Shown here: piece by piece, positions 1-64,000 of the stretch | Position numbering within the stretch: the first letter of the stretch is position 1 | Layout: the number at the start of each line of letters is the position of its first letter | Origin: Cyanobium sp. CH-040 | GTDB taxonomy: Bacteria > Cyanobacteriota > Cyanobacteriia > PCC-6307 > Cyanobiaceae | Assembly (NCBI RefSeq): GCF_024346135.1 | Contig: NZ_JAGQCJ010000001.1 | Location: forward strand, 310,001-374,000 | Length of the DNA: 64,000 nt | Direction of reading: 5' to 3' | Notes under the pieces: generated by a model | What the model was told of the DNA's origin: nothing | What the model saw: only the letters and a program-made list of their open reading frames with translations | Database searches by the model: none | Made by a program: the position numbers and the translations under genes

Positions 1-88
1 CAGGCTCACCGAGCTCACCCCCGAGCAGGCCGCCTACATCAACGTTCCCGTAGAGGGCCCCTACAAGCTCGAGCACTACCGCTACTGA
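1..88 (+). CDS. ahcY: Adenosylhomocysteinase, C-terminal end (partial)
   Basis: Only the last 28 codons lie in the window, in the frame beginning at base 2, ending ...GPYKLEHYRY and TGA at 86-88. This C-terminus, with a Lys and Tyr close to the end, is characteristic of S-adenosylhomocysteine hydrolase, whose terminal Lys/Tyr reach into the neighbouring subunit's NAD site. The enzyme splits SAH to adenosine and homocysteine and so clears the product inhibitor of methyltransferases. The identification rests on this short tail only, so nothing can be said about the rest of the enzyme. A strong hairpin terminator lies about 207 nt downstream. Confidence 0.8.
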   Translation, partial: RLTELTPEQAAYINVPVEGPYKLEHYRY

Positions 89-586
89 GGTGCCGACCCC
101 TGGTCTGCCCGCGTCGGGCGGCCCCGGCCTGCGGCCGGACGCCGCCCTCATGCGGGCCGACCCGGCGGGCTGAGCGAGAGGGTTGGGGGGCTGGTTGAGT
201 TTGGGGTCTGGGGGAGTCCTTGCCCTGGGCAGGCCTTTCTCATGCCTGGCCGAGCACTCAGGGCTCAGCGCCGGAAGTGCAGACCCAATGGATGACGCCC
301 TCGCCAGTGAGAATTGGCGAGGGCGTTTTGCTGGCGAGGGCAACTGAGGTGCCGGAGCTCCGGTTCGGGGTTCTCCGTTGAGCACAGGCTGTTGAGGACA
401 GCTGTGACCCCGGGCCTGTGGGTGCAGCACCGGGCGCTTGGCGACCGGCTCTGGCACAGGGCACTGGCGCCGGCACCGGCCTGGCAGCCAACCCAACTCC
501 CGGCTCGCCGAGGGACGTCGATGGGCTGAGCCGGCCGTCGCGCCAGCGCTGCCGGCGACCCCATCGACGCCCTACGGTGCGGGTGC
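89..586. other. 498-nt gene-free interval between ahcY and ssb
   Basis: No convincing reading frame is present. The left part (89-295) is GC-rich with short inverted repeats and runs into the hairpin terminator at 296-329. It could therefore be a long ahcY 3' UTR or a separate small RNA of up to about 200 nt. The right part (330-586) is GC-rich sequence beyond the 3' end of the leftward ssb gene, and I see no clear signal in it. I could not match either part to 6S, SRP or Yfr RNAs by eye. Confidence 0.4.
296..329 (+). terminator. Rho-independent terminator
   Basis: A perfect 11-bp stem (296-306 with 315-325) with an 8-nt loop is followed at once by TTTT (326-329). The other strand has no T-run after the stem, so it acts on rightward transcripts. 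The nearest rightward gene end is ahcY at 88, which leaves about 207 transcribed but untranslated bases. Confidence 0.75.
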
Positions 587-985
587 TCAGAAGGGCACTT
601 CCTCCTCGCTGGGCTCCCCGCCACCGAAGCCGCCGCCACCGAAGCCGCCGCCGGCCATGGCCTCGCTGTCGCGCTTTGATCCGAGTAGCTCGAGCCGGTC
701 CACGCGGATCACAGGCTTGGTGCGCTCCTCGCCGCTGCTGCGGTCGGTCCAGCGGTCGAGCTTGAAGCTGCCGATGATGCCGAGCAGCGACCCCTTGCGC
801 ACATAGTCGGCCGCCACCTGGGCCTGCTTGCCCCAGATCTCGAGGTTGAACCAGTCGGGCTCGTCGTCGCGGCTGCGGCGGTTCACCGCCAGGGTGAGGT
901 TGGCCACCATGCTGCCGGATTCGAAGTAGCGCACCTCGGGATCGCGGCCGGCCCGGCCCACCAGGGTGATGGAGTTGACGCCCAT
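587..985 (-). CDS. ssb: Single-stranded DNA-binding protein
   Basis: The 132-residue protein begins MGVNSITLVGRAGRDPEVRY and has the OB-fold signature through about residue 105 (NLEIWGKQAQ near residue 50, GSLLGIIGSF near 65). A short Gly-rich linker (GGGFGGGGFGGG) follows, and then an acidic tip ending EEEVPF, the docking peptide through which SSB recruits replication and repair enzymes. It coats single-stranded DNA during replication, recombination and repair. At 132 residues it is a compact bacterial SSB. It is divergent from mreB with about 146 nt between the two starts, which must hold both promoters. Confidence 0.93.
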   Translation of the reverse strand: MGVNSITLVGRAGRDPEVRYFESGSMVANLTLAVNRRSRDDEPDWFNLEIWGKQAQVAADYVRKGSLLGIIGSFKLDRWTDRSSGEERTKPVIRVDRLELLGSKRDSEAMAGGGFGGGGFGGGEPSEEEVPF

Positions 986-1131
986 GGCGTGTGTCCTCGT
1001 TCGTAGGGATCAATGATGGGGCAACCGGGGCCGGCGGTCGGTCCACGGCGCCACCGTTCAACCAGTGCCACCGTCAGGGCGGGCCGTAACACCCACCTAT
1101 GATTCGGCGCTTGCCGGCCGGGTGCTGCCAC

Positions 1132-2178
1132 GTGTTCTTCCGTCGCTTTCAGTTCTCCCGCGACATCGGCATCGACCTGGGAACGGCCAACACCCTGATG
1201 TACGTGTCCGGGAAGGGCATCGTGCTGCAGGAGCCCTCTGTGGTGGCCCTCGACCTGGAGAAGGGCGTCCCCCTGGCGGTGGGCGACGAGGCCAAGATGA
1301 TGCTCGGCCGCACCCCCGGCAACATCCGCGCCGTGCGGCCCCTGCGCGATGGCGTCATCGCCGACTTCGACGCCGCCGAGCAGATGATCAAGACCTTCAT
1401 CCAGAAGGGCAACGAGGGCCGCGGCATCGTGGCGCCGCGGCTGGTGATCGGCATTCCCAGCGGCGTCACCGGCGTGGAGCGCCGGGCGGTGCGTGAGGCG
1501 GGTCTGGCCGGCGCCCGCGAGGTGCACCTGATCGACGAACCGGTGGCCGCGGCCATCGGCGCCGGCCTGCCGGTGACCGAGCCGGTGGGCACGATGATCG
1601 TGGACATCGGCGGCGGCACCACCGAGGTGGCGGTGCTGTCCCTGGGCGGCACCGTGCTGAGCGAGTCGGTGCGGGTGGCGGGCGATGAGCTCAGCGACGC
1701 CATCGGCGTGTACCTCAAGAAGGTGCACAACCTGGTGGTGGGCGAACGCACCGCCGAGGACATCAAGATCCGCATCGGCTCGGCCTTCCCCGACGAGATC
1801 CACGACGAGACCTCGATGGACGTGCGCGGCCTGCACCTGCTCTCCGGCCTGCCCCGCACCATCAACGTGCGTGCCGGCGACATCCGCGAGGCGATGGCCG
1901 AGCCGCTCAACGTGATCGTCGAAGCGGTGAAGCGCACGCTGGAGCGCACCCCGCCTGAGCTGGCGGCCGACATCGTCGACCGCGGCATCATGCTCGCCGG
2001 CGGCGGCGCCCAGGTGCGCGGCATCAGCGACCTGATCAGCCACGAGACCGGCATCCTCACCCATGTGGCCGAGGAGCCTCTGCTGTGCGTGGTGCAGGGC
2101 TGCGGCATGGTGCTGGAGGACTACAAGCGCCTCGAGCGGGTGCTCGACACTCCTGACTTCGTGCGCCAGCTCGCCTGA
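1132..2178 (+). CDS. mreB: Rod-shape determining actin homologue MreB
   Basis: This actin-fold ATPase polymerises under the membrane and steers lateral cell-wall synthesis. Nucleotide-binding motifs are plain: phosphate-1 DIGIDLGTANTLMY close to the N-terminus, phosphate-2 VDIGGGTTEVAVL near the middle, and the adenosine motif IMLAGGGAQVRG towards the C-terminus. I start it at GTG 1132, giving 348 residues beginning MFFRRFQFSRDIGIDLGTANT. This matches the usual MreB length, while the upstream in-frame ATG at 1099 adds a Cys/Arg-rich stretch unlike the family. mreC begins 5 nt after the stop, so mreBCD form an operon. Confidence 0.95.
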   Translation: MFFRRFQFSRDIGIDLGTANTLMYVSGKGIVLQEPSVVALDLEKGVPLAVGDEAKMMLGRTPGNIRAVRPLRDGVIADFDAAEQMIKTFIQKGNEGRGIVAPRLVIGIPSGVTGVERRAVREAGLAGAREVHLIDEPVAAAIGAGLPVTEPVGTMIVDIGGGTTEVAVLSLGGTVLSESVRVAGDELSDAIGVYLKKVHNLVVGERTAEDIKIRIGSAFPDEIHDETSMDVRGLHLLSGLPRTINVRAGDIREAMAEPLNVIVEAVKRTLERTPPELAADIVDRGIMLAGGGAQVRGISDLISHETGILTHVAEEPLLCVVQGCGMVLEDYKRLERVLDTPDFVRQLA

Positions 2179-2183
2179 GCCCC

Positions 2184-2933
2184 ATGCAGTCGCCGGGCCG
2201 CAGGCTGCGCCTTCCGCCGCTGCGCCTGGTCATCGCGGCCTGGCCCTGGCTGCTGGTGCTGGCGGCCCTGGTGGGTGTGCGGCTCAGCAAGGGGGCGTTC
2301 CTCAGTGACGCCTATGCGCAGCTCAGCCGGCCCTTCTGGCCGGGCAGTGCCCAGTCGGAATGGCTGCGGGCGGCCCAGGACCTCGACCAGCAGGCCCGCC
2401 TGGACCAGCTGGAGGCCGACAACAGCCGGCTGCGGGACATGCTGGAGCTCCAGAGCACCGCGGGCGGCCTGCTCAGTGCCCCGGTGATCTCCCGCCAGAG
2501 CCAGGGCTGGTGGCAGCAGCTGGTGATCGGCCGCGGCTCCCTGCACGGCGTGGCCAGCGGCGCGGCGGTGCTGGCCCCGGGTGGCCTGCTGGGCCGGGTG
2601 GGCAGCGTCACCCCCGCCACCGCCACCGTGACCCTGCTCACCGATACCTCCAGCCGCGTGGGGGTGTGGGTGGGCCGGGTGCAGCACCACGGGATGCTGG
2701 TGGGGCTGGGCACCGACCGCCCGATGCTGCGCTTCATCCAGCAGGACGTGGGCGTGAGACCCGGCGATGTGGTCAGCACGTCGCCCGCCAGCACCCTGCT
2801 GCCGCCGAATCTCACCGTGGGGGTGGTGCAGAGCGTCAATGACCGGGCCGTGCCGGCGCCGGAGGCGGTGGTGCAGCTCAGCGCTCCGGTGGAGGCGATC
2901 GACTGGGTGCAGGTGAGGGTGCGGGCGCAGTGA
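2184..2933 (+). CDS. mreC: Rod-shape determining protein MreC
   Basis: The 249-residue bitopic membrane protein has a basic N-terminus and then one hydrophobic segment at about residues 15-33 (VIAAWPWLLVLAALVGV). A coiled-coil follows (QARLDQLEADNSRLRDMLEL, about 69-90), and then two beta-rich domains with the family pattern VLAPGGLLGRVGSVTPATATVTLLTD. MreC links cytoplasmic MreB to the periplasmic peptidoglycan machinery. It sits 5 nt after mreB and overlaps mreD by 4 nt (GTGA), which points to coupled translation. Confidence 0.92.
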   Translation: MQSPGRRLRLPPLRLVIAAWPWLLVLAALVGVRLSKGAFLSDAYAQLSRPFWPGSAQSEWLRAAQDLDQQARLDQLEADNSRLRDMLELQSTAGGLLSAPVISRQSQGWWQQLVIGRGSLHGVASGAAVLAPGGLLGRVGSVTPATATVTLLTDTSSRVGVWVGRVQHHGMLVGLGTDRPMLRFIQQDVGVRPGDVVSTSPASTLLPPNLTVGVVQSVNDRAVPAPEAVVQLSAPVEAIDWVQVRVRAQ

Positions 2934-3430
2934 CCGGTCTGATGCGCCAGCCCTGGACCGCGTTCAGCGCCCTGCTGGTGCCGTTGCTCGTGCTCGCCGC
3001 CCTGCCCCCCCTGCGCCTGGCCGGCGTGCCCCCCAGCTGGGCCGTGCTGTGGCTGCTCCCCTGGGCCCTGGCGGATGGGCCGCTGTCGGGGATCCTCCTG
3101 GGGACGGCCCTGGGCCTGATGCTCGACGGTCTCCATCCCGGCCCGCTCACCCAGCTGCCGGCGCTGGTGCTGCTGGGCTGGTGGTGGGGCCGCCTCGGGC
3201 GCCGGGCCGCGCCGATCGAACGCAGCTTCAACCTCGGTCTGCTGGCCATGCTGGGCACGGCCCTGCTGGGTGGATCGCTGTGGCTGCAGCAGCTCTGGTG
3301 GGGGCAGTCAGGCAGGGCGGCCCTGCACACCCTGCTGGCCCAGACGCTGCTCACGGCCCTGCTGGCGCCCATGCTGTGCTCGCTGCAACTGCTGCTCTGG
3401 CGCAAGCTGGCGCCCGGGTTGCGCAGCTGA
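2930..3430 (+). CDS. mreD: Rod-shape determining membrane protein MreD
   Basis: The 166-residue, strongly hydrophobic protein has about five transmembrane segments and few charged residues between them (for example PLRLAGVPPSWAVLWLLPWAL). Length, topology and position directly after mreC match MreD, the integral-membrane partner of MreC in the elongasome. The GTG start at 2930 overlaps the mreC stop codon. Sequence conservation in MreD is weak, so the call rests largely on operon position and topology. The protein ends ten bases before the next gene. Confidence 0.9.
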   Translation: MTGLMRQPWTAFSALLVPLLVLAALPPLRLAGVPPSWAVLWLLPWALADGPLSGILLGTALGLMLDGLHPGPLTQLPALVLLGWWWGRLGRRAAPIERSFNLGLLAMLGTALLGGSLWLQQLWWGQSGRAALHTLLAQTLLTALLAPMLCSLQLLLWRKLAPGLRS

Positions 3431-3440
3431 CCTGACGACG

Positions 3441-4796
3441 ATGCCCAGCGAGCCGATGAGCGAGCCCATGCGCAGCCGCCTGGCCCCCCCCCCCATGCCG
3501 CGCCGCCGGATGCTGCGCCTGCTGGCTGCGGCGGGGGGATCGGCCGCCCTGGCCGCCTGCGGCCGGCCCGGCGGCGGCGGCGGCGGCCGGCGCGAGCTCA
3601 ACGTCTGGACCCTCGACCTGGCGCCGCGCTTCAACGACTACCTGGGCGGCGTGATCGCCGCCTGGGAGAGCCGCAATCCCGGCGTGCGGGTGCGCTGGAC
3701 CGATGTGCCCTGGGGATCGGTGGAGCGCAAGCTGCTGGCCTCGGTGTTCGCCCGCACCGCTCCCGACCTGGTGAATCTGAACCCCCCCTTCGCGGCCAAC
3801 CTGGCCAGCAAGGGGGGACTGCTCGACCTGACCCCCCTGGTGCCGGCGGGGGTGCAGCAGAGCTATCTGCCGGCCATCTGGGAGGCCGGCGCTCAGGACG
3901 GCGCCCAGTTCGCCATTCCCTGGTATCTCACCGCCCGCATCGCCATGGTCAACCGCCGGCTGCTGCGGCAGGCCGGCAGCGAGGCTCCCCCCAGGCGCTG
4001 GCGGGATGTGCCCGCCTGGGCCGAGGCGGTGCGGCAGCGCACGGGCCGCTATGCCCTGTTCATGACCGTGGTGCCGGACGATTCCGCCGAGCTGCTGGAG
4101 ACCCTGGTGCAGATGGGCGTGCAGCTGCTCGACGGGCGTCGCCGCGCCGCCTTCAACAGCCCCGCCGGCCGCGAGGCGTTCCGCTTCTGGAGCGAGCTCT
4201 ACCGCCGTGGGCTGCTGCCGCGGGAGGTGGTGAGCCAGGGCTTCCGCCGCGCCATCGAGCTCTACCAGTCCGGCGATCTGGCGCTGGTGGCCACCGGTCC
4301 CGACTTCCTGCGCAACCTGCAGACCAACGCCCCGGGGATCGCCCGCGACACCGCCCCCTTCCCGCCGATCACCGGCGATGACGGCGCGGCCAACGTGGCG
4401 GTGATGAATCTGGTGGTGCCGCGCCAGAGCGCCATGGCCGCCGAGGCGGTGAGCTTCGCGGTGTTCCTCACCGATGCCGCCAACCAGCTGGCCTTCGCCG
4501 AGGAGGCCCGGGTGCTGCCCTCCTCCCGCCAGACCCTCAGCCAGCTGGAGACCTCCCTGGCCCGGCCGGCGGAGGGCGATGCGGCCAGCCGGCTGGTGGA
4601 GCAGGCCCGGCTGCTCTCGGCCCGCACCCTGCAGCGGGCCCGTGTGCTGGTGCCGGCCATCCCGGGCATCAAGCGCCTGCAGGCGATCGTCTACACCCAG
4701 CTGCAGCGGGCGATGCTCGGCCAGGTGGACAGCGACCGCGCCCTGGCCGAGGCGGAACGGGAGTGGAACCGCTACGCCGAGGCCCGCTGGCCCTGA
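3441..4796 (+). CDS. ABC transporter sugar-binding lipoprotein
   Basis: The 451-residue protein has a twin-arginine-like start (RRRMLRLLAAAGGSAALAAC). A lipobox (LAAC) puts the mature N-terminal Cys near residue 40, followed by a Gly-rich tether. The body resembles carbohydrate-binding family 1 proteins (LNVWTLDLAPRF..., WESRNPGVRVRWTDVPW, FAIPWYLTARIAMVNRRLL, ALVATGPDFLRN). It probably captures a sugar or compatible solute in the periplasm. No permease or ATPase genes are adjacent, so the rest of the transporter must be elsewhere. It follows mreD by 10 nt and is probably cotranscribed. The reading frame stays open upstream, but ATG 3441 is the first start after mreD and leaves a sensible signal peptide. 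Substrate unknown. Confidence 0.8.
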   Translation: MPSEPMSEPMRSRLAPPPMPRRRMLRLLAAAGGSAALAACGRPGGGGGGRRELNVWTLDLAPRFNDYLGGVIAAWESRNPGVRVRWTDVPWGSVERKLLASVFARTAPDLVNLNPPFAANLASKGGLLDLTPLVPAGVQQSYLPAIWEAGAQDGAQFAIPWYLTARIAMVNRRLLRQAGSEAPPRRWRDVPAWAEAVRQRTGRYALFMTVVPDDSAELLETLVQMGVQLLDGRRRAAFNSPAGREAFRFWSELYRRGLLPREVVSQGFRRAIELYQSGDLALVATGPDFLRNLQTNAPGIARDTAPFPPITGDDGAANVAVMNLVVPRQSAMAAEAVSFAVFLTDAANQLAFAEEARVLPSSRQTLSQLETSLARPAEGDAASRLVEQARLLSARTLQRARVLVPAIPGIKRLQAIVYTQLQRAMLGQVDSDRALAEAEREWNRYAEARWP

Positions 4797-4937
4797 GGGG
4801 GGCTGAGGCGGAGCGGCGCTTTTCAGCACAAATCCTTAAATCTGGGCGAATTGATGGCGCCTGTGCTGTCCAGCGCGTGCCTGGAGGGTGGATTGAAAGG
4901 TAGGGTTGCGAAACTTCACACCGTTGGAGCCTTGCGC

Positions 4938-5747
4938 ATGCCCTCGGCGGACAGGTCGACCAATCCGGCCGAACCCATGGCTGCCGAACCCAAGGCCAGT
5001 GAAACCAAGGCCACGGTGCTGGTGGTGGATGACGAGGCCGCGGTGCGACGGGTGCTGCTCATGCGCCTGCAGCTCGCCGGCTATCGCGTGGTGTGCGCCG
5101 AGGACGGCGAGGAGGCCCTCGCCCTCTTCCACCGGGAGCAGCCCGACCTGGTGGTGCTCGATGTGATGCTGCCGAAGCTGGACGGCTTCGCCGTCTGCCG
5201 GCGGCTGCGTGCCGAGTCGTGCGTGCCGATCATCTTTCTCTCGGCCCTCGATGCCATCGCCGAGCGGGTGTCGGGGCTGGATCTGGGCGCCGACGACTAC
5301 CTGCCCAAGCCCTTCAGCCCCAAGGAGCTCGAGGCCCGCATCGCCACGATCCTGCGTCGGGTGGGCCGTGGCTCGGCCGGCAGCGAGCCGCGGGAGGTGC
5401 CCAGCGGCAACGGCGTGCTGCGGGTGGGGGATCTGGTGGTGGACACCAACCGCCGCCAGGTGACGCGCGACGGTGACCGCATCGCCCTCACCTACACCGA
5501 GTTCAGCCTGCTGGAGCTGCTGTTCCGCGAGCCCGGCCGCGTGGTGCCCCGGGCCGAGATCCTCGAGCAGCTCTGGGGCTATCCCCCCCGCCGCGCCGCC
5601 GACCTGCGCGTGGTGGACGTGTACGTGGCGCGGCTGCGGGGCAAGCTCGAGCCCGATCCCCGCAACCCGGAGCTGATCCTCACCGTGCGCGGCACCGGTT
5701 ACGCCTCCCAGCGCATGGGCGACGGCGGCATGGTCGCCGCCGGCTGA
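4938..5747 (+). CDS. OmpR/PhoB-family response regulator (RpaB-like)
   Basis: The receiver domain spans about residues 25-140: acidic pair D31/D32, phospho-acceptor D75 ([13 protein letters not shown]), S102 and K124 ([15 protein letters not shown]). A winged-helix DNA-binding domain follows at about 160-260 ([38 protein letters not shown]). The [12 protein letters not shown] block resembles cyanobacterial RpaB/Ycf27, but other receiver residues differ ([17 protein letters not shown]), so it may be a second family member rather than RpaB itself. ATG 4938 is preferred because GGAG lies 8 nt upstream. Longer (4854) and shorter (4977) starts are possible. No histidine kinase is adjacent. Confidence 0.85.
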
Positions 5748-5815
5748 GGCGTCCGCGCCCCACCGCACCGGCCGCCGTCCTGCAGGATGGCTGCCTGCTG
5801 AGACCCCCAGTCCCC

Positions 5816-7336
5816 GTGTCGGAGCTGCGCGAAACCCGTCTGGAGAAGGCCGCTGCCCTGGCGCAACTCGCTCAGGGGCCCTACGCCCTGCGCTTCGAGC
5901 CCAGCCACCGCACCGCCGAGCTCCAGGAGCGGCACGCCGACCTGCCTAGCGGCCAGGAGCGCGATGTGGCCGTGGCCGTGGCCGGTCGGGTGATGACCCG
6001 GCGGGTGATGGGCAAGCTGGCCTTCTTCACCCTGGTGGATGAGAGCGGTCCGATCCAGCTCTATCTGGACAAGGCCACCCTGGAGGCAGCTCAGCCGGAT
6101 GCGCCTCCGCCCGGTGCCTTCGGCCAGATCACCGCGCTGGTGGACGCCGGTGATCTGATCGGCGTGGAGGGCACGCTGCGGCGCACCGACCGCGGTGAGC
6201 TGTCGGTGAAGGTGACCGGCTGGCAGATGCTCTGCAAGGCCCTGCAGCCCCTGCCCGACAAATGGCATGGCCTGGCCGATGTGGAGAAGCGCTACCGCCA
6301 GCGCTACCTCGATCTGATCGTCTCGCCCCACACCCGCGAGACCTTCCGCCGCCGTGCCCGGATGGTGAGCGCCATGCGCCGCTGGCTGGATGAGCGGGGC
6401 TTTCTGGAGATCGAGACGCCGGTGCTGCAGAGCGTGCCCGGCGGCGCCGATGCCCGTCCCTTCGAAACCCACCACAACGCCCTCGATCTGCCCCTCACCC
6501 TGCGCATCGCCACCGAGCTGCACCTCAAGCGCCTGGTGGTGGGCGGCTTCGAGCGGGTGTACGAGCTGGGCCGGATCTTCCGCAACGAGGGGGTGAGCAC
6601 CCGCCACAACCCCGAGTTCACCTCGGTGGAGATCTACCAGGCCTATGCCGACTACCACGACATGATGGACCTCACCGAGGCGTTGATCGCCGAGGTGTGC
6701 CAGCAGGTGTGCGGCGGCACGCGCATCACCTATCAGGGCACGGAGATCGATCTCACGCCCCCCTGGCGCCGGGCCACCATGCACGAGCTGGTGGAGCAGG
6801 CCTGCGGGCTGGATTTCCATGCCTTCGACAGCCGTGAGCTGGCGGCCGCGGCCATGCGCGAGAAGGGCCTGCAGGTGCCCGATCTGGCCGACTCGGTGGG
6901 GCGGCTGCTCAACGAGGCCTTCGAGCAGACCGTGGAGGCCGACCTGATCCAGCCCACCTTCGTGCTCGATTATCCGCTGGAGATCTCACCGCTGGCGCGG
7001 GGCCACCGCAGCAAGGAGGGGCTGGTGGAGCGCTTCGAGCTGTTCATCGTGGGCCGCGAGACGGCCAACGCCTTCAGCGAGCTGATCGATCCGCTGGACC
7101 AGCGCCAGCGCCTGGAGGCCCAGCAGGCCCGCAGGGCGGCCGGCGATCTCGAGGCGCAGGGGGTGGACGAGGACTTTCTGCATGCCCTGGAGGTGGGCAT
7201 GCCACCCACCGGCGGCCTTGGCATCGGCATCGACCGGCTGGCGATGCTGCTCACCGACAGTCCCTCGATCCGTGATGTGATCGCCTTTCCGCTGCTGCGT
7301 CCGGAGCCCCGCAGCGAGGCCGCCCGGGAGGGTTGA
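5816..7336 (+). CDS. lysS: Lysyl-tRNA synthetase (class II)
   Basis: The 506-residue enzyme has an N-terminal OB-fold anticodon-binding domain (about 55-155, [20 protein letters not shown]) and a class II catalytic core. Motif 2 reads [20 protein letters not shown] at about residue 255, and motif 3 is [12 protein letters not shown] near the C-terminus. It charges tRNA-Lys with lysine. The GTG start at 5816 gives the normal N-terminus. The gene runs with the upstream regulator (68 nt gap) and is followed by a small conserved gene. Confidence 0.96.
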
Positions 7337-7394
7337 GGGCCGCAATGGGATAATGGCCCCGGTAGCCGAACTTCCCCGCAGGGGCAACGATTCC

Positions 7395-7658
7395 ATGAGT
7401 GGCGAGCGCGTTGGTTTTCGCTTCCAGCATGCGGATGCGGTCGTGAAGCGGAACCCCCAGGGCCGCTCGCGCCGCGGCTGGGTGATGGAGCCCGTGGAGC
7501 AGACCACCAGCCGCGGCACCAAGATGCCGGCCTACCGGATCCGCTGGCGCGACAGCGAACGCCCCGAGATCGTCCTCCAGCACATGCTGATCGCCGACCC
7601 CGACCCCACACCGCCGCCGGAGGGCGTGAGCCTGGTGCCCCCGGCCCCGAAGAAGTGA
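7395..7658 (+). CDS. Small conserved cyanobacterial hypothetical protein
   Basis: The 87-residue protein begins MSGERVGFRFQHADAVVKRN. It is basic in its first half, has an RGWVMEPVEQ...YRIRWRDSERPEIVLQHMLI core with the look of a small beta-barrel, and ends in a Pro-rich tail. No catalytic motif is seen. The start at 7395 is chosen because AGGGG lies about 10 nt upstream and the longer form from 7353 begins inside the lysS trailer. It probably belongs to the lysS transcript and converges with the YdcF-type gene 17 nt downstream. Function unknown. Confidence 0.7.
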   Translation: MSGERVGFRFQHADAVVKRNPQGRSRRGWVMEPVEQTTSRGTKMPAYRIRWRDSERPEIVLQHMLIADPDPTPPPEGVSLVPPAPKK

Positions 7659-7674
7659 GGCCAGCCCCGAGGCT

Positions 7675-8496
7675 TCAGGGTCCCGGCTGCCTGCTCGTTC
7701 CCAGCCCCCCTCTGAGGGCATAGGTCAGCGAGCCCAGGTGCTCCTTGATGGCCACGGTGCTGAGCTCCAGGGCATCGGCCTGGGGCAGCAGATCCAGCGC
7801 CAGGCTGGCAGCGGTGGGCCTGCCGAACTGGGCCCTGGCCGGCAGCTGGAAGTCGCTGGCCACCGGAACCACCTCCAGAGCGCTGTCCCGTCGGAATGTC
7901 TCCACGGCCCGCGGCAGGTGGTAGGCGCTGGTCACCAGCAGGATGCGCCGCCAGCCCCGCCGTTCGGCCAGCTCGCCGATGTGCCGCGCCTCCTCGGCGG
8001 TGGTGCGCGACAGCGGGTTGAGCAGGATGCGATCCCTGGGCACGCCCAGCTCCACTGCCAGATCCCTGGCCCACGCGGCCTCCGGTGGCGCCGGATCGCC
8101 GCTGGTGAAACTCACCCGGCTGCCGCTGGTCACCAGCAGGGCCGCCTTCTCCTGCCTCAGCAGACGCACGCCGGTGAGCAGCCGGTCGCCGCCTTCGGCC
8201 ACCTCCACCCCCGAGCGCGGCGGCAGTGGCGGTCGCAGTCCGCCGCCCAGCACCACCACGGCGTCGGCCCGGGGCAGCGCCGCCGGCATCAGGGCCCCGG
8301 CCCGTTCCTCCAGCCCCCAGATCAGCTGACGGCTGGTGAGCGGCATGGCGAACAGCCAGATCACCCCCAGCCCGGCGCCCCCCACCCAGGGCCCCCAGCG
8401 CCGCCGCCGGCCCAGCAGCCCGGCCACCCCCAGGGCCACTCCCAGCCCGAGCGGGTAGACCAGCAGCGGCAGCAGCTTGGAGAGCAGGAAACCCAT
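7675..8496 (-). CDS. YdcF/ElyC-family membrane protein (DUF218)
   Basis: The 273-residue protein has two N-terminal membrane helices (about 5-30 and 35-55) and a DUF218 domain. The domain opens with ADAVVVLGGGLRPPLPP and contains AEGGDRLLTGVRLL, LLVTSG, LSRTTAEEARHI, ILLVTSAYHLPRAVETFRR and a C-terminal AIKEHLGSLTYALRG. Family members are linked to envelope biogenesis, but their reaction is unsettled. The start at 8496 was chosen because it opens directly into the first membrane helix, whereas the frame upstream is low-complexity Arg/Gly. It lies 38 nt downstream of the hercynine cluster on the same strand and may be read through from it. Confidence 0.8.
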   Translation of the reverse strand: MGFLLSKLLPLLVYPLGLGVALGVAGLLGRRRRWGPWVGGAGLGVIWLFAMPLTSRQLIWGLEERAGALMPAALPRADAVVVLGGGLRPPLPPRSGVEVAEGGDRLLTGVRLLRQEKAALLVTSGSRVSFTSGDPAPPEAAWARDLAVELGVPRDRILLNPLSRTTAEEARHIGELAERRGWRRILLVTSAYHLPRAVETFRRDSALEVVPVASDFQLPARAQFGRPTAASLALDLLPQADALELSTVAIKEHLGSLTYALRGGLGTSRQPGP

Positions 8497-8534
8497 CGTG
8501 GCGCCGGACGGCGAAGGGGCGGGTGCCCTACGGC

Positions 8535-9038
8535 TCAGCCGCCGCCCTGGTTGCGGCGCATCCGCTCCAGTTCCTGCTGGGCCTCGAAGTCGGCCCAGGC
8601 CCGGTCCAGGTCGGCCTTTGGTTCGGCGGCGGCGCTCCTGGGCACGCTGTCCGGTTCGGCCGGCGCGCTCAGTTCGGCCTCCACCTGGCGGAAGGCCACC
8701 CCCAGTTCGCCCAGGGCCTGCCAGCGGTCGCGGCCGCGGGCGCGCAGTTCGGCCACATGCAGCTCGGCCCGCTCCGCCAGCTCGGCGGCACCGGCGGCCC
8801 GGGCCCGCTCCACCCGCTGCTGCCATTCGCCGATCTCGCCGGCCAGATGCAGCAGTTCCGAGCGGGTCTGCTCGGCGCTGGTCTGCAGGTCGAGGCGGCG
8901 ACGCCGCAGGCGCTGCTGGCGTTCCTGGCGCTCCTGCTGGCGCAGCAGCCGCTCCTGCTGGGGGTTGGCGCTCAGAAAGGCGTCGAGCTGCTGTTCGAGC
9001 TGCTGCTCCAGCCGGCTGAACCAGTCGCTGTCGGTCAT
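8535..9038 (-). CDS. Hercynine metabolism protein (cyanobacterial egt-associated, larger)
   Basis: The 167-residue protein is almost entirely helical and charged. A Gln/Arg-rich coiled coil covers about residues 9-110 (QQERLLRQQERQERQQRL) and the C-terminus is an unstructured-looking tail. It has no catalytic motif. It occupies the position of the cyanobacterial family that NCBI names 'hercynine metabolism protein' (TIGR04376, by recall), found only beside egtB/egtD. It overlaps the next upstream gene by 4 nt. The assignment is by context plus general resemblance, and its biochemical role is unknown. Confidence 0.7.
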   Translation of the reverse strand: MTDSDWFSRLEQQLEQQLDAFLSANPQQERLLRQQERQERQQRLRRRRLDLQTSAEQTRSELLHLAGEIGEWQQRVERARAAGAAELAERAELHVAELRARGRDRWQALGELGVAFRQVEAELSAPAEPDSVPRSAAAEPKADLDRAWADFEAQQELERMRRNQGGG

Positions 9039-9322
9039 GGCTGGGGGTGGCGCTCTGTGGGGGGCTCGCTGGCGGTGTCGCTGGCGCCGTCGTCCACGGG
9101 GGTGGGGGCGCGGGTGATGAGCGGTGCCTCGATCTCCTCCTGCAGCGGGGTGATCGCCGCCTCGCGGGAGCGCAGCAGCAGCTGGGTGAGGCGGGCGATG
9201 CCGCCCTCGCCGAGGTCCTGGCCGGCGATCCGCTCGAAGCTGGCGGCGTAGAGCTCCTCCAGCTGGGCGATCAGGCCTTCGCGCACGGCGCGCACGGCCT
9301 GGCGCTGGGCTTCCCTCGACAT
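9035..9322 (-). CDS. Hercynine metabolism small protein (egt-associated)
   Basis: The 95-residue protein begins MSREAQRQAVRAVREGLIAQ. A helical N-terminal half contains the conserved-looking LYAASFERIAGQDLGEGGIARLTQLLLRSREAAI, and the tail is disordered and Pro/Thr-rich. It fits the small partner family seen in cyanobacterial egt clusters (TIGR04375, by recall). The start at 9322 avoids a Cys/Arg-rich extension that would overlap egtD. It sits 19 nt after egtD and overlaps the next gene by 4 nt, so all four are likely cotranscribed. No enzymatic motif is visible. Confidence 0.7.
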   Translation of the reverse strand: MSREAQRQAVRAVREGLIAQLEELYAASFERIAGQDLGEGGIARLTQLLLRSREAAITPLQEEIEAPLITRAPTPVDDGASDTASEPPTERHPQP

Positions 9323-9341
9323 GGCGGCAACGGGACGGGGC

Positions 9342-10340
9342 TCAGATCGAGTCTGCCTGGGCGGCGTCGGCCTGGCCCAGCAGATGCAGTGACAGATCTC
9401 CGGCCGCATCGCTCCAGCGCCCCAGCGGTCGCCAGCCGGCCGCCCCGGCCAGCCGCAGAAACGCCTCGGGGGTGTACTTCACGCTGTATTCGCTGATCAG
9501 GTCCTCGCCGGCGGCGAAGGTCCAGCGCCCTCCGGCCAGCTCCACCGTCTGTTCGCGCAGGCTCACCAGGGCCATGGCGATGCGGCTGTGCTGCGGCTGC
9601 CAGCGGGCCCGGTAGCGGAAGGCGGTGAGATCGAAGCTGCCGCCCAGGTCGCGGTTCAGGCGGGTCAGCAGGTTCATGGCGAAGGCCGCCGAGACGCCGG
9701 CGGCATCGTCGTAGGCGGCCTCCAGTCGCGCGGCCGCCTTGGGCTGGTCGATGCCGATCAGCAGCTGCCCGCCGGGGCCCAGCAGGCGGCGGAACTGCTC
9801 CAGTAGGGCGCGAGCCTCGGCCGGGTCGAAGTTGCCGATCGAGCTGCCGGGGTAGAAGCCCAGCCGGCGGCGGCCCGCCAGCTCGGGCAGGGCCGGCAGG
9901 GACGGCTCGGCGTTGTAGTCGCAGCACACCCCCAGCACTTCGGTGGCCGGATGGGCGGCCTGCAGCGCGGCGCAGGTGGCCTCGAGGGCGCTGCGGCTGA
10001 TGTCCAGGGCCAGGTAGGCGGGGGGCCGCAGGGCCGCCAGCAGCGGCCCGGCCTTGCGGGCATTGCCGGCGCCGAACTCCAGCACCGCCGGCGCCGGCTG
10101 GCCGATGGCCGCCGCGATCTCCTCCCCGCAACCCTCCAGCAGCGCCACCTCCGTGCGGGTGAGGCTGTATTCGGGCTGCTCGCAGATCGCCTCGAACAGC
10201 CGCGAGCCCTCGGCGTCGTAGAGGAGCCAGGCGGGCAGCTGGCGCGGACGCCGCTCCATGCCGGCCCGCACCAGGGCGCTGATGTCGGCCGGGGCCGGAT
10301 GCAGGTCGATCAGCCGCGGACGGGTGCTGGTGAAGGTCAT
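9342..10340 (-). CDS. egtD: L-histidine N-alpha-methyltransferase EgtD
   Basis: The 332-residue SAM-dependent methyltransferase trimethylates histidine to hercynine, the first step to ergothioneine. Diagnostic stretches are LLYDAEGSRLFEAICEQPEYSLTRTEVALL near the N-terminus, the SAM loop LEFGAGNARKAGPLLAAL, GFYPGSSIGNFDPAEA, LLIGIDQPKAAARLEAAYDDAAGVSAAF and SEYSVKYTPEAFLRLA. Length matches the family. The ATG overlaps the egtB stop by 4 nt, indicating translational coupling. Confidence 0.93.
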   Translation of the reverse strand: MTFTSTRPRLIDLHPAPADISALVRAGMERRPRQLPAWLLYDAEGSRLFEAICEQPEYSLTRTEVALLEGCGEEIAAAIGQPAPAVLEFGAGNARKAGPLLAALRPPAYLALDISRSALEATCAALQAAHPATEVLGVCCDYNAEPSLPALPELAGRRRLGFYPGSSIGNFDPAEARALLEQFRRLLGPGGQLLIGIDQPKAAARLEAAYDDAAGVSAAFAMNLLTRLNRDLGGSFDLTAFRYRARWQPQHSRIAMALVSLREQTVELAGGRWTFAAGEDLISEYSVKYTPEAFLRLAGAAGWRPLGRWSDAAGDLSLHLLGQADAAQADSI

Positions 10341-11689
10341 GGCGCCGGGAAGGGTTCACTGGGCAGCGCCGCGCGGCCATCGCGGGCCAGGCGCACCCCC
10401 GCCGCCATCCAGCGGCAGGCGGGGGGGAAGAAGTTGCGGTAGGTGGCGCGCTCGTGGCCGCTGGGGGTGAGGAAGCAGCTGCCGCGCAGCACGAACTGGG
10501 AGGTCATGAACTTGCCGTTGTATTCCCCCACGGCGCCGGCGGCAGGCCGGAAGCCCGGGTAGGGGCGGTAGGGGCTGCCGGTCCACTGCCAGAGCAGCCC
10601 GAAGGCCTGGGGCAGCCCCCCCGCCGGCGCCTGCCGGCAGGCCGCCACCTCCCACTCGGCCTCGCTGGGCAGCCGTGCTCCCGCCCAGCGGGCGTAGGCA
10701 TCGGCCTCGAACCAGCTCAGGTGCCGCACCGGCGCCTGCGACCGGCGTGGCCGCAGGCCCGCCAGGGTGAACTCGGCGTCGCCGCGCCAGTAGCGCGGCG
10801 CGTGCCAGCCCCGCTGCTGGCGCACGGCCCAGCCCTCGCTCATCCACAGCTCCGGGCGCGCATAGCCGCCGTCGGCGATGAACGCGGCGTAGTCGGCGTT
10901 GCTCACCAGGCGCGCTGCCAGGGCGAAGGGCTCCAGCCAGACGCGGTGGCGGGGGGCCTCGTTGTCGAAGTGAAAGCCGCCGCCGCCGGCCCTTCCATCG
11001 CCGCCGCCGCCCGGGTGGCCGATCTCCACCAGCCCGCCGGGCCACTGCAGCCAGCCGTCCGCGGGCCCGCCGGCGGCGGCGGAGCCGCTGAGGCGCCGCT
11101 CCCAGAGCGCTTCCGGGCCATCAGGCCCGCTGGCGTAGGCAGGGGCCAGGGGGTTGCGGCTGAAGCCGTCCAGCAGGTCCATCAGCAGCAGCTCCTGGTG
11201 CTGCTGCTCGTGCTGCAGGCCCAGCTCCAGCAGCGCCCGCACCGCCGCGGCCCGGTCCGGTTCGCAGCGCTCCAGCAGCTCCGGCAGCTCCGCCAGGGCG
11301 GCGTCCACCCGCTGGCGCCAGGCCAGCACGGCGGCGATCGGCGGCCGGCTCAGCAGCCCCCGCTGGGGCCGGGGATGGCGCTCGCCGACGGCGTCGTAGT
11401 AGCTGTTGAACAGGAAGCTCCAGGCCTCCGGGGCGGGCTCGTAGGCCAGCGGCAGCCCCGCCTCGATCTGCGGCCGGAGCACGAACTGCTCGAAGAACCA
11501 GGTGGTGTGCCCGAGGTGCCACTTGGGCGGGCTGGCGTCGGCCATGCCCTGCAGGCAGAGGTCCTCGGGTTCCAGCGGCCTTATCAGCTCCAGGCTGCGG
11601 GCGCGCACGGCGGCCAGGCGGTGGTGCAGGTCCCCAGGACCCCCGGCGACTCCCTGCGGCGGGCCGCTGGTGATCAGGCCGCTCGTCAT
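10337..11689 (-). CDS. egtB: Ergothioneine biosynthesis sulfoxide synthase EgtB
   Basis: The 450-residue non-haem iron enzyme couples hercynine with a thiol substrate. Its N-terminal DinB-like domain has PPKWHLGHTTWFFEQF and the iron-binding HxxxHxE pattern in LGLQHEQQHQELLLMD. The C-terminal FGE-sulfatase-like domain carries RLVSNADYAAFIADGGY, PVRHLSWFEADAYARWAGARLPSEAEWE and the ending TYRNFFPPACRWMAAGVRLARD. It is the first gene of the leftward egtB-egtD-small-large cluster and diverges from the cysteine-synthase homologue across a 68-nt promoter gap. No egtC, egtE or gamma-Glu-Cys ligase gene is adjacent. Confidence 0.92.
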   Translation of the reverse strand: MTSGLITSGPPQGVAGGPGDLHHRLAAVRARSLELIRPLEPEDLCLQGMADASPPKWHLGHTTWFFEQFVLRPQIEAGLPLAYEPAPEAWSFLFNSYYDAVGERHPRPQRGLLSRPPIAAVLAWRQRVDAALAELPELLERCEPDRAAAVRALLELGLQHEQQHQELLLMDLLDGFSRNPLAPAYASGPDGPEALWERRLSGSAAAGGPADGWLQWPGGLVEIGHPGGGGDGRAGGGGFHFDNEAPRHRVWLEPFALAARLVSNADYAAFIADGGYARPELWMSEGWAVRQQRGWHAPRYWRGDAEFTLAGLRPRRSQAPVRHLSWFEADAYARWAGARLPSEAEWEVAACRQAPAGGLPQAFGLLWQWTGSPYRPYPGFRPAAGAVGEYNGKFMTSQFVLRGSCFLTPSGHERATYRNFFPPACRWMAAGVRLARDGRAALPSEPFPAP

Positions 11690-11757
11690 CGGATCGCCCC
11701 GACTCAGGACCGACCATAGGGAGCTTGCCTACGATCCGCCCACGCGGCAGCAGCACG

Positions 11758-12762
11758 ATGGGCGGGATCACCGAGGGGTTTGTCGGCGCGGTGGGCCGCA
11801 CCCCGCTGATCCGCCTGCGGGCGCTCAGTGAGCTCACGGGCTGCACGATCCTCGGCAAGGCCGAGTTCATGAACCCCGGCGGTTCGGTGAAGGACCGGGC
11901 CGCCCTGGGCATCCTGCTTGAGGCGGAGGAGCAGGGCCTGCTGCGGCCCGGCGGCACCGTGGTGGAGGGCACCGCCGGCAACACCGGCATCGGCCTCACC
12001 CACATCTGCAACGCCCGCGGCTACCGCGCCCTGATCGTGATTCCCGACACCCAGTCGGCCGAGAAGATCGGCCTGCTGCGCAGCCTCGGGGCCGAGGTGC
12101 GCACGGTGCCGGCGGTGCCCTACCGGGACCCCAACAACTACGTGAAGCTGTCGGGGCGCATCGCCGCCGAGACCCCCGGCGCCGTGTGGGCCAACCAGTT
12201 CGACAACCTGGCCAACCGCCGCGCCCACTACAACGCCACCGGCCCGGAGATCTGGGAGCAGACGCAGGGCCGGGTGGACGCCTGGGTGGCGGCCACCGGC
12301 ACCGGCGGCACCTACGCCGGCGTGGCTCTGTTCCTCAAGGAGCGCAACCCCCGGGTGCGCTGCGTGCTGGCCGATCCCCACGGCAGCGCCCTCTACGCCT
12401 GGGCCAGGACGGGCGAACTGGCCAGTGAGGGCAGCTCCGTGACCGAGGGCATCGGCAACAGCCGCGTCACCGCCAACCTGGAGGGGGCCCCGATCGACGA
12501 CGCCGTGCGCGTCGACGACCAGGCCGCCCTCGACACCATCTACCAGCTGCTCTGGCGGGAGGGCCTGTTCATGGGCGGTTCGGTGGGCATCAACGTGGCC
12601 GCGGCGGTGGAGACCGCGCGACGGCTGGGCCCGGGCCACACCATCGTCACCGTGCTCTGCGACAGCGGTGACCGCTACCGGTCCCGGCTCTACGACCGTG
12701 ACTGGCTGGCCGGCCGCGGGCTGCGCCAACCTGATCGCACAGCAGCGGTGGCCGCCGCCTGA
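11758..12762 (+). CDS. Cysteine synthase A-like PLP enzyme
   Basis: This 334-residue fold-type II PLP enzyme begins MGGITEGFVGAVGRTPLIRL. The Schiff-base lysine lies in NPGGSVKDRAAL, the phosphate loop is GTAGNTGIGL, and the glycine-rich binding stretch is ATGTGGTYAG. The C-terminal VTVLCDSGDRYRSRLYDRDWL is typical of CysK/CysM. It makes cysteine, or a close thiol, from O-acetylserine or a related acceptor. ATG 11758 is preferred over TTG 11725. Its divergent pairing with egtB suggests it may supply or process the sulfur donor for ergothioneine, but that is inference. It overlaps the next gene by one base (TGATG). Confidence 0.85.
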   Translation: MGGITEGFVGAVGRTPLIRLRALSELTGCTILGKAEFMNPGGSVKDRAALGILLEAEEQGLLRPGGTVVEGTAGNTGIGLTHICNARGYRALIVIPDTQSAEKIGLLRSLGAEVRTVPAVPYRDPNNYVKLSGRIAAETPGAVWANQFDNLANRRAHYNATGPEIWEQTQGRVDAWVAATGTGGTYAGVALFLKERNPRVRCVLADPHGSALYAWARTGELASEGSSVTEGIGNSRVTANLEGAPIDDAVRVDDQAALDTIYQLLWREGLFMGGSVGINVAAAVETARRLGPGHTIVTVLCDSGDRYRSRLYDRDWLAGRGLRQPDRTAAVAAA

Positions 12763-14900
12763 TGGCATCCCACTCCGAGCCGGCTCCCGATCAGGGGGCC
12801 CAGCCGGCCGCCGCCGGCGTGAACGGGCCCGGCACCCTGATCGGCGAGCGCTACCGCCTCGAGGCGCGGCTGGGAGGCGGCGCCCAGGGGGCGGTGTGGC
12901 GGGGCTGCGACCAGCTGGCCGCCGATGCCCCCGTGGTGGTGCGCGAGCTCGGGCCGGAGCATGACCAGCAGCGGGCGCGCGAGCGCTGGGGACGGCTGCA
13001 GGGGGTGCTGCACCCGCAGGTGCCGCGGCTCGGGGGTGCCATCAGCCAGGACGGCCGGCTGTGGCTGGTGCGCGAGTGGCAGGCCGGCCGCACCCTCGCC
13101 GAGCTGCAGGCCGCCCGGGCCCAGCGCCAGATGGTGTTCGGAGCCGGCGAGGTGCTGCTGCTGCTGCGCCAGATCCTGCCGGTGCTGGCGGTGCTGCACG
13201 GCCAGAAGCTGGTGCACGGCGACCTCTGCCCGGCCAACCTGCTGCGCCGCGACAGCGACGGTCTGCCGGTGCTGCTCGACTACGGCCTGGTGGCCGGCGG
13301 CGTTGCCGTCACCCCGGGCTACGCCCCGCCCCAGGCGGCCGGCAGCGGCCGGCCCGAGGCCTGGATGGATCTGCATGCCCTGGGGGTCACGGCCCTGGTG
13401 CTGCTCAGCGGCGATCCCCCCGAGCGGCTGCTCGACCCCGCCACGATGACCTGGCGCTGGCCCGCGTCGCTGAGCGAGGAGCCCGCCCTGCAGGCCGCCC
13501 TGGAGCGTCTGCTGGCCAGCGACCCCCAGCGCCGCTTCGGCTCCGCGAGCCAGGCCCTGGCGGCCTTGCAGGCCCTGCCGATGCCGGAGAGCACCGGTCC
13601 GGTGCCGCGCGCCGACCGCACCCTGGCCCTGGTGCCGCCTCCCGCCCCGGCCGCGCCGCCGCCGGCCGCCACGCCGCCGCCACCGCCACCCCAGGCGCCC
13701 CCCCAGGCCCAGCCGCCCACGCCCCTGCCGCCCTCCCTGCAGGTGCCGGCGGCGTGGACCGCCCCTGAGCCGTCCGCCGCGCCGCCGCCGGAGCTGCCCC
13801 CCCTGCACGGCCTGCGCACCTCCAGGGAGACGGGGGGCCGCCGGCTGCGCGGCGAGGAGCGCGAGGAGCAGGTGGAGGGCAGCGTCTGGCCGGTGGTGAT
13901 GGCGCTGGTGCTCTCGGCCGTGGTCGGCACCGCCCTGGGCTGGTGGTGGCTGAGCCGGGGGACGAGCCAGCAGCCCAGCACCCCCGATGTGGCCCTGCAG
14001 CTCCCCACCAGCCTCCCCCAGGAGGAGGTGAGCCAGCGCCAGCAGCTGCTCAACCGCCTGCGGGCCATGCAGGTGGACCGGGCCTGGTTCCTCAAGCTGG
14101 TGGACGCCAGCCTGCTGGAGCGCTTTCCGGAGCGCGGCGGGCGCCTGCCCGGCGACTCCGCCGCGGACGCGCCCCTGCGCCAGGCCTGGAACGAGCTGGC
14201 CCAGGAGTGGCTGGTGCGCGTGGAGCAGCTGCCGCTGGCCCTGCGCCAGCGTCTCGGCCGCTACAGCAACGGCGACTGGGAGCGCCGTCAGGGTCAGCTG
14301 GAGTCGCAGGGGCTGAGCGGGCCGGTGCTGCGCCAGCTGGTGTCGGCCAATGCCCAGAGCCTGCTGCCGGGGCGCTCCGGCACGTCCCTGCCGCCGGAGC
14401 CCTTCCGCCAGCTCTGGTACGCCGCCGCCGAGCAGAGCCTCGCCAACCTGCAGATCGAGGCGATCCAGGCCCGGCCCCTGCAGACCGAGGTGCGCAGCGC
14501 CTCGGTGGCGGCGGGCGGCGGGCGGCTGTTTCCGGTGCGTCCGCCCGACGGCCACACCCTGGTGCTGGGGGTGAACGGCTCGCCGCTGATGCAGATGAGC
14601 GTGTTCGCCGCCGACGGCACCCTGCTGGAGGGCCGTGGTCCGCTGCGGGTGGTGAGCCTCGGGCCGGAGAACCGGGCGCCGCTGCAGCTGCTGGTGATCA
14701 ATGAGGGTGTGGCGCCGGGCGTGGTGACACTCTCGGTGCGCGCCGACCCGCCCGCGCCGCAGCCGCCACCACCGGTGCCCGGGCCGGGCGACACGCCGCC
14801 GCCGCCGCCGTCCGGCGAGCCGGGCGCCGAGTCGCCACCGGCTGAGCCGGGCCCGGAGGCTTCGCCCCCTGAACCTCCGCCGGTGGGAGAGCCCCAGTGA
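12762..14900 (+). CDS. Divergent serine/threonine kinase-like membrane protein
   Basis: The 712-residue protein has a kinase-like domain at about 25-275: Gly-loop LGGGAQGAVW, catalytic-loop HGDLCPANLL (HRD-like, Asp and Asn kept) and LLDYGLV in place of DFG. The usual VAIK lysine is not apparent, because the matching strand reads APVVVRELG with Arg. A Pro-rich linker (about 285-350) leads to one transmembrane helix near 380-400 (WPVVMALVLSAVVGTALGWWWL). An external region follows, with a beta-rich C-terminal domain and a second Pro-rich tail. The topology resembles PASTA-less Hanks kinases. It may be a pseudokinase or an unusual active kinase. It starts one base inside the previous stop. Confidence 0.75.
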   Translation: MASHSEPAPDQGAQPAAAGVNGPGTLIGERYRLEARLGGGAQGAVWRGCDQLAADAPVVVRELGPEHDQQRARERWGRLQGVLHPQVPRLGGAISQDGRLWLVREWQAGRTLAELQAARAQRQMVFGAGEVLLLLRQILPVLAVLHGQKLVHGDLCPANLLRRDSDGLPVLLDYGLVAGGVAVTPGYAPPQAAGSGRPEAWMDLHALGVTALVLLSGDPPERLLDPATMTWRWPASLSEEPALQAALERLLASDPQRRFGSASQALAALQALPMPESTGPVPRADRTLALVPPPAPAAPPPAATPPPPPPQAPPQAQPPTPLPPSLQVPAAWTAPEPSAAPPPELPPLHGLRTSRETGGRRLRGEEREEQVEGSVWPVVMALVLSAVVGTALGWWWLSRGTSQQPSTPDVALQLPTSLPQEEVSQRQQLLNRLRAMQVDRAWFLKLVDASLLERFPERGGRLPGDSAADAPLRQAWNELAQEWLVRVEQLPLALRQRLGRYSNGDWERRQGQLESQGLSGPVLRQLVSANAQSLLPGRSGTSLPPEPFRQLWYAAAEQSLANLQIEAIQARPLQTEVRSASVAAGGGRLFPVRPPDGHTLVLGVNGSPLMQMSVFAADGTLLEGRGPLRVVSLGPENRAPLQLLVINEGVAPGVVTLSVRADPPAPQPPPPVPGPGDTPPPPPSGEPGAESPPAEPGPEASPPEPPPVGEPQ

Positions 14901-14910
14901 CCCGGCAGGG

Positions 14911-15411
14911 TCAGTAGCGGGCGATGGCGGCGCGGGTCTCCTTCGCCGCCTCCTTGCGCCGCTCCTCCTGGCGCTTGTCGTGCAGCTTGCGGCCCTTGGC
15001 CATGCCCAGGGTCACCTTGATCCAGGAGCCCTTGAGGTGGAGGTTCAGGGGGATCAGGGTGAGGCCCTTCTGCTCCAGGGCCACGCGCAGCCTGTCGATC
15101 TCGCGGCGGTGGGCCAGCAGCTTCCGCACCCGCAGCGGGTCGTGGTTGAAGTAGGCGCCGGCGTGGCTGTGGGGGGAGATGTGCACGTTGTGCAGCTGCA
15201 GCTGGCCGTCGCGGATCAGGCAGAAGCCGTCGCGCAGGTTGGCCTGACCGGCCCGGATCGACTTCACCTCCGTGCCCAGCAGCTCGATGCCGCACTCGAG
15301 GGTCTCGAGGATCTCGTACTGGTGCCGCGCGAAGCGGTTGTCGGCCAGCAGGCGGTTGGCGGCGTCCCGCTTGGCCCTGGCGGCCAGCTTCTTGGTGCCG
15401 CCCTTGGCCAT
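14911..15411 (-). CDS. smpB: SsrA-binding protein SmpB
   Basis: The 166-residue OB-fold RNA-binding protein begins [20 protein letters not shown]. It contains [54 protein letters not shown]-type and [29 protein letters not shown] stretches, all signatures of SmpB. It carries tmRNA to stalled ribosomes. The start at 15411 gives the canonical N-terminus; an upstream start at 15477 would overlap the ruvB promoter. It converges with the kinase-like gene, and a 6-bp inverted repeat (TGACCC/GGGTCA) sits in the 10-nt gap. Confidence 0.95.
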
Positions 15412-15479
15412 GGGTCCCCCGGTGCCGCCGTGCGCGTGGTCGACTCCCGACCCTAGGCAGGGGCCGGTACCCTCCACCC

Positions 15480-16556
15480 ATGGCGATCGTTTCCTCCGGA
15501 CCGCAGGGCCAGGACCGTCGCGGGGCTGCCCCAGCCGCCGCGGCGCCGGTCGCGGCCCGGGGACGGCTGGTGGATCCGGCGGCCGCGGCGGAGGAGCTGC
15601 AGGCGCCGGTCCTGCGGGAGGACACGCTGCGGCCGCGGCGGCTCGCCGACTACATCGGCCAGAGCGAGCTCAAGCAGGTGCTGGGCATCGCCGTGGAGGC
15701 CACCCGGGCCCGCGACGAGGCCCTCGACCACGTGCTGCTCTACGGGCCCCCCGGCCTGGGCAAGACCACCATGGCCCTGGTGCTGGCCGAGGAGCTGGGG
15801 GTGCGCTGCCGCATCACCAGTGCTCCCGCTCTGGAGCGCCCCCGCGACATCGTCGGCCTGCTGGTGAACCTGCAGCCCCGCGAGCTGCTGTTCATCGACG
15901 AGATCCACCGCCTCAACCGGGTGGCCGAGGAACTGCTCTACCCGGCGATGGAGGACTTCCGCCTCGATCTGATGGTGGGCAAGGGCAGCACCGCCCGCAC
16001 CCGCAGCCTGCCGATCGCCCCGTTCACCCTGGTGGGGGCCACCACCAGGGCCGGGGCGCTGAGTTCGCCGCTGCGCGACCGCTTCGGGCTGATCCAGCGG
16101 CTCGAATTCTACGGCCTGGAGGACCTGCAGGCGATCGTGCTGCGGGCCGCGGGCCTGCTGGACGTGCGCCTCGATGGCGAGGCGGCGCTGGAGGTGGCGC
16201 GCCGCTGCCGCGGCACGCCGCGCATCGCCAACCGGCTGCTGCGGCGGGTGCGCGACGTGGCCAGCGTCCAGGGGCGCGAGCGGGTGACGGCCGAGCTGGT
16301 GCACGAGGCCCTCAGCCTGCACCGGGTGGACGGCCGCGGCCTCGACGCCCACGACCGCCGGCTGCTGACGCTGATGCTGGAGGCCTACGGCGGCGGGCCT
16401 GTGGGGCTAGAGACCCTGGCGGCGGGGCTGGGCGAGGACCCGGCCACCCTGGAGGCGGTGGTGGAGCCCTACCTGCTCCAGCAGGGTCTGCTCCAGCGCA
16501 CCCCCCGCGGCCGCCTGCTCACCGCGGCGGGGCGGGCCCACCTGGAGTGCCCATGA
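15480..16556 (+). CDS. ruvB: Holliday junction branch-migration helicase RuvB
   Basis: The 358-residue AAA+ ATPase has a short disordered N-terminal extension, then [19 protein letters not shown]. The Walker A is GPPGLGKTT (about residue 88), the Walker [11 protein letters not shown], sensor 1 VGATTRAG, and the winged-helix C-terminus runs from [22 protein letters not shown] to [12 protein letters not shown]. It drives branch migration with RuvA on Holliday junctions. The start at 15480 diverges from smpB. Its stop overlaps the next ATG (ATGA). Confidence 0.96.
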
Positions 16557-17440
16557 GCCGGGCTGGGGTCCCCGCTCTGGCGCGCGGCCTGGCGAACGCC
16601 CTGGCCCGTGCCCTGGCGCTGCTGCTGATGACGCTGCTGGCGATCGGCGCCCCCGCCGCGGCCAGCGCCGCGGGTGATGCTCCGGCTCCGCCTGCCGCCG
16701 CCGGGCGGCCGCCGCTGCCGGAGCTGTTCGAGCAGGCGCTGCGGGCCAGCCGCGACGGGCGCTTCGGTGAGGCCCTGCCGCTGTGGAACCAGGTGCTGGA
16801 GCTGGCGCCGCAGGATGCGGCGGCCTGGAGCAACCGCGGCAACGTGCGCCTGGCCCTGGGCGATGCCCGGGCGGCCATCGCCGACCAGACCCGCGCCCTG
16901 GAGCTGGAGCCCGGCAGCGCCGATCCGCACCTCAACCGCGGCACCGCCGAGGAGGCCCTGGGGCGCTGGGATGCCGCCGAGGCCGACTACCGCTGGATCC
17001 TGGAGCGCGCCGCGGCCGACCCGCAGGACGCCGCCGCCGGCGAGGTGCGCGCCTCGGCGCTCTACAACCTCGGCAACGTGCAGGGCTCACGGGGCGACTG
17101 GGCCGCGGCCCGCGAGAGCTTCGCGGCGGCGGCCGACCTGCGGCCGGGCTTCGCCATGGCCCGCTCCAGCGCCGCCCTGGCCGCCTTCCAGCTCGGCGAT
17201 CTGGAGGCCGCCGAGCGCAGCCTGCGGGCCCTGATCCGCCGCCATCCCCTGTTCGCCGACGCCCGCGCCGGCCTCACGGCGCTGCTGTGGCGGCGCGGCA
17301 GCCGCGGCGAGGCCGAGAGCAACTGGGTGTCGGCCTCCGGTCTCGATCCCCGGTACCGGCAGCGAGAATGGCTGCTCGAAACCCGGCGCTGGCCACCCGA
17401 GCCGGTGGAGGCGCTGCAGCAGTTCCTGGCGATCGCCTGA
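16553..17440 (+). CDS. Secreted tetratricopeptide-repeat protein
   Basis: The 295-residue protein has a cleavable-looking signal peptide at about residues 1-42 ([24 protein letters not shown]). About five TPR units follow (for example [33 protein letters not shown]-type repeats and [23 protein letters not shown]), so it is probably a periplasmic or lumenal protein-interaction scaffold. The start codon overlaps the ruvB stop, so it is cotranscribed with ruvB. Partner unknown; the same arrangement after ruvB is, from memory, common in marine picocyanobacteria. Confidence 0.82.
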
Positions 17441-17486
17441 TGCCCCCAGCTGATTCCCCGCCGCCGCTGCCCCCAGCTGACGCCCT

Positions 17487-18800
17487 GTGACCTCCTCCCC
17501 CATCCCGCTCCAGCTGCTCCAGGGCGCCGTCACGGGGTCGGCCACCGGGCCGGGTGCCGCCGGTGTGGGCTGGCGGGAGCTGGGGCTGGAGGACGAGCTG
17601 GCCGAGGCCCTGCCGGAGCTGATCCAGCTGCGCCGCCATCTGCACCGCCATCCGGAGCTGAGCGGCCACGAGCAGCAGACCGCCGCCCTGGTGGCCGGTG
17701 AGCTGCGCCGCTGGGGCTGGGAGGTGCGCGAGGGGGTGGGCCGCACGGGGGTGCTGGCCGAGCTGGGTCCCCGCCAGCGGCCCGATGGCACCCCCACGCC
17801 GCTGGTGGCCCTGCGGGTGGACATGGACGCCCTGCCGGTGGAGGAGCGCACCGGCCTCGACTACGCCTCGGCCGTGCAGGGGCTGATGCACGCCTGCGGC
17901 CACGACATGCACAGCGCCGTGGGGCTGGGGGTGGCGCGCCTGCTGGCGGCGGTGGCGGAGCGCCATCCCCACTGCCTCAGCGCCCGGGTGCGGCTGCTGT
18001 TCCAGCCGGCGGAGGAGACGGCCCAGGGGGCCGGCTGGATGAAGGCCGACGGCGCCACCGACGGCATCGACGCCCTGTTCGGGGTGCATGTGTTCCCCTC
18101 GATCGCCGCCGGCCACATCGGCGTGCGCTGCGGCAGCCTCACCGCCGCCGCGGGGGAGCTGGAGATCGAGGTGATCGGCGAGAGCGGCCACGGCGCCCGG
18201 CCCCACCAGAGCACCGACGCCATCTGGATCGCGGCGCGGGTGGTGAGCGGCCTGCAGGAGGCGATCAGCCGCCGCCTCGATGCCCTGCATCCGGTGGTGG
18301 TGAGCTTCGGGCGGATCGAGGGCGGCAAGGCCTTCAACGTGATCGCCGACCACGTGCGCCTGCTGGGCACGGTGCGCTGCCTGGATCTGGAGCTGCACGA
18401 CCGGCTGCCGGTGTGGATCGAGGACACGGTGCAGGCCCTCTGCCGCGGCCACGGCGGCGAGGCGCGGGTGCGCTACCGGCGCATCTCGCCGCCGGTGCAC
18501 AACGACCCCGAGCTCACCGCCCTGGTGGCCGAGGCCGGCGTGGAGCTGCTGGGGGCGGAGCGCGTGCAGTGGCTGGAGCAGCCGTCCCTGGGCGCGGAGG
18601 ACTTCGCCGAGCTGCTGGACGGCATCCGCGGCACGATGTTCCGCCTGGGGGTGGCGGGTGCGGAGGGCTGCACGCCGCTGCACAGCAACACCTTCGCGCC
18701 CGACGAGGGCGCCCTGGAGGTGGGGGTGAAGGTGCTCAGCCTGAGCCTGCTGCGCTGGATGGAGCGGCAGCGGGCCGGTGGCGCCGCCATCGCGGCCTGA
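17487..18800 (+). CDS. M20-family amidohydrolase (hippurate/IAA-amino acid hydrolase-like)
   Basis: The 437-residue metalloenzyme shows IQLRRHLHRHPELSGHEQQTA, LRVDMDALPVEERTGL, the metal-binding Cys/His segment HACGHDMHSAVGLG, QPAEETAQGAGWMKADG and GESGHGARPHQSTDAI (dimerisation domain). Family members hydrolyse N-acyl or aminoacyl amides in the cytosol; the substrate here is not evident. The GTG start at 17487 follows the TPR gene by 46 nt. A small membrane-protein gene begins 2 nt after the stop, so the genes are probably in one transcript. Confidence 0.85.
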   Translation: MTSSPIPLQLLQGAVTGSATGPGAAGVGWRELGLEDELAEALPELIQLRRHLHRHPELSGHEQQTAALVAGELRRWGWEVREGVGRTGVLAELGPRQRPDGTPTPLVALRVDMDALPVEERTGLDYASAVQGLMHACGHDMHSAVGLGVARLLAAVAERHPHCLSARVRLLFQPAEETAQGAGWMKADGATDGIDALFGVHVFPSIAAGHIGVRCGSLTAAAGELEIEVIGESGHGARPHQSTDAIWIAARVVSGLQEAISRRLDALHPVVVSFGRIEGGKAFNVIADHVRLLGTVRCLDLELHDRLPVWIEDTVQALCRGHGGEARVRYRRISPPVHNDPELTALVAEAGVELLGAERVQWLEQPSLGAEDFAELLDGIRGTMFRLGVAGAEGCTPLHSNTFAPDEGALEVGVKVLSLSLLRWMERQRAGGAAIAA

Positions 18801-18802
18801 GC

Positions 18803-19033
18803 GTGGCCTTGAAGTCCGCCCGTCACCGGCCGCTGCGCGATGCGCTGCTGGCGCTCTCGGCGCCGCTGCTGATCCTGGTGGCGCTGGTGGTGCTGCTGCA
18901 GCGCCAGGGCCGCGACCGCATCCAGGCGGTGCCGGCCCTGCTGATCGGCGGCAGCCTGATGGTGGCCAGCCGGGTGCGGCGCCAGCGGCGCCGGCGGGCG
19001 CTGCTGCAGGCTCTTCGCCAGGAGCGCCGCTGA
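18803..19033 (+). CDS. Small two-helix membrane protein
   Basis: The 76-residue protein runs from a GTG start at 18803, two bases after the previous stop. A basic N-terminus (ALKSARHRPLRDALL) leads into one clear membrane helix (APLLILVALVVLLQ) and a second weaker one (ALLIGGSLMVAS). It ends in an Arg-rich cytoplasmic tail (RVRRQRRRRALLQAL). Such a Lys/Arg-flanked hairpin suggests a small inner- or thylakoid-membrane protein. No family is recognised. The start is inferred from its position immediately after the amidohydrolase stop. Confidence 0.55.
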   Translation: MALKSARHRPLRDALLALSAPLLILVALVVLLQRQGRDRIQAVPALLIGGSLMVASRVRRQRRRRALLQALRQERR

Positions 19034-19051
19034 GGCAGGCAAGCTGGTGGC

Positions 19052-19663
19052 ATGAGCAACCCGCCCGATCTGCAGCAGCTGCGCGACGCCATCACCAGCG
19101 GCGATCCCGGCCGCTCCATGCCCGCCCTGGCGGCCCTGCGCGAGGTGGCGGTGGAGGAGGCGGTGCCGCTGCTGCTGCTGGGGCTGGAGCAGGAGGCCTT
19201 CCTGGTGCGCTCGCTGAGCTGCGCCGGGCTGGGGGTGAAGCGCAACGAGGCCGGCTGGCAGGCGCTGGTGCGGGCTGTCGAGCACGACCCCGATGCCAAT
19301 GTGCGCGCCGAGGCGGCCAACTCGCTGGTGAGCCATGGACTGGAGCGGGCCTGGCCGCTGCTGCTCAAGGCCTTCCGCCGCGACGACCAGTGGCTCGTGC
19401 GCTGCAGTGTGCTCTCGGCGGTGGCGGAGCACCCCGAAGCCCCGGCCGGGGGGCTGCTGGAGCTGGCCAGCCTGGCGGTGGACGCCGGCGACGGCACGGT
19501 GCGGGTGGGCGGCGCCGAGATCCTCGGCCGGCTGGTGAAGCAGGGGCAGGCGGGACCGGATGACGGTGAGATCGCCTCGGCGGCCCGCGGGATGCTGCAG
19601 CGGCTGCAGGCCGATGCCGACCACCGGGTGGTGGCGGCGGCGCTGAATGGCCTGCAGGGCTGA
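19052..19663 (+). CDS. HEAT-repeat protein
   Basis: The 203-residue protein consists of about five HEAT-like helical repeats (PALAALREVAVEEAVPLLLLGL, FLVRSLSCAGLGV, DANVRAEAANSLVSHG, DQWLVRCSVLSAVAEHP, GTVRVGGAEILGRL). In cyanobacteria such proteins include phycobilisome lyase and degradation factors (CpcE/NblB type), but no lyase-specific motif is seen, so it should be called only a helical-repeat adaptor. It ends 17 nt before the TPP riboswitch of thiC. Confidence 0.75.
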   Translation: MSNPPDLQQLRDAITSGDPGRSMPALAALREVAVEEAVPLLLLGLEQEAFLVRSLSCAGLGVKRNEAGWQALVRAVEHDPDANVRAEAANSLVSHGLERAWPLLLKAFRRDDQWLVRCSVLSAVAEHPEAPAGGLLELASLAVDAGDGTVRVGGAEILGRLVKQGQAGPDDGEIASAARGMLQRLQADADHRVVAAALNGLQG

Positions 19664-21271
<1,608 letters not shown>

Positions 21272-21625
21272 GCCGGATCGAGGCGATCGCCGTCTCCTTC
21301 TGGAAAGCGCCTGCCCAGTCGGCCAGCCCTAGCGCTGCCACCGCCGGATGCCGCGATCAACCCAAGGCGATCGACGGGTCGGCGAGCCAGGACTTCAAAC
21401 CTCCGGCTCGCGAATCACCCTGGGCTGTCTCCCCGTGCGGCCAGGTGTTGTGTATCGGCAGGAACAAGTGGTTATCGGGTCCGCGAACCACTCCTGCATT
21501 GGGCCGATCATGCCCGTGAAGCACTGCGCCACAGTGCTTTTCCGATATCCTCGGCATCATGAGCGTGTGGTTATCGGAAACGGCAGCCCCGGTTGGCTTG
21601 GTTCACGGAACCGGCTAAAGACAGC
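21272..21625. other. Transition region between thiC and the cassette array
   Basis: This interval of about 354 nt holds no convincing gene. It contains a HIP1-type GGCGATCGCC near 21281, a short hairpin with a T-run at 21520-21541, and an 11-nt direct repeat GTGGTTATCGG at about 21466 and 21567, roughly 101 nt apart. The first copy is half of a GTGGTT...AACCAC inverted repeat. GC content falls towards the right. The repeats could be remnants of recombination sites at the array's left edge. Confidence 0.4.
21520..21541 (+). terminator. Possible short rho-independent terminator
   Basis: A 7-bp stem, AGCACTG (21520-21526) with CAGTGCT (21532-21538), has a 5-nt loop and runs into TTTT. It lies about 250 nt beyond the thiC stop and would end rightward transcripts before the cassette array. 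The stem is short, so confidence is moderate. Confidence 0.45.
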
Positions 21626-21632
21626 GTTATGC
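21607..21632 (+). repeat. Left-edge integron core site (attC or attI half-site)
   Basis: The sequence ends in AGC-GTTATGC (GTTATGC at 21626-21632), the same core heptamer as at the 3' end of the complete attC at 22325-22410. It lies 24 nt before the first cassette gene. No clear complementary left half with GCATAAC is found upstream, so this may be a decayed attC or the attI side of a lost integron. Confidence 0.45.
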
Positions 21633-21656
21633 GGCTGCTGTTGAAATGACAAACGT

Positions 21657-22310
21657 ATGAAGTGGCTGAAAAAGGCTGTCCTTTGGCTCTGGACTGAGAC
21701 TCTTGGCAATGTTGGCAAGGTCATCGCAGCCGCAGTTGCTGCCTTAATACTCGGACTGTTTCCGTTGCCAGTAATCCGGACGTGGCTTAAAGCGGAGAGC
21801 ACTTGGCCAAACTGGCTTCTATCTATCCTGCTTCTGATTTCCCTTACTGCTCTTTTGTTCATTGGCAGGGACGCAATTGACCGTTGGAAGGCCAGGAAGT
21901 TCTCGCTTTTGATTACTGATCAGAATCTTGGCCTCCTTTGGAGAATCCATAAACCGATCGAGCTATGGGTGGGTATAAACCTCAAGAACGCCAGTCAGGC
22001 GACAATCGACTCAGTAATCGATGGGCCATACGATTCCATCAATGGGTGTTACGCTCCCTTATCTGTGGGCGTTCAAGACGTAGCCTCTGTATGCACGAGA
22101 TGCGGACGCAAGGTGGCTATCGCGAGCGTCACTCCGCGCAAGGAAAGCCATCGGCTGACAAACTCTCCGATTGCACAGGGAGCGAACTTTCCAATAGTGC
22201 TTATGAAAAAGTGTATTCTAATAGCACTCCAACAGCGCCATCTTCGAGGCCAGCGGATAAAGTCTGGACTTCGAATTAGCGATGTCCCATATCCATCTGT
22301 CTTTCAGTAA
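21657..22310 (+). CDS. Cassette gene: two-TM orphan protein
   Basis: The 217-residue protein has two N-terminal membrane helices (about 20-45, VIAAAVAALILGLFPLPVI, and 54-70, LLSILLLISLTALLFIG) and then a soluble domain. The soluble domain includes a WVGINLKN segment and one C-x-x-C pair (CTRCGRK). No family is recognised. Base composition is much lower in GC than the neighbouring core genes. It lies between a GTTATGC core 24 nt upstream and a full attC 14 nt downstream, exactly the geometry of an integron gene cassette. The gene could be a fragment, since its second half has little obvious structure. Confidence 0.6.
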   Translation: MKWLKKAVLWLWTETLGNVGKVIAAAVAALILGLFPLPVIRTWLKAESTWPNWLLSILLLISLTALLFIGRDAIDRWKARKFSLLITDQNLGLLWRIHKPIELWVGINLKNASQATIDSVIDGPYDSINGCYAPLSVGVQDVASVCTRCGRKVAIASVTPRKESHRLTNSPIAQGANFPIVLMKKCILIALQQRHLRGQRIKSGLRISDVPYPSVFQ

Positions 22311-22324
22311 GCTCATATTGCACC

Positions 22325-22410
22325 GCATAACATCAAGATACAGCGGACGGGCCGAGAAACTGCTAGTGATCCCCTTGGGATCCTCCCCGCCGCTGATCTT
22401 GGCGTTATGC
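22325..22410 (+). repeat. Integron attC site 1
   Basis: This 86-nt imperfect palindrome opens with GCATAAC (22325-22331) and closes with the exactly complementary GTTATGC (22404-22410). The inner arms AAGAT-A-CAGCGG-A-CGGG and CCCG-CCGCTG-ATCTT pair with two unpaired bases on the 5' side. Terminal AAC/GTT triplets and extrahelical bases on one arm are the defining features by which integron integrase reads the folded bottom strand. It follows cassette gene 1 by 14 nt. Confidence 0.85.
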
Positions 22411-22454
22411 CGATCTACTACCATTGATCCGAGTCAATCGAGATATGCTCCTTT

Positions 22455-22505
22455 CTTTTCGAAAAGACCGATCACGTGTACCTAGTCGTTCTCAAGACAA
22501 CTAGG
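22455..22505 (+). promoter_or_regulatory. Inverted repeats in front of the NTPase cassette gene
   Basis: Two inverted repeats lie in the 99-nt leader. CTTTTCGAAAAG (22455-22466) is a perfect 12-bp palindrome. CCTAGTCGTTCT...AAGACAACTAGG (22481-22505) is a near-perfect inverted repeat ending 4 nt before the ATG, so it overlaps the AGGAA ribosome-binding site. It could be an operator or an RNA hairpin that hides the start. Role inferred only. Confidence 0.4.
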
Positions 22506-22509
22506 AAAG

Positions 22510-24798
22510 ATGTACGCGTTGCACACCCTTGGATGGAATGACTTTCAGCGGCTATGTCTCACGATCACAAGAGAGATTCTGGGCCAGACAGTCGAGTCGT
22601 TTCTTGATTCTCATGATGGCGGGAGAGATGGAGCATTTACAGGGACCTGGAATGTTGCGGGAGGGGAGAGCCTGAGAGGCTCCTTCGTAATCCAATGCAA
22701 GTTTACTAGCAAGATTAATTCAGTCTTGAGGCGGTCGGATCTGAGGGACGAAGTCGAAAAAGCAAAGAAGCTTGTGGGGAAGGGTCTTTGCGATTCTTAT
22801 GTGCTCATGACGAACGCGGGGGTCTCCGGAGTAGCAGATGAATGGATTAAAGCCCTCTTTAAAGACGCCGGGGTCAACTACGTTGCGACATTCGGCTCAA
22901 GTTGGATAAGCCAGCAGATTCGTGATAACAAACGCCTTCGCATGCTTGTCCCGAGACTATACGGTCTAGGAGATTTGAGTCAGATTCTCGACGAGCGTGC
23001 CTACGCCCAAGCTCGAACCATTCTTGAAGCGATGCGCGAAGACCTTGACAAGGTCGTTGTCACTGCCTCCTACAGGAAAGCAATTGAAGCAATTAACGAG
23101 CACGGTTTCGTCTTGCTTATTGGCGAGCCTGCTGCAGGAAAGTTGACTATCGCGTCCATGCTGGCAATGTCGGCACTCGACCAATGGAATGCATCGACGC
23201 TCAAGCTCGATGAGCCCAGCAAGGTCACAGAGCATTGGAACCCGGACGAGCCGTCACAGTTCTTCTGGCTGGACGACGCCTTCGGAGTTACCCAATATGA
23301 GGAGCCTATGGTCCGCCGATGGAATCACATCTTGCCGCAAATTAGGCCGATGCTCCGAAAAGGAGCGAAGATTGTAATGACTTCCCGCGACTACATCTAC
23401 AATCGAGCACGAAATGATCTTAAGGAAAGCGCGTTTCCGCTGCTAAGGGAGAGCCAAGTCGTGATTGATGTTCAGGACCTAACTGGGGAGGAAAAGTGCC
23501 AAATCCTCTACAATCATCTTAAACTTGGAAGTCAACCACGTTCCTTTCGTACAGAGATTAAGCCCTTCCTCAAGGATATCGCAAGCCATCCACGTTTCAT
23601 CCCAGAAACTGCGAGGCGTCTAGGTGATCCGCTTTTCACGAAGTCTTTATTCATTAACAAGAGTTTTATCGACCAGTTCGTGGAGAGGCGCGAACAGATA
23701 CTGCAAGAGATACTTCAGTGCCTCGACGACGACAGCAAAGCGGCACTTGCGCTGATATATATGCGCAAAGGATACTTGAGCAGTCCAATTCAACTTCGAG
23801 TTTCAGAGAAACAGGCTCTTGATCGACTCGGTAGTGATTTGGGCGGATGCATAACCGCACTCGAAGCTTTGAAAGGTAGTTTTGTGCTTCTCTCTCATGC
23901 AAACGGCGAGCATGTATGGCAGTTTAGGCATCCAACAATCGGTGATGCTTATGCCGCGGCATTGCTCCAGAGTCCTGAACACCTTGGTATCTATATCGAA
24001 GGATCTGAGCCTGAACGGCTGCTCTATCAAGTGACTTGTGGCGACATCGGTATCGAAAAGGCGGTCGTACTGCCGTCCTCGCAATTTCCATCGATACTAG
24101 AGAAACTTGCTGAATTCTCGCGCACTAAGCGGTACAAGACCGAATTTCTATCGTGCTTTGATGCAAAGGAGGAGTTACAAAGATTTCTCGCCAACCGCTG
24201 CTCCAAGGAGTTCTTGGAACTCTATCTCAAGGCCAATCCTAACACGCTCAATGAAGTCGAAAATCCCGGGCTAATGCTTGACGCAGTGGCAGAGGTACGC
24301 CTAGCAATGCGCCTCCATGAAGTCGGTCTCCTGCCGGAGGACAAAAGGAAGCAGTTCGTAGAGACGGTGAGTAATTACGCTGTCGAAGGGCAGGACGCAG
24401 CCGCATTGAATGATGAAGGGATCCGATTGATGTTTACCATCGATGAGTTTGCTGAATTGGGGAGAAGAATGCGAGCAGAACTTTTGCCGAGGCTTGTAGA
24501 TGTACGCCGTGATTGGGAATTCAACTACTCTTCTGATCAAGATCCAGAGGAATATATTCAGCCGCTTCTCGATATATTTGATTCTCTCAAGAGGCTGGGT
24601 GGCGTCGACAATGCTACAACTATGCTTGTCGAACACGAAGAACGTAAAGCCAGAGAATGGATTGACGAGCAAACCCCGGAAGAGGAGGAGAGAGGAGCAT
24701 ATCGTGAATTGGAAAATATCGAGATGCAGGACAAACCGCGAAGCGCTCGCGATATCTTTGACGATATTGATGCTGATGAGAGCGGCGGTTCTGAATGA
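22510..24798 (+). CDS. Cassette gene: Mrr-like nuclease fused to STAND-type NTPase (candidate phage defence)
   Basis: The 762-residue protein has an N-terminal region (about 1-135) resembling an Mrr/PD-(D/E)xK nuclease: the G-G-R-D motif puts Asp at 40, and VIQCKF gives a Q62-x-K64 pair. A P-loop NTPase follows, with Walker A G205-EPAAG-K211-L-T, Walker B FFWLDD (251-256) and a TSRDY segment (291-295), as in nSTAND3-type ATPases. The last 400 residues are helical and may sense a trigger. The residue after the Walker Lys is Leu rather than Ser/Thr, though Thr follows it. STAND proteins with nuclease domains are widespread anti-phage sensors; function here is inference. The gene has low GC, is intact, and lies between attC 1 and attC 2. 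Confidence 0.75.
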   Translation: MYALHTLGWNDFQRLCLTITREILGQTVESFLDSHDGGRDGAFTGTWNVAGGESLRGSFVIQCKFTSKINSVLRRSDLRDEVEKAKKLVGKGLCDSYVLMTNAGVSGVADEWIKALFKDAGVNYVATFGSSWISQQIRDNKRLRMLVPRLYGLGDLSQILDERAYAQARTILEAMREDLDKVVVTASYRKAIEAINEHGFVLLIGEPAAGKLTIASMLAMSALDQWNASTLKLDEPSKVTEHWNPDEPSQFFWLDDAFGVTQYEEPMVRRWNHILPQIRPMLRKGAKIVMTSRDYIYNRARNDLKESAFPLLRESQVVIDVQDLTGEEKCQILYNHLKLGSQPRSFRTEIKPFLKDIASHPRFIPETARRLGDPLFTKSLFINKSFIDQFVERREQILQEILQCLDDDSKAALALIYMRKGYLSSPIQLRVSEKQALDRLGSDLGGCITALEALKGSFVLLSHANGEHVWQFRHPTIGDAYAAALLQSPEHLGIYIEGSEPERLLYQVTCGDIGIEKAVVLPSSQFPSILEKLAEFSRTKRYKTEFLSCFDAKEELQRFLANRCSKEFLELYLKANPNTLNEVENPGLMLDAVAEVRLAMRLHEVGLLPEDKRKQFVETVSNYAVEGQDAAALNDEGIRLMFTIDEFAELGRRMRAELLPRLVDVRRDWEFNYSSDQDPEEYIQPLLDIFDSLKRLGGVDNATTMLVEHEERKAREWIDEQTPEEEERGAYRELENIEMQDKPRSARDIFDDIDADESGGSE

Positions 24799-24903
24799 AT
24801 AGCTTACCCTCAAGTATAGTGCCTAGGAGCCGCTTACCTCCTGCTTCAGCGCTACGCTTCACAGGTCACACGAATCGAATGTATCTATAGTGCGAATGGG
24901 ACG

Positions 24904-24993
24904 GCATAACAAGCCCCTCGAGTGGACAGGCCATCATGAAATCCCTATTGTGACCATGAATTCCTTGCCTGCCACTCAGGGGCAGCGTTGGAA
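24904..24993 (+). repeat. Integron attC site 2
   Basis: The site of about 90 nt opens with GCATAAC (24904-24910) and closes with GTTGGAA (24987-24993). Arms GCCCCT-C-GAGTGG-A-CAGGC and GCCTG-CCACTC-AGGGGC pair with two extra bases in the 5' arm. It ends the NTPase cassette about 105 nt after that gene's stop. Its 3' half is nearly identical to attC 5 (28614-28703). Confidence 0.85.
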
Positions 24994-25050
24994 AGATGCG
25001 ACCAGCCATTCCAGGCGCGCCTATGCTGAGACAGGCGTTCAAGGCTTTAC

Positions 25051-25290
25051 TTGTCACCAACCGTCTTCAGGGATGGCGAGTTTCGTTTCTTCTTCTTCTC
25101 ACGGGAGGAGAGTCGTCCTCACGTCCATGTCAGTCATCCTGATGGTGAGGCGAAGTTCTGGCTCAGCCCAACCGTTGAACTCGCTCGCAACATCGGGCTA
25201 AGCTCACCGAGGATCAAAGAAGCAGAGCGCCTGGTCGAGACACGACAACTGGAGATCATCGATGCCTGGAACAACCACTTTGGCAGCTGA
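25051..25290 (+). CDS. Cassette gene: DUF4160 domain protein
   Basis: The 79-residue protein begins at TTG (SPTVFRDGEFRFFFFSREES). It carries the DUF4160 core: FRFFFFSREE, PHVHVSHPDGEAKFWL, VELARNIGLSSPRIKEAERLVE and AWNNHF. This family is found next to DUF2442 genes in toxin-antitoxin-like pairs on mobile DNA; its biochemical action is not established. TTG is chosen because no in-frame ATG precedes it after the upstream stop. It overlaps the DUF2442 start by 29 nt. It is the first gene of the cassette after attC 2 and appears uninterrupted. Confidence 0.8.
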   Translation: MSPTVFRDGEFRFFFFSREESRPHVHVSHPDGEAKFWLSPTVELARNIGLSSPRIKEAERLVETRQLEIIDAWNNHFGS

Positions 25291-25555
25291 GGTCACGAAT
25301 GTCTCTGGACATTGTGTCTGGATGCTTATCGATGATGAAGAGCTGGCGCTTCCCTATTCAGAGTTTCCCTGGTTTAAAGCGGCAACTATTCAGCAGATCC
25401 TTAACGTGCTACGTCCGACCTCGGACCATCTTTATTGGCCTGATTTAGATGTTGACTTGTCTGTCGAGTCGATACGCCATCCGGACAGGTTCCCGCTGAG
25501 GGCCAACAGCACTTTCCAACCTTGCCATACACCTGACCCGCCTCCATCAGTTTAG
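25262..25555 (+). CDS. Cassette gene: DUF2442 domain protein
   Basis: The 97-residue protein contains the DUF2442 signature VTNVSGHCVWMLIDDEELALPYSEFPWFKAATIQQILNV and HLYWPDLDVDLSVESIRHPDRFPL. It is the usual partner of DUF4160. GGAG lies 7 nt before ATG 25262, within the end of the DUF4160 gene. The normal domain ends near residue 80; the last 15 or so codons (FQPCHTPDPPPSV) are read from the following attC, so the cassette's recombination site supplies the stop codon. Confidence 0.82.
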   Translation: MPGTTTLAAEVTNVSGHCVWMLIDDEELALPYSEFPWFKAATIQQILNVLRPTSDHLYWPDLDVDLSVESIRHPDRFPLRANSTFQPCHTPDPPPSV

Positions 25556-25616
25556 TGAGCCCACTGAGACTCGGAACCCGCGGCTCTTCGCGGGCAGGTG
25601 ATGGCCAGCGTTGGGC
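25514..25616 (+). repeat. Integron attC site 3
   Basis: The site of about 103 nt opens with TTCCAAC (25514-25520) and closes with the consensus core GTTGGGC (25610-25616). Inner arms GCCAT-A-CACCTG-A-CCCGC and GCGGG-CAGGTG-ATGGC pair with extra bases in the 5' arm, and a GAACCCGCGGCTCTTCGCGG hairpin region lies near the tip. It belongs to the same sequence family as attC 4 and attC 6. Confidence 0.87.
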
Positions 25617-25756
25617 ACTGTCGTGTTGACTATGCGGAGGAGTGGGCAGAGGGCAGTGCCGCTTGAGGCATAGACTGGAGAATGCTGGGCTGGCTGGCTG
25701 CACCCCGCCCTCTTGTAGGGTAACTTTCATTTGTATGCGATATTGAGCGTCTACCC

Positions 25757-26605
25757 ATGCGTGAACGTAAGAGTGCCACGAAGGTGGCTAAGTGCCTCGG
25801 CGCATGGTTGGCAAGCCTGGCTTTGGTTACGAGCACGCTTTCGGGGAATGCCGCGGCAGGGACTCGAGAAGTGTGGCGCCTTTCGCCAAGCAAGACCGGG
25901 TGGGTGGAGTATCGCTTGAGCAGCAGGCGAGACCGGTTCGGTTGCCGCGTCTTCAGGACGACCCAGCGGTGGTTCACAACAGACGTGGATAGAGGAGGTT
26001 TGCGGCCACCTCCGGAGCTGCAGGACGACTGGATGAAGGTTGGCGCAGACAGCAACTACGCCGTCAGAGGTGCGTCGGATCGGTGCTACAGATTTGATGG
26101 GCTGGCTTCGGTTGGCCTTGTCAGTTTCGAAACGCAGGACTTCGCCGTTCTCGGCGACCCAGGGCCGCGCATCAGAGTCCTTCTACGAGCAGATGTCGTA
26201 GGCAATGGGTTCGGGATACACCCAGGGCGCCCTATCCCGGGCTTTGAGCCGGCTGAATTTCAGGGAAATCGCTGCGCCTATTTCGCACTGGGCCTTCCAA
26301 CCTCAGATTGGACAGAAGGCCAGCGGGTGCTCCCTGCAGTGAATGCGGACCGAGTGATGGAGCCTATCCCTCAGCAGCCTCAGGTTCAGGTGGTCTCGAT
26401 TCCCCTAGACAGTACATTCACCAGCTTTTCTGTAGATGTCACCGATATCATTCGTGACTGGATCAGCCGTCGCCGACCGAATTTTGGCTTTGCCATCTTG
26501 CCATTCCAGGCCCGCGATGGCCAGTCCGTCCGGTGGGTACGCGAGGGTGATTATTGCTGGACTGGTGCTCATAATTGGCGACTTGTGTGGGTGCCGCGCA
26601 GTTAG
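25757..26605 (+). CDS. Cassette gene: secreted orphan protein
   Basis: The 282-residue protein has a signal peptide at about 1-34 (basic RERKSATKVAK, then LGAWLASLALVTSTLSGNAAAG). The mature part is rich in Arg, Trp and aromatic residues and carries four to five scattered Cys that could form disulfides (GCRVFRTT, RCYRFDG, RCAYFALG, YCWTGAHNW). It has no recognised catalytic motif. It looks like an exported beta-rich protein. It starts 141 nt after attC 3 on the same strand as the other cassettes. No clear attC was found after it. Confidence 0.65.
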   Translation: MRERKSATKVAKCLGAWLASLALVTSTLSGNAAAGTREVWRLSPSKTGWVEYRLSSRRDRFGCRVFRTTQRWFTTDVDRGGLRPPPELQDDWMKVGADSNYAVRGASDRCYRFDGLASVGLVSFETQDFAVLGDPGPRIRVLLRADVVGNGFGIHPGRPIPGFEPAEFQGNRCAYFALGLPTSDWTEGQRVLPAVNADRVMEPIPQQPQVQVVSIPLDSTFTSFSVDVTDIIRDWISRRRPNFGFAILPFQARDGQSVRWVREGDYCWTGAHNWRLVWVPRS

Positions 26606-27005
26606 AAGCGAGATCTACGTTAAGCCTAGGCCAGTACGTTAGGATCAACAACGGCGCACACCCCTGCTGTCTACTCCCCCAACAACCTGCACCGTCAAAG
26701 CCGTTGGAATGAATTCAAGCAGGAGTGCGACAAGGGTTCAGACACGCTCCGGTGATCGGCGGACCCGCCGCTCGATCCAGACACGCCCGACTCCCTGCCA
26801 CAGACTGAATGACCTTGCTGGCTAGGCCTTTCATCTTGATGTAAACCAGCAAGGGATTGCCCAAGAACATCATGCACTCGACCCGATGCAAGTGATTTGA
26901 CGATTTGCGAGGGCCGCCGAGAGCGGGTGTGGTGAGCGTTAGCCGTATTGGGTAAAGACAGGGATCCCGCCTGCTTTAGTACTGGCCTGCGGTACCATGG
27001 ATGGC
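26606..27005. other. 400-nt interval between two cassette genes
   Basis: No convincing gene is present. It holds core-like heptamers GTTAAGC (about 26619), GTTAGGA (about 26637), GTTGGAA (26703) and GTTAGCC (26938), the last being a plausible 3' end of a decayed attC before hicAB. A perfect 9-bp inverted repeat (CCTTGCTGG 26813-26821, CCAGCAAGG 26846-26854) is also present. The stretch may contain the remains of one cassette and its attC. The segment just before 27006 should hold the hicAB promoter. Confidence 0.4.
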
Positions 27006-27191
27006 ATGAAGCGGAAGCGCCAGCGCACCCTTGAGTTGATCTTCGCTCGGCCTGTCAGTGGCAACCTGCCATGACGGGACGTTGAAGCTCTGTTTCTAGA
27101 GCTGGGAGCAGAGGTCAGCGAGAGGGCTGGCAGTCGTGTTGCCGTTGCTTCGATCCGCAAATGGTTTGAGGAACACGGAGTCACGCCATGA
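27006..27191 (+). pseudogene. hicA: hicA toxin gene, doubly disabled
   Basis: Read in one frame, the 62 codons give KRKRQRTLELIFARPVSGNLP, then TGA where HicA proteins usually have Trp or a similar residue, then RDVEALFLELGAEVSERAGSRVAV joined directly to ASIRKWFEEHGVTP. HicA homologues carry about 23 further residues at that joint, including the HRPHP block with the catalytic His. The joint lies on a GTTGC repeat, which suggests slippage. HicA is an mRNA interferase. Here both the stop and the deletion should abolish it. The TGA end overlaps the hicB ATG, as in intact hicAB operons. Confidence 0.82.
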
Positions 27192-27520
27192 ATCTGATGA
27201 TGGTTGATGGATACAGCGCGAAGATTGAGTATGACTCGGATGCCGACCTCTTCCGTGGTGAAATTCTAGGCTTATCTGGCGGCGCCGACTTCTATGGCGC
27301 GAACCCTGATGAGCTGCGAAGGGAGTTCAAGCGATCGCTGGATGTGTTCCTGGAGGTTTGTCGCGAGAAGGATATCGAACCCCGAAAACAGTTCTCTGGC
27401 AAGTCCAATCTGCGGATCCCTCCTGATCTCCACGAGAAGTTGGCCCTGACTGCACAGGCACAAGGCAAAAGCCTCAATTCTCTGGCCCAGGAGGCACTGG
27501 AGAAAAGTGTCACCGCGTAG
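27188..27520 (+). CDS. hicB: HicB-family antitoxin
   Basis: The 110-residue protein has an N-terminal RNase-H-like HicB fold (GYSAKIEYDSDADLFRGEILGLSGGADFYG, ELRREFKRSLDVFLEVC). Its C-terminal ribbon-helix-helix DNA-binding domain (SGKSNLRIPPDLHEKLALTAQAQGKSLNSLAQEALEKS) normally represses the operon and neutralises HicA. It appears intact although its partner hicA just upstream is broken. It overlaps the hicA stop by 4 nt. The stop is 7 nt before attC 4. Confidence 0.88.
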   Translation: MNLMMVDGYSAKIEYDSDADLFRGEILGLSGGADFYGANPDELRREFKRSLDVFLEVCREKDIEPRKQFSGKSNLRIPPDLHEKLALTAQAQGKSLNSLAQEALEKSVTA

Positions 27521-27526
27521 CAACGC

Positions 27527-27628
27527 GGCTAACACAGCCATGCACCTGACCCGCCCCCTGCAGATTTTTGAACCGAAAGAGATCTCGAACCCCAGCTCTC
27601 TGCGGGCAGGTGATGGCCAGCGTTGGGC
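27527..27628 (+). repeat. Integron attC site 4
   Basis: The site of about 102 nt runs from GGCTAAC (27527-27533) to GTTGGGC (27622-27628), close to the RYYYAAC/GTTRRRY consensus. Arms GCCAT-G-CACCTG-A-CCCGC and GCGGG-CAGGTG-ATGGC pair, with extra bases G and A only in the 5' arm. Its 3' arm is identical to that of attC 3. It closes the hicAB cassette and is followed after 18 nt by the GNAT gene. Confidence 0.9.
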
Positions 27629-27646
27629 CTACTTTGAAAACATACG

Positions 27647-28126
27647 ATGATTCAAGTCTTTGAGGCAGATCTTTCACTTTTGGAGCACGCAAGCGCTGTT
27701 GTTGAGCTCATGGATGAGTATTCACGCGACCCCATGGGTGGAGGCAAAGCGCTACCCTCGTTTGTGAGGAACAATCTCGTTTCTGAGCTTAGGAAGCGCG
27801 ATGCTGCACATGTTATTCTTGCCTTCGTCGACGGCAAGCCAGCAGGCCTTGTTATATGTCTGGAAGGTTTCAGCACATTTGCATGTCGGCCGCTACTGAA
27901 CGTTCACGACGCGATCGTATCTGTTGAGCACCGAGGCCGTGGACTCTGCAAGCGTATGCTGGAGGTTGCGGAAGCAGTTGCTCACAGACTCGGCTGCTGC
28001 AAGATGACGCTGGAAGTACTAGAAGGTAACGTTGTAGCCCAAGCCGCCTATGAGTCCTGTGGTTTCGCGGGTTATGAGCTGGATCCACGTATGGGTAAAG
28101 CCATGTTTTGGGAGAAGAAGCTCTAG
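27647..28126 (+). CDS. Cassette gene: GNAT-family N-acetyltransferase
   Basis: The 159-residue protein has the GNAT core: VILAFVDGKPAGLVICLEGFSTF (beta 2-4), VSVEHRGRGLCKRMLEVAEAVAHRLG with the acetyl-CoA loop R-G-R-G-L-C near residue 96, and LEVLEGNVVAQAAYESCGFAGYEL. It moves an acetyl group from acetyl-CoA to a small amine or protein; substrate unknown. Acetyltransferases are among the commonest integron cargoes. It appears complete and begins 19 nt after attC 4. Confidence 0.85.
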   Translation: MIQVFEADLSLLEHASAVVELMDEYSRDPMGGGKALPSFVRNNLVSELRKRDAAHVILAFVDGKPAGLVICLEGFSTFACRPLLNVHDAIVSVEHRGRGLCKRMLEVAEAVAHRLGCCKMTLEVLEGNVVAQAAYESCGFAGYELDPRMGKAMFWEKKL

Positions 28127-28232
28127 CCGGTTGATTCTTCCCCACACAGGCAGTTGAAGGGCTAACCCCGCGACTGAGCCGTTCGTCGACCGAATAGCAC
28201 GTACTTCCCGCTCGCTCTTTTTGTCACTCAAT
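28127..28232. other. Spacer with possible truncated attC
   Basis: An attC would be expected between the GNAT and VOC genes. Only a left half-like GGCTAAC (28160-28166) followed by CCCGCGACTGAGCC is seen; no matching GTT right half follows. The site may have been damaged by deletion, or the two genes may share a cassette. Confidence 0.35.
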
Positions 28233-28619
28233 ATGCTCGCGCCACCTAGGTCAAGTGTCTTGAACTACGCCAAGGACCTCCAGTCGGTCTCGCAGTTCTA
28301 TGTGAAGCTGCTGCCAGCAAAGGTGCCCCTCGCAGACATAGAGCACCGAGTCTTGCAATCAGCGGATGCTAAGCGGATCATTCACGCTATTCCTGCCCAG
28401 TACTCAGAAGGGATTGAGATAACTGCGCCGCCATCAGCGTTCGAGAAGCAAGCCATCAAGCCGTTCTTCACTGTCGCCAGCTTGGAGAATGCCAGGCATG
28501 TTGCAGGGGAATCGGGTGGCTTGACTTGTGGGCCGGTGTAGCCGGGACCGAGCATGCGAGTAAGAAATATCTACGACTCTGAGGGCGGCATCATCCGCCC
28601 TCGCCAAAGTGCACCCTAA
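28233..28619 (+). pseudogene. VOC/glyoxalase-fold cassette gene interrupted by a nonsense codon
   Basis: The open part (to 28541) reads like a VOC-superfamily protein: SVLNYAKDLQSVSQFYVKLL, HRVLQSADAKRIIHAIPAQ, IEITAPPSAFEKQAIKPFFTVASLENAR and GGLTCGPV. A TAG at 28539-28541 stops it, but the same frame continues with PGPSMRVRNIYDSEGGIIRPRQSAP to TAA at 28617. IYDSEG-xI-xxRQ matches the usual VOC C-terminal strand (DPDGN-x-xQLR). A TGG Trp there would restore one 128-residue protein. The TAA lies inside the opening heptamer of attC 5. VOC proteins include glyoxalases and antibiotic-binding proteins. Confidence 0.75.
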
Positions 28620-28703
28620 CCAGACCCTTGAGTGGAAGGGCCGCCTGCGATTCGTTGCTTGCGCTCTACAGTTCTTGCCTGCCACTCAGGGGCAGCGTTA
28701 CAG
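28614..28703 (+). repeat. Integron attC site 5
   Basis: The site of about 90 nt runs from CCCTAAC (28614-28620) to GTTACAG (28697-28703). 5' arm ACCCTTGAGTGG pairs with 3' arm CCACTCAGGGGC. The 3' half is nearly identical to attC 2. The VOC gene's final stop codon is part of the opening heptamer. Confidence 0.82.
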
Positions 28704-28765
28704 AGATGGTGGCGAAGCACCTGCATCCCAAAACTTTATACTCGCCATATAGCCACAGGGTTGCC

Positions 28766-29008
28766 ATGTGGACGCGCGTCCAGATATGGGGAAACAGTCT
28801 CGGGGTGCGCATCCCGCGTGGTCTGGCTGGGGAGGTTGGTCTTGGTGCTGGTGTTGAAGTGAGCTTGACTGCAAAGGATGGCGAGCTTGTCCTGAAGCTG
28901 GCTTTTCCTGCTCGACTCAGTCTTGATGATCTCTTGGTAGAGGTCTCTGAGAGCAATCTCCACTCGTCTGTTGATACGGGAGCGGTTGTCCGGGCTGAGT
29001 TCTTCTAG
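28766..29008 (+). CDS. mazE: MazE-type antitoxin (AbrB/SpoVT fold)
   Basis: The 80-residue protein begins MWTRVQIWGNSLGVRIPRGL, the swapped-hairpin DNA-binding fold of MazE/AbrB (GNSLGVRIP). Then come LGAGVEVSLTAKDGELVLKL and an acidic tail LSLDDLLVEVSESN that normally wraps the toxin. It both represses the operon and blocks MazF. ATG 28766 is 62 nt after attC 5. Its stop TAG overlaps the GTG start of mazF. It appears intact. Confidence 0.88.
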   Translation: MWTRVQIWGNSLGVRIPRGLAGEVGLGAGVEVSLTAKDGELVLKLAFPARLSLDDLLVEVSESNLHSSVDTGAVVRAEFF

Positions 29009-29382
29009 TGACAGCTGCATGCGTCCCTGATTGAGGGGATTTAGTGTGGCTTGAATTCACACCGCAGACAGGAAGTGGGCAGGTCGGAAGGCGACCTGCA
29101 TTGGTGATCTCGCCGAAGGCCTGCAACGCAAAGGTTGGGCTGGCTTTATTCTGTCCACCTTTATTCTGTCCACTGACTTCTCGTGTCAAGGGTTATCCAT
29201 TTGAGGTGGACTTGCCAAAGGGTAGCGGCGAGATCGGCGTCGTTCTCGCAGATCAGCTCAAGAGCCTTCACTGGCGTGCGCAGAGAGCAAAGCTGATTGA
29301 GCGTGCGTCGGCTGAGATTCTGGCGATGGTTACATCAAGAATCCTTCCTCTGATGATTCCTGACCATGCTGCCCCTCTCTGA
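29008..29382 (+). pseudogene. mazF: mazF toxin gene with nonsense codon and 15-nt duplication
   Basis: From GTG 29008 the frame reads TAACVPD then TGA (29032-29034), then GDLVWLEFTPQTGSGQVGRRPALVISP and onward to 29382. MazF proteins have P-D-R-G-D at this place, so a CGA Arg codon has probably become TGA. A 15-nt tandem repeat (CTTTATTCTGTCCAC twice, about 29147-29176) also adds five residues inside the conserved ALFCP-ITS strand. MazF is a sequence-specific mRNA endonuclease. Restart at GTG 29044 could give a 112-residue product lacking the first strand, probably inactive. It is the last gene before attC 6. Confidence 0.8.
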
Positions 29383-29478
29383 CACGGCCATTCACCTGAC
29401 CCGCCACCGCAGTATCGCTTGGCCCATGGGTTCACTTCTGCTCCACTCTCTGCGGCCAGGTGATGGCGAGCGTTCCAC
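29377..29478 (+). repeat. Integron attC site 6 (slightly decayed)
   Basis: The site of about 102 nt is the same family as attC 3 and 4. Its 5' arm GGCCAT-T-CACCTG-A-CCCGC pairs with the 3' arm GCGGC-CAGGTG-ATGGC. The 5' triplet is GAC rather than AAC (CTCTGAC), and the closing heptamer is GTTCCAC (29472-29478). It is the last site of the array; host-like GC returns about 100 nt further on. Confidence 0.78.
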
Positions 29479-29611
29479 CATCTCAATCCCCTTCCATTAA
29501 CTGGTCCACGAGTGACTGCGCCATCTCGGCCCACGTGCTAGTCCATGAACGCAGGCCCTCCACTCACGCTGGGCTTGTCCGGTCCGACCACTCCCACCAG
29601 CCGCAGGCACG

Positions 29612-30625
29612 ATGGATTCCCAGCCCAATCCCGAGACGATCCTGCAGACGGGATTGGCCTTCTGGTCGTCGAAGGTGCTGCTCAGCGCCATCGAGATCGG
29701 CGTGTTCACCGAACTCGCCCGTGGTCCTGAATCGTTCGACGCCCTCAGCGCCCGGCTGGGGCTGCACCCGCGCGCGGCGCGGGACTTCCTCGATGCCCTC
29801 GTGGCCCTCGGCTTCCTGCAGCGCACGGGAACCAGCTATGCGAACACGGCTGACACCGATCTCTTCCTGGATCGCCACAAGCCCTCCTACATCGGCGGGA
29901 TTCTGGAGATGGCCAACCACCGCCTCTATCCCTCCTGGGCCCATCTCACCGAGGCCCTGCGCACCGGCCAGCCCCAGAACGAACTCAGGAACGGCGGCGT
30001 CGGCCTGTTCGAGACCATCTATGCCGACCCGGCCCGCCTCAAGGAGTTTCTGGCGGCCATGACCGGCGTCAGCCGGGGCGCCAACGTCGCCATCGCCCAC
30101 ACCTTTCCCTGGGGCGATCAGCGCACCTTCGTCGACATCGGCACCGCCCAGGGCGACCTGGCGGTTCAGATCGCCCTGGCCCATCCCCACCTGCAGGGGT
30201 TCGGTTTCGATCTGCCCGAGGTGGCCCCGATCTTCGAGGAGTACGTCCATGCCCAGGGGCTGGACGATCGGCTCTCGTTCGTGCCCGGCGACTTCTTCCA
30301 GCAGGACCTGCCCAAAGCCGACGTGGTGCTGATGGGCCACATCCTGCACGACTGGGACCTGCCCACCAAGCGGATGCTGATCGCCAAGGCCTTCGCGGCC
30401 CTCCCGGCCGGCGGTGCCCTCGTGGTCTACGAGGCCCTCATCGACGACGACCGCTCCACCAACGCCTTCGGGCTGCTGATGAGCCTGAACATGCTGATCG
30501 AAACTCCCGGCGGCTTCGACTACACCGGCGCCGACTGCTGCGGCTGGATGCGGGAGGCCGGTTTTTCCAGCACCCGGGTGCAGCCGCTGGTGGGGCCCGA
30601 TTCAATGGTGGTCGGCATCAAGTAG
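29612..30625 (+). CDS. SAM-dependent O-methyltransferase (family 2, dimerisation-domain type)
   Basis: The 337-residue protein has an N-terminal winged-helix dimerisation domain (about 10-95: [42 protein letters not shown]). The class I methyltransferase core follows: SAM motif [63 protein letters not shown], and the C-terminal [13 protein letters not shown]. It resembles caffeate/acetylserotonin-type and carotenoid/bacteriochlorophyll-type enzymes; the substrate is not evident. GC and codon use match the host, so it marks the right border of the cassette island. The gene 18 nt downstream may be cotranscribed. Confidence 0.85.
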
Positions 30626-30643
30626 CCGCAACCCCTGGCACCG

Positions 30644-31669
30644 ATGGGAAAGCTCCGCTGGATTCTTCAGCGCCGGCTGGCGTCAGCCCTGGCGGTGCCT
30701 CTGCTGGCGCTGCTGCCTGCCACCGCCACCCCCAGCGTCAGCGCCAAAACCCGCGATGCCGCGGCCCTGATCCAGGTGAAGGGGGCACCGCTGCGGGCCG
30801 GCCTGCTGCAGGGATCGGCCAGTGCGCCCCTGGTGCGGGCCGCCGGTGGCGACACGCCGGTGCTCAGCTTCCGCACCAGCGGGCCCGGCAGCAGCGCCGA
30901 GCCGGTGCGCTTCCTGGTGGACACCGGTGCCTCCAACACCCTGGTGTCGCCGGCCCTGGTGCGACGGCTGGCCCTTGCCAGCACCCCCATCCCCGCCGAT
31001 CAGTTCGGCCTGGTGGGCGCGGGCCGCAGCTGCGCGGATCTCAACCCCCAGCGCACCACCCTGCCCACCCTGCGCCTCAGCGGTGGCGCGGGGCTGCTCG
31101 AGATCCGCGGAGCCGAAGCCCTGGTGCTGGCCACCGGTGGTCTGCCCGAGGGGGTGGACGGAGTGCTCGGCGCGCCGTTGCTGCGGCAGCTGCCGCTGTG
31201 GGTGGACCCGCCGGCCGGCCGCCTCGCCCTGGGCTCGCCGGCCGTGGTCGCCGCCGAGCGGCAGGCCGCCGCCGCGCCCGGCGCGGCCACCCTCCTGCCC
31301 CTGCGCTGGAGCGGCGGCGTGCCATTGCTGCCCTTGACCACCCCCGCCGGCAGCATGCCGGCCCTGGCCGACACCGGCGCCGAGGGGCTGTTCATCACCC
31401 CGGCCCTGGGCCGGCGCCTGACGGCCGGGGCGGCACCGCAACCGGTGCGCATCGCCGGCTTCTGCGGCCTGCAGCGCGCCCAGCGCTTCTCCGTGTCCGG
31501 CATCGGCCTCGCCGCCGGTGCCCCCGCCCGGCCGGCCGAGGTGATCGTCACCGACGATCCGATCTTCGCGTCGGTGGGCGCCGAGGCGATCGTGGGCCAG
31601 GAGCTGCTGCGCCACCACCGCCAGTTCTGGCGCCTCGACCAGCAGCCGCCCAGCCTGCTGCTGTGGTGA
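30644..31669 (+). CDS. Retropepsin-like aspartic protease, two-lobed, exported
   Basis: The 341-residue protein has a signal peptide (LASALAVPLLALLPATATPSVSA, about 12-35). Two aspartyl-protease half-motifs follow: FLVDTGASNTLVSPALVRRL near residue 92 and PALADTGAEGLFITPALGRRL near residue 242. D-T-G in both halves implies one chain carrying both catalytic Asp, unlike dimeric retropepsins. A LGAPLLRQLPLWVDPPAGRL stretch matches the family's flap/strand region. Likely a periplasmic or outer-surface protease; target unknown. It has host-like GC. Confidence 0.78.
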   Translation: MGKLRWILQRRLASALAVPLLALLPATATPSVSAKTRDAAALIQVKGAPLRAGLLQGSASAPLVRAAGGDTPVLSFRTSGPGSSAEPVRFLVDTGASNTLVSPALVRRLALASTPIPADQFGLVGAGRSCADLNPQRTTLPTLRLSGGAGLLEIRGAEALVLATGGLPEGVDGVLGAPLLRQLPLWVDPPAGRLALGSPAVVAAERQAAAAPGAATLLPLRWSGGVPLLPLTTPAGSMPALADTGAEGLFITPALGRRLTAGAAPQPVRIAGFCGLQRAQRFSVSGIGLAAGAPARPAEVIVTDDPIFASVGAEAIVGQELLRHHRQFWRLDQQPPSLLLW

Positions 31670-31690
31670 GCCGCCCACAGGGATGGATCC

Positions 31691-32332
31691 GTGATCGACA
31701 CCTTCACCGAGCTGGTGGGCCACACCCTGGGGCTCCATCCCGACGGCTTCCGGATGCTCGCCGCCGGTCAGGTGCCGGCCTGGTGGGGCGTGCTGATCGC
31801 CCTGCTCGCCGCCCTCTCCCAGGGCGTGGGCCATGCCTTCATCCTGTTCGTGAACCGGGTGTCACCGCTGCGCTTTGTCCTCAGCCTGGTGGTGGAGGCG
31901 ATCCTGCTGGTGGTGGGCTTTCTCTTCTGGGCCCTGAGCACCTGGCTGGTGGCCCGCCTGGCCTTCGCCGTGCCCGTGCGCCCTTCCGCCGTGGTGCTGG
32001 CCCTGGGCGTGGCCCACGCCCCCCAGCTGCTGGCCTTCCTCGGCGCCCTGCCCTACCTGGGCGTGCCCTGGCTCACCCTGCTCTCCCTGTGGACGGCGAT
32101 CGCCTTCGTGGTGGCCCTGGTGGAGGTGGCCGGGCTGGGGGCCTGGCAGGCCTTCATGGCCCTGCTGGGCGGCTGGCTGGTGATGCTGCTGCTGCAGCGG
32201 CGCGCCGGCCAGCCGCTGATGCGCCTGGGCCGTGGCCTGCTCAACCGCGCCGCCGGGGTGCAGCTGGTGCGCGACCGCCGCGCCCTGCGCGCCCTGTCCG
32301 CCTCCGGGCCCAGCGGCCGGCCACCGCGATGA
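31691..32332 (+). CDS. Multi-pass membrane protein (unknown)
   Basis: The 213-residue protein has five or so hydrophobic segments (GVLIALLAALSQGVGHAFIL, FVLSLVVEAILLVVGFLFWAL, VVLALGVAHAPQLLAFLGAL, WLTLLSLWTAIAFVVALVEVAGL, FMALLGGWLVMLLLQ) and a basic cytoplasmic tail. The layout is reminiscent of YIP1-type membrane domains, but I do not recognise the family. The GTG start at 31691 is 22 nt after the protease gene and 33 nt before the next large gene, so the three probably form a unit. Confidence 0.7.
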   Translation: MIDTFTELVGHTLGLHPDGFRMLAAGQVPAWWGVLIALLAALSQGVGHAFILFVNRVSPLRFVLSLVVEAILLVVGFLFWALSTWLVARLAFAVPVRPSAVVLALGVAHAPQLLAFLGALPYLGVPWLTLLSLWTAIAFVVALVEVAGLGAWQAFMALLGGWLVMLLLQRRAGQPLMRLGRGLLNRAAGVQLVRDRRALRALSASGPSGRPPR

Positions 32333-32364
32333 GCCCCCACTGATGAGCTCCCACTGAGGCCGCC

Positions 32365-35244
32365 ATGAGGCTCTGGATGCGCCGCCACCGCCGCCGGCTG
32401 CTCACCGCCCTGGTGCTGCTGCTGGCCCTGGTGCTGCCCGGCACCGGCCTGCTGCTGGCCCTGGCCCGGCAGGCACTGGTGCGCAGCTTCGGGCTGGTGG
32501 TGGATCTGATCGGCATCGGCCTGGTGCTGTTTCTGATCGCCGCCTTCCTCGCCCCGCTGGAGGCGCTGGGCTGGTGGGCCGGCTGGTTCGGCGATGGCGA
32601 GGAGGGGCCCGCCAGCCTGGGCGAGCTGGCGGTTCCCATGGCCCCGGAGCGCCCCGTGCGGCGCTGGTTGGTGTATCTCGACGGCATCGGCCAGGCCTCC
32701 CAGGAGGCCCTGCCGGAGGGGGAGGACTTCCTGCGCCGCCTGGCGGCGGCCCTGCCGGCCGACATCGCCATCCTGCGCGGCCTGATGCCCTACTCGATCA
32801 GCAACCAGCCGCTCACCGAGGGCCGCTGGCTGGCGCGCTTCTGGCGCTGGGTGGAGCTGTGGCGCGTGCGCCGTCCCCTCGCCTGGCTGGGGCTGCTGGT
32901 GAACCTGCGCAACCTCACCGTGGTGGCGGTGTCGGCCGACGGCCGCTACGGCCCCCTCTACAACGCCGGCATGGCCGAGCTGATCGTGCAGTCGCTCCTG
33001 GCCAACGGCTACCCCGCCGGCGGCGGCACGCCCATCACCCTGCTGGGCTTCAGCGGCGGCGGCCAGATCTCGCTCGGGGCCCTGCCCCACCTGCGCCGGC
33101 TGCTCGGCGCCCCGGTGGAGGTGATCTCCCTGGCGGGGGTGTTCGCCGGCAACAACCGCTTCCTGCAGGCCGAGCACCTCTTCCACCTGGTGGGGGAGCG
33201 CGACACGGTGGCCCCCCTGGGCTCGATCCTGTTTCCCCGCCGCTGGGCCGTTCACCACTACTCGGACTGGAACCGGGCGCTGCGGCGCGGCAGGGTGACG
33301 CGGGTGCCCCTGGGTCCGGTGGGTCACGAACTGCCGGGCGGCGTGATGGACACCCGGCTCACCCTCCCCGACGGACGCACCCCCATGCAGCAGACGGTGG
33401 ATCTGGTGAGCGCCATCGTTGCCGCACCCCCCGGGGGCGAGGCGGAGCAGACGGCGGGCGGCGCCAACTACCGGCGCTTCCTCGCCAACCGCTGGCACCG
33501 CCCCGATGCGGCCCGCGACCTGGCGCCCCTGAGCGATCCACGCATTCAGCCGCGGCCGCACTGGATCGGCCGGCTGATCCTGCCGGCGGCCGACGCGCGC
33601 GACGGCAGCGTGGGCTTCGAGGTGCTGCAGGCGCCGCCGGGCTGGCAGCACTGCCGCGGCCGGATCGCCGCCCTCCGCTGGCGTGATCCCGCCCTGGCCC
33701 AGGTGACGATGGACGTGCGCTTCAGCGACGAGACCCGCGACAGCGCCCGCGGCGGCAACCTGCACCCGCTGCGGCTCGACGGCTGGCCCCAGGTGACCCC
33801 GCTGGAGTCGCTGGCCGGCGCCCGTCCCGACGATGACGTGCTGGTGCGGCTCGATGGGCCGGTGAGCGTGGAGGGGGGCGAGCTGTCCCCCGCGGGCACG
33901 AACCCGGCGGCGGACCTGCACCTGGAGGTGACGGCCGAACCGCTGCAGACCGCCGGTCTGGCCCGGGCCCTGGTGCGCTTCCTGCGGCCCCTCGACGGCG
34001 ACGCCTGGGAGGCCCTGGCCTTCGATCCGGCCCGCGGCGACTTCAGCGGTCCGCCGCTGCGCCTGCGCCTGCCGGAACCGCTGGCCAACCAGGAGGGCAT
34101 CCTGCCCGCCACCTCCGCGGATCTGGCAGGCAGCGAGCTCAACGGCGAGGGCTGGCTGGTGAGCGGCGTGCCCGACGGCGCCGGCGGTTTCGTGGTGCAG
34201 GCCCTGCTGCCGCGGCGGCTGCGCCGCCTGCCGCCCCAGCGGGTGATCGCCGATCGCCGCGCCGCCTGGCGCTACGTGCGCCACCAGGCCTGGGCCGACA
34301 CCACCCCCGGCGCCGCCAGCTCGGTGCTGGTGTCGCGCCGGGCCAGCGATGCCGATGCCCTGCTGGCCGAGTGGCAGGAGGGCGACCGGCTGCTGGTGCT
34401 GCACGTGTTCGGCGGCATCGGCGGCGAGCAGCGCGAGCAGGCCCTGCGCGGCGGGCTCTGCACCGGCCACTTCGCCTACGGCTTCGGCCGGGTGCTGCGC
34501 GAGCCCCTGGCCGGCGGTGAGCTCGCGGTGGCGGTGGACTACCGCCAGGTGTATGCCCACAACCCCGACGGCATCGTGGCCGGCGCCCAGGACCGCTGGC
34601 GCTACCTGGCCGAGCGGCAGTGGGGCTGGCTGGGCTGCCGGCCCGTGGCCGACATCCTGGTGCGCTTCCCGCCCTTCACCGGCACCTACACCCTCGGCGC
34701 CCCGGGGGAGGAGCGGCAGCGCTGCCCGCTGGACACCTTCGGCCGCCAGCTCACGGCGATGATGGCCCGCTACCGCATCGGCGACGGCAGCGGCGGCACG
34801 TTCGTGGGGCCGGCCCACAACTGCGCCCAGGACTCCAACCTCGCCCTGTTCGCCGCCATCCGCGACCTGGAGGCCGAGATCCGCGGCGTCGATCCCATGC
34901 GCCTGCAGCGCTGGCGCGAGCGTCAGCCGGAGCAGGCCGGGCGTCTGGCCACGCTGCTGGATATGGAGCGGATCCTGCGCGGCCGGCTGCTGCCGATCCC
35001 GCCCCTGCGCGACGACTGGGAGCGGGGCTCGGTGCGGCTGGGCAGCAGCCTCGACGACCAGCCCCTGCGCGACCTGCTCCAGGGCCTGGGCAGCTGGCGG
35101 TCGCTGCTGCCGCGCCTGGCCTGCGAAACCGTGCTGAGGGTGTTCCTCGACCTGGGCGCCTCCGCCCTGGTGCTGCGCGCCAACCAGGTGGGCGGCCGCA
35201 ACCCGCGCATCGCTCCGGTGGCGCCGTTCACGATCGGCTGCTGA
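32365..35244 (+). CDS. Large membrane-anchored hydrolase-like protein (unknown)
   Basis: The 959-residue protein has two N-terminal membrane helices (about 11-34 and 44-66), then an alpha/beta-hydrolase-like region. There WLVYLDGIGQ (101-110) begins the sheet and LLGFSGGGQ (S230 in G-F-S-G-G) looks like a nucleophile elbow. The middle section is rich in beta strands. The C-terminal third has VLHVFGGIGGEQREQALRGGLCTGHFAYG, PPFTGTYTLGAP and GTFVGPAHNCAQDSNLALF, conserved-looking His/Asn/Cys segments that could form a second active site. The unusual combination is not a family I can name. Cotranscribed with the upstream membrane protein by spacing. Confidence 0.7.
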   Translation: MRLWMRRHRRRLLTALVLLLALVLPGTGLLLALARQALVRSFGLVVDLIGIGLVLFLIAAFLAPLEALGWWAGWFGDGEEGPASLGELAVPMAPERPVRRWLVYLDGIGQASQEALPEGEDFLRRLAAALPADIAILRGLMPYSISNQPLTEGRWLARFWRWVELWRVRRPLAWLGLLVNLRNLTVVAVSADGRYGPLYNAGMAELIVQSLLANGYPAGGGTPITLLGFSGGGQISLGALPHLRRLLGAPVEVISLAGVFAGNNRFLQAEHLFHLVGERDTVAPLGSILFPRRWAVHHYSDWNRALRRGRVTRVPLGPVGHELPGGVMDTRLTLPDGRTPMQQTVDLVSAIVAAPPGGEAEQTAGGANYRRFLANRWHRPDAARDLAPLSDPRIQPRPHWIGRLILPAADARDGSVGFEVLQAPPGWQHCRGRIAALRWRDPALAQVTMDVRFSDETRDSARGGNLHPLRLDGWPQVTPLESLAGARPDDDVLVRLDGPVSVEGGELSPAGTNPAADLHLEVTAEPLQTAGLARALVRFLRPLDGDAWEALAFDPARGDFSGPPLRLRLPEPLANQEGILPATSADLAGSELNGEGWLVSGVPDGAGGFVVQALLPRRLRRLPPQRVIADRRAAWRYVRHQAWADTTPGAASSVLVSRRASDADALLAEWQEGDRLLVLHVFGGIGGEQREQALRGGLCTGHFAYGFGRVLREPLAGGELAVAVDYRQVYAHNPDGIVAGAQDRWRYLAERQWGWLGCRPVADILVRFPPFTGTYTLGAPGEERQRCPLDTFGRQLTAMMARYRIGDGSGGTFVGPAHNCAQDSNLALFAAIRDLEAEIRGVDPMRLQRWRERQPEQAGRLATLLDMERILRGRLLPIPPLRDDWERGSVRLGSSLDDQPLRDLLQGLGSWRSLLPRLACETVLRVFLDLGASALVLRANQVGGRNPRIAPVAPFTIGC

Positions 35245-35355
35245 AGCGGTCGGAGCCAGGAGCGGACCATCAAGGCCGTGACCAGCCAGAGAGGTCGTCG
35301 ACCGCTTGGACCTTGCCAGGGGGACTTACGGTGAGCCTCTCTGGCATGACGGGCG

Positions 35356-35916
35356 ATGGCTGATCCCCGATTCTTTCGCTGTGACGGCGATACCTACGAC
35401 GAGCAGGCGAACAACCCCTTCAGGAAGCCGGTTGCGGAGGCTTTCGATGAGATCACCGGCAGCGGCAATCCCTATTCGCTGAGGGGCCTGAAAACGGGTT
35501 TCGAGATCACCGAGAAGACCTTCGAAACCACCATCAGGGGTCGCCTGGAGGATTCCGGATCTGATCCATTCGATTTCAGCTTCCGCCTGGACATCGACAC
35601 CAGAGGCAAGGCGGTACCCGTGAAGAACGACCCGTCAACGGCCAGGGAATTCAAGATCCGCAGAGCTGAAGGTGTGCTGCGGATCAAGGGTGAATCCGGC
35701 GTCACTCTCGGCAGCGTGGCCTTCAACCTCCGCACCCTCTCCCCGATCAAGTTGTGCCGGGAGGGGTTCGATGGAGATTTCGAGGCCATCGCCGGCAAGA
35801 TCGATCCGGACCGCAGCAGCCTCAGGGGTACGGGAGCCTTCAAGGGCTTGTCGCTGGAGAGCCTCGGCAGCCTCGACGGTGGACTCATGGAGCTGATGCC
35901 GCTCGGCGTCGCCTAG
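35356..35916 (+). CDS. Hypothetical protein
   Basis: The 186-residue protein begins MADPRFFRCDGDTYDEQANN. It has no signal peptide or membrane segment, a high share of charged residues and alternating beta-type stretches (FDFSFRLDIDTRG, RRAEGVLRIKGESGVTLGSVAFNLRTL). Its codon use is a little less GC-extreme than its neighbours. No motif or family is recognised. The stop is 8 nt before the following hydrolase gene, so they are probably cotranscribed. Confidence 0.6.
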   Translation: MADPRFFRCDGDTYDEQANNPFRKPVAEAFDEITGSGNPYSLRGLKTGFEITEKTFETTIRGRLEDSGSDPFDFSFRLDIDTRGKAVPVKNDPSTAREFKIRRAEGVLRIKGESGVTLGSVAFNLRTLSPIKLCREGFDGDFEAIAGKIDPDRSSLRGTGAFKGLSLESLGSLDGGLMELMPLGVA

Positions 35917-35923
35917 AGAACCA

Positions 35924-36682
35924 GTGGCACGGTGGCTGGGCTGGATCGGCGGGCTGGCGCTGGCCTACGGCGGCCTCTGTCTGCTGATGGCCATGACCCA
36001 GCGCTCCTTCATCTACTTCCCCAGGCCAGCCGGTGATCCCTCCGGCCGGCTGGCGCTGGAGGTGGAGGGCACGCGGGTGCTGGTGGCCCATCGGCCCCAT
36101 CCCGGGCCCCGGGCGCTGATCTACTTCGGCGGCAACGCTGAAGATGTCTCCCTCACCCGCGCAGAGCTGGCGGCCCTGCTGCCGGACACGGCCCTCTATC
36201 TGCTCCACTACCGCGGCTACGGCGGCAGCGAGGGCCGGCCCAGCGAGACGGCCCTGCGCGCCGACGCCCGGGCCCTCTACGCCCATGTGGCCGAGCGCCA
36301 CAGCGCGATCACCTTGGTGGGCCGCAGCCTGGGCACCGGTCCGGCGGTGCACCTGGCCGCCACCCGGCCGGTGCAGCGGCTGGTGCTGCTGGTGCCCTTC
36401 GACAGCCTGGCGGCGGTGGCCCGCGGCGCCATGCCCTGGCTGCCGGTGGATCTGCTGCTGCGCGACCGCTGGGATGCGGCCGACGAGGCCCCGAAGGTGC
36501 GCGTCCCCACCACGATCGTGGCGGCGGCCTTCGATGCGGTGGTGCCCACGCGCCACGCCGAAGCCCTGCATCGCGCCTTCCCGCCCGGCGTGGCCGAGCT
36601 GGTGCTGGTTCCCGACCTCGACCACAACACGCCCATCCTCGATTCGCCGGCCTTCCGCGCTGCCCTGGCGGGACCCCGCTAA
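35924..36682 (+). CDS. Alpha/beta hydrolase, membrane-anchored (BEM46/ABHD17-like)
   Basis: The 252-residue protein has one N-terminal membrane helix (WIGGLALAYGGLCLLMAM) and then SFIYFPRP, typical of this subgroup. The catalytic frame is LIYFGGNAEDV (oxyanion loop), YLLHYRGYGGSEGRP, the nucleophile elbow LVGRSLGTGPA (G-R-S-L-G), an acid in AAAFDAVVPTRHAE and the His in VPDLDHNTPI. Probably a thioesterase or lipase-like enzyme facing the membrane; substrate unknown. GTG start at 35924. Confidence 0.83.
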   Translation: MARWLGWIGGLALAYGGLCLLMAMTQRSFIYFPRPAGDPSGRLALEVEGTRVLVAHRPHPGPRALIYFGGNAEDVSLTRAELAALLPDTALYLLHYRGYGGSEGRPSETALRADARALYAHVAERHSAITLVGRSLGTGPAVHLAATRPVQRLVLLVPFDSLAAVARGAMPWLPVDLLLRDRWDAADEAPKVRVPTTIVAAAFDAVVPTRHAEALHRAFPPGVAELVLVPDLDHNTPILDSPAFRAALAGPR

Positions 36683-36691
36683 GGACTGTGA

Positions 36692-38956
<2,265 letters not shown>

Positions 38957-39066
38957 CTGGATGCGACAAAGACAGCCGCTACAACCCCGTGGCCCTGAAG
39001 CACTTGTGCCTGGCCTGGTGAATGCCAGGCGGAATCATTGGCGAGGGCTGAAGGAGAATAAATGGC

Positions 39067-41535
39067 TCATGCAAATGCTGAAAACTGTTGCTCTTCAAAG
39101 TCTAAATCGAAAGTTCCATTGAACACGGAAGTGCTGGCCGTGCCAAAGTCAATTGTCCTCCTGGCAACGGGGCCAAAGTTGAAATCACCATCTATCCCGG
39201 GCACATCAAACTCAACACCTGCTTCCAGAAACTTTGTCCTCAGGTCCCCACCGACGCCCAAGTCGGTCTTGTTTGACAATCTGGACTGCTGATCTAGGAT
39301 GAACCTGAAATCAATATTGCCATCATTATTTGTGTCGATTGAAGACGCATTGCCGATTATGAGCTCATCGCCAATGGTGTGTTTTTGCGACGTGCCATTT
39401 TCGAATATGATCTGCCCGGTGATCTCATCGAGACTTAGGCTGAATTCCTGGATGAATCTGAGGAAGGTGCTCAAGTCGAGATCCACGGTTTCGAAGAATC
39501 CTTTGAGAGATCCGAGGCCATCTAGGAAGGAAATGTCAAACCGTTGATCAAAGGGATTCGAGAAACCTGCAGGGTTGCTACCAAACCCATTCAAATACGC
39601 GGTTATCAGCTCGTCGATGTCGACGGTCAATCCGAGGAAATTGTCACTCCCAGACCCAGACAGGGGTTCGTCTCCGGGGGGGAGTGTATCCGAAATCGAT
39701 AGATCTGGCCAATTAAAACTAAGCGAAAAGAAGCCTGGCCCCAAAAACTCTGGAACTTTAATGTCAAAATCGAGATCTTCACTGTCGAGACTCAGAATCT
39801 CTGCAGACTGTTTGCCGGTGTTCAGACCACCCAGGGGAAATGTTTCATTAACATCCCCACCAAGATCCCCAAGTGGGACGTCAACCACAAGTTGCAGAAA
39901 TGAACTGAATATTATATCATAAATAAAGTCAAGATCATAGCTGCCCCTCGGGCCCTGGGTGGTAAAGGCTGCATCAACCAGCTCCCTGCTGGTCTGGATT
40001 TTCAGAAAGTCGAGCGTTCGGTTATAACCCGTCTCCACCGTTATATCCTGGGTTGCCGATGCATCAATCGAGCCGCCCTCAAAGGTCAGTTTTGATTGGA
40101 AGCCGGCAGTAAAATTATAGTCAAGGCCTGCAGTTAGTGAGAGACTGCCTAATTCTCCAGCATCGACACTTCGGGTGGACCTGAATCCTGCTGGTATGCC
40201 TGCAAAGCTGCCGCCCAGGAATTCATCAGACTCGAACTTAAAGGCGTCACCATCAGACCAGATGCTCTGATCATTGGCTTCAAACTTCAGCTGCTCAACA
40301 ATACTGTTGTGGTCGAAAACAATCTCAACGGGTGCGGAGGAGCCGATCTGTTGATCCCCATTCAGCTTTTCTTCAGACCATGCATCGAATGTGATGTCAA
40401 AGTCGTAGTCGCGAACGGGATCCAGGGTGAGCAGAAAATCTTTGGTGAAGGTTAGTGGCTGATCAGTTGAGCTGAACTGGCCAGGCGTGATCGTTGCTCC
40501 TTCCGGCAGGCCTCCGGGAATACTGGCCAGAATTCGGTCAATGAACTCGGACTCGTCATCATCGGTCTGGGTTGCGGTGACGCGAATGTTGATCTGGCTG
40601 ACATCCACCTTCCCATTCACCTCTACTGGCAGCAGTTCCCATTCCACCAGCGGCACATCGGCGACTGGCGTGATCGGCGCAATGGTGACTGTGGCAAAAT
40701 CAGTGCCGCCGTTGTTATCCTTGATGCAATAAACGAAGCTGTCTCCCAGAGTCAAGGGATCAAGCGTCGGTGAGTCTGTAAATGGTGTGTAGAGGATGGC
40801 ATCGCCTGGTTCGGAGTCTGCATCCGATCCATCCACGATCTCCACCGTTCCCCACTGCGGCAGGCGCTCGAAACCATGAATGGTGAGCGTGTCGCCATCG
40901 GCATCCGTGTCGTTGGCCAGCACCTCCAGAAGAATCCCCTGAGCGGATGCTCGTGGATCGTCCAGTCCTGCAGCTCCATCCTCGAAGATGCTGTAGGTGT
41001 CATCGTTGGCATCCGGTGCCGCGGGCGCGAGGGTCGTGAGCTTGGCGGAGCCGTTGCGGCGCCCACCGATTGCGCCTGTGCTCGTGACTCTGGCCCCGAA
41101 CTGGACCTGGGCGATGTCATCGAGGCTGAGTGGTGTTTCACCACTTAGAATGAAAGACGTGAACTGAATATCGTCTCCCCGGCCAATTCCAGGCCCACCA
41201 AATTCGATGCCAATATCGAATGGGCTCCTCCCACCGCCTCTCATGTTGGCCCCATTGCCGAGATCGATCACATTGCCGGTGCCGAAGTCGGTGATGTCCG
41301 TGCCTTCAACACTGAGGCCGTCCAGAGAGCTGCCAAAGTCGAAGAACAGGCCTCTTAGGTCGCCAGTGAGCCCACGATTGCCAAGTACGGTAGCCTCGAA
41401 GAAAATCTTGCCAGTATCCGAGCCTTCGCCCTCATAGGCATAGATCTCAATATCCGGACTTCTTCCATCGCCAGGGATAATGAATCGGATGCTGCGCAGG
41501 CAGTCGGTTGTCAGTGCCAGAGTCATGACAGGCAA
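39067..41535 (-). CDS. Large cadherin-like surface or secreted protein
   Basis: The 822-residue acidic, beta-rich protein has no clear signal peptide, though the short N-terminus before RSIRFIIPGDG is uncertain and ATG at 41526 is a possible start. A region at about 10-170 (IEIYAYEGEGS, FFDFGSSLDGLSVEGTDITDF) resembles domains of cyanobacterial extracellular proteins. A tandem cadherin-like/Big_9 unit follows at about 180-290 (DTYSIFEDGA, LEVLANDTDADGDTLTI, GDSFVYCIKDNNGG). The C-terminus has an EF-like DTNNDGNIDF loop. It probably binds Ca2+ and acts outside the cell, perhaps in adhesion. GC is visibly lower than in flanking genes, which suggests recent acquisition. Confidence 0.7.
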   Translation of the reverse strand: MPVMTLALTTDCLRSIRFIIPGDGRSPDIEIYAYEGEGSDTGKIFFEATVLGNRGLTGDLRGLFFDFGSSLDGLSVEGTDITDFGTGNVIDLGNGANMRGGGRSPFDIGIEFGGPGIGRGDDIQFTSFILSGETPLSLDDIAQVQFGARVTSTGAIGGRRNGSAKLTTLAPAAPDANDDTYSIFEDGAAGLDDPRASAQGILLEVLANDTDADGDTLTIHGFERLPQWGTVEIVDGSDADSEPGDAILYTPFTDSPTLDPLTLGDSFVYCIKDNNGGTDFATVTIAPITPVADVPLVEWELLPVEVNGKVDVSQINIRVTATQTDDDESEFIDRILASIPGGLPEGATITPGQFSSTDQPLTFTKDFLLTLDPVRDYDFDITFDAWSEEKLNGDQQIGSSAPVEIVFDHNSIVEQLKFEANDQSIWSDGDAFKFESDEFLGGSFAGIPAGFRSTRSVDAGELGSLSLTAGLDYNFTAGFQSKLTFEGGSIDASATQDITVETGYNRTLDFLKIQTSRELVDAAFTTQGPRGSYDLDFIYDIIFSSFLQLVVDVPLGDLGGDVNETFPLGGLNTGKQSAEILSLDSEDLDFDIKVPEFLGPGFFSLSFNWPDLSISDTLPPGDEPLSGSGSDNFLGLTVDIDELITAYLNGFGSNPAGFSNPFDQRFDISFLDGLGSLKGFFETVDLDLSTFLRFIQEFSLSLDEITGQIIFENGTSQKHTIGDELIIGNASSIDTNNDGNIDFRFILDQQSRLSNKTDLGVGGDLRTKFLEAGVEFDVPGIDGDFNFGPVARRTIDFGTASTSVFNGTFDLDFEEQQFSAFA

Positions 41536-41870
41536 GCAGGACTACGTGGGTAGAAACGCGTGGCGATCTGGGCTTTTGGCGTGTGACACGCTTGCAATCA
41601 GCGGTCGTCGCAATGGGCCTCAGTGCAGCGTCTTCCACTGTAAGCAGAAGAATGCATCGCAGACTAGCGCTCTGGGGCCTGATTGAGGCTGCCAATTCCG
41701 GCTCCCGTATCAATTGCTACTTGGCTGGGTTCTTATGGCTCAGGCGCATGAAGTCCTGCTGCTTGGTTTGTTTCCCAGTCCACATCATTTGCGCTCCATT
41801 CGTGCTGCACGTGCTGGCACCTCACCCAGCGCGCCTCTGCTTCCGGAATGGCGTTATGAGCCTCAAGCCA
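41536..41870. other. 335-nt gene-free stretch
   Basis: This mid-GC sequence lies between the start of the leftward surface-protein gene and the end of the leftward tkt gene. The surface-protein promoter should lie in its left part. No credible gene was found in any frame: overlapping small frames on both strands have no recognisable product. A GCGTTATGAG near 41850 resembles an attC core but has no partner. Confidence 0.4.
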
Positions 41871-41896
41871 TAAAAATGCCCCGCCATCGGCGGGGC
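41871..41896 (-). terminator. Rho-independent terminator of tkt
   Basis: A perfect 8-bp GC stem (GCCCCGCC 41878-41885 with GGCGGGGC 41889-41896) has a 3-nt loop. It is followed on the minus strand by a T-run (complement of 41872-41876). It lies 38 nt beyond the tkt stop. Confidence 0.85.
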
Positions 41897-41934
41897 CCGC
41901 AGATCTCAGAGGCAGAAGCCTGAGGCCGGCCGGA

Positions 41935-43959
41935 TCAGCCCAGGGCCTTGGCCTTGGCCACCACGTTGTCCACGGTGAAGCCGAACTGCTCCATGCACAC
42001 CGGGCCCGGCGCGGAGGCACCGAAACGGTCGATCGACACGCTGTCGCCCTCGAAGCCCAGGAACTTGTGCCAGCCGAAGCTGCAGGACGCTTCCACCACC
42101 AGGCGCTTGCGGCAGGCGGCTGGCAGTACGCTTTCGCGGTAGGCGGCATCCTGCTCCTCGAACAGCTCCACGCAGGGCATCGACACCACGCGCACGTTCC
42201 GGCCCTCGGCCCGCAGCTGGGCGGCGGCCTTGGTGCAGAGCTCCAGCTCGGTGCCGGTGCCGATCAGGATCAGGTCGGGGGCACCGTCGCTGCCCTCGAG
42301 GATGTAGCCACCCCGGGCCACGGCGGCGGCGCTGGAGCTGGCCTGGTTGGCCATCGCCTGGCGGCTGAGGATCAGGGCTGTGGGGCGGTGACGGTTGGCC
42401 ACGGCCACCTGGTAGGCGCCGCTGGTCTCGTTGCCGTCGCCGGGGCGGATCACCAGCAGATTGGGCAGGGCCCGCAGGCTGGCCAGGGTCTCGATCGGCT
42501 GGTGGGTGGGGCCGTCCTCGCCCAGACCGATGGAGTCGTGGGTGAGCACGTAGATCACACCCAGTTCGCTGAGGGCCGAGAGGCGGATGGCGCCGAGCGC
42601 GTAGCCGGCGAACACCGCGAAGGTGCCGCCGTAGGGGATCAGGCCGCTGCCGTGGTAGGCGAGGCCGTTGAGGATCGAGGCCATGGCGTGCTCGCGCACG
42701 CCGAAGTGCAGGTAGCGGTTGGCCTCGGCGCCCTTCTGGAAGCTCTTCTCCCCCTTGATGTCGGTGAGGTTGGAGTGGGTGAGGTCGGCCGAACCGCCGA
42801 TCAGCTCGGGCAGCTTCGGACCGATGGCATTGAGGCAGTTGTAGGAGTGCTGGCGGGTCGCCAGGCCCTTGTCCTCGGCGCTGAAGCTGGGCAGAGCCGC
42901 ATCCCAGCCCTGGGGCAGCTCGCCGCGCAGCTGGCGCTCGAACTCGGCCGCCTCGGAGGGATAGCTGCGGCGGTAGTCGTCGAGCCGGTTGTTCCAGTCG
43001 GCCTCGGCGGCGGCGCCGCGGCTCACGGCCTGGCGCCAGTGGTCGTAGGCCTCCTGAGGCACCTCGAAGGGGCCATAGGTCCAGCCCAGGTTCTTGCGGG
43101 TGAGCTCGGCCTCGTCGGCCCCCAGGGCGGCACCGTGCACACCGGCGGTGTTGGCCTTGTTGGGCGAGCCGTAGCCGATCGTGGTGGTGACCTTGATGAT
43201 CGAGGGACGGTCGGTGACGGCCTTGGCCTCCTCGATGGCGCGGGCGATGCCGGCGATGTCGGTGTTGCCGTCCGGCACGTGGACGGTGTGCCAGCCGTAG
43301 GCCTCGTAGCGCTTCAGCACATCCTCGGTGAACGACACATTGGTGTTGCCGTCGATCGTGATGTGGTTGTCGTCGTAGAGGGCGATCAGCTTGCCCAGGC
43401 CCAGGTGGCCGGCCAGGGAGGCGGCCTCGCCGCTCACGCCCTCCTGATTGCAGCCGTCACCCATGAGCACATAGGTGTAGTGGTCGACGATCTCGCAACC
43501 GGGCTTGTTGAAGCGGGCGGCCAGATGGGCCTCGGCCATGGCCAGACCTACGGCGTTGGCGATGCCCTGACCCAGCGGACCGGTGGTGACCTCCACCCCC
43601 GGGGTTTCGAACGTCTCCGGGTGGCCCGGGGTCTTCGAGCCCCACTGGCGGAACTGCTTGATGTCCTCCAGGGTCACCGAGTCGTAGCCGGTGAGGTGCA
43701 GCAGCGCGTACAGCAGCATGCAGCCGTGGCCGGCGGAGAGCACGAAGCGGTCGCGGTTGAACCACTTCGGGTTCTTGGGGTTGTGCCTGAGGACCTTGTC
43801 CCACAGCGCGAAGGCCATGGGGGCGCAGCCCATCGGCAGCCCCGGGTGGCCGGAATTCGACTTGTTGATCGCATCGACGGCCAGGAAGCGGATGCTGTTG
43901 ACGCACAGCGCCTCCAGCTGGCCGGCGGAGGTGGTGAGGGACGGGGGAGCTGCGACCAT
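41935..43959 (-). CDS. tkt: Transketolase
   Basis: The 674-residue thiamine-diphosphate enzyme of the Calvin cycle and pentose-phosphate pathway has substrate and cofactor motifs in order. They are [24 protein letters not shown] at the N-terminus, [18 protein letters not shown], the ThDP motif [25 protein letters not shown]...[32 protein letters not shown], and [18 protein letters not shown] in the pyrimidine domain. It is full length and host-like in composition, with its own terminator. fabF lies 146 nt upstream on the same strand. Confidence 0.97.
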
Positions 43960-44105
43960 CGTTGAGAAGCGAAGGGTGGGGGACGGGGGTCCTGCTGGGG
44001 CGCCGTTGGCGTCAGCGAACGGTTCAGGAGATCAGATCAGGTGATCGGGCCAGGTGATCCGGGCGCGGGGCCCTGGAGCGGAGGGCCGGCCGGCTGAGGG
44101 GTGGC

Positions 44106-45353
44106 TCAGCTCAGCCGCCGGAAGGCCAGGCAGACGTTGTGGCCTCCGAATCCAAAGGAATTGGACAGCACGACATCGAGCTTGGCTTCCCGGGCCTGGT
44201 TGGGCACGACATCCAGATCACAGGCCGGATCCGGATTGGTGTAGTTGATGGTAGGTGGCACCACCCCGTGGTTCATCGCCAGCACGGCGGCCACCGCCTC
44301 GATGCCGCCGCTGCCACCCAGCAGATGGCCCGTCATCGACTTGGTGGAGCTCACCGGGATGCGGTAGGCGTGCTCGCCCAGCGCGCTCTTGATGGCGGCG
44401 GTCTCGTTGCTGTCGTTGGCCTGGGTGCTGGTGCCGTGGGCGTTGACGTAATCCACGGCCTCCGGCTCCAGCCGGCCATCGCGCAGCGCCAGGCGCATCG
44501 CCTCGGCTCCCCCCAGCCCACCGGGGGTGGGGGAGGTCATGTGATAGGCATCACAGGTCATGCCGTAACCCACCAGCTCCGCCAGGATCCGCGCGCCCCG
44601 GGCCCTGGCGTGATCCAGGCTCTCCAGCACCAGCACACCGGCACCCTCCCCGATCACGAAGCCGTTGCGCTCGGCGTCGAAGGGGCGGCTGGCGGTGGCG
44701 GGATCGTCGTTGCGGAACGACAGGGCCTTGGCGCTGGCGAAGCCCGCCACCCCCAGGGGCGTGATCGCCGATTCGGCACCACCGCACACCATCGCGTCGG
44801 CCAGGCCGAGCTGGATCAGCCGGTAGGCGTCGCCGATGGCGTTGGAGCCGGCGGCGCAGGCGGTGGCCACGGCCGTGCTCGGACCCTGCGCCCCGAGGGC
44901 GATGGCCGCCAGGCCGGTGGCCATGTTGGGGATCATCGTCGGCACGCAGAACGGGCTGACCCGGTCGGGCCCGCGCTCGTTCAGCACCTGGGTCTGGGTC
45001 TCGGCCACCAGCAGTCCACCCACCCCGGAGCCGATGGCGGTGCCCACCCGCTGGCGGTTGGCGTCGTCGATGGTGAGGCCGGCGTCGGCCACGGCCTGCT
45101 TGGCGGCCACCACGCCGAACTGGCAGAAGCGGTCCCAGCGCTTCACTTCCTTGGGCTCCAGCCAGCCGCGGGTGTCGAAGTCCTTCACCTCGGCGGCGAA
45201 GCGGCAGGCATGGCGGCCGGCGTCGAAGAGGGTGATGGCGGCCACGCCGTTGCGCCCGCTCTTCAGGCCGTCCCAGTAACTGGCGACGTCGTTGCCGATC
45301 GGTGTGACAGCGCCGAGGCCGGTGACGACGACGCGCTGGAGACCCTCAACCAT
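44106..45353 (-). CDS. fabF: Beta-ketoacyl-ACP synthase II
   Basis: The 415-residue thiolase-fold enzyme elongates acyl-ACP with malonyl-ACP. The Cys-His-His triad is visible: Cys in AVATACAAGSNAIGDAYR, His in YVNAHGTSTQAND and His in KSMTGHLLGGSGG. The opening RVVVTGLGAVTPIGND and closing NSFGFGGHNVCLAF are typical. It sits 8 nt after acpP, which encodes its substrate carrier, so the two are cotranscribed, as in many bacteria. Confidence 0.96.
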   Translation of the reverse strand: MVEGLQRVVVTGLGAVTPIGNDVASYWDGLKSGRNGVAAITLFDAGRHACRFAAEVKDFDTRGWLEPKEVKRWDRFCQFGVVAAKQAVADAGLTIDDANRQRVGTAIGSGVGGLLVAETQTQVLNERGPDRVSPFCVPTMIPNMATGLAAIALGAQGPSTAVATACAAGSNAIGDAYRLIQLGLADAMVCGGAESAITPLGVAGFASAKALSFRNDDPATASRPFDAERNGFVIGEGAGVLVLESLDHARARGARILAELVGYGMTCDAYHMTSPTPGGLGGAEAMRLALRDGRLEPEAVDYVNAHGTSTQANDSNETAAIKSALGEHAYRIPVSSTKSMTGHLLGGSGGIEAVAAVLAMNHGVVPPTINYTNPDPACDLDVVPNQAREAKLDVVLSNSFGFGGHNVCLAFRRLS

Positions 45354-45361
45354 GGAGCGGC

Positions 45362-45604
45362 TCAGGCCTGCTTCTCTTGGATGTACTTGACGGCGTCGCC
45401 GACGGTGGCGATGCCCTCGGCCGCCTCGTCAGGGATCTCGATGTCGAAGGCCTCCTCAAGCGCCATCACCAGCTCCACGGTGTCCAGGGAGTCGGCGCCC
45501 AGATCGTTCTGGAAGTTGGACTCGGACTTCACCTCGGCGGCGTCGACGCTGAGCTGGTCGGCAACGATCGAGCGCACTTTCTCGAAGATCGCTTCCTGGG
45601 ACAT
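45362..45604 (-). CDS. acpP: Acyl carrier protein
   Basis: The 80-residue acidic four-helix protein has the phosphopantetheine site at S39 in [17 protein letters not shown]. It carries growing fatty acids as thioesters. It begins [18 protein letters not shown] and is of standard length. It diverges from psaC; the 174-nt gap holds both promoters. fabF follows 8 nt downstream. Confidence 0.97.
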
Positions 45605-45685
45605 GGCCGCTGTGAGAGTCGAGGCACTCTACGGGTCATCCGGTCCCGTCCCCCCGACCCGGCACCGGGGCCGGGCGGCTTATGA

Positions 45686-46024
<339 letters not shown>

Positions 46025-46064
46025 GGCCGGCCCCGGTCCCCCGGTCCGGCTCCCATAAGCTCAG

Positions 46065-46089
46065 GCCCGGCTTCCAGCCGGGCTTTTTT
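46065..46089 (+). terminator. Rho-independent terminator of psaC
   Basis: An 8-bp stem, GCCCGGCT (46065-46072) with AGCCGGGC (46076-46083), has a 3-nt loop followed by TTTTTT. It separates psaC from glmS, whose ATG is 15 nt further on, so glmS must have its own promoter overlapping this region or rely on readthrough. Confidence 0.92.
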
Positions 46090-46103
46090 GCTGCCACAGC
46101 CCT

Positions 46104-48065
<1,962 letters not shown>

Positions 48066-48101
48066 AGCCGGGAGTGGTTCACCTCGAGGACCGTCCGCCG
48101 G

Positions 48102-49625
48102 TCAGCCCACCGTCGCCTGCGAGCGCTGGGGTGGGCCGCTGTGGCTGGCATCGCTGCGGCCGTAGCGGTCCTCGAAGCGCACGATGTCGTCCTCGCCCAG
48201 GTAGGAGCCGCTCTGCACCTCGATCATCTCCATCGGGATGCGGCCGGGGTTGCTGAGCCGGTGGCGCGAGCCCAGGGGGATGTAGGTGCTCTGGTTCTCG
48301 CTCAGCAGCTCCTGGCTGCCGTCCTTCTCCACCAGGGCCGTGCCCTGCACCACCACCCAGTGCTCGGCGCGGTGGTGGTGCATCTGCAGCGACAGGCTGG
48401 CGCCGGGGTTGACCACGATCTTCTTCACCTGCCAGCGCTCCCCCTCCACCACGCCGTCGTAGCTGCCCCAGGGCCGATAGATCTTGCGGTGGGCGCGGCT
48501 CTCGCGCGCCCCGGCCTCCTCCAGCAGTCCCACCACGGTCTTCACGTCCTGGGCCCGGTCGCGGTGGGCCACCAGCACCACGTCGTCGGTCTCCACCACT
48601 ACCAGATCCTCCACGCCCAGCCCCACCACCAGCCGGTGCTCGCTGCGCAGATAGCAGTTGCGCGAGGCCTGGCTGATCACCCGCCCGCGCAGGACGTTGC
48701 CGGCCGCGTCCTGATCGGCCGTCTCCCAGAGGGCGCTCCAGCTGCCCACGTCGCTCCAGCCCGCCTGCAGCGGCAGCACGCTGCCCAGGGCGGTCTTCTC
48801 CATCACCGCCACATCGATGGCCACGCTGGGGCAGCCGGCGAAGGACTCCCGCTCCAGCCGCAGGAAGTCCAGGTCGGCGGCGTCGTGCTCCAGGGCGGCG
48901 CGGCAGGCGCTCACCACCTCCGGCGCCAGCCGCTCCAGTTCGGCCAGCACGGCACTGGCGCGGAACAGGAACATGCCGCTGTTCCAGGTGAAGCGGCCGG
49001 TGGCCAGGAAGGCCTCGGCGGTGGCGCGGTCGGGCTTCTCCACGAAGCGGGCGATCGACACCGGGCGTGGCGGTGCGCCGGCCTCCTGGATCAGCGGTTC
49101 GGCCGCCTCGATGTAGCCGTAGCCGGTCTCGGGGGCGGTGGGCACGATTCCGAAGGTCACCAGCCGGCCCGCCGCCGCCGCCTCCAGGCCGGCGCTCACG
49201 GTCTGGCGGAAGCGTCCGGCGTCGCGGATCACATGGTCGGCGGCCAGCACCAGCAGCAGCGGGTCCTCGCCCTTGGCCGTGGCCTGCAACGCCGCCACCG
49301 CCACCGCCGGGGCGGTGTTGCGGCCGATCGGCTCCAGCAGGATGCCGGCCGGTTCCACGCCGATCTGGCGCATCTGCTCGGCCACGATGAAGCGGTGGTC
49401 CTCGTTGCAGATCAGCAGCGGCGGCGCCAGGCCCGGCAGGCCGTCGAGGCGCTGCTGGGTCTGCTGCAGCAGGGTCTCCTCGCCGTCACCGGCCAGGGCC
49501 CAGTACTGCTTGGGGTAGCTGGCGCGCGAGAGCGGCCACAGCCGGGTGCCCGTGCCGCCGCAGAGGATCACCGGCACCAGGGGGGTGGGAGCCCCGCTGC
49601 CGGAAGCCGTGGTGCTGGAGGCCAT
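48102..49625 (-). CDS. manC: Mannose-1-phosphate guanylyltransferase / mannose-6-phosphate isomerase
   Basis: The 507-residue bifunctional-type protein has an N-terminal nucleotidyltransferase with [40 protein letters not shown] and LAADHVI. A C-terminal cupin isomerase domain follows ([50 protein letters not shown]-type, with the metal-binding HHHRAEHW). It supplies GDP-mannose for polysaccharides. The start at 49625 is chosen over 49682 because the extra residues are low-complexity. No polysaccharide cluster surrounds it. Confidence 0.9.
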
Positions 49626-49724
49626 GGGGCGCGCGGACGGAGCGGCGCCTCCATTCAAGGCCAGCCCGCCAGGCCTGACCAACCCGCCAAACCTGACCAG
49701 CCCGACCGCGGCGACCGCGCCGGT

Positions 49725-50261
49725 TCAGAGCTCCAGCAGCCCCGGCGGCGGGGTGATGCCGATCCAGCCCTGCTCAAGGTGCACCTCCGGCACGATCGGC
49801 TGCACGAAGGGGATCAGCACCCGCCGCTCACCGATCGCCACCTCCAGCAGGTCGTTGCCGGCGTGCAGCAGGTCGGTCACCCTGCCCAGCACCGCACCGT
49901 TCTCCAGCAGACGCACCTCCAGGCCCACCAGATCGAGCAGGTGGAACTCACCCTTGGCCAGGCGCGGCCGGTCGCCGGCCGCCACCAGCAGCTCCTCGCC
50001 CACCAGCGCCTCGGCGCCGGTGCGGTTGTCGACGCCTTCCAGACGCACCACGAACAGCTCCCTGCCCGGCAGCGGGCGGCCTCCGAGCAGCTGCACGACG
50101 TGCGGTTCGCCCCCCGGTCTGCGCAGCCAGCGCCGGCCCGCGCGGGTGAAGCGTTCGGGAAAATCGCTAAGAGGCAGCACCCGCAGCTCGCCCCTGAGCC
50201 CCTGGGGGGCCACCAGACGCCCCACCACCAGCAGGTCGTCGCTCTGCCGTGCCTCCGTCAT
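49725..50261 (-). CDS. rimM: Ribosome maturation factor RimM
   Basis: The 178-residue protein opens [27 protein letters not shown]. Its C-terminal PRC-barrel domain has [36 protein letters not shown] and the near-terminal [30 protein letters not shown]. It binds ribosomal protein S19 and helps 16S rRNA processing. The start at 50261 leaves a normal N-terminus; the frame continues open upstream only as antisense to ndhS. It is divergent from ndhS. Confidence 0.93.
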
Positions 50262-50324
50262 GCCCTGGGCGCGTCGCCGGACCCCGATAATGGCGCCACG
50301 CCCGCACCCCAGCCTCCGCCAGCC

Positions 50325-50504
50325 ATGGCCGTTCTGCCGATCCTCCCCGGCGCCACCGTGGTGGTGCGCGACGTGCGCTCGATCTACAACGGCTACCGGG
50401 GCTTCGTGCAGCGCATCAGCGGCAGCCGGGCCGCCGTGCTGTTCGAGGGCGGCAACTGGGACAAGCTGGTGACCATGCCCCTCAGCACCCTGGAGCAGGT
50501 CTGA
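50325..50504 (+). CDS. ndhS: NAD(P)H-quinone oxidoreductase subunit S
   Basis: The 59-residue SH3-like protein runs [44 protein letters not shown] to a short tail. The [15 protein letters not shown] block is the signature of NdhS, the peripheral subunit of photosynthetic NDH-1 that docks ferredoxin for cyclic electron flow. It starts 63 nt from rimM on the opposite strand. Its last 23 nt overlap the end of the convergent rnc gene. Confidence 0.85.
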
Positions 50505-51213
50505 GCTCCGCCAGCAGCGCCCGGGCCGCCTCCTGCTCGGCCGCCCGCCGCGAGGGTCCCGACCCCTCCGCCCGGCGGGGTTCGGCGCCGGCCTCCAGCG
50601 CCAGCTCGGCCAGGCACTGAAAACGCTCCGGGTGGCCGTGGACCGGATGCAGCTCCCGGCAGCGGTAGCTGGGCAGCCCCAGCCCCCGGCCCTGGCTCCA
50701 CTCCTGGAGGGCGGATTTCCAGTTGTGGCGGTGGGGGTCGGCGAGCAGCTCGGCGCTGCTGCGCTGCCAGTGCGGCGTGAGCCAGCGGTGCACCGGCTCG
50801 AGGCCGCCGGCAGCCCCGCCCCACACCTCATAGAGGGCACCGATCAGGGCTTCACAGAGTTCGGCGCGCACCGTCGCCCGCCCGGCCCGGTCGCCGGCGG
50901 CCATCGGGCCGATCCGCCACACCCGCTCGATGCCGCAGCGCTCCCCCAGCTCGCCCAGCCAGCGGTCGCTCACCAGCTGGGCGCGCAGGGCCGAACGGCG
51001 CCCCACCGCCAGGCCGGCGTGATGGCGTTCCAGGTATTCCGAGGCGGCCAGGCGCAGCACGGCATCACCGAGGAACTCCAGCCGCTCGTGGTTGCGCCGC
51101 TGGCGCGCGGAGGTGTGGGTGAGGGCTTCCTCCACCGGCGCCAGATCGCGCTCACCCGGCTCCACACCCAGGTCGCGCAGGAAACGCAGCAGCTGCTGCC
51201 GGCGGTCGCTCAT
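50482..51213 (-). CDS. rnc: Ribonuclease III
   Basis: The 243-residue double-strand-specific endonuclease processes rRNA precursors. The family signature [21 protein letters not shown] carries the catalytic acidic residues, with a further one in [16 protein letters not shown]. The C-terminal dsRNA-binding domain spans about 165-240 ([37 protein letters not shown]). The ATG at 51213 is preferred to the TTG one codon upstream. rnpB ends 15 nt upstream on the same strand, so two RNA-processing genes are neighbours. Confidence 0.93.
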
Positions 51214-51227
51214 CAAGGGAAGGGGGT

Positions 51228-51639
51228 GAAAGCAGGACGTAAGCCGGGTTCTGTTCTCCTGCTCTCCGGCCGGGGCCGGAGAGAGGGGGTGATCATCTGT
51301 CTGGGACCGCCGTCACCGGCGGCCTCGAGCGGCGCGCTTGTGGCGGGACGGGTGTCATGGCCAACCGTTGTCCCTGGGCCTTGCTCCCGGCCGGGGTTTA
51401 CCGAGCCAGCACCTCTCGATGCTGCTGGTGCGCTCTTACCGCACCTTTGCACCCTTGCCTGTGCAGGGGGCGAGCCCCTGCCATCGGCGGTGTGTTTCTG
51501 TGGCACTCTCCTCACGGTCACCCGCACTGGGCGTTACCCAGCAGGCCTGGCCATTGGGGAGCCCGGACTTTCCTCAACCAGGCGGGCTGACGGTCCGAAG
51601 ACCGCCGGCCCCCCGATCGCGATCACCTCGCCTGCTTTC
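51228..51639 (-). ncRNA. rnpB: RNase P RNA
   Basis: On the minus strand the universal GAGGAAAGTCCGGGCTCC core lies near the 5' end, and the conserved 3' segment ends in AACCCGGCTTACGTCC. The two ends pair through GAAAGCAGG and CCTGCTTTC (positions 51631-51639 and 51228-51236), forming helix P1, which fixes a length of about 412 nt. It is the catalytic RNA that trims tRNA 5' leaders. The upstream region toward tRNA-Arg holds a tandem repeat. Confidence 0.95.
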
Positions 51640-51680
51640 AGGGCCATCATCGCTGCCGCCGGGACCAGCCCTGCCGCGCC

Positions 51681-51744
51681 GGTGCTGGCGGATCACGGTG
51701 CTGGCGGATCACGGTGCTGGCGGATGGCGGTGGTGGCGGATAAT
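51681..51744. repeat. Four tandem 16-nt repeats upstream of rnpB
   Basis: GGTGCTGGCGGATCAC occurs twice exactly (51681-51696, 51697-51712). It is followed by GGTGCTGGCGGATGGC and a more diverged GGTGGTGGCGGATAAT, all contiguous. The block lies in the 134-nt gap between the rnpB 5' end (minus strand) and tRNA-Arg (plus strand), so it falls in the promoter zone of one or both RNA genes. Confidence 0.85.
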
Positions 51745-51773
51745 GGCCGGACGGTGGGCGTGCGCTCAGCCGT

Positions 51774-51847
<74 letters not shown>

Positions 51848-51869
51848 TCATCTGCAGGCTCCTTTCGCC

Positions 51870-52226
51870 ATGCCCCTGCTCAGCGTGCGCACCTCCGCTC
51901 CGCTGCCGGCGACCGCCGAGCTCGATGGCCTGCTGCGGGAACTCTCCGGCCGCGTCGCCAGCCACCTGGGCAAGCCGGAGGCCTATGTGATGACGGCATG
52001 CGAGGGGGGCGTGGCGATGACCTTCGCCGGCAGCGGCGCCAAGCCGGTGGCCTACCTGGAGCTCAAGAGCGTGGGCCGGCTGTCGCCCCAGACCACCGCC
52101 GCCCTGAGCGCCGATCTCTGCGGCCTGATCGAGGAGCGGCTGGGCGTGCCGGCGGATCGCACCTACATCGAATTCGCCGCCGCCGAGGGCTACCTCTGGG
52201 GCTGGAACCGGCGGACGTTCGCCTGA
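51870..52226 (+). CDS. MIF-like tautomerase
   Basis: The 118-residue protein of the macrophage migration inhibitory factor / phenylpyruvate tautomerase family begins MPLLSVRTSAPLP. Pro2, exposed after Met removal, is the catalytic base. Other family features are YVMTACEGGVAMTFAGSGAKPVAYLELKSVG and DRTYIEFAAAEGYLWGWNRRTF at the C-terminus. The natural substrate in cyanobacteria is unknown. It begins 22 nt after the tRNA gene. Confidence 0.9.
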   Translation: MPLLSVRTSAPLPATAELDGLLRELSGRVASHLGKPEAYVMTACEGGVAMTFAGSGAKPVAYLELKSVGRLSPQTTAALSADLCGLIEERLGVPADRTYIEFAAAEGYLWGWNRRTFA

Positions 52227-52376
52227 CGCCGGGCTGGGGCCGCCGCCACCGCTGTGTCCATGCGCCCAGTGCACGCGCCGTGGAACATTCCATCTCGGAC
52301 CGTAGCAAGCACTACCACTGGTGCCCTGGGGAACTCTGCGCACTGCCGCTAGCGTGGACCCAGTCGCCACACCGCG

Positions 52377-52694
52377 ATGACCCAGCTGCACGAGCTGCGT
52401 CTGCGCCTGCTGGTTCAGCAGGAAACCCAGCGGATTCTCGACACCCAGCCCGAGGAACTCGACCTCTCGGTGGTGCAGGCCCGCTGCCTCTGCTGGCTGG
52501 CCCTGCTGATCGAAGCCCATGAGGACCAGGCCGCCGACGCCGAGCGCCGCGGTGACACCGAACAGGCCATGGGCTGGTTCGCCGATTCGATGCGCCTGCG
52601 CGACGTGATCAACGTGGTGACCTCGATCGAGATTCCCCTGCCGGCGTCCGCCGACGAATCCGAGGAGTCCGGCGAAGCCGATGCCGCCGCCTGA
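52377..52694 (+). CDS. Small hypothetical protein
   Basis: The 105-residue, mostly helical acidic protein begins MTQLHELRLRLLVQQETQRI, has a middle helix VVQARCLCWLALLIEAHEDQAADAERRGD and ends in a Glu/Ser/Ala-rich tail. No motif or family is recognised. It lies between two other small genes on the same strand in a host-like context, so it is probably real rather than a chance frame. Confidence 0.6.
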   Translation: MTQLHELRLRLLVQQETQRILDTQPEELDLSVVQARCLCWLALLIEAHEDQAADAERRGDTEQAMGWFADSMRLRDVINVVTSIEIPLPASADESEESGEADAAA

Positions 52695-52745
52695 GCCTGA
52701 GCCGGCCGGCCCTGAACTTTCGGCTCGGTGCCATGATGGGGGTTG

Positions 52746-53213
52746 ATGCAGATAGGGAACGCGGTGCCCGAAGAGCCCTGCCAGTGCCCTGATTGCCAGC
52801 GGTTCTATCGGGAACACGACCGATTGATCCGCGAAAATCCCACCCTGCGGCAGCAGCAGGAGCTGAACTGGGCTGCCCTGCAGTCCTTCCGCACCCTGGC
52901 CGGTCGGGTGATGGAGGATCTGCAGAAGCAGCAGGACGCCAGTGAGGCCCAGGCTCAGGCCCTGCCGGCCGGTGCGGCCCCGGCCGAACCTGACCCTCTG
53001 CAGCAGGCTCTGGCGGATCTGGAGAACATCAACGCCCACCTGTTCTCGATCGAGGTGCTGATGGAGCGGATCTTCGACGTGCGTGTGCCCGAGGAGGTGG
53101 AGCAGAAGTTCCGCGAGCTCGCCGGCGAGCTCGCCCCCGATCCCCTCAACGCCGACCGCCTGCGCCTGAACCGCCTGCTGCACCAGACCCCGGATCTGCC
53201 TGACCGGGGCTGA
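52746..53213 (+). CDS. Hypothetical protein with N-terminal CxC-x2-C motif
   Basis: The 155-residue protein begins MQIGNAVPEEPCQCPDCQRFYREHDR. The Cys cluster (C-x-C-x2-C) may hold zinc or a disulfide. Two helical regions follow (LNWAALQSFRTLAGRVMEDLQKQQD and DLENINAHLFSIEVLMERIFDVRVPEEVEQKFRELAGEL) joined by an Ala/Pro linker. ATG 52746 is preferred to the TTG one codon earlier. Function unknown; it ends 12 nt before the convergent glgP stop. Confidence 0.62.
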   Translation: MQIGNAVPEEPCQCPDCQRFYREHDRLIRENPTLRQQQELNWAALQSFRTLAGRVMEDLQKQQDASEAQAQALPAGAAPAEPDPLQQALADLENINAHLFSIEVLMERIFDVRVPEEVEQKFRELAGELAPDPLNADRLRLNRLLHQTPDLPDRG

Positions 53214-53225
53214 GTCCCCTCCCGC

Positions 53226-55781
53226 TCACTCCATCTCGCAGCTGATCGTCACGGGGTAGGGCTGGGCACCCCAGATGCGCTCGGCGTACTCGCGGATCGA
53301 GCGGTCGGAGGAGAAGAAGCCGGTGCGGGCCGTGTTCAGCACGGCCATCCGGTTCCAGCGGCGGCGGTCGCTCCAGGCCTGGTTCACGTCCTGCTGGGCG
53401 CGCTGGTAGTCCTGGAAATCGGCCAGCACGAAGTACGGATCCTGGCCGGTGAGGTTCTGCAGCAGCGGCCGGAACAGATCGCCGTCCCCCTCACTGAAGT
53501 GCCCCTGCTCGATCAGGCGCAGCACCTCGCCCAGCTCCGGGATCGAGCCGATCCGCTCCCAGGGCCGGTAGCCCTCGGCGCGCAGGGCGGCGATCTCCTC
53601 GGTGGTGAGCCCGAACAGGAAGAAGTTGTCGGCGCCCACCTGCTCGCGGATCTCCACATTGGCGCCATCGAGGGTGCCGATGGTGAGGGCGCCGTTCATG
53701 GCGAACTTCATGTTGCCGGTGCCAGAGGCCTCCTTGCCGGCGGTGGAGATCTGCTCGGAGAGGTCGGCGGCCGGATACACCTTCTCGCCCAGCTTGACGC
53801 TGTAGTCGGGCAGGAAGATCACCCGCAGCCGCCCGTCCATGTCGGGATCGGCGTTCACCGTGTCGGCGATGCCGTTGATGAAGCGGATGATCAGCTTGGC
53901 CATGTAGTAGCCGGGTGCCGCCTTGCCGCCGAAGATCACCGTGCGGGGCGGCAGATCGTCACCGGCGCCGCTCTTGATGCGCAGGTAGTGGGCAATCACC
54001 TGCAGGGCGCTGAGGTGCTGACGCTTGTATTCGTGGATGCGCTTCACCTGCACGTCGAACAGCGACGCCGGATCTACCGCCACACCGGTGTGGTTGCGGA
54101 TGTAGTGGCTGAGCTGGGTCTTCACCGCCAGCTTGGTCTCGCCCCAGCGCTCCAGGAAGCTGGCGTCGTCGGCATGGGCCTCCAGCTGGCGCAGCTGCTC
54201 GAGATCCTTCACCCAGCCGTCGCCGATGGTGTCGCTGATCAGGCGCGAGAGGCGGGGATTGGCCAGGGCCAGCCAGCGCCGCGGCGTGACGCCGTTGGTG
54301 ACGTTGGTGAACTTCTCCGGCCACAGGGCGGCGAAGTCGCTGAACAGATCACGCCTCACCAGATCGCTGTGCAGGGCCGCCACCCCGTTCACGTGGTGGG
54401 AGCCGATCGTGGCCAGGTGGGCCATGCGCACCGCCCGGGCCCCCTCCTCATCGATGATCGACACCCGGCGCAGCACCCCTTCGTCGCCGGGGTGGCGCAC
54501 CCGCACCTGCTGCAGGAAGCGGCGGTTGATCTCGAAGATGATTTCCAGGTGGCGGGGCAGCAGCGCGCCGAACAGGTCCACCCCCCACTTCTCCAGCGCC
54601 TCCGGCAGCAGGGTGTGGTTGGTGTAGGCCAGCGAGGCGGTGGTGATCGCCCAGGCGTCCTCCCAGTCGAGCAGCTTCTCGTCCAGCAGCAGCCGCATCA
54701 GCTCGGCCACGGCGATCGAGGGGTGGGTGTCGTTGAGCTGCACGGCCCAGTGCTCGGGGAACTCCTGCACCGGAATGCCGCGGGCGTCGAGGCTGCGGAT
54801 CATGTCCTGCAGCGAACAGCTCACGAAGAAGTGCTGCTGCTTGAGCCGCAGCCGCCGGCCCTCGTCGGTGCCGTCGTTGGGGTAGAGCACCTTGGAGAGG
54901 GTCTCGCTGCCCACCTTCTCCTCCACGGCGCCGTAGTAATCGCCGATGTTGAAGGCGTAGAAGTCAAAGCTCTCGGTGGCGTCGGCGCGCCAGAGGCGCA
55001 GGCGGTCGCAGGTGTTCACCCGGTAGCCCAGCACCGGCACGTCGTGGGGCACGCCGATGGCGTGTTCCTCGGGAATCCAGCGGCTGCGCAGCACGTCGCG
55101 CTCATCGCGGTAGGTCTCGGTGCGTCCTCCGAAGCCCACGAAACAGGCCTGATCGGGCTGGGGCAGCTCCCAGGGCCAGCCGCCCTTGAGCCACTTGTCG
55201 GTGATCTCCACCTGCCAGCCGTCGCGGATCAGCTGGTCGAAGATGCCGAATTCGTAGCGGATGCCGTAACCGGTGGCGGGGATCTCCAGGGAGGCCAGCG
55301 ATTCCAGGAAGCAGGCCGCCAGCCGGCCGAGGCCGCCGTTGCCCAGCCCCGGCTCCTCCTCCACGTCGAGGATCTCGCCCAGATCCTGGATGCCGAAGCC
55401 CTTGAGGGCTTCGGCCGCCGCCTCCTGGATGCCGAGCATCAGCAGGTTGTTGCCCAGCTGGGGGCCGATCAGGAACTCCGCCGACAGGTAGGCCACCACC
55501 CGGGTGGGGGTCTTGCGCAGGGCCTCGAGACCGGCCAGGTAACGGGTCATCAGACGGTCGCGCACCGCATAGCTCAGGGCCATGTAGAGGTCATGGCGGC
55601 TGGCGGTGGGGGCGAGCTTGCCGAGCGTGTAGAAGAGGTGCTCGGTCATGCCGTCGAACACGTCGGCGGCGGTAAGGCCGCTGCGGTGGGGATCGGCGTA
55701 GCACCCGGGCGTGGGCAGGCGCAGGTTGGCGGGCCGGCCCGTGGGAAGTGCCTGGGGTTGGGTCGGAGTCGCCTGCGCCAT
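53226..55781 (-). CDS. glgP: Glycogen/starch phosphorylase
   Basis: The 851-residue PLP enzyme releases glucose-1-phosphate from glycogen, mobilising carbon in the dark. Motifs are DLGNNLLMLGIQ-type early helices (IGPQLGNNLLMLGIQ), LGNGGLGRLAACFLESLASL, WAVQLNDTHPSIAVAELMRLL, TNGVTPRRWLALANPRL, and the PLP-lysine segment EASGTGNMKFAMNGALTIGTLDGANVEI. It is full length. It is divergent from the antiporter gene, with about 166 nt between starts. Confidence 0.96.
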   Translation of the reverse strand: MAQATPTQPQALPTGRPANLRLPTPGCYADPHRSGLTAADVFDGMTEHLFYTLGKLAPTASRHDLYMALSYAVRDRLMTRYLAGLEALRKTPTRVVAYLSAEFLIGPQLGNNLLMLGIQEAAAEALKGFGIQDLGEILDVEEEPGLGNGGLGRLAACFLESLASLEIPATGYGIRYEFGIFDQLIRDGWQVEITDKWLKGGWPWELPQPDQACFVGFGGRTETYRDERDVLRSRWIPEEHAIGVPHDVPVLGYRVNTCDRLRLWRADATESFDFYAFNIGDYYGAVEEKVGSETLSKVLYPNDGTDEGRRLRLKQQHFFVSCSLQDMIRSLDARGIPVQEFPEHWAVQLNDTHPSIAVAELMRLLLDEKLLDWEDAWAITTASLAYTNHTLLPEALEKWGVDLFGALLPRHLEIIFEINRRFLQQVRVRHPGDEGVLRRVSIIDEEGARAVRMAHLATIGSHHVNGVAALHSDLVRRDLFSDFAALWPEKFTNVTNGVTPRRWLALANPRLSRLISDTIGDGWVKDLEQLRQLEAHADDASFLERWGETKLAVKTQLSHYIRNHTGVAVDPASLFDVQVKRIHEYKRQHLSALQVIAHYLRIKSGAGDDLPPRTVIFGGKAAPGYYMAKLIIRFINGIADTVNADPDMDGRLRVIFLPDYSVKLGEKVYPAADLSEQISTAGKEASGTGNMKFAMNGALTIGTLDGANVEIREQVGADNFFLFGLTTEEIAALRAEGYRPWERIGSIPELGEVLRLIEQGHFSEGDGDLFRPLLQNLTGQDPYFVLADFQDYQRAQQDVNQAWSDRRRWNRMAVLNTARTGFFSSDRSIREYAERIWGAQPYPVTISCEME

Positions 55782-55947
55782 GCCAGATCTGCAATTTTCC
55801 GACCGTAGCGATGGTTGCCATCGCCGAACCCCTGGAGCGATTAGGGATCAGCAACCGAACACCGGCGCCCGCCCCTAGGGTCAGCCCCGCCAGCGGCCCA
55901 GCGGCCCCGCGTCGGTTCCGGCCGCCATCCCCGCCAGCCCCCAATCC

Positions 55948-57354
55948 ATGCCAGTGCCCTTGGCCCAGATGCTCGGTCCTGCCCTGCCCCACCCTGGGCT
56001 GCCCCTGCCGCCGCTGCTTCTGGAGGTGGGCAGCCATCAGCTGGAGGTGACGGAAACCCTCATCGCCGTGGGTGAGTTCCTGGTGATCTTCGTGGCCGCC
56101 CGCCTCCTGGCCGAGTTGCTGGTGCGCATCCAGCTGCCCTCCATCCTCGGAGAACTGGTGGCCGGCGTGCTGATCGGCGTGTCCGGGCTGCACCTGATCG
56201 TGCCCCCCGAAACCCAGGCCCAGCTCAGCGCTGGCCTGCTCGGCCTGGTGGGATCCCTGGCGGAGGTCACCCCGGAAACCGTGCAGGAGGTGTACAGCGA
56301 AACCTTCTCCAATCTCCAGGCCGTGTCGCAGATCGGCCTGTTCGCGCTGCTCTTCCTCACCGGCCTGGAAAGCGAGCTGGACGAGCTGGTGGCCGTTGGA
56401 CTGCAGGCCACCACCGTGGCGGTGACGGGGGTGGTGCTGCCCTTCGCCCTCGGCACCGCCGGTCTCTACTACCTCTTCCACGTGCCGCTGATTCCGGCGA
56501 TCTTCGCCGGAGCGGCGATGACCGCCACCTCCATCGGCATCACCGCCAGCGTGTTCGGAGAGCTCAAGTTCCTCAAGACCCGCGAGGGGCAGACCGTGAT
56601 CGGCGCCGCCGTGCTCGATGACATCCTCGGCATCGTCATCCTGGCGGTGGTGGTGAGCCTGGCCGGTGGCGCCGGCTTCACCATCGGGCCGATCCTCAAG
56701 CTGGTGGCCGCCGCCGGCGTGTTCGTGGCCGCGGCCCTCTTCCTGAGCCGCACCGCCGCGCCGGGTTTCGACTGGCTGCTCGATCGCCTCAAGGCTCCCG
56801 GCGAGGTGGTGGTGGCCTCGTTCGTGATCCTCTGCCTGAGCTGCTTCGCGGCTCAGGCCATCGGCCTGGAGGCGGCCCTGGGGGCCTTCGCCGCCGGCCT
56901 GATCCTCAGCTCCTCCAAGCACACCCACGCCATCGATGCGGCGCTCAAGCCCCTGGTGGCCCTGTTCGCCACGATCTTCTTCGTGCTGATCGGCACCGGC
57001 ATGGACCTGGGGGTGCTCAACCCCTTCAATCCCGACAACAAGGAGGGGCTGATCATCGCCGGCTTCCTGCTCACCGTGGCCATCGTCGGCAAGATCGCCG
57101 CCGGCTGGAGCTACGTGAGCAAGGAGAAGACCAACCGGCTGGTGGTGGGTCTGGGGATGATGCCCCGCGGTGAGGTGGGCCTGATCTTCCTGGGCCTCGG
57201 CACCCAGGCCGGCCTGCTCACCAAGCCCCTGGAGGCGGCGATCCTGCTGATGGTGATCGGCACCACCTTCCTGGCGCCGATCCTGCTACGTGTGGTGCTG
57301 CGCGGCAGCAGCGGAGGCCCCGACCTTGACCCCCTCGCCGAAATCCCCACCTGA
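55948..57354 (+). CDS. Cation:proton antiporter (CPA2/KefB-NapA type)
   Basis: The 468-residue membrane protein has about 12 hydrophobic segments. Family features are LPSILGELVAGVLIGVSGLHLI (helix 2), FLTGLESELDELVAVG, AAMTATSIGITASVFGEL, the ion-binding Asp-Asp pair in GAAVLDDILGIVILAVV, and MPRGEVGLIFLGLG near the C-terminus. It exchanges Na+ or K+ for protons across the plasma or thylakoid membrane. An insertion of about 40 residues between the first helices (PPETQAQLSAG..TVQEVYSETF) is the least conserved part. It overlaps the next gene by 29 nt. Confidence 0.9.
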   Translation: MPVPLAQMLGPALPHPGLPLPPLLLEVGSHQLEVTETLIAVGEFLVIFVAARLLAELLVRIQLPSILGELVAGVLIGVSGLHLIVPPETQAQLSAGLLGLVGSLAEVTPETVQEVYSETFSNLQAVSQIGLFALLFLTGLESELDELVAVGLQATTVAVTGVVLPFALGTAGLYYLFHVPLIPAIFAGAAMTATSIGITASVFGELKFLKTREGQTVIGAAVLDDILGIVILAVVVSLAGGAGFTIGPILKLVAAAGVFVAAALFLSRTAAPGFDWLLDRLKAPGEVVVASFVILCLSCFAAQAIGLEAALGAFAAGLILSSSKHTHAIDAALKPLVALFATIFFVLIGTGMDLGVLNPFNPDNKEGLIIAGFLLTVAIVGKIAAGWSYVSKEKTNRLVVGLGMMPRGEVGLIFLGLGTQAGLLTKPLEAAILLMVIGTTFLAPILLRVVLRGSSGGPDLDPLAEIPT

Positions 57355-57943
57355 GCCACTGCCCGACGCCCCGATTGCCGATCCCCTGCCTCCTGCAGCC
57401 AACACCCCTGCCCTGCTGGAGCTGCCGCGGCGCTGGGGCCTGAGCTGGGGCGGCTGGTTGGACAACCGCCGCGGCGAGTGGTGGCTGCTGGCCCAGCTGC
57501 TCCTGATCACGGCCCACCTGCTGCCGGCCTGGCCGGCGCCGGGTTCCTGGGGGTATGCCTGGCCCCTGCCCCTGGCTCTCAGTGGTGCCGTGCTGCTGGT
57601 GCTGGGCCTGGTCCTCGCCCTGCGGGCCTTCCTGCGCCTGGGCTCCAGCCTCACCCCCCTGCCGGAGCCGATGGCGGACGCGGCGCTGGTGATCTCCGGT
57701 CCCTACGCCCGCTGCCGCCATCCGCTCTACCAGGCGGTGCTGGTCTGCTCGCTGGGCATGGCCCTGGCCCTGGGCAGCCTGCTGCACCTGGCCCTGCTGC
57801 TCGCCCTGGTGGGGGTGCTGGGGGGCAAGGCCCGGCGCGAGGAGCGCGCCCTGGAGCGCCTGCATCCCGATTACGCCGCCTACCGCAGCCGCACGCCGGC
57901 GATCATTCCCCGCTGTCCCTGGCTTGACTGGCGAGCGCTGTGA
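57326..57943 (+). CDS. Isoprenylcysteine carboxyl methyltransferase-like membrane protein
   Basis: The 205-residue protein has a Pro-rich N-terminus, four or so membrane helices and the ICMT/phospholipid methyltransferase-like signature: LVISGPYARCRHPLYQAVLVCSLGMALALGS, then REERALERLHPDYAAYRSRTPAIIPR. R-H-P-x-Y and the later E-E...H-P-x-Y bind SAM. It methylates a lipid-like substrate, unidentified. TTG 57326 is chosen because GGAGG lies exactly 8 nt upstream, inside the antiporter gene. Its 3' end overlaps the convergent small membrane-protein gene by 41 nt. Confidence 0.78.
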   Translation: MTPSPKSPPEPLPDAPIADPLPPAANTPALLELPRRWGLSWGGWLDNRRGEWWLLAQLLLITAHLLPAWPAPGSWGYAWPLPLALSGAVLLVLGLVLALRAFLRLGSSLTPLPEPMADAALVISGPYARCRHPLYQAVLVCSLGMALALGSLLHLALLLALVGVLGGKARREERALERLHPDYAAYRSRTPAIIPRCPWLDWRAL

Positions 57944-58211
57944 AGGCGCCCCAGCCGGCGGCGATCAGCCCCAGGCTGCTGGCCCAGCCGGGCCCCAGCG
58001 CCCAGCTCAGGGCCAGGTTGGCGATCGCCCCCACCGCCAGGGCCAGCAGCAGGCTGCCGGCCACCAGCACCAGCTGCTGCACCGGTTCGGGCAGGCTGCC
58101 GGCCGCCAGCGCCGCCTCCAGCCGTGCCAGCGGCAGGCTCAGGGGCAGATAGAGCGCCAGCGCCCAGAAGGCAGTGCCGGGCAGCAGCGGAATCCAGTGG
58201 GGCACAAGCAT
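57903..58211 (-). CDS. Small two- to three-helix membrane protein
   Basis: The 102-residue hydrophobic protein (HWIPLLPGTAFWALALYLPLSL, LVLVAGSLLLALAVGAIANLAL, SLGLIAAGWGAFTALASQA) begins at ATG 58211. No family is recognised. The case for a gene is the membrane-protein-like composition and the fit between two genes. Against it, 41 nt overlap the convergent methyltransferase gene, and GC-rich antisense frames can look hydrophobic. Confidence 0.45.
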   Translation of the reverse strand: MLVPHWIPLLPGTAFWALALYLPLSLPLARLEAALAAGSLPEPVQQLVLVAGSLLLALAVGAIANLALSWALGPGWASSLGLIAAGWGAFTALASQARDSGE

Positions 58212-58290
58212 GCGGGCACGGGGTGGATCGCGCAGCGGAACCGGCTCCGGTGCGTGCTCCCTAGCATCGACCACCCCCCGCAACACCGTG

Positions 58291-59241
58291 GTGAGTGCCG
58301 CGATCCGCGTCGAACCCTGGCAGCACCTCGGCCACGCCGTGCATGCCGTGACCGCCACTCCGGAGCATCCGCAGGGCCCGGCGCTGCTGCTGGTGCACGG
58401 CTTCGGGGCCTCCACCGACCACTGGCGCCACAACCTGCCGGTGCTGGCCGGCCGCCACGAGGTGCACGCCATCGATCTGCTCGGTTTCGGGCGCAGCGCC
58501 AAGCCCGCCGGCCTCGGCTACGGCGGTGCCCTCTGGCGTGACCAGCTGGCCGCCTACGTGGCCGAGCGCATCGGCCGGCCCACGGTGCTGATGGGCAATT
58601 CCCTCGGCGGCTTCGCCTCCCTGGCGGCCGGTGCGGCCCTGGGCCACCAGGCGGCCGGCGTGGTGCTGCTCAATGCCGCCGGGCCCTTCAGCGACGAGCA
58701 GGCGCCGCCGCAGGGCTGGGGCGCCATCGCCCGCCAGACCATCGGCGCTGCACTGCTGCGCAGCCCGGTGCTCCAGCGGCTGCTGTTCGAGAACCTGCGC
58801 CGGCCGGCCACCATCCGCCGCACCCTCAATCAGGTGTACGTCGACCGCACCAACGTCGATGAGGAGCTGGTGGAGGCGATCCGGCGGCCCTCGCTGGATC
58901 CGGGGGCCTTCGGGGTGTTCCGCACCGTGTTCGACATCCCCCGCGGCCAGCCCCTCGATGAGCTGTTCGCCCAGCTCACCTGCCCGCTGCTGCTGCTCTG
59001 GGGCATCTGCGACCCCTGGATCAACGCCGCCGGCCGCCGCGCCGCCTTCCAGCGGCACGCACCGGCCGCCACCACCGAGGTGGTGCTGGAGGCCGGCCAC
59101 TGCCCCCACGACGAGGTGCCGGAGCAGGTCAATGCCGCCCTGCTGGCGTGGCTGGCCGGGCTGAGCGGGGCTAGGGCGGAGGCTGAACCCCCGGCAGCCG
59201 CCCCCGTGCCAGCTGTTGCTTCGGATCGAACTGCCGCTTGA
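58291..59241 (+). CDS. Alpha/beta-fold hydrolase
   Basis: The 316-residue protein has LLLVHGFGASTDHWRHNLPVLAG (oxyanion loop HGFG), LLGFGRSAKP, the nucleophile elbow LMGNSLGGFASLA (G-N-S-L-G), the acid in LLLWGICDPWIN and the His in LEAGHCPHDEVPEQV, a complete Ser-Asp-His triad. It resembles the cyanobacterial/chloroplast hydrolase group that includes pheophytinase-like enzymes; the substrate is unproven. The start, GTG 58291 (or 58288), is inferred from where homology begins. The last 71 nt overlap the end of the opposing oxidase gene. Confidence 0.85.
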   Translation: MSAAIRVEPWQHLGHAVHAVTATPEHPQGPALLLVHGFGASTDHWRHNLPVLAGRHEVHAIDLLGFGRSAKPAGLGYGGALWRDQLAAYVAERIGRPTVLMGNSLGGFASLAAGAALGHQAAGVVLLNAAGPFSDEQAPPQGWGAIARQTIGAALLRSPVLQRLLFENLRRPATIRRTLNQVYVDRTNVDEELVEAIRRPSLDPGAFGVFRTVFDIPRGQPLDELFAQLTCPLLLLWGICDPWINAAGRRAAFQRHAPAATTEVVLEAGHCPHDEVPEQVNAALLAWLAGLSGARAEAEPPAAAPVPAVASDRTAA

Positions 59242-60400
59242 CGGTCTCGATCAGCGGCCGCGAGGGCGCATCCAGCCAGGCCGGGATGGCGGTCGCCGCC
59301 GGCCCCGGCGGCTGGCGCAGCACGGTGAGGTGGCCGCCCAGTTCACGGCAGCGGCGCCGCAGGGCCTCCACCCGGTAGGCGGGCAGCTGGGCCGCGCTGC
59401 CCCAGATGTCACCCAGGCCGCTGCCGGCGCCGATCACGGCGCTCGCGCCGTCAAGCTCGCGGGCCCGCAGCAGTTCGTCCGTGCGGCGGGGGGGCACGCC
59501 GGCCCGCAGCAGCCAGGCGGGTCGGGGGGCGGATGATCCCCGGCCCAGCTCCAGGTGGGCCTCGAGCCGTTCGGGGTCCAGCACCTCGGTGCGCACCCCG
59601 GCCTGGTCCGCCTGCTGGCGGATGCAGGCGACCTGCTCCTCGAGGGTCTGGGGACTGATGCTGGCCAGGCTGACCAGCAGCGCCTCGGCCCCGGCAGCGT
59701 CCGCCGCGTCCGGCAGGGTGCGGCGGTGCCAGTCGATGCGCTCGGGGCTGAGGCTGGAGCCGAGCAGCCAGCGGGCCAGGGGCTGAAGCTGCTGCAGGGG
59801 CCCGTGCAGCCAGAGGCCGCGGCGCTGGGGCGGCAGCGGCTGGGTGCGCAGGGTCACCTCGGTGATCAGCGCCAGCGACCCCCAGCTGCCGCACAGCAGC
59901 CGCATCAGGTCGTAGCCGGCCACGTTCTTCACCACCTTGCCGCCGGCGCGGGCGGCGGTGCCGTCCGCCCGCAGCAGGCCGATGCCGATCAGCTGGTCGC
60001 GCACGCCCAGATGGCGCTGGCGGTACCCGCCGGCCAGGCCCCGGGCGACGAGCCCGCCCACCGTGCCCGCGCCCAGGGCGTTCCCGCCGCCGGTCGCCGG
60101 CGCCTCGGCGGTGCCCCAGGGCCAGTCCAGGGTGAGCCACTGCCGGTGGCGTGCCAGTTCCTGCTGCAACACCACCAGTGGCGTGCCGGTCTGCACCGTG
60201 ACGGTGAAGTCGCCGGGGTTGTGCTCGACGATCCGATCCAGCCGGGCGGTGCTCAGCGCCAGCGGCGCGCTCCGCCCCGGACCCGGCTGAACCGGCGGCC
60301 CCCACTCCAGCCGGCTGCCGCTGCCGGCCGGCAGCCAGGGGGTGGCCTGCCGGTGCAGATCCCGCACCAGCTCCTGCAGCTCGTGGGGCTCAGGGCGCAT
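59171..60400 (-). CDS. glcE: FAD-binding oxidoreductase, glycolate oxidase GlcE-like subunit
   Basis: The 409-residue protein has a PCMH-type FAD domain: LSTARLDRIVEHNPGDFTVTVQTGTPLVVLQQELARHRQWLTLDWPW, then GGNALGAGTVGGLVARGLAGGYRQRHLGVRDQLIGIGLL, then GGKVVKNVAGYDLMRLLCGSWGSLALITEVTLR. Its C-terminal part ends VKRQFDPKQQLARGRLPG, typical of GlcE. It is one of three subunits that oxidise glycolate from photorespiration; glcD and glcF are not adjacent. ATG 60400 follows a GTG one codon before. It diverges from the kinase gene by 17 nt. Confidence 0.85.
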   Translation of the reverse strand: MRPEPHELQELVRDLHRQATPWLPAGSGSRLEWGPPVQPGPGRSAPLALSTARLDRIVEHNPGDFTVTVQTGTPLVVLQQELARHRQWLTLDWPWGTAEAPATGGGNALGAGTVGGLVARGLAGGYRQRHLGVRDQLIGIGLLRADGTAARAGGKVVKNVAGYDLMRLLCGSWGSLALITEVTLRTQPLPPQRRGLWLHGPLQQLQPLARWLLGSSLSPERIDWHRRTLPDAADAAGAEALLVSLASISPQTLEEQVACIRQQADQAGVRTEVLDPERLEAHLELGRGSSAPRPAWLLRAGVPPRRTDELLRARELDGASAVIGAGSGLGDIWGSAAQLPAYRVEALRRRCRELGGHLTVLRQPPGPAATAIPAWLDAPSRPLIETVKRQFDPKQQLARGRLPGVQPPP

Positions 60401-60417
60401 CACGGCACGATGGTGCC

Positions 60418-61944
60418 ATGGCCGCCGTTCCCCTCAAGATCGTCGTCTTCGATGACGACCCCACCGGCTCCCAGACCCTCCACAGCTGCCCGCTGCTGCT
60501 GCGCTGGGATGCCGCCAGCCTGCGCGCCGCTCTGGCCCACCCCTCGCCGTTCCTGTTCCTGCTGGCCAACACCCGCGCCCTCGACCCGCCGGCGGCCGCG
60601 GCGCGGGTGCGGGAGATCTGCCGGGCCCTGGGACCCGCCCTGGCGGAGGCCCGGGCCGCGGGCCTGGTGGAGCGCTGGCTGCTGGTGAGCCGCGGCGATT
60701 CCACCCTGCGCAGCCACTTTCCGCTGGAGCTGGAGGCGATCGCCGCCGAGCTGGCTGGGCCCGAGGGCTTCGATGCCACCCTGCTGGTGCCGGCCTTTCT
60801 GCCCGGCGGCCGCACCACCCGCGACGGCGTGCACCGCCTGCACGGCGAGCCGGTGCACACCACCGCCTTCGCCCGCGACCGGCTGCTGGGCTACCGCAGC
60901 AGCTATCTGCCCGCCTGGGTGGAGGAGAAGAGCGGCGGGCGCATCCCGGCGGCCGCGGTGGAGCGCATCGGCCTGGCGGAGCTGGATGCCGCCGCCGCCG
61001 AGCTGGCCGAAGGCGGCGCTGGTCGCGATGGCGATGGAGGCGCCGGCTGGCGTGCCCTCTGCGCCCGGCTGGCGGCGCTGGAGGATAACCGCTGTGTGGC
61101 GGTGGACGCCGAACGGCCGCAGCAGCTGGCGGCCCTGGGCGCCGCCGTGCGGGAGCTCACGGCGCCGGTCGGCGCCCCGTGGCGGGGCCGGCCGCGGCGG
61201 TTCCTGTTCCAGTCGGCGGCCAGCCTGCTCAACGCCCTGGCACCGATCGGCGCCCAGCCCCTGGACCCACCGGCCCTGGCGGGACTGCGCCGGCGTGACC
61301 CTGACGGGGCACCGCTGCCCGGCCTGGTGCTGGTGGGCTCCCATGTGCCCTTGGCCGATGCCCAGCTGGCGGCCCTGCTGGCGGAGCCCGGCTGCGCCGG
61401 CATCGAAGTCGAGGTGGCGAAGCTGGCCCGGGTGCTCGAGGGTCCGGTGCCAGATGCGCTGCTGGCCTCGCTGGAGCGCGGCTGGCTGCAGCGGCTGGAG
61501 GCGCAGCTGGCCGCCGGTCGCACGCCGGTGCTGTTCACCAGCCGGGGGGAGATCCACTGCCGCTCGGCCGGCGAACGCCGGCGGCTGGGGCTGGAGCTGG
61601 CGGGGCTGATGGCGCGGCTGGCCGCTGCCCTGGCGCCTCGCCTGGGCTATCTGATCAGCAAGGGCGGGATCACCACCCACACCCTGCTGGCCGAGGGCCT
61701 CGGGGCGGCCTGGGTGGAGCTGCAGGGCCAGATCCTGCCGGGGCTTTCCCTGGTGCGGCTGCCCGGGGATGGCGTCACGGGGACCCCGGAGCTGGCGGCT
61801 CTGCCGGTGGTCACCTTCCCCGGCAACCTGGGCGAGCCGGACACCCTGCGGCGTGCCTGGGAGTTGATGGAGTTCAGAGCCGGATCGGCTCCAGCGGCCG
61901 GCAGTGCCAGCCCCCGCCGCCCTGCTCCGCCACCAGGGGGGTGA
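60418..61944 (+). CDS. Four-carbon acid sugar kinase family protein (DUF1537/OtnK-like)
   Basis: The 508-residue protein opens with the family N-terminal motif VVFDDDPTGSQT. It continues with SRGDSTLRSHFPLELEAI and VPAFLPGGRTTRDGVHRLHGEPVHTT, and has in its nucleotide-binding C-terminal half VLVGSHVPLADAQ, YLISKGGITTHTLLAEGL and LPGDGVTGTPELAALPVVTFPGNLGEPDTL. Characterised members phosphorylate four-carbon sugar acids. In cyanobacteria the substrate is unknown; a link to the neighbouring glycolate-type oxidase is only suggested by the shared promoter gap. The last 71 nt overlap the convergent phosphoesterase gene. Confidence 0.85.
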   Translation: MAAVPLKIVVFDDDPTGSQTLHSCPLLLRWDAASLRAALAHPSPFLFLLANTRALDPPAAAARVREICRALGPALAEARAAGLVERWLLVSRGDSTLRSHFPLELEAIAAELAGPEGFDATLLVPAFLPGGRTTRDGVHRLHGEPVHTTAFARDRLLGYRSSYLPAWVEEKSGGRIPAAAVERIGLAELDAAAAELAEGGAGRDGDGGAGWRALCARLAALEDNRCVAVDAERPQQLAALGAAVRELTAPVGAPWRGRPRRFLFQSAASLLNALAPIGAQPLDPPALAGLRRRDPDGAPLPGLVLVGSHVPLADAQLAALLAEPGCAGIEVEVAKLARVLEGPVPDALLASLERGWLQRLEAQLAAGRTPVLFTSRGEIHCRSAGERRRLGLELAGLMARLAAALAPRLGYLISKGGITTHTLLAEGLGAAWVELQGQILPGLSLVRLPGDGVTGTPELAALPVVTFPGNLGEPDTLRRAWELMEFRAGSAPAAGSASPRRPAPPPGG

Positions 61945-63451
61945 GGCTGAAGCGCGGCGGTGTGCCGGCGTGCACATCCACCCGCAGGCCGGAGTAGATC
62001 CGGCGCAGCCCGGCGCCGTGGCCGTGGCGGCCGTGGAAGACGCGGGAGCGCGCCAGCGGGGTGCCGTCGTCAGCGCTGAGGATCGGCCCTTCCGGACGCT
62101 GGCGGCGCAGGCTGTAGCCGCTGCCGCCGCACACCACCCAGGGGATGCCGGCGTCGCCGTGGCCGCTGTCGCCCACCTCCACCACCTCCAGGCAGTGGGC
62201 GTGGCCGGCGAAGGCCAGGTCCAGCAGCGGCCGGTTGCCGGGTCGCTCCCCCAGGCGGGCGGCCACCCGGTCGAGCACCTGCTGCAGCTGGCGGCGCACC
62301 GCCAGGGTCTGGCCCTGGCTCCACTTGCTGGCCTCGGTGACCCAGGGGGGGTGGTGGAGCACCAGCAGCCGCCCGCGCACCGCCGGATTGCGCCAGGACG
62401 CCACCAGTTCCCGCTCGAACCAGGCCAGCTGCTCAGCGTCCAGCTGCGGCCGGCGGCCGGCCCGGGCGGCGGCGGCGCTGGCCCGTTGCTTGTCGATGTC
62501 GCGGATGCGCTCCTCCAGTTCCTCCACCCGGCCGAGGGCATCGGCACGGCTGTCATCCGCCTGGTCGTCGTGGCGTCCCGCCAGCCACTCGCCCCCCAGC
62601 TCGCGCAGCAGGACCACCTGCTCGGCCTCCAGAGCCTGGCGCTGCCACAGCAGGCCCTGGCCTTCGGCCGGGGCGTTGGCCTCGGCGAGGGGATCGTTGA
62701 AGGTGTTGGAGTCGAGGGCGAACAGATCGATGCCCGCCCAGCGGCTGGCGTAGTAGCGGTTGGGCAGGCGGGTGTAGCGGCCGGGGCGGTAGAGCAGGGC
62801 GCGCTGCCCATGGGGGCCGTCCACTGGAGCCGTGCGCGTGGCCGCCAGGTGGGCCGCCAGGCGGGCCTCCGGCACCGCCGCCAGCCCGTCCATGAAGGCC
62901 TCGCTCCAGGCCCCGCCGCAGAAGGAGCCGTGCCAGCCCACATCGAGGTTGAACCAGGGCCGCAGCAGGCGGCGCGGCAGGGCCGTGAGCAGCGACAGCA
63001 GCGCCAGGGGCAGGGGCAGGTCGTAGTAGTCGTGGTTGCCCAGCACCGGCAGGAAAGGCCGCCGGAACACCAGCCCGTCGTGGCGCAGCCGGCGCCAGTG
63101 CTCCCCCTCCACCAGCCATTCGCGGTAGGGGCGGATGAAGTTGCGGCGGTACTGCTCGCTGGAGCCCACCAGATACACCACATCCCCCGTGTGCAGCAGA
63201 AAGCGGGCGTCCTGGCCGTGGGCCAGCAGCAGCTCGGCCACCAGGCGCTGGGGGTCGTTGCGGCCGCGCCGGCCGGTGCCGCTGTCGCCGATCACCAGGA
63301 AGCTGAAGGCGCCGCTGCCACCGGGGTCGCCCTCCAGCACCAGCCGGCAGGGATCGATCCCGGCCGCGGCCAGGGCCGGGTGGCCCCAGCGCACCCGCGT
63401 CGCCATGCGCCGCACCTTGGTGGCGATGCCGGCTTCGCTGGCGAGATTCAT
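61874..63451 (-). CDS. Calcineurin-like metallophosphoesterase
   Basis: The 525-residue protein has the dimetal motifs in order: FLVIGDSGTGRRG (Asp), LLHTGDVVYL (GD), PVLGNHDYYDL (GNHD), LLVLHHPPWV and DLAFAGHAHCLEV (GHxH). A long insertion of about 150 residues between GNHD and the HH motif contains a helical, charged stretch (RVEELEERIRDIDKQRASAAAA). The tail is beta-rich. Likely a phosphatase or phosphodiesterase, substrate unknown. The start at 63451 overlaps the upstream lipid-kinase gene's stop by 4 nt, so the pair is cotranscribed. Confidence 0.88.
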   Translation of the reverse strand: MNLASEAGIATKVRRMATRVRWGHPALAAAGIDPCRLVLEGDPGGSGAFSFLVIGDSGTGRRGRNDPQRLVAELLLAHGQDARFLLHTGDVVYLVGSSEQYRRNFIRPYREWLVEGEHWRRLRHDGLVFRRPFLPVLGNHDYYDLPLPLALLSLLTALPRRLLRPWFNLDVGWHGSFCGGAWSEAFMDGLAAVPEARLAAHLAATRTAPVDGPHGQRALLYRPGRYTRLPNRYYASRWAGIDLFALDSNTFNDPLAEANAPAEGQGLLWQRQALEAEQVVLLRELGGEWLAGRHDDQADDSRADALGRVEELEERIRDIDKQRASAAAARAGRRPQLDAEQLAWFERELVASWRNPAVRGRLLVLHHPPWVTEASKWSQGQTLAVRRQLQQVLDRVAARLGERPGNRPLLDLAFAGHAHCLEVVEVGDSGHGDAGIPWVVCGGSGYSLRRQRPEGPILSADDGTPLARSRVFHGRHGHGAGLRRIYSGLRVDVHAGTPPRFSLTPLVAEQGGGGWHCRPLEPIRL

Positions 63452-64000
63452 GGGGCCACGGCCAGCGGCGTGACCACGCTGAGGGCGCCGGGCCGGCAGC
63501 GGATGTGGACGCTGGCGGTGGTGATCATCTCGCCGTCCACCACCAGCCTCTGCGGGGCGTCGGTGTCGATGCGGATCTCGCGCGCCCGCAGGCACAGCAG
63601 GTCGGGGTGGCTGGTGGGGGACTGCACCACCGCCGAGGCCATCAGGGCCGCCAGGGCGTTGAGGCCCTGCAGCCGGCTGGCGGGGGTGGCCACGGTGATC
63701 TCCAGCAGGCCGTCGTCGGGCACCACCGCCCCGAAGCCCTGGGCCAGCACGGAGGTGGCGGGGGCCACGTTGGCCACGGTGATGGCCGCCGCCTGCAGCT
63801 CGCTGGTCTTGCCGTCGATCGTCAGGCGCGCCTGGAAGGGCTGCTGGCTGAGCAGCTGCTGGGCGCCGGCGAGCACATAGGCCAGTGCTCCCAGCCGGGT
63901 CTTGAGTTCACGGCTGGCGCGCTCCACCATGCCCGCCTCGAAGCCCAGCCCCGCCAGCAGCACCATCGGCCGGCCGTTGCACACACCGATGTCGAGCCGC
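63448..64000 (-). CDS. Diacylglycerol/lipid kinase family protein (C-terminal part, cut by window edge)
   Basis: About 184 residues are visible and the 5' part lies beyond base 64000. The visible part reads VLLAGLGFEAGMVERASRELKTRLGALAYVLAGAQQLL, ARLTIDGKT, ITVANVAPATSVLAQGFGAVVPDDGLLEITVA and LVVDGEMI, matching the C-terminal domain of the DAGK/YegS/sphingosine-kinase fold (G-x-G-F-E-A, N-x-x-P, P-D-D-G-L-L-E, D-G-E). It probably phosphorylates a lipid. The N-terminal GGDGT catalytic loop is outside the window. Confidence 0.83.
   Translation of the reverse strand, partial: RLDIGVCNGRPMVLLAGLGFEAGMVERASRELKTRLGALAYVLAGAQQLLSQQPFQARLTIDGKTSELQAAAITVANVAPATSVLAQGFGAVVPDDGLLEITVATPASRLQGLNALAALMASAVVQSPTSHPDLLCLRAREIRIDTDAPQRLVVDGEMITTASVHIRCRPGALSVVTPLAVAP

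Follow-up and report, generated by a model that had tools for sequence, protein, structure and literature searches.

A putative compact Mrr-nSTAND3 immune sensor-effector carried in an integron cassette of Cyanobium sp. CH-040

Closest described systems and architecture of the protein

Avs (AVAST) proteins are built from an effector, a STAND NTPase, and a large TPR-type sensor. The chain of Avs4 (AVAST type 4; PDB 8dgf), which follows a nuclease-STAND-sensor order, is 1,587 aa long, and in Avs5 (SIR2-STAND; PDB 9jap and 9nc9), the NTPase is of the nSTAND3 type (PMC12931631). A Mrr-like nuclease combined with nSTAND3 is represented in PADLOC by the defense candidate PDC-S73 (a model of 752 positions), a name that we found in no paper of the literature searched. 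Integrons, in turn, are established carriers of defense genes (PMC12409362), and the work of Darracq 2025, Kieffer 2025, and Getz 2025, as cited in the same source, describes defense genes streamlined to small integron cassettes.

We analyzed a window of 64 kb (the whole stretch of DNA considered here) from Cyanobium sp. CH-040, in which a gene related to these systems lies within an array of integron cassettes (table 1). We assign a probability of roughly 75% to the reading that this integron cassette encodes a putative STAND immune sensor-effector, compact and made of a single protein, its function being predicted. The basis for this reading is computed: domains, catalytic residues, likeness in fold to Avs4, Avs5, and Avs3, the mobile and defense-like contexts of relatives, purifying selection, and cassette boundaries.

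Table 1. Features of the cassette array and of the encoded 762-aa protein (positions in the window)
Feature	Position	Strand	Evidence or remark
Cassette 1 (ORF 21657-22310, 217 aa)	21627..22404	+	start matches own R'' over 9 nt
attC1, left boundary of cassette 2	22325..22410	+	R''/R' perfectly complementary; bottom-strand hairpin z=-6.2
Integron cassette 2	22405..24987	+	2,583 bp, one gene; G/TT boundaries; start/own R'' complementarity over 9 nt
762-aa Mrr-nSTAND3 protein, PDC-S73-related	22510..24798	+	intact ORF, ATG start; Pfam, PADLOC
Mrr-like nuclease domain, aa 5-115; D36, D40, Q62-x-K64	22522..22854	+	Pfam Mrr_cat; invariant residues
nSTAND3 NTPase, aa 183-338	23056..23523	+	PF20720, E=1.6e-41
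Walker A GEPAAGKLT, aa 205-213	23122..23148	+	codon 212 TTG (Leu) at 23143-23145
Walker B acidic pair D255 D256	23272..23277	+	invariant
Winged-helix-like segment, aa 384-472	23659..23925	+	AlphaFold secondary structure
Helical C-terminal half, putative sensor, aa 475-721	23932..24672	+	AlphaFold secondary structure; fastest evolving
Tail motif ARDIFDDIDA, aa 746-755	24745..24774	+	after disordered linker; F750 invariant
attC2, right boundary of cassette 2	24904..24993	+	hairpin z=-3.6
attC3	25514..25616	+	hairpin folding, covariance model
attC4, degenerate	26862..26945	+	19.4 bits with model R2 trained without attC4
attC5	27527..27628	+	hairpin folding, covariance model
attC6	28614..28703	+	covariance model; same type as attC2; weak hairpin
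attC7, end of array	29374..29481	+	covariance model

The original prediction, made from the letters of the sequence, had described a nuclease with D40 and Q62-x-K64, Walker A and B motifs, and an architecture like that of STAND anti-phage sensors. These residues are as it stated, and 25 family members share D36, D40, Q62, K64, G205, G210, K211, D255, and D256 without exception. Profile similarity bears out the NTPase and, at borderline strength, the nuclease. The nSTAND3 family PF20720 scores 142.1 bits against a curated cut-off of 27.2 and is present in all 25 relatives, and Mrr_cat falls just below its Pfam cut-off in the 762-aa protein (20.8 versus 21 bits) and is matched in 20 of 25 relatives at E ≤ 0.01 (best E 1.3e-9). 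The PDC-S73 model, which has the same domains and length, matches 25 of 25 family members (best E 8.8e-257); its alignment to the 762-aa protein (E=2.9e-32) spans aa 2–365 only and leaves the C-terminal half uncovered. The protein is a divergent subfamily related to PDC-S73, and the suggestion of an undescribed kind of gene falls away with the family already being a PADLOC candidate. The Avs models of PADLOC gave no match to the protein at E ≤ 1.

Structure prediction places the protein among STAND sensors at the level of class. Using 15 diverse members as input, AlphaFold produced a model with a pLDDT of 77.5 and a pTM of 0.57 (four close homologues as input gave a pLDDT of 44). The top PDB matches of the model were, in order, Avs4 (E=1.1e-8), Avs5, Avs3, SAMD9, the plant NB-ARC protein NRC1, and NOD2, such that the best match among solved structures shares the order of domains and the second has the nSTAND3 NTPase in common, which bears out the predicted architecture in outline. 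TM-scores to Avs proteins of 0.18–0.22 over the query are low, as expected of flexible multidomain proteins and not proof, and therefore denote a class-level similarity to nuclease-STAND sensors, not Avs membership. Avs4 also ranked second when the nuclease-domain profile was compared with the PDB, but at E=0.24.

Downstream of the NTPase, the segment at aa 384–472 may be a winged helix, judging from the modeled secondary structure, and is followed by an HPT-x-x-D motif (aa 474–479) in which P475 and D479 are conserved. The remainder is a helical region of ∼250 residues in the AlphaFold model. TPR repeats had been expected there, but no Pfam TPR match was found in the 762-aa protein or in the 25 relatives.

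Cassette boundaries and integron setting

The arrangement originally proposed, a 762-aa ORF between two attC sites in a cassette of about 2.6 kb, was confirmed. On their bottom strands, attC1 and attC2 each fold into an attC hairpin with an extrahelical base. The first bases of cassette 2, GTTATGCCG, and the last bases of its own R'', CGGCATAAC, are reverse complements that match over 9 nt, and equivalent matches are present in cassettes 1 and 3 (9 nt each) and cassette 5 (8 nt). Chance 9-nt matches do turn up in this kind of boundary search, but the match of cassette 2 stands because the attC sites fix both positions beforehand. Together, attC sites on both sides, start/R'' complementarity, and no adjacent integrase identify the locus as an integron gene cassette of the CALIN type. 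The ORF at 22510–24798 has a GC content of 49.7% versus 73–74% in its flanks, and within this region of 73% GC, cassette 2 is at 49.6% and cassette GC in general at about 50–58%.

Rfam yielded no attC match, and we therefore built our own models, R1 and R2. The covariance model trained on six of these attC sites scores its training sites at 71–92 bits (71.4 for attC1 and 91.8 for attC2, both in the training set) and has no comparable match elsewhere within the 64-kb window, while the broader R2 also detects the degenerate fourth site, for which hairpin folding gave no hairpin. A simple motif scan overlooked several of the sites. The array thus counted has six clear attC sites and a weak one, with no adjacent intI. 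Other cassette genes encode a DUF2442 protein (25262–25555), a GNAT acetyltransferase (27647–28126), a HicB antitoxin (26950–27520) with an apparently broken HicA-like toxin frame upstream, and, in the last cassette, a MazE/MazF-like toxin-antitoxin pair (28763–29382). The ORF of cassette 1 is without Pfam or PADLOC match, and a relationship to the 217-aa neighbor of a Nitrospirota relative (L014) was ruled out by the absence of a match.

The genome (2.9 Mb in 27 contigs) has one IntI match above the curated cut-off, at positions 107667–108599 of contig C23 (about 8668–9600 of locus L043). An in-frame TAG, which may be a sequencing error, interrupts its reading frame before the conserved C-terminal region, where the HTFRHSFATHL and YTH motifs lie. 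Two attC sites follow this gene, and the genome in total has 17 in six clusters on three contigs (C1, C23, and C25). Mobilization of cassette 2 by IntI is predicted. All nine congeneric genomes searched have attC sites as well (1–23 per genome, in up to ten clusters each), and across the genus the sites form separate scattered clusters instead of one array. Their spacing has a median of 976 bp and reaches 2.5 kb or more in 10 of 63 cases, a share that is an upper bound because missed attC sites inflate spacings. The cassette, first described as unusually long, is therefore long for the genus but not unique. The gene is absent from 12 of 12 congeners found.

Relatives, selection, and conserved sites

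Relatives of the 762-aa protein are scattered across phyla and replicons. One bin each of Nitrospirota, Betaproteobacteria, and Deltaproteobacteria contains a copy with 75%, 71%, and 70% identity, respectively; a plasmid of Piscirickettsia salmonis (Gammaproteobacteria) has one with 55%, and identity decreases to 31–43% on rhizobial, Streptomyces, and other plasmids and to 16–19% in core members of PDC-S73. A copy in Thiohalocapsa (L017; G389:C21) is truncated and 86% identical over aa 1–293. Besides the window, 386 genomes of the same phylum have distant relatives only (24–30%). Family members are about 685–790 aa in length, mostly 735–790 aa, and those outside integrons are equally short, by which we reject integron streamlining as the cause of compactness.

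Genes near relatives include SIR2, RecB-like, and DEAD helicase genes at one locus and AbiE, DUF4297, or TIR at further loci. One relative adjoins a tyrosine integrase and an apparent type III R-M pair (read from ORFs), and two (L015 and L040) are in a neutral context beside metabolic genes. Members were also found in viral contigs by family profiles, a first scan and a single-protein scan having found none. Those of L071 and L073 are in accessory regions of P2-like phage contigs; in such contigs, one member has an OLD-like ATPase as its neighbor, along with further nuclease-like genes, and members also occupy the accessory region that follows the portal gene. The modules of these phages were read by eye from ORF translations, not by profile search. 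The patchy distribution and mobile contexts led us to reject a housekeeping role.

Downstream of the gene at the Nitrospirota locus come a weak attC and, after it, a cassette whose boundary matches over 9 nt and whose attC scores 44 bits. We looked for an attC or cassette boundary upstream of the gene and found none there, so cassette carriage at this locus is suggestive only. The downstream cassette (L014 8708–11119; 2.3 kb) encodes an AAA_13 protein of the PrrC/RloC-like family and is another long defense-like cassette. Close relatives on plasmids and other chromosomes have no attC nearby. Integrons are therefore one vehicle among several, and the view that the gene spreads mainly by integrons gives way to one that includes plasmids, the vicinity of integrase and R-M genes, and P2-like phages. 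What had been anticipated of homologue contexts was found for defense-like neighbors, but for attC sites near the Nitrospirota locus only.

Sequence conservation sets one residue of the window protein apart. The GK[ST] position is Ser or Thr in all aligned nSTAND3 relatives and Leu in the 762-aa protein alone. The initial proposal that the Thr after Leu212 could serve as the Mg ligand is rejected; Thr213 is an unlikely ligand because the position following GK[ST] is variable in the family, whereas the GK[ST] position itself is always Ser or Thr. By inspection, a single transition would turn the Ser codon TCG into codon 212 (TTG), and the change could therefore be recent. Where synonymous sites are unsaturated, dN/dS is about 0.08–0.13 (0.13 to L014 and 0.08 to L017), and all other residues invariant across the family are retained. 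Relative to L014, dN is 0.07 for aa 136–350 (the NTPase part) and 0.25 for aa 551–762; the fastest evolution being in the C-terminal part is as expected if this part is a sensor. Because the Leu is unique to the 762-aa protein despite strong purifying selection, the copy may be weakened, and its full activity is uncertain.

The extreme C terminus is conserved in a different manner. A linker with pLDDT <50 (aa 724–745) separates it from the helical region, and F750 is invariant in the 15-member alignment, in which most members are 16–18% identical to the window protein. Of 25 relatives, 20 have the pattern [SDNG][ILM][FY] among their last 20 residues, where 1.5 are expected (the pattern was picked post hoc). 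Unchanged, the pattern is also in 10 of 11 full-length members of viral contigs collected afterwards; among these, L072 and L073 are close relatives of each other, and the L070–L073 tails were seen before counting. We found no description of the motif in open papers, by a search not aimed at the tail. It is conceivable, although unlikely, that the [SD][IL]F tail docks on a conserved partner, which could be the body of the protein itself, in the manner of a latch, or a replication factor, for example a sliding clamp. The consensus of bacterial clamp-binding peptides likewise ends with a Leu-Phe pair. If docking is true, the tail would trigger or restrain a compact nuclease-STAND immune sensor, a mode of sensing without description for Avs proteins, and, being invariant, it offers an easily mutated handle on the switching of half-sized STAND proteins.

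Predicted function and comparison with known systems

As an immune sensor-effector, the protein would recognize a product of infection with its helical C-terminal half. The nSTAND3 NTPase and winged helix would then change from an ADP to an ATP state and oligomerize, so that the Mrr-like nuclease domains at the N termini meet and cut DNA, and phage would be stopped via restriction or cell suicide. The trigger, oligomerization, DNA cleavage, and anti-phage effect are steps that we infer. A plausible, if not probable, alternative is that, within a genuine defense family, the copy in the window is weakened or dead, its Leu abolishing Mg-ATP binding and its cassette stockpiled in silence. The restriction of GKL to this copy, the single change separating TTG from a Ser codon, an upstream region in which no promoter-like site exceeds chance, an in-frame stop in the only IntI of the genome above the cut-off, and the truncation of the nearest relative by identity are all consistent with decay. 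Yet, the ORF is intact, dN/dS to relatives is low with the remaining invariant residues retained, and some STAND proteins tolerate changes in the P-loop.

Other functions would place the same domains in different roles. The co-occurrence of Mrr_cat with an NTPase, and the name restriction endonuclease given to relatives by some annotators, would fit a type IV-like, modification-dependent restriction enzyme whose NTPase powers translocation on DNA or confers specificity, with no phage protein needed as trigger. We consider this quite unlikely, as the NTPase is nSTAND3 rather than McrB-type, the fold matches are STAND sensors, and the C-terminal part evolves fastest, as a sensor should. Relatives on plasmids and in phages, together with toxin-antitoxin genes in other cassettes of the array, might instead suggest an addiction-like or anti-plasmid element guarding its mobile carrier and not the cell. 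But the cassette has a single gene with no antitoxin partner and chromosomal relatives are accompanied by defense genes, which makes this explanation very doubtful.

The original prediction identified the feature correctly and, in broad terms, its kind as well. Genes of this class and their presence in integrons were largely known already; new are the subfamily, the exact cassette, the atypical ATP site of the 762-aa copy, and the family-wide tail. The immune reading of the locus joins compact Mrr-nSTAND3 sensors, of which we found no characterized member in the literature searched, with integrons as stores of defense outside Vibrio and clinical bacteria, and links both to a genus with cassette clusters scattered round the chromosome. 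The GKL copy raises the question of whether shelved cassettes decay. Relative to Avs proteins, the effector, STAND, and sensor fold is shared but the large TPR-type sensor is not; as predicted, the protein is shorter than known Avs proteins, at 762 aa versus the full chain of Avs4, with a much smaller C-terminal half, and its effector is a Mrr-like nuclease as opposed to the SIR2 of Avs5. Like the integron defense cassettes of Darracq, Kieffer, and Getz, as cited in PMC12409362, the locus has a putative anti-phage gene as a cassette, but rather than being streamlined, this one measures 2.6 kb and encodes a protein that equals its non-integron relatives in length.
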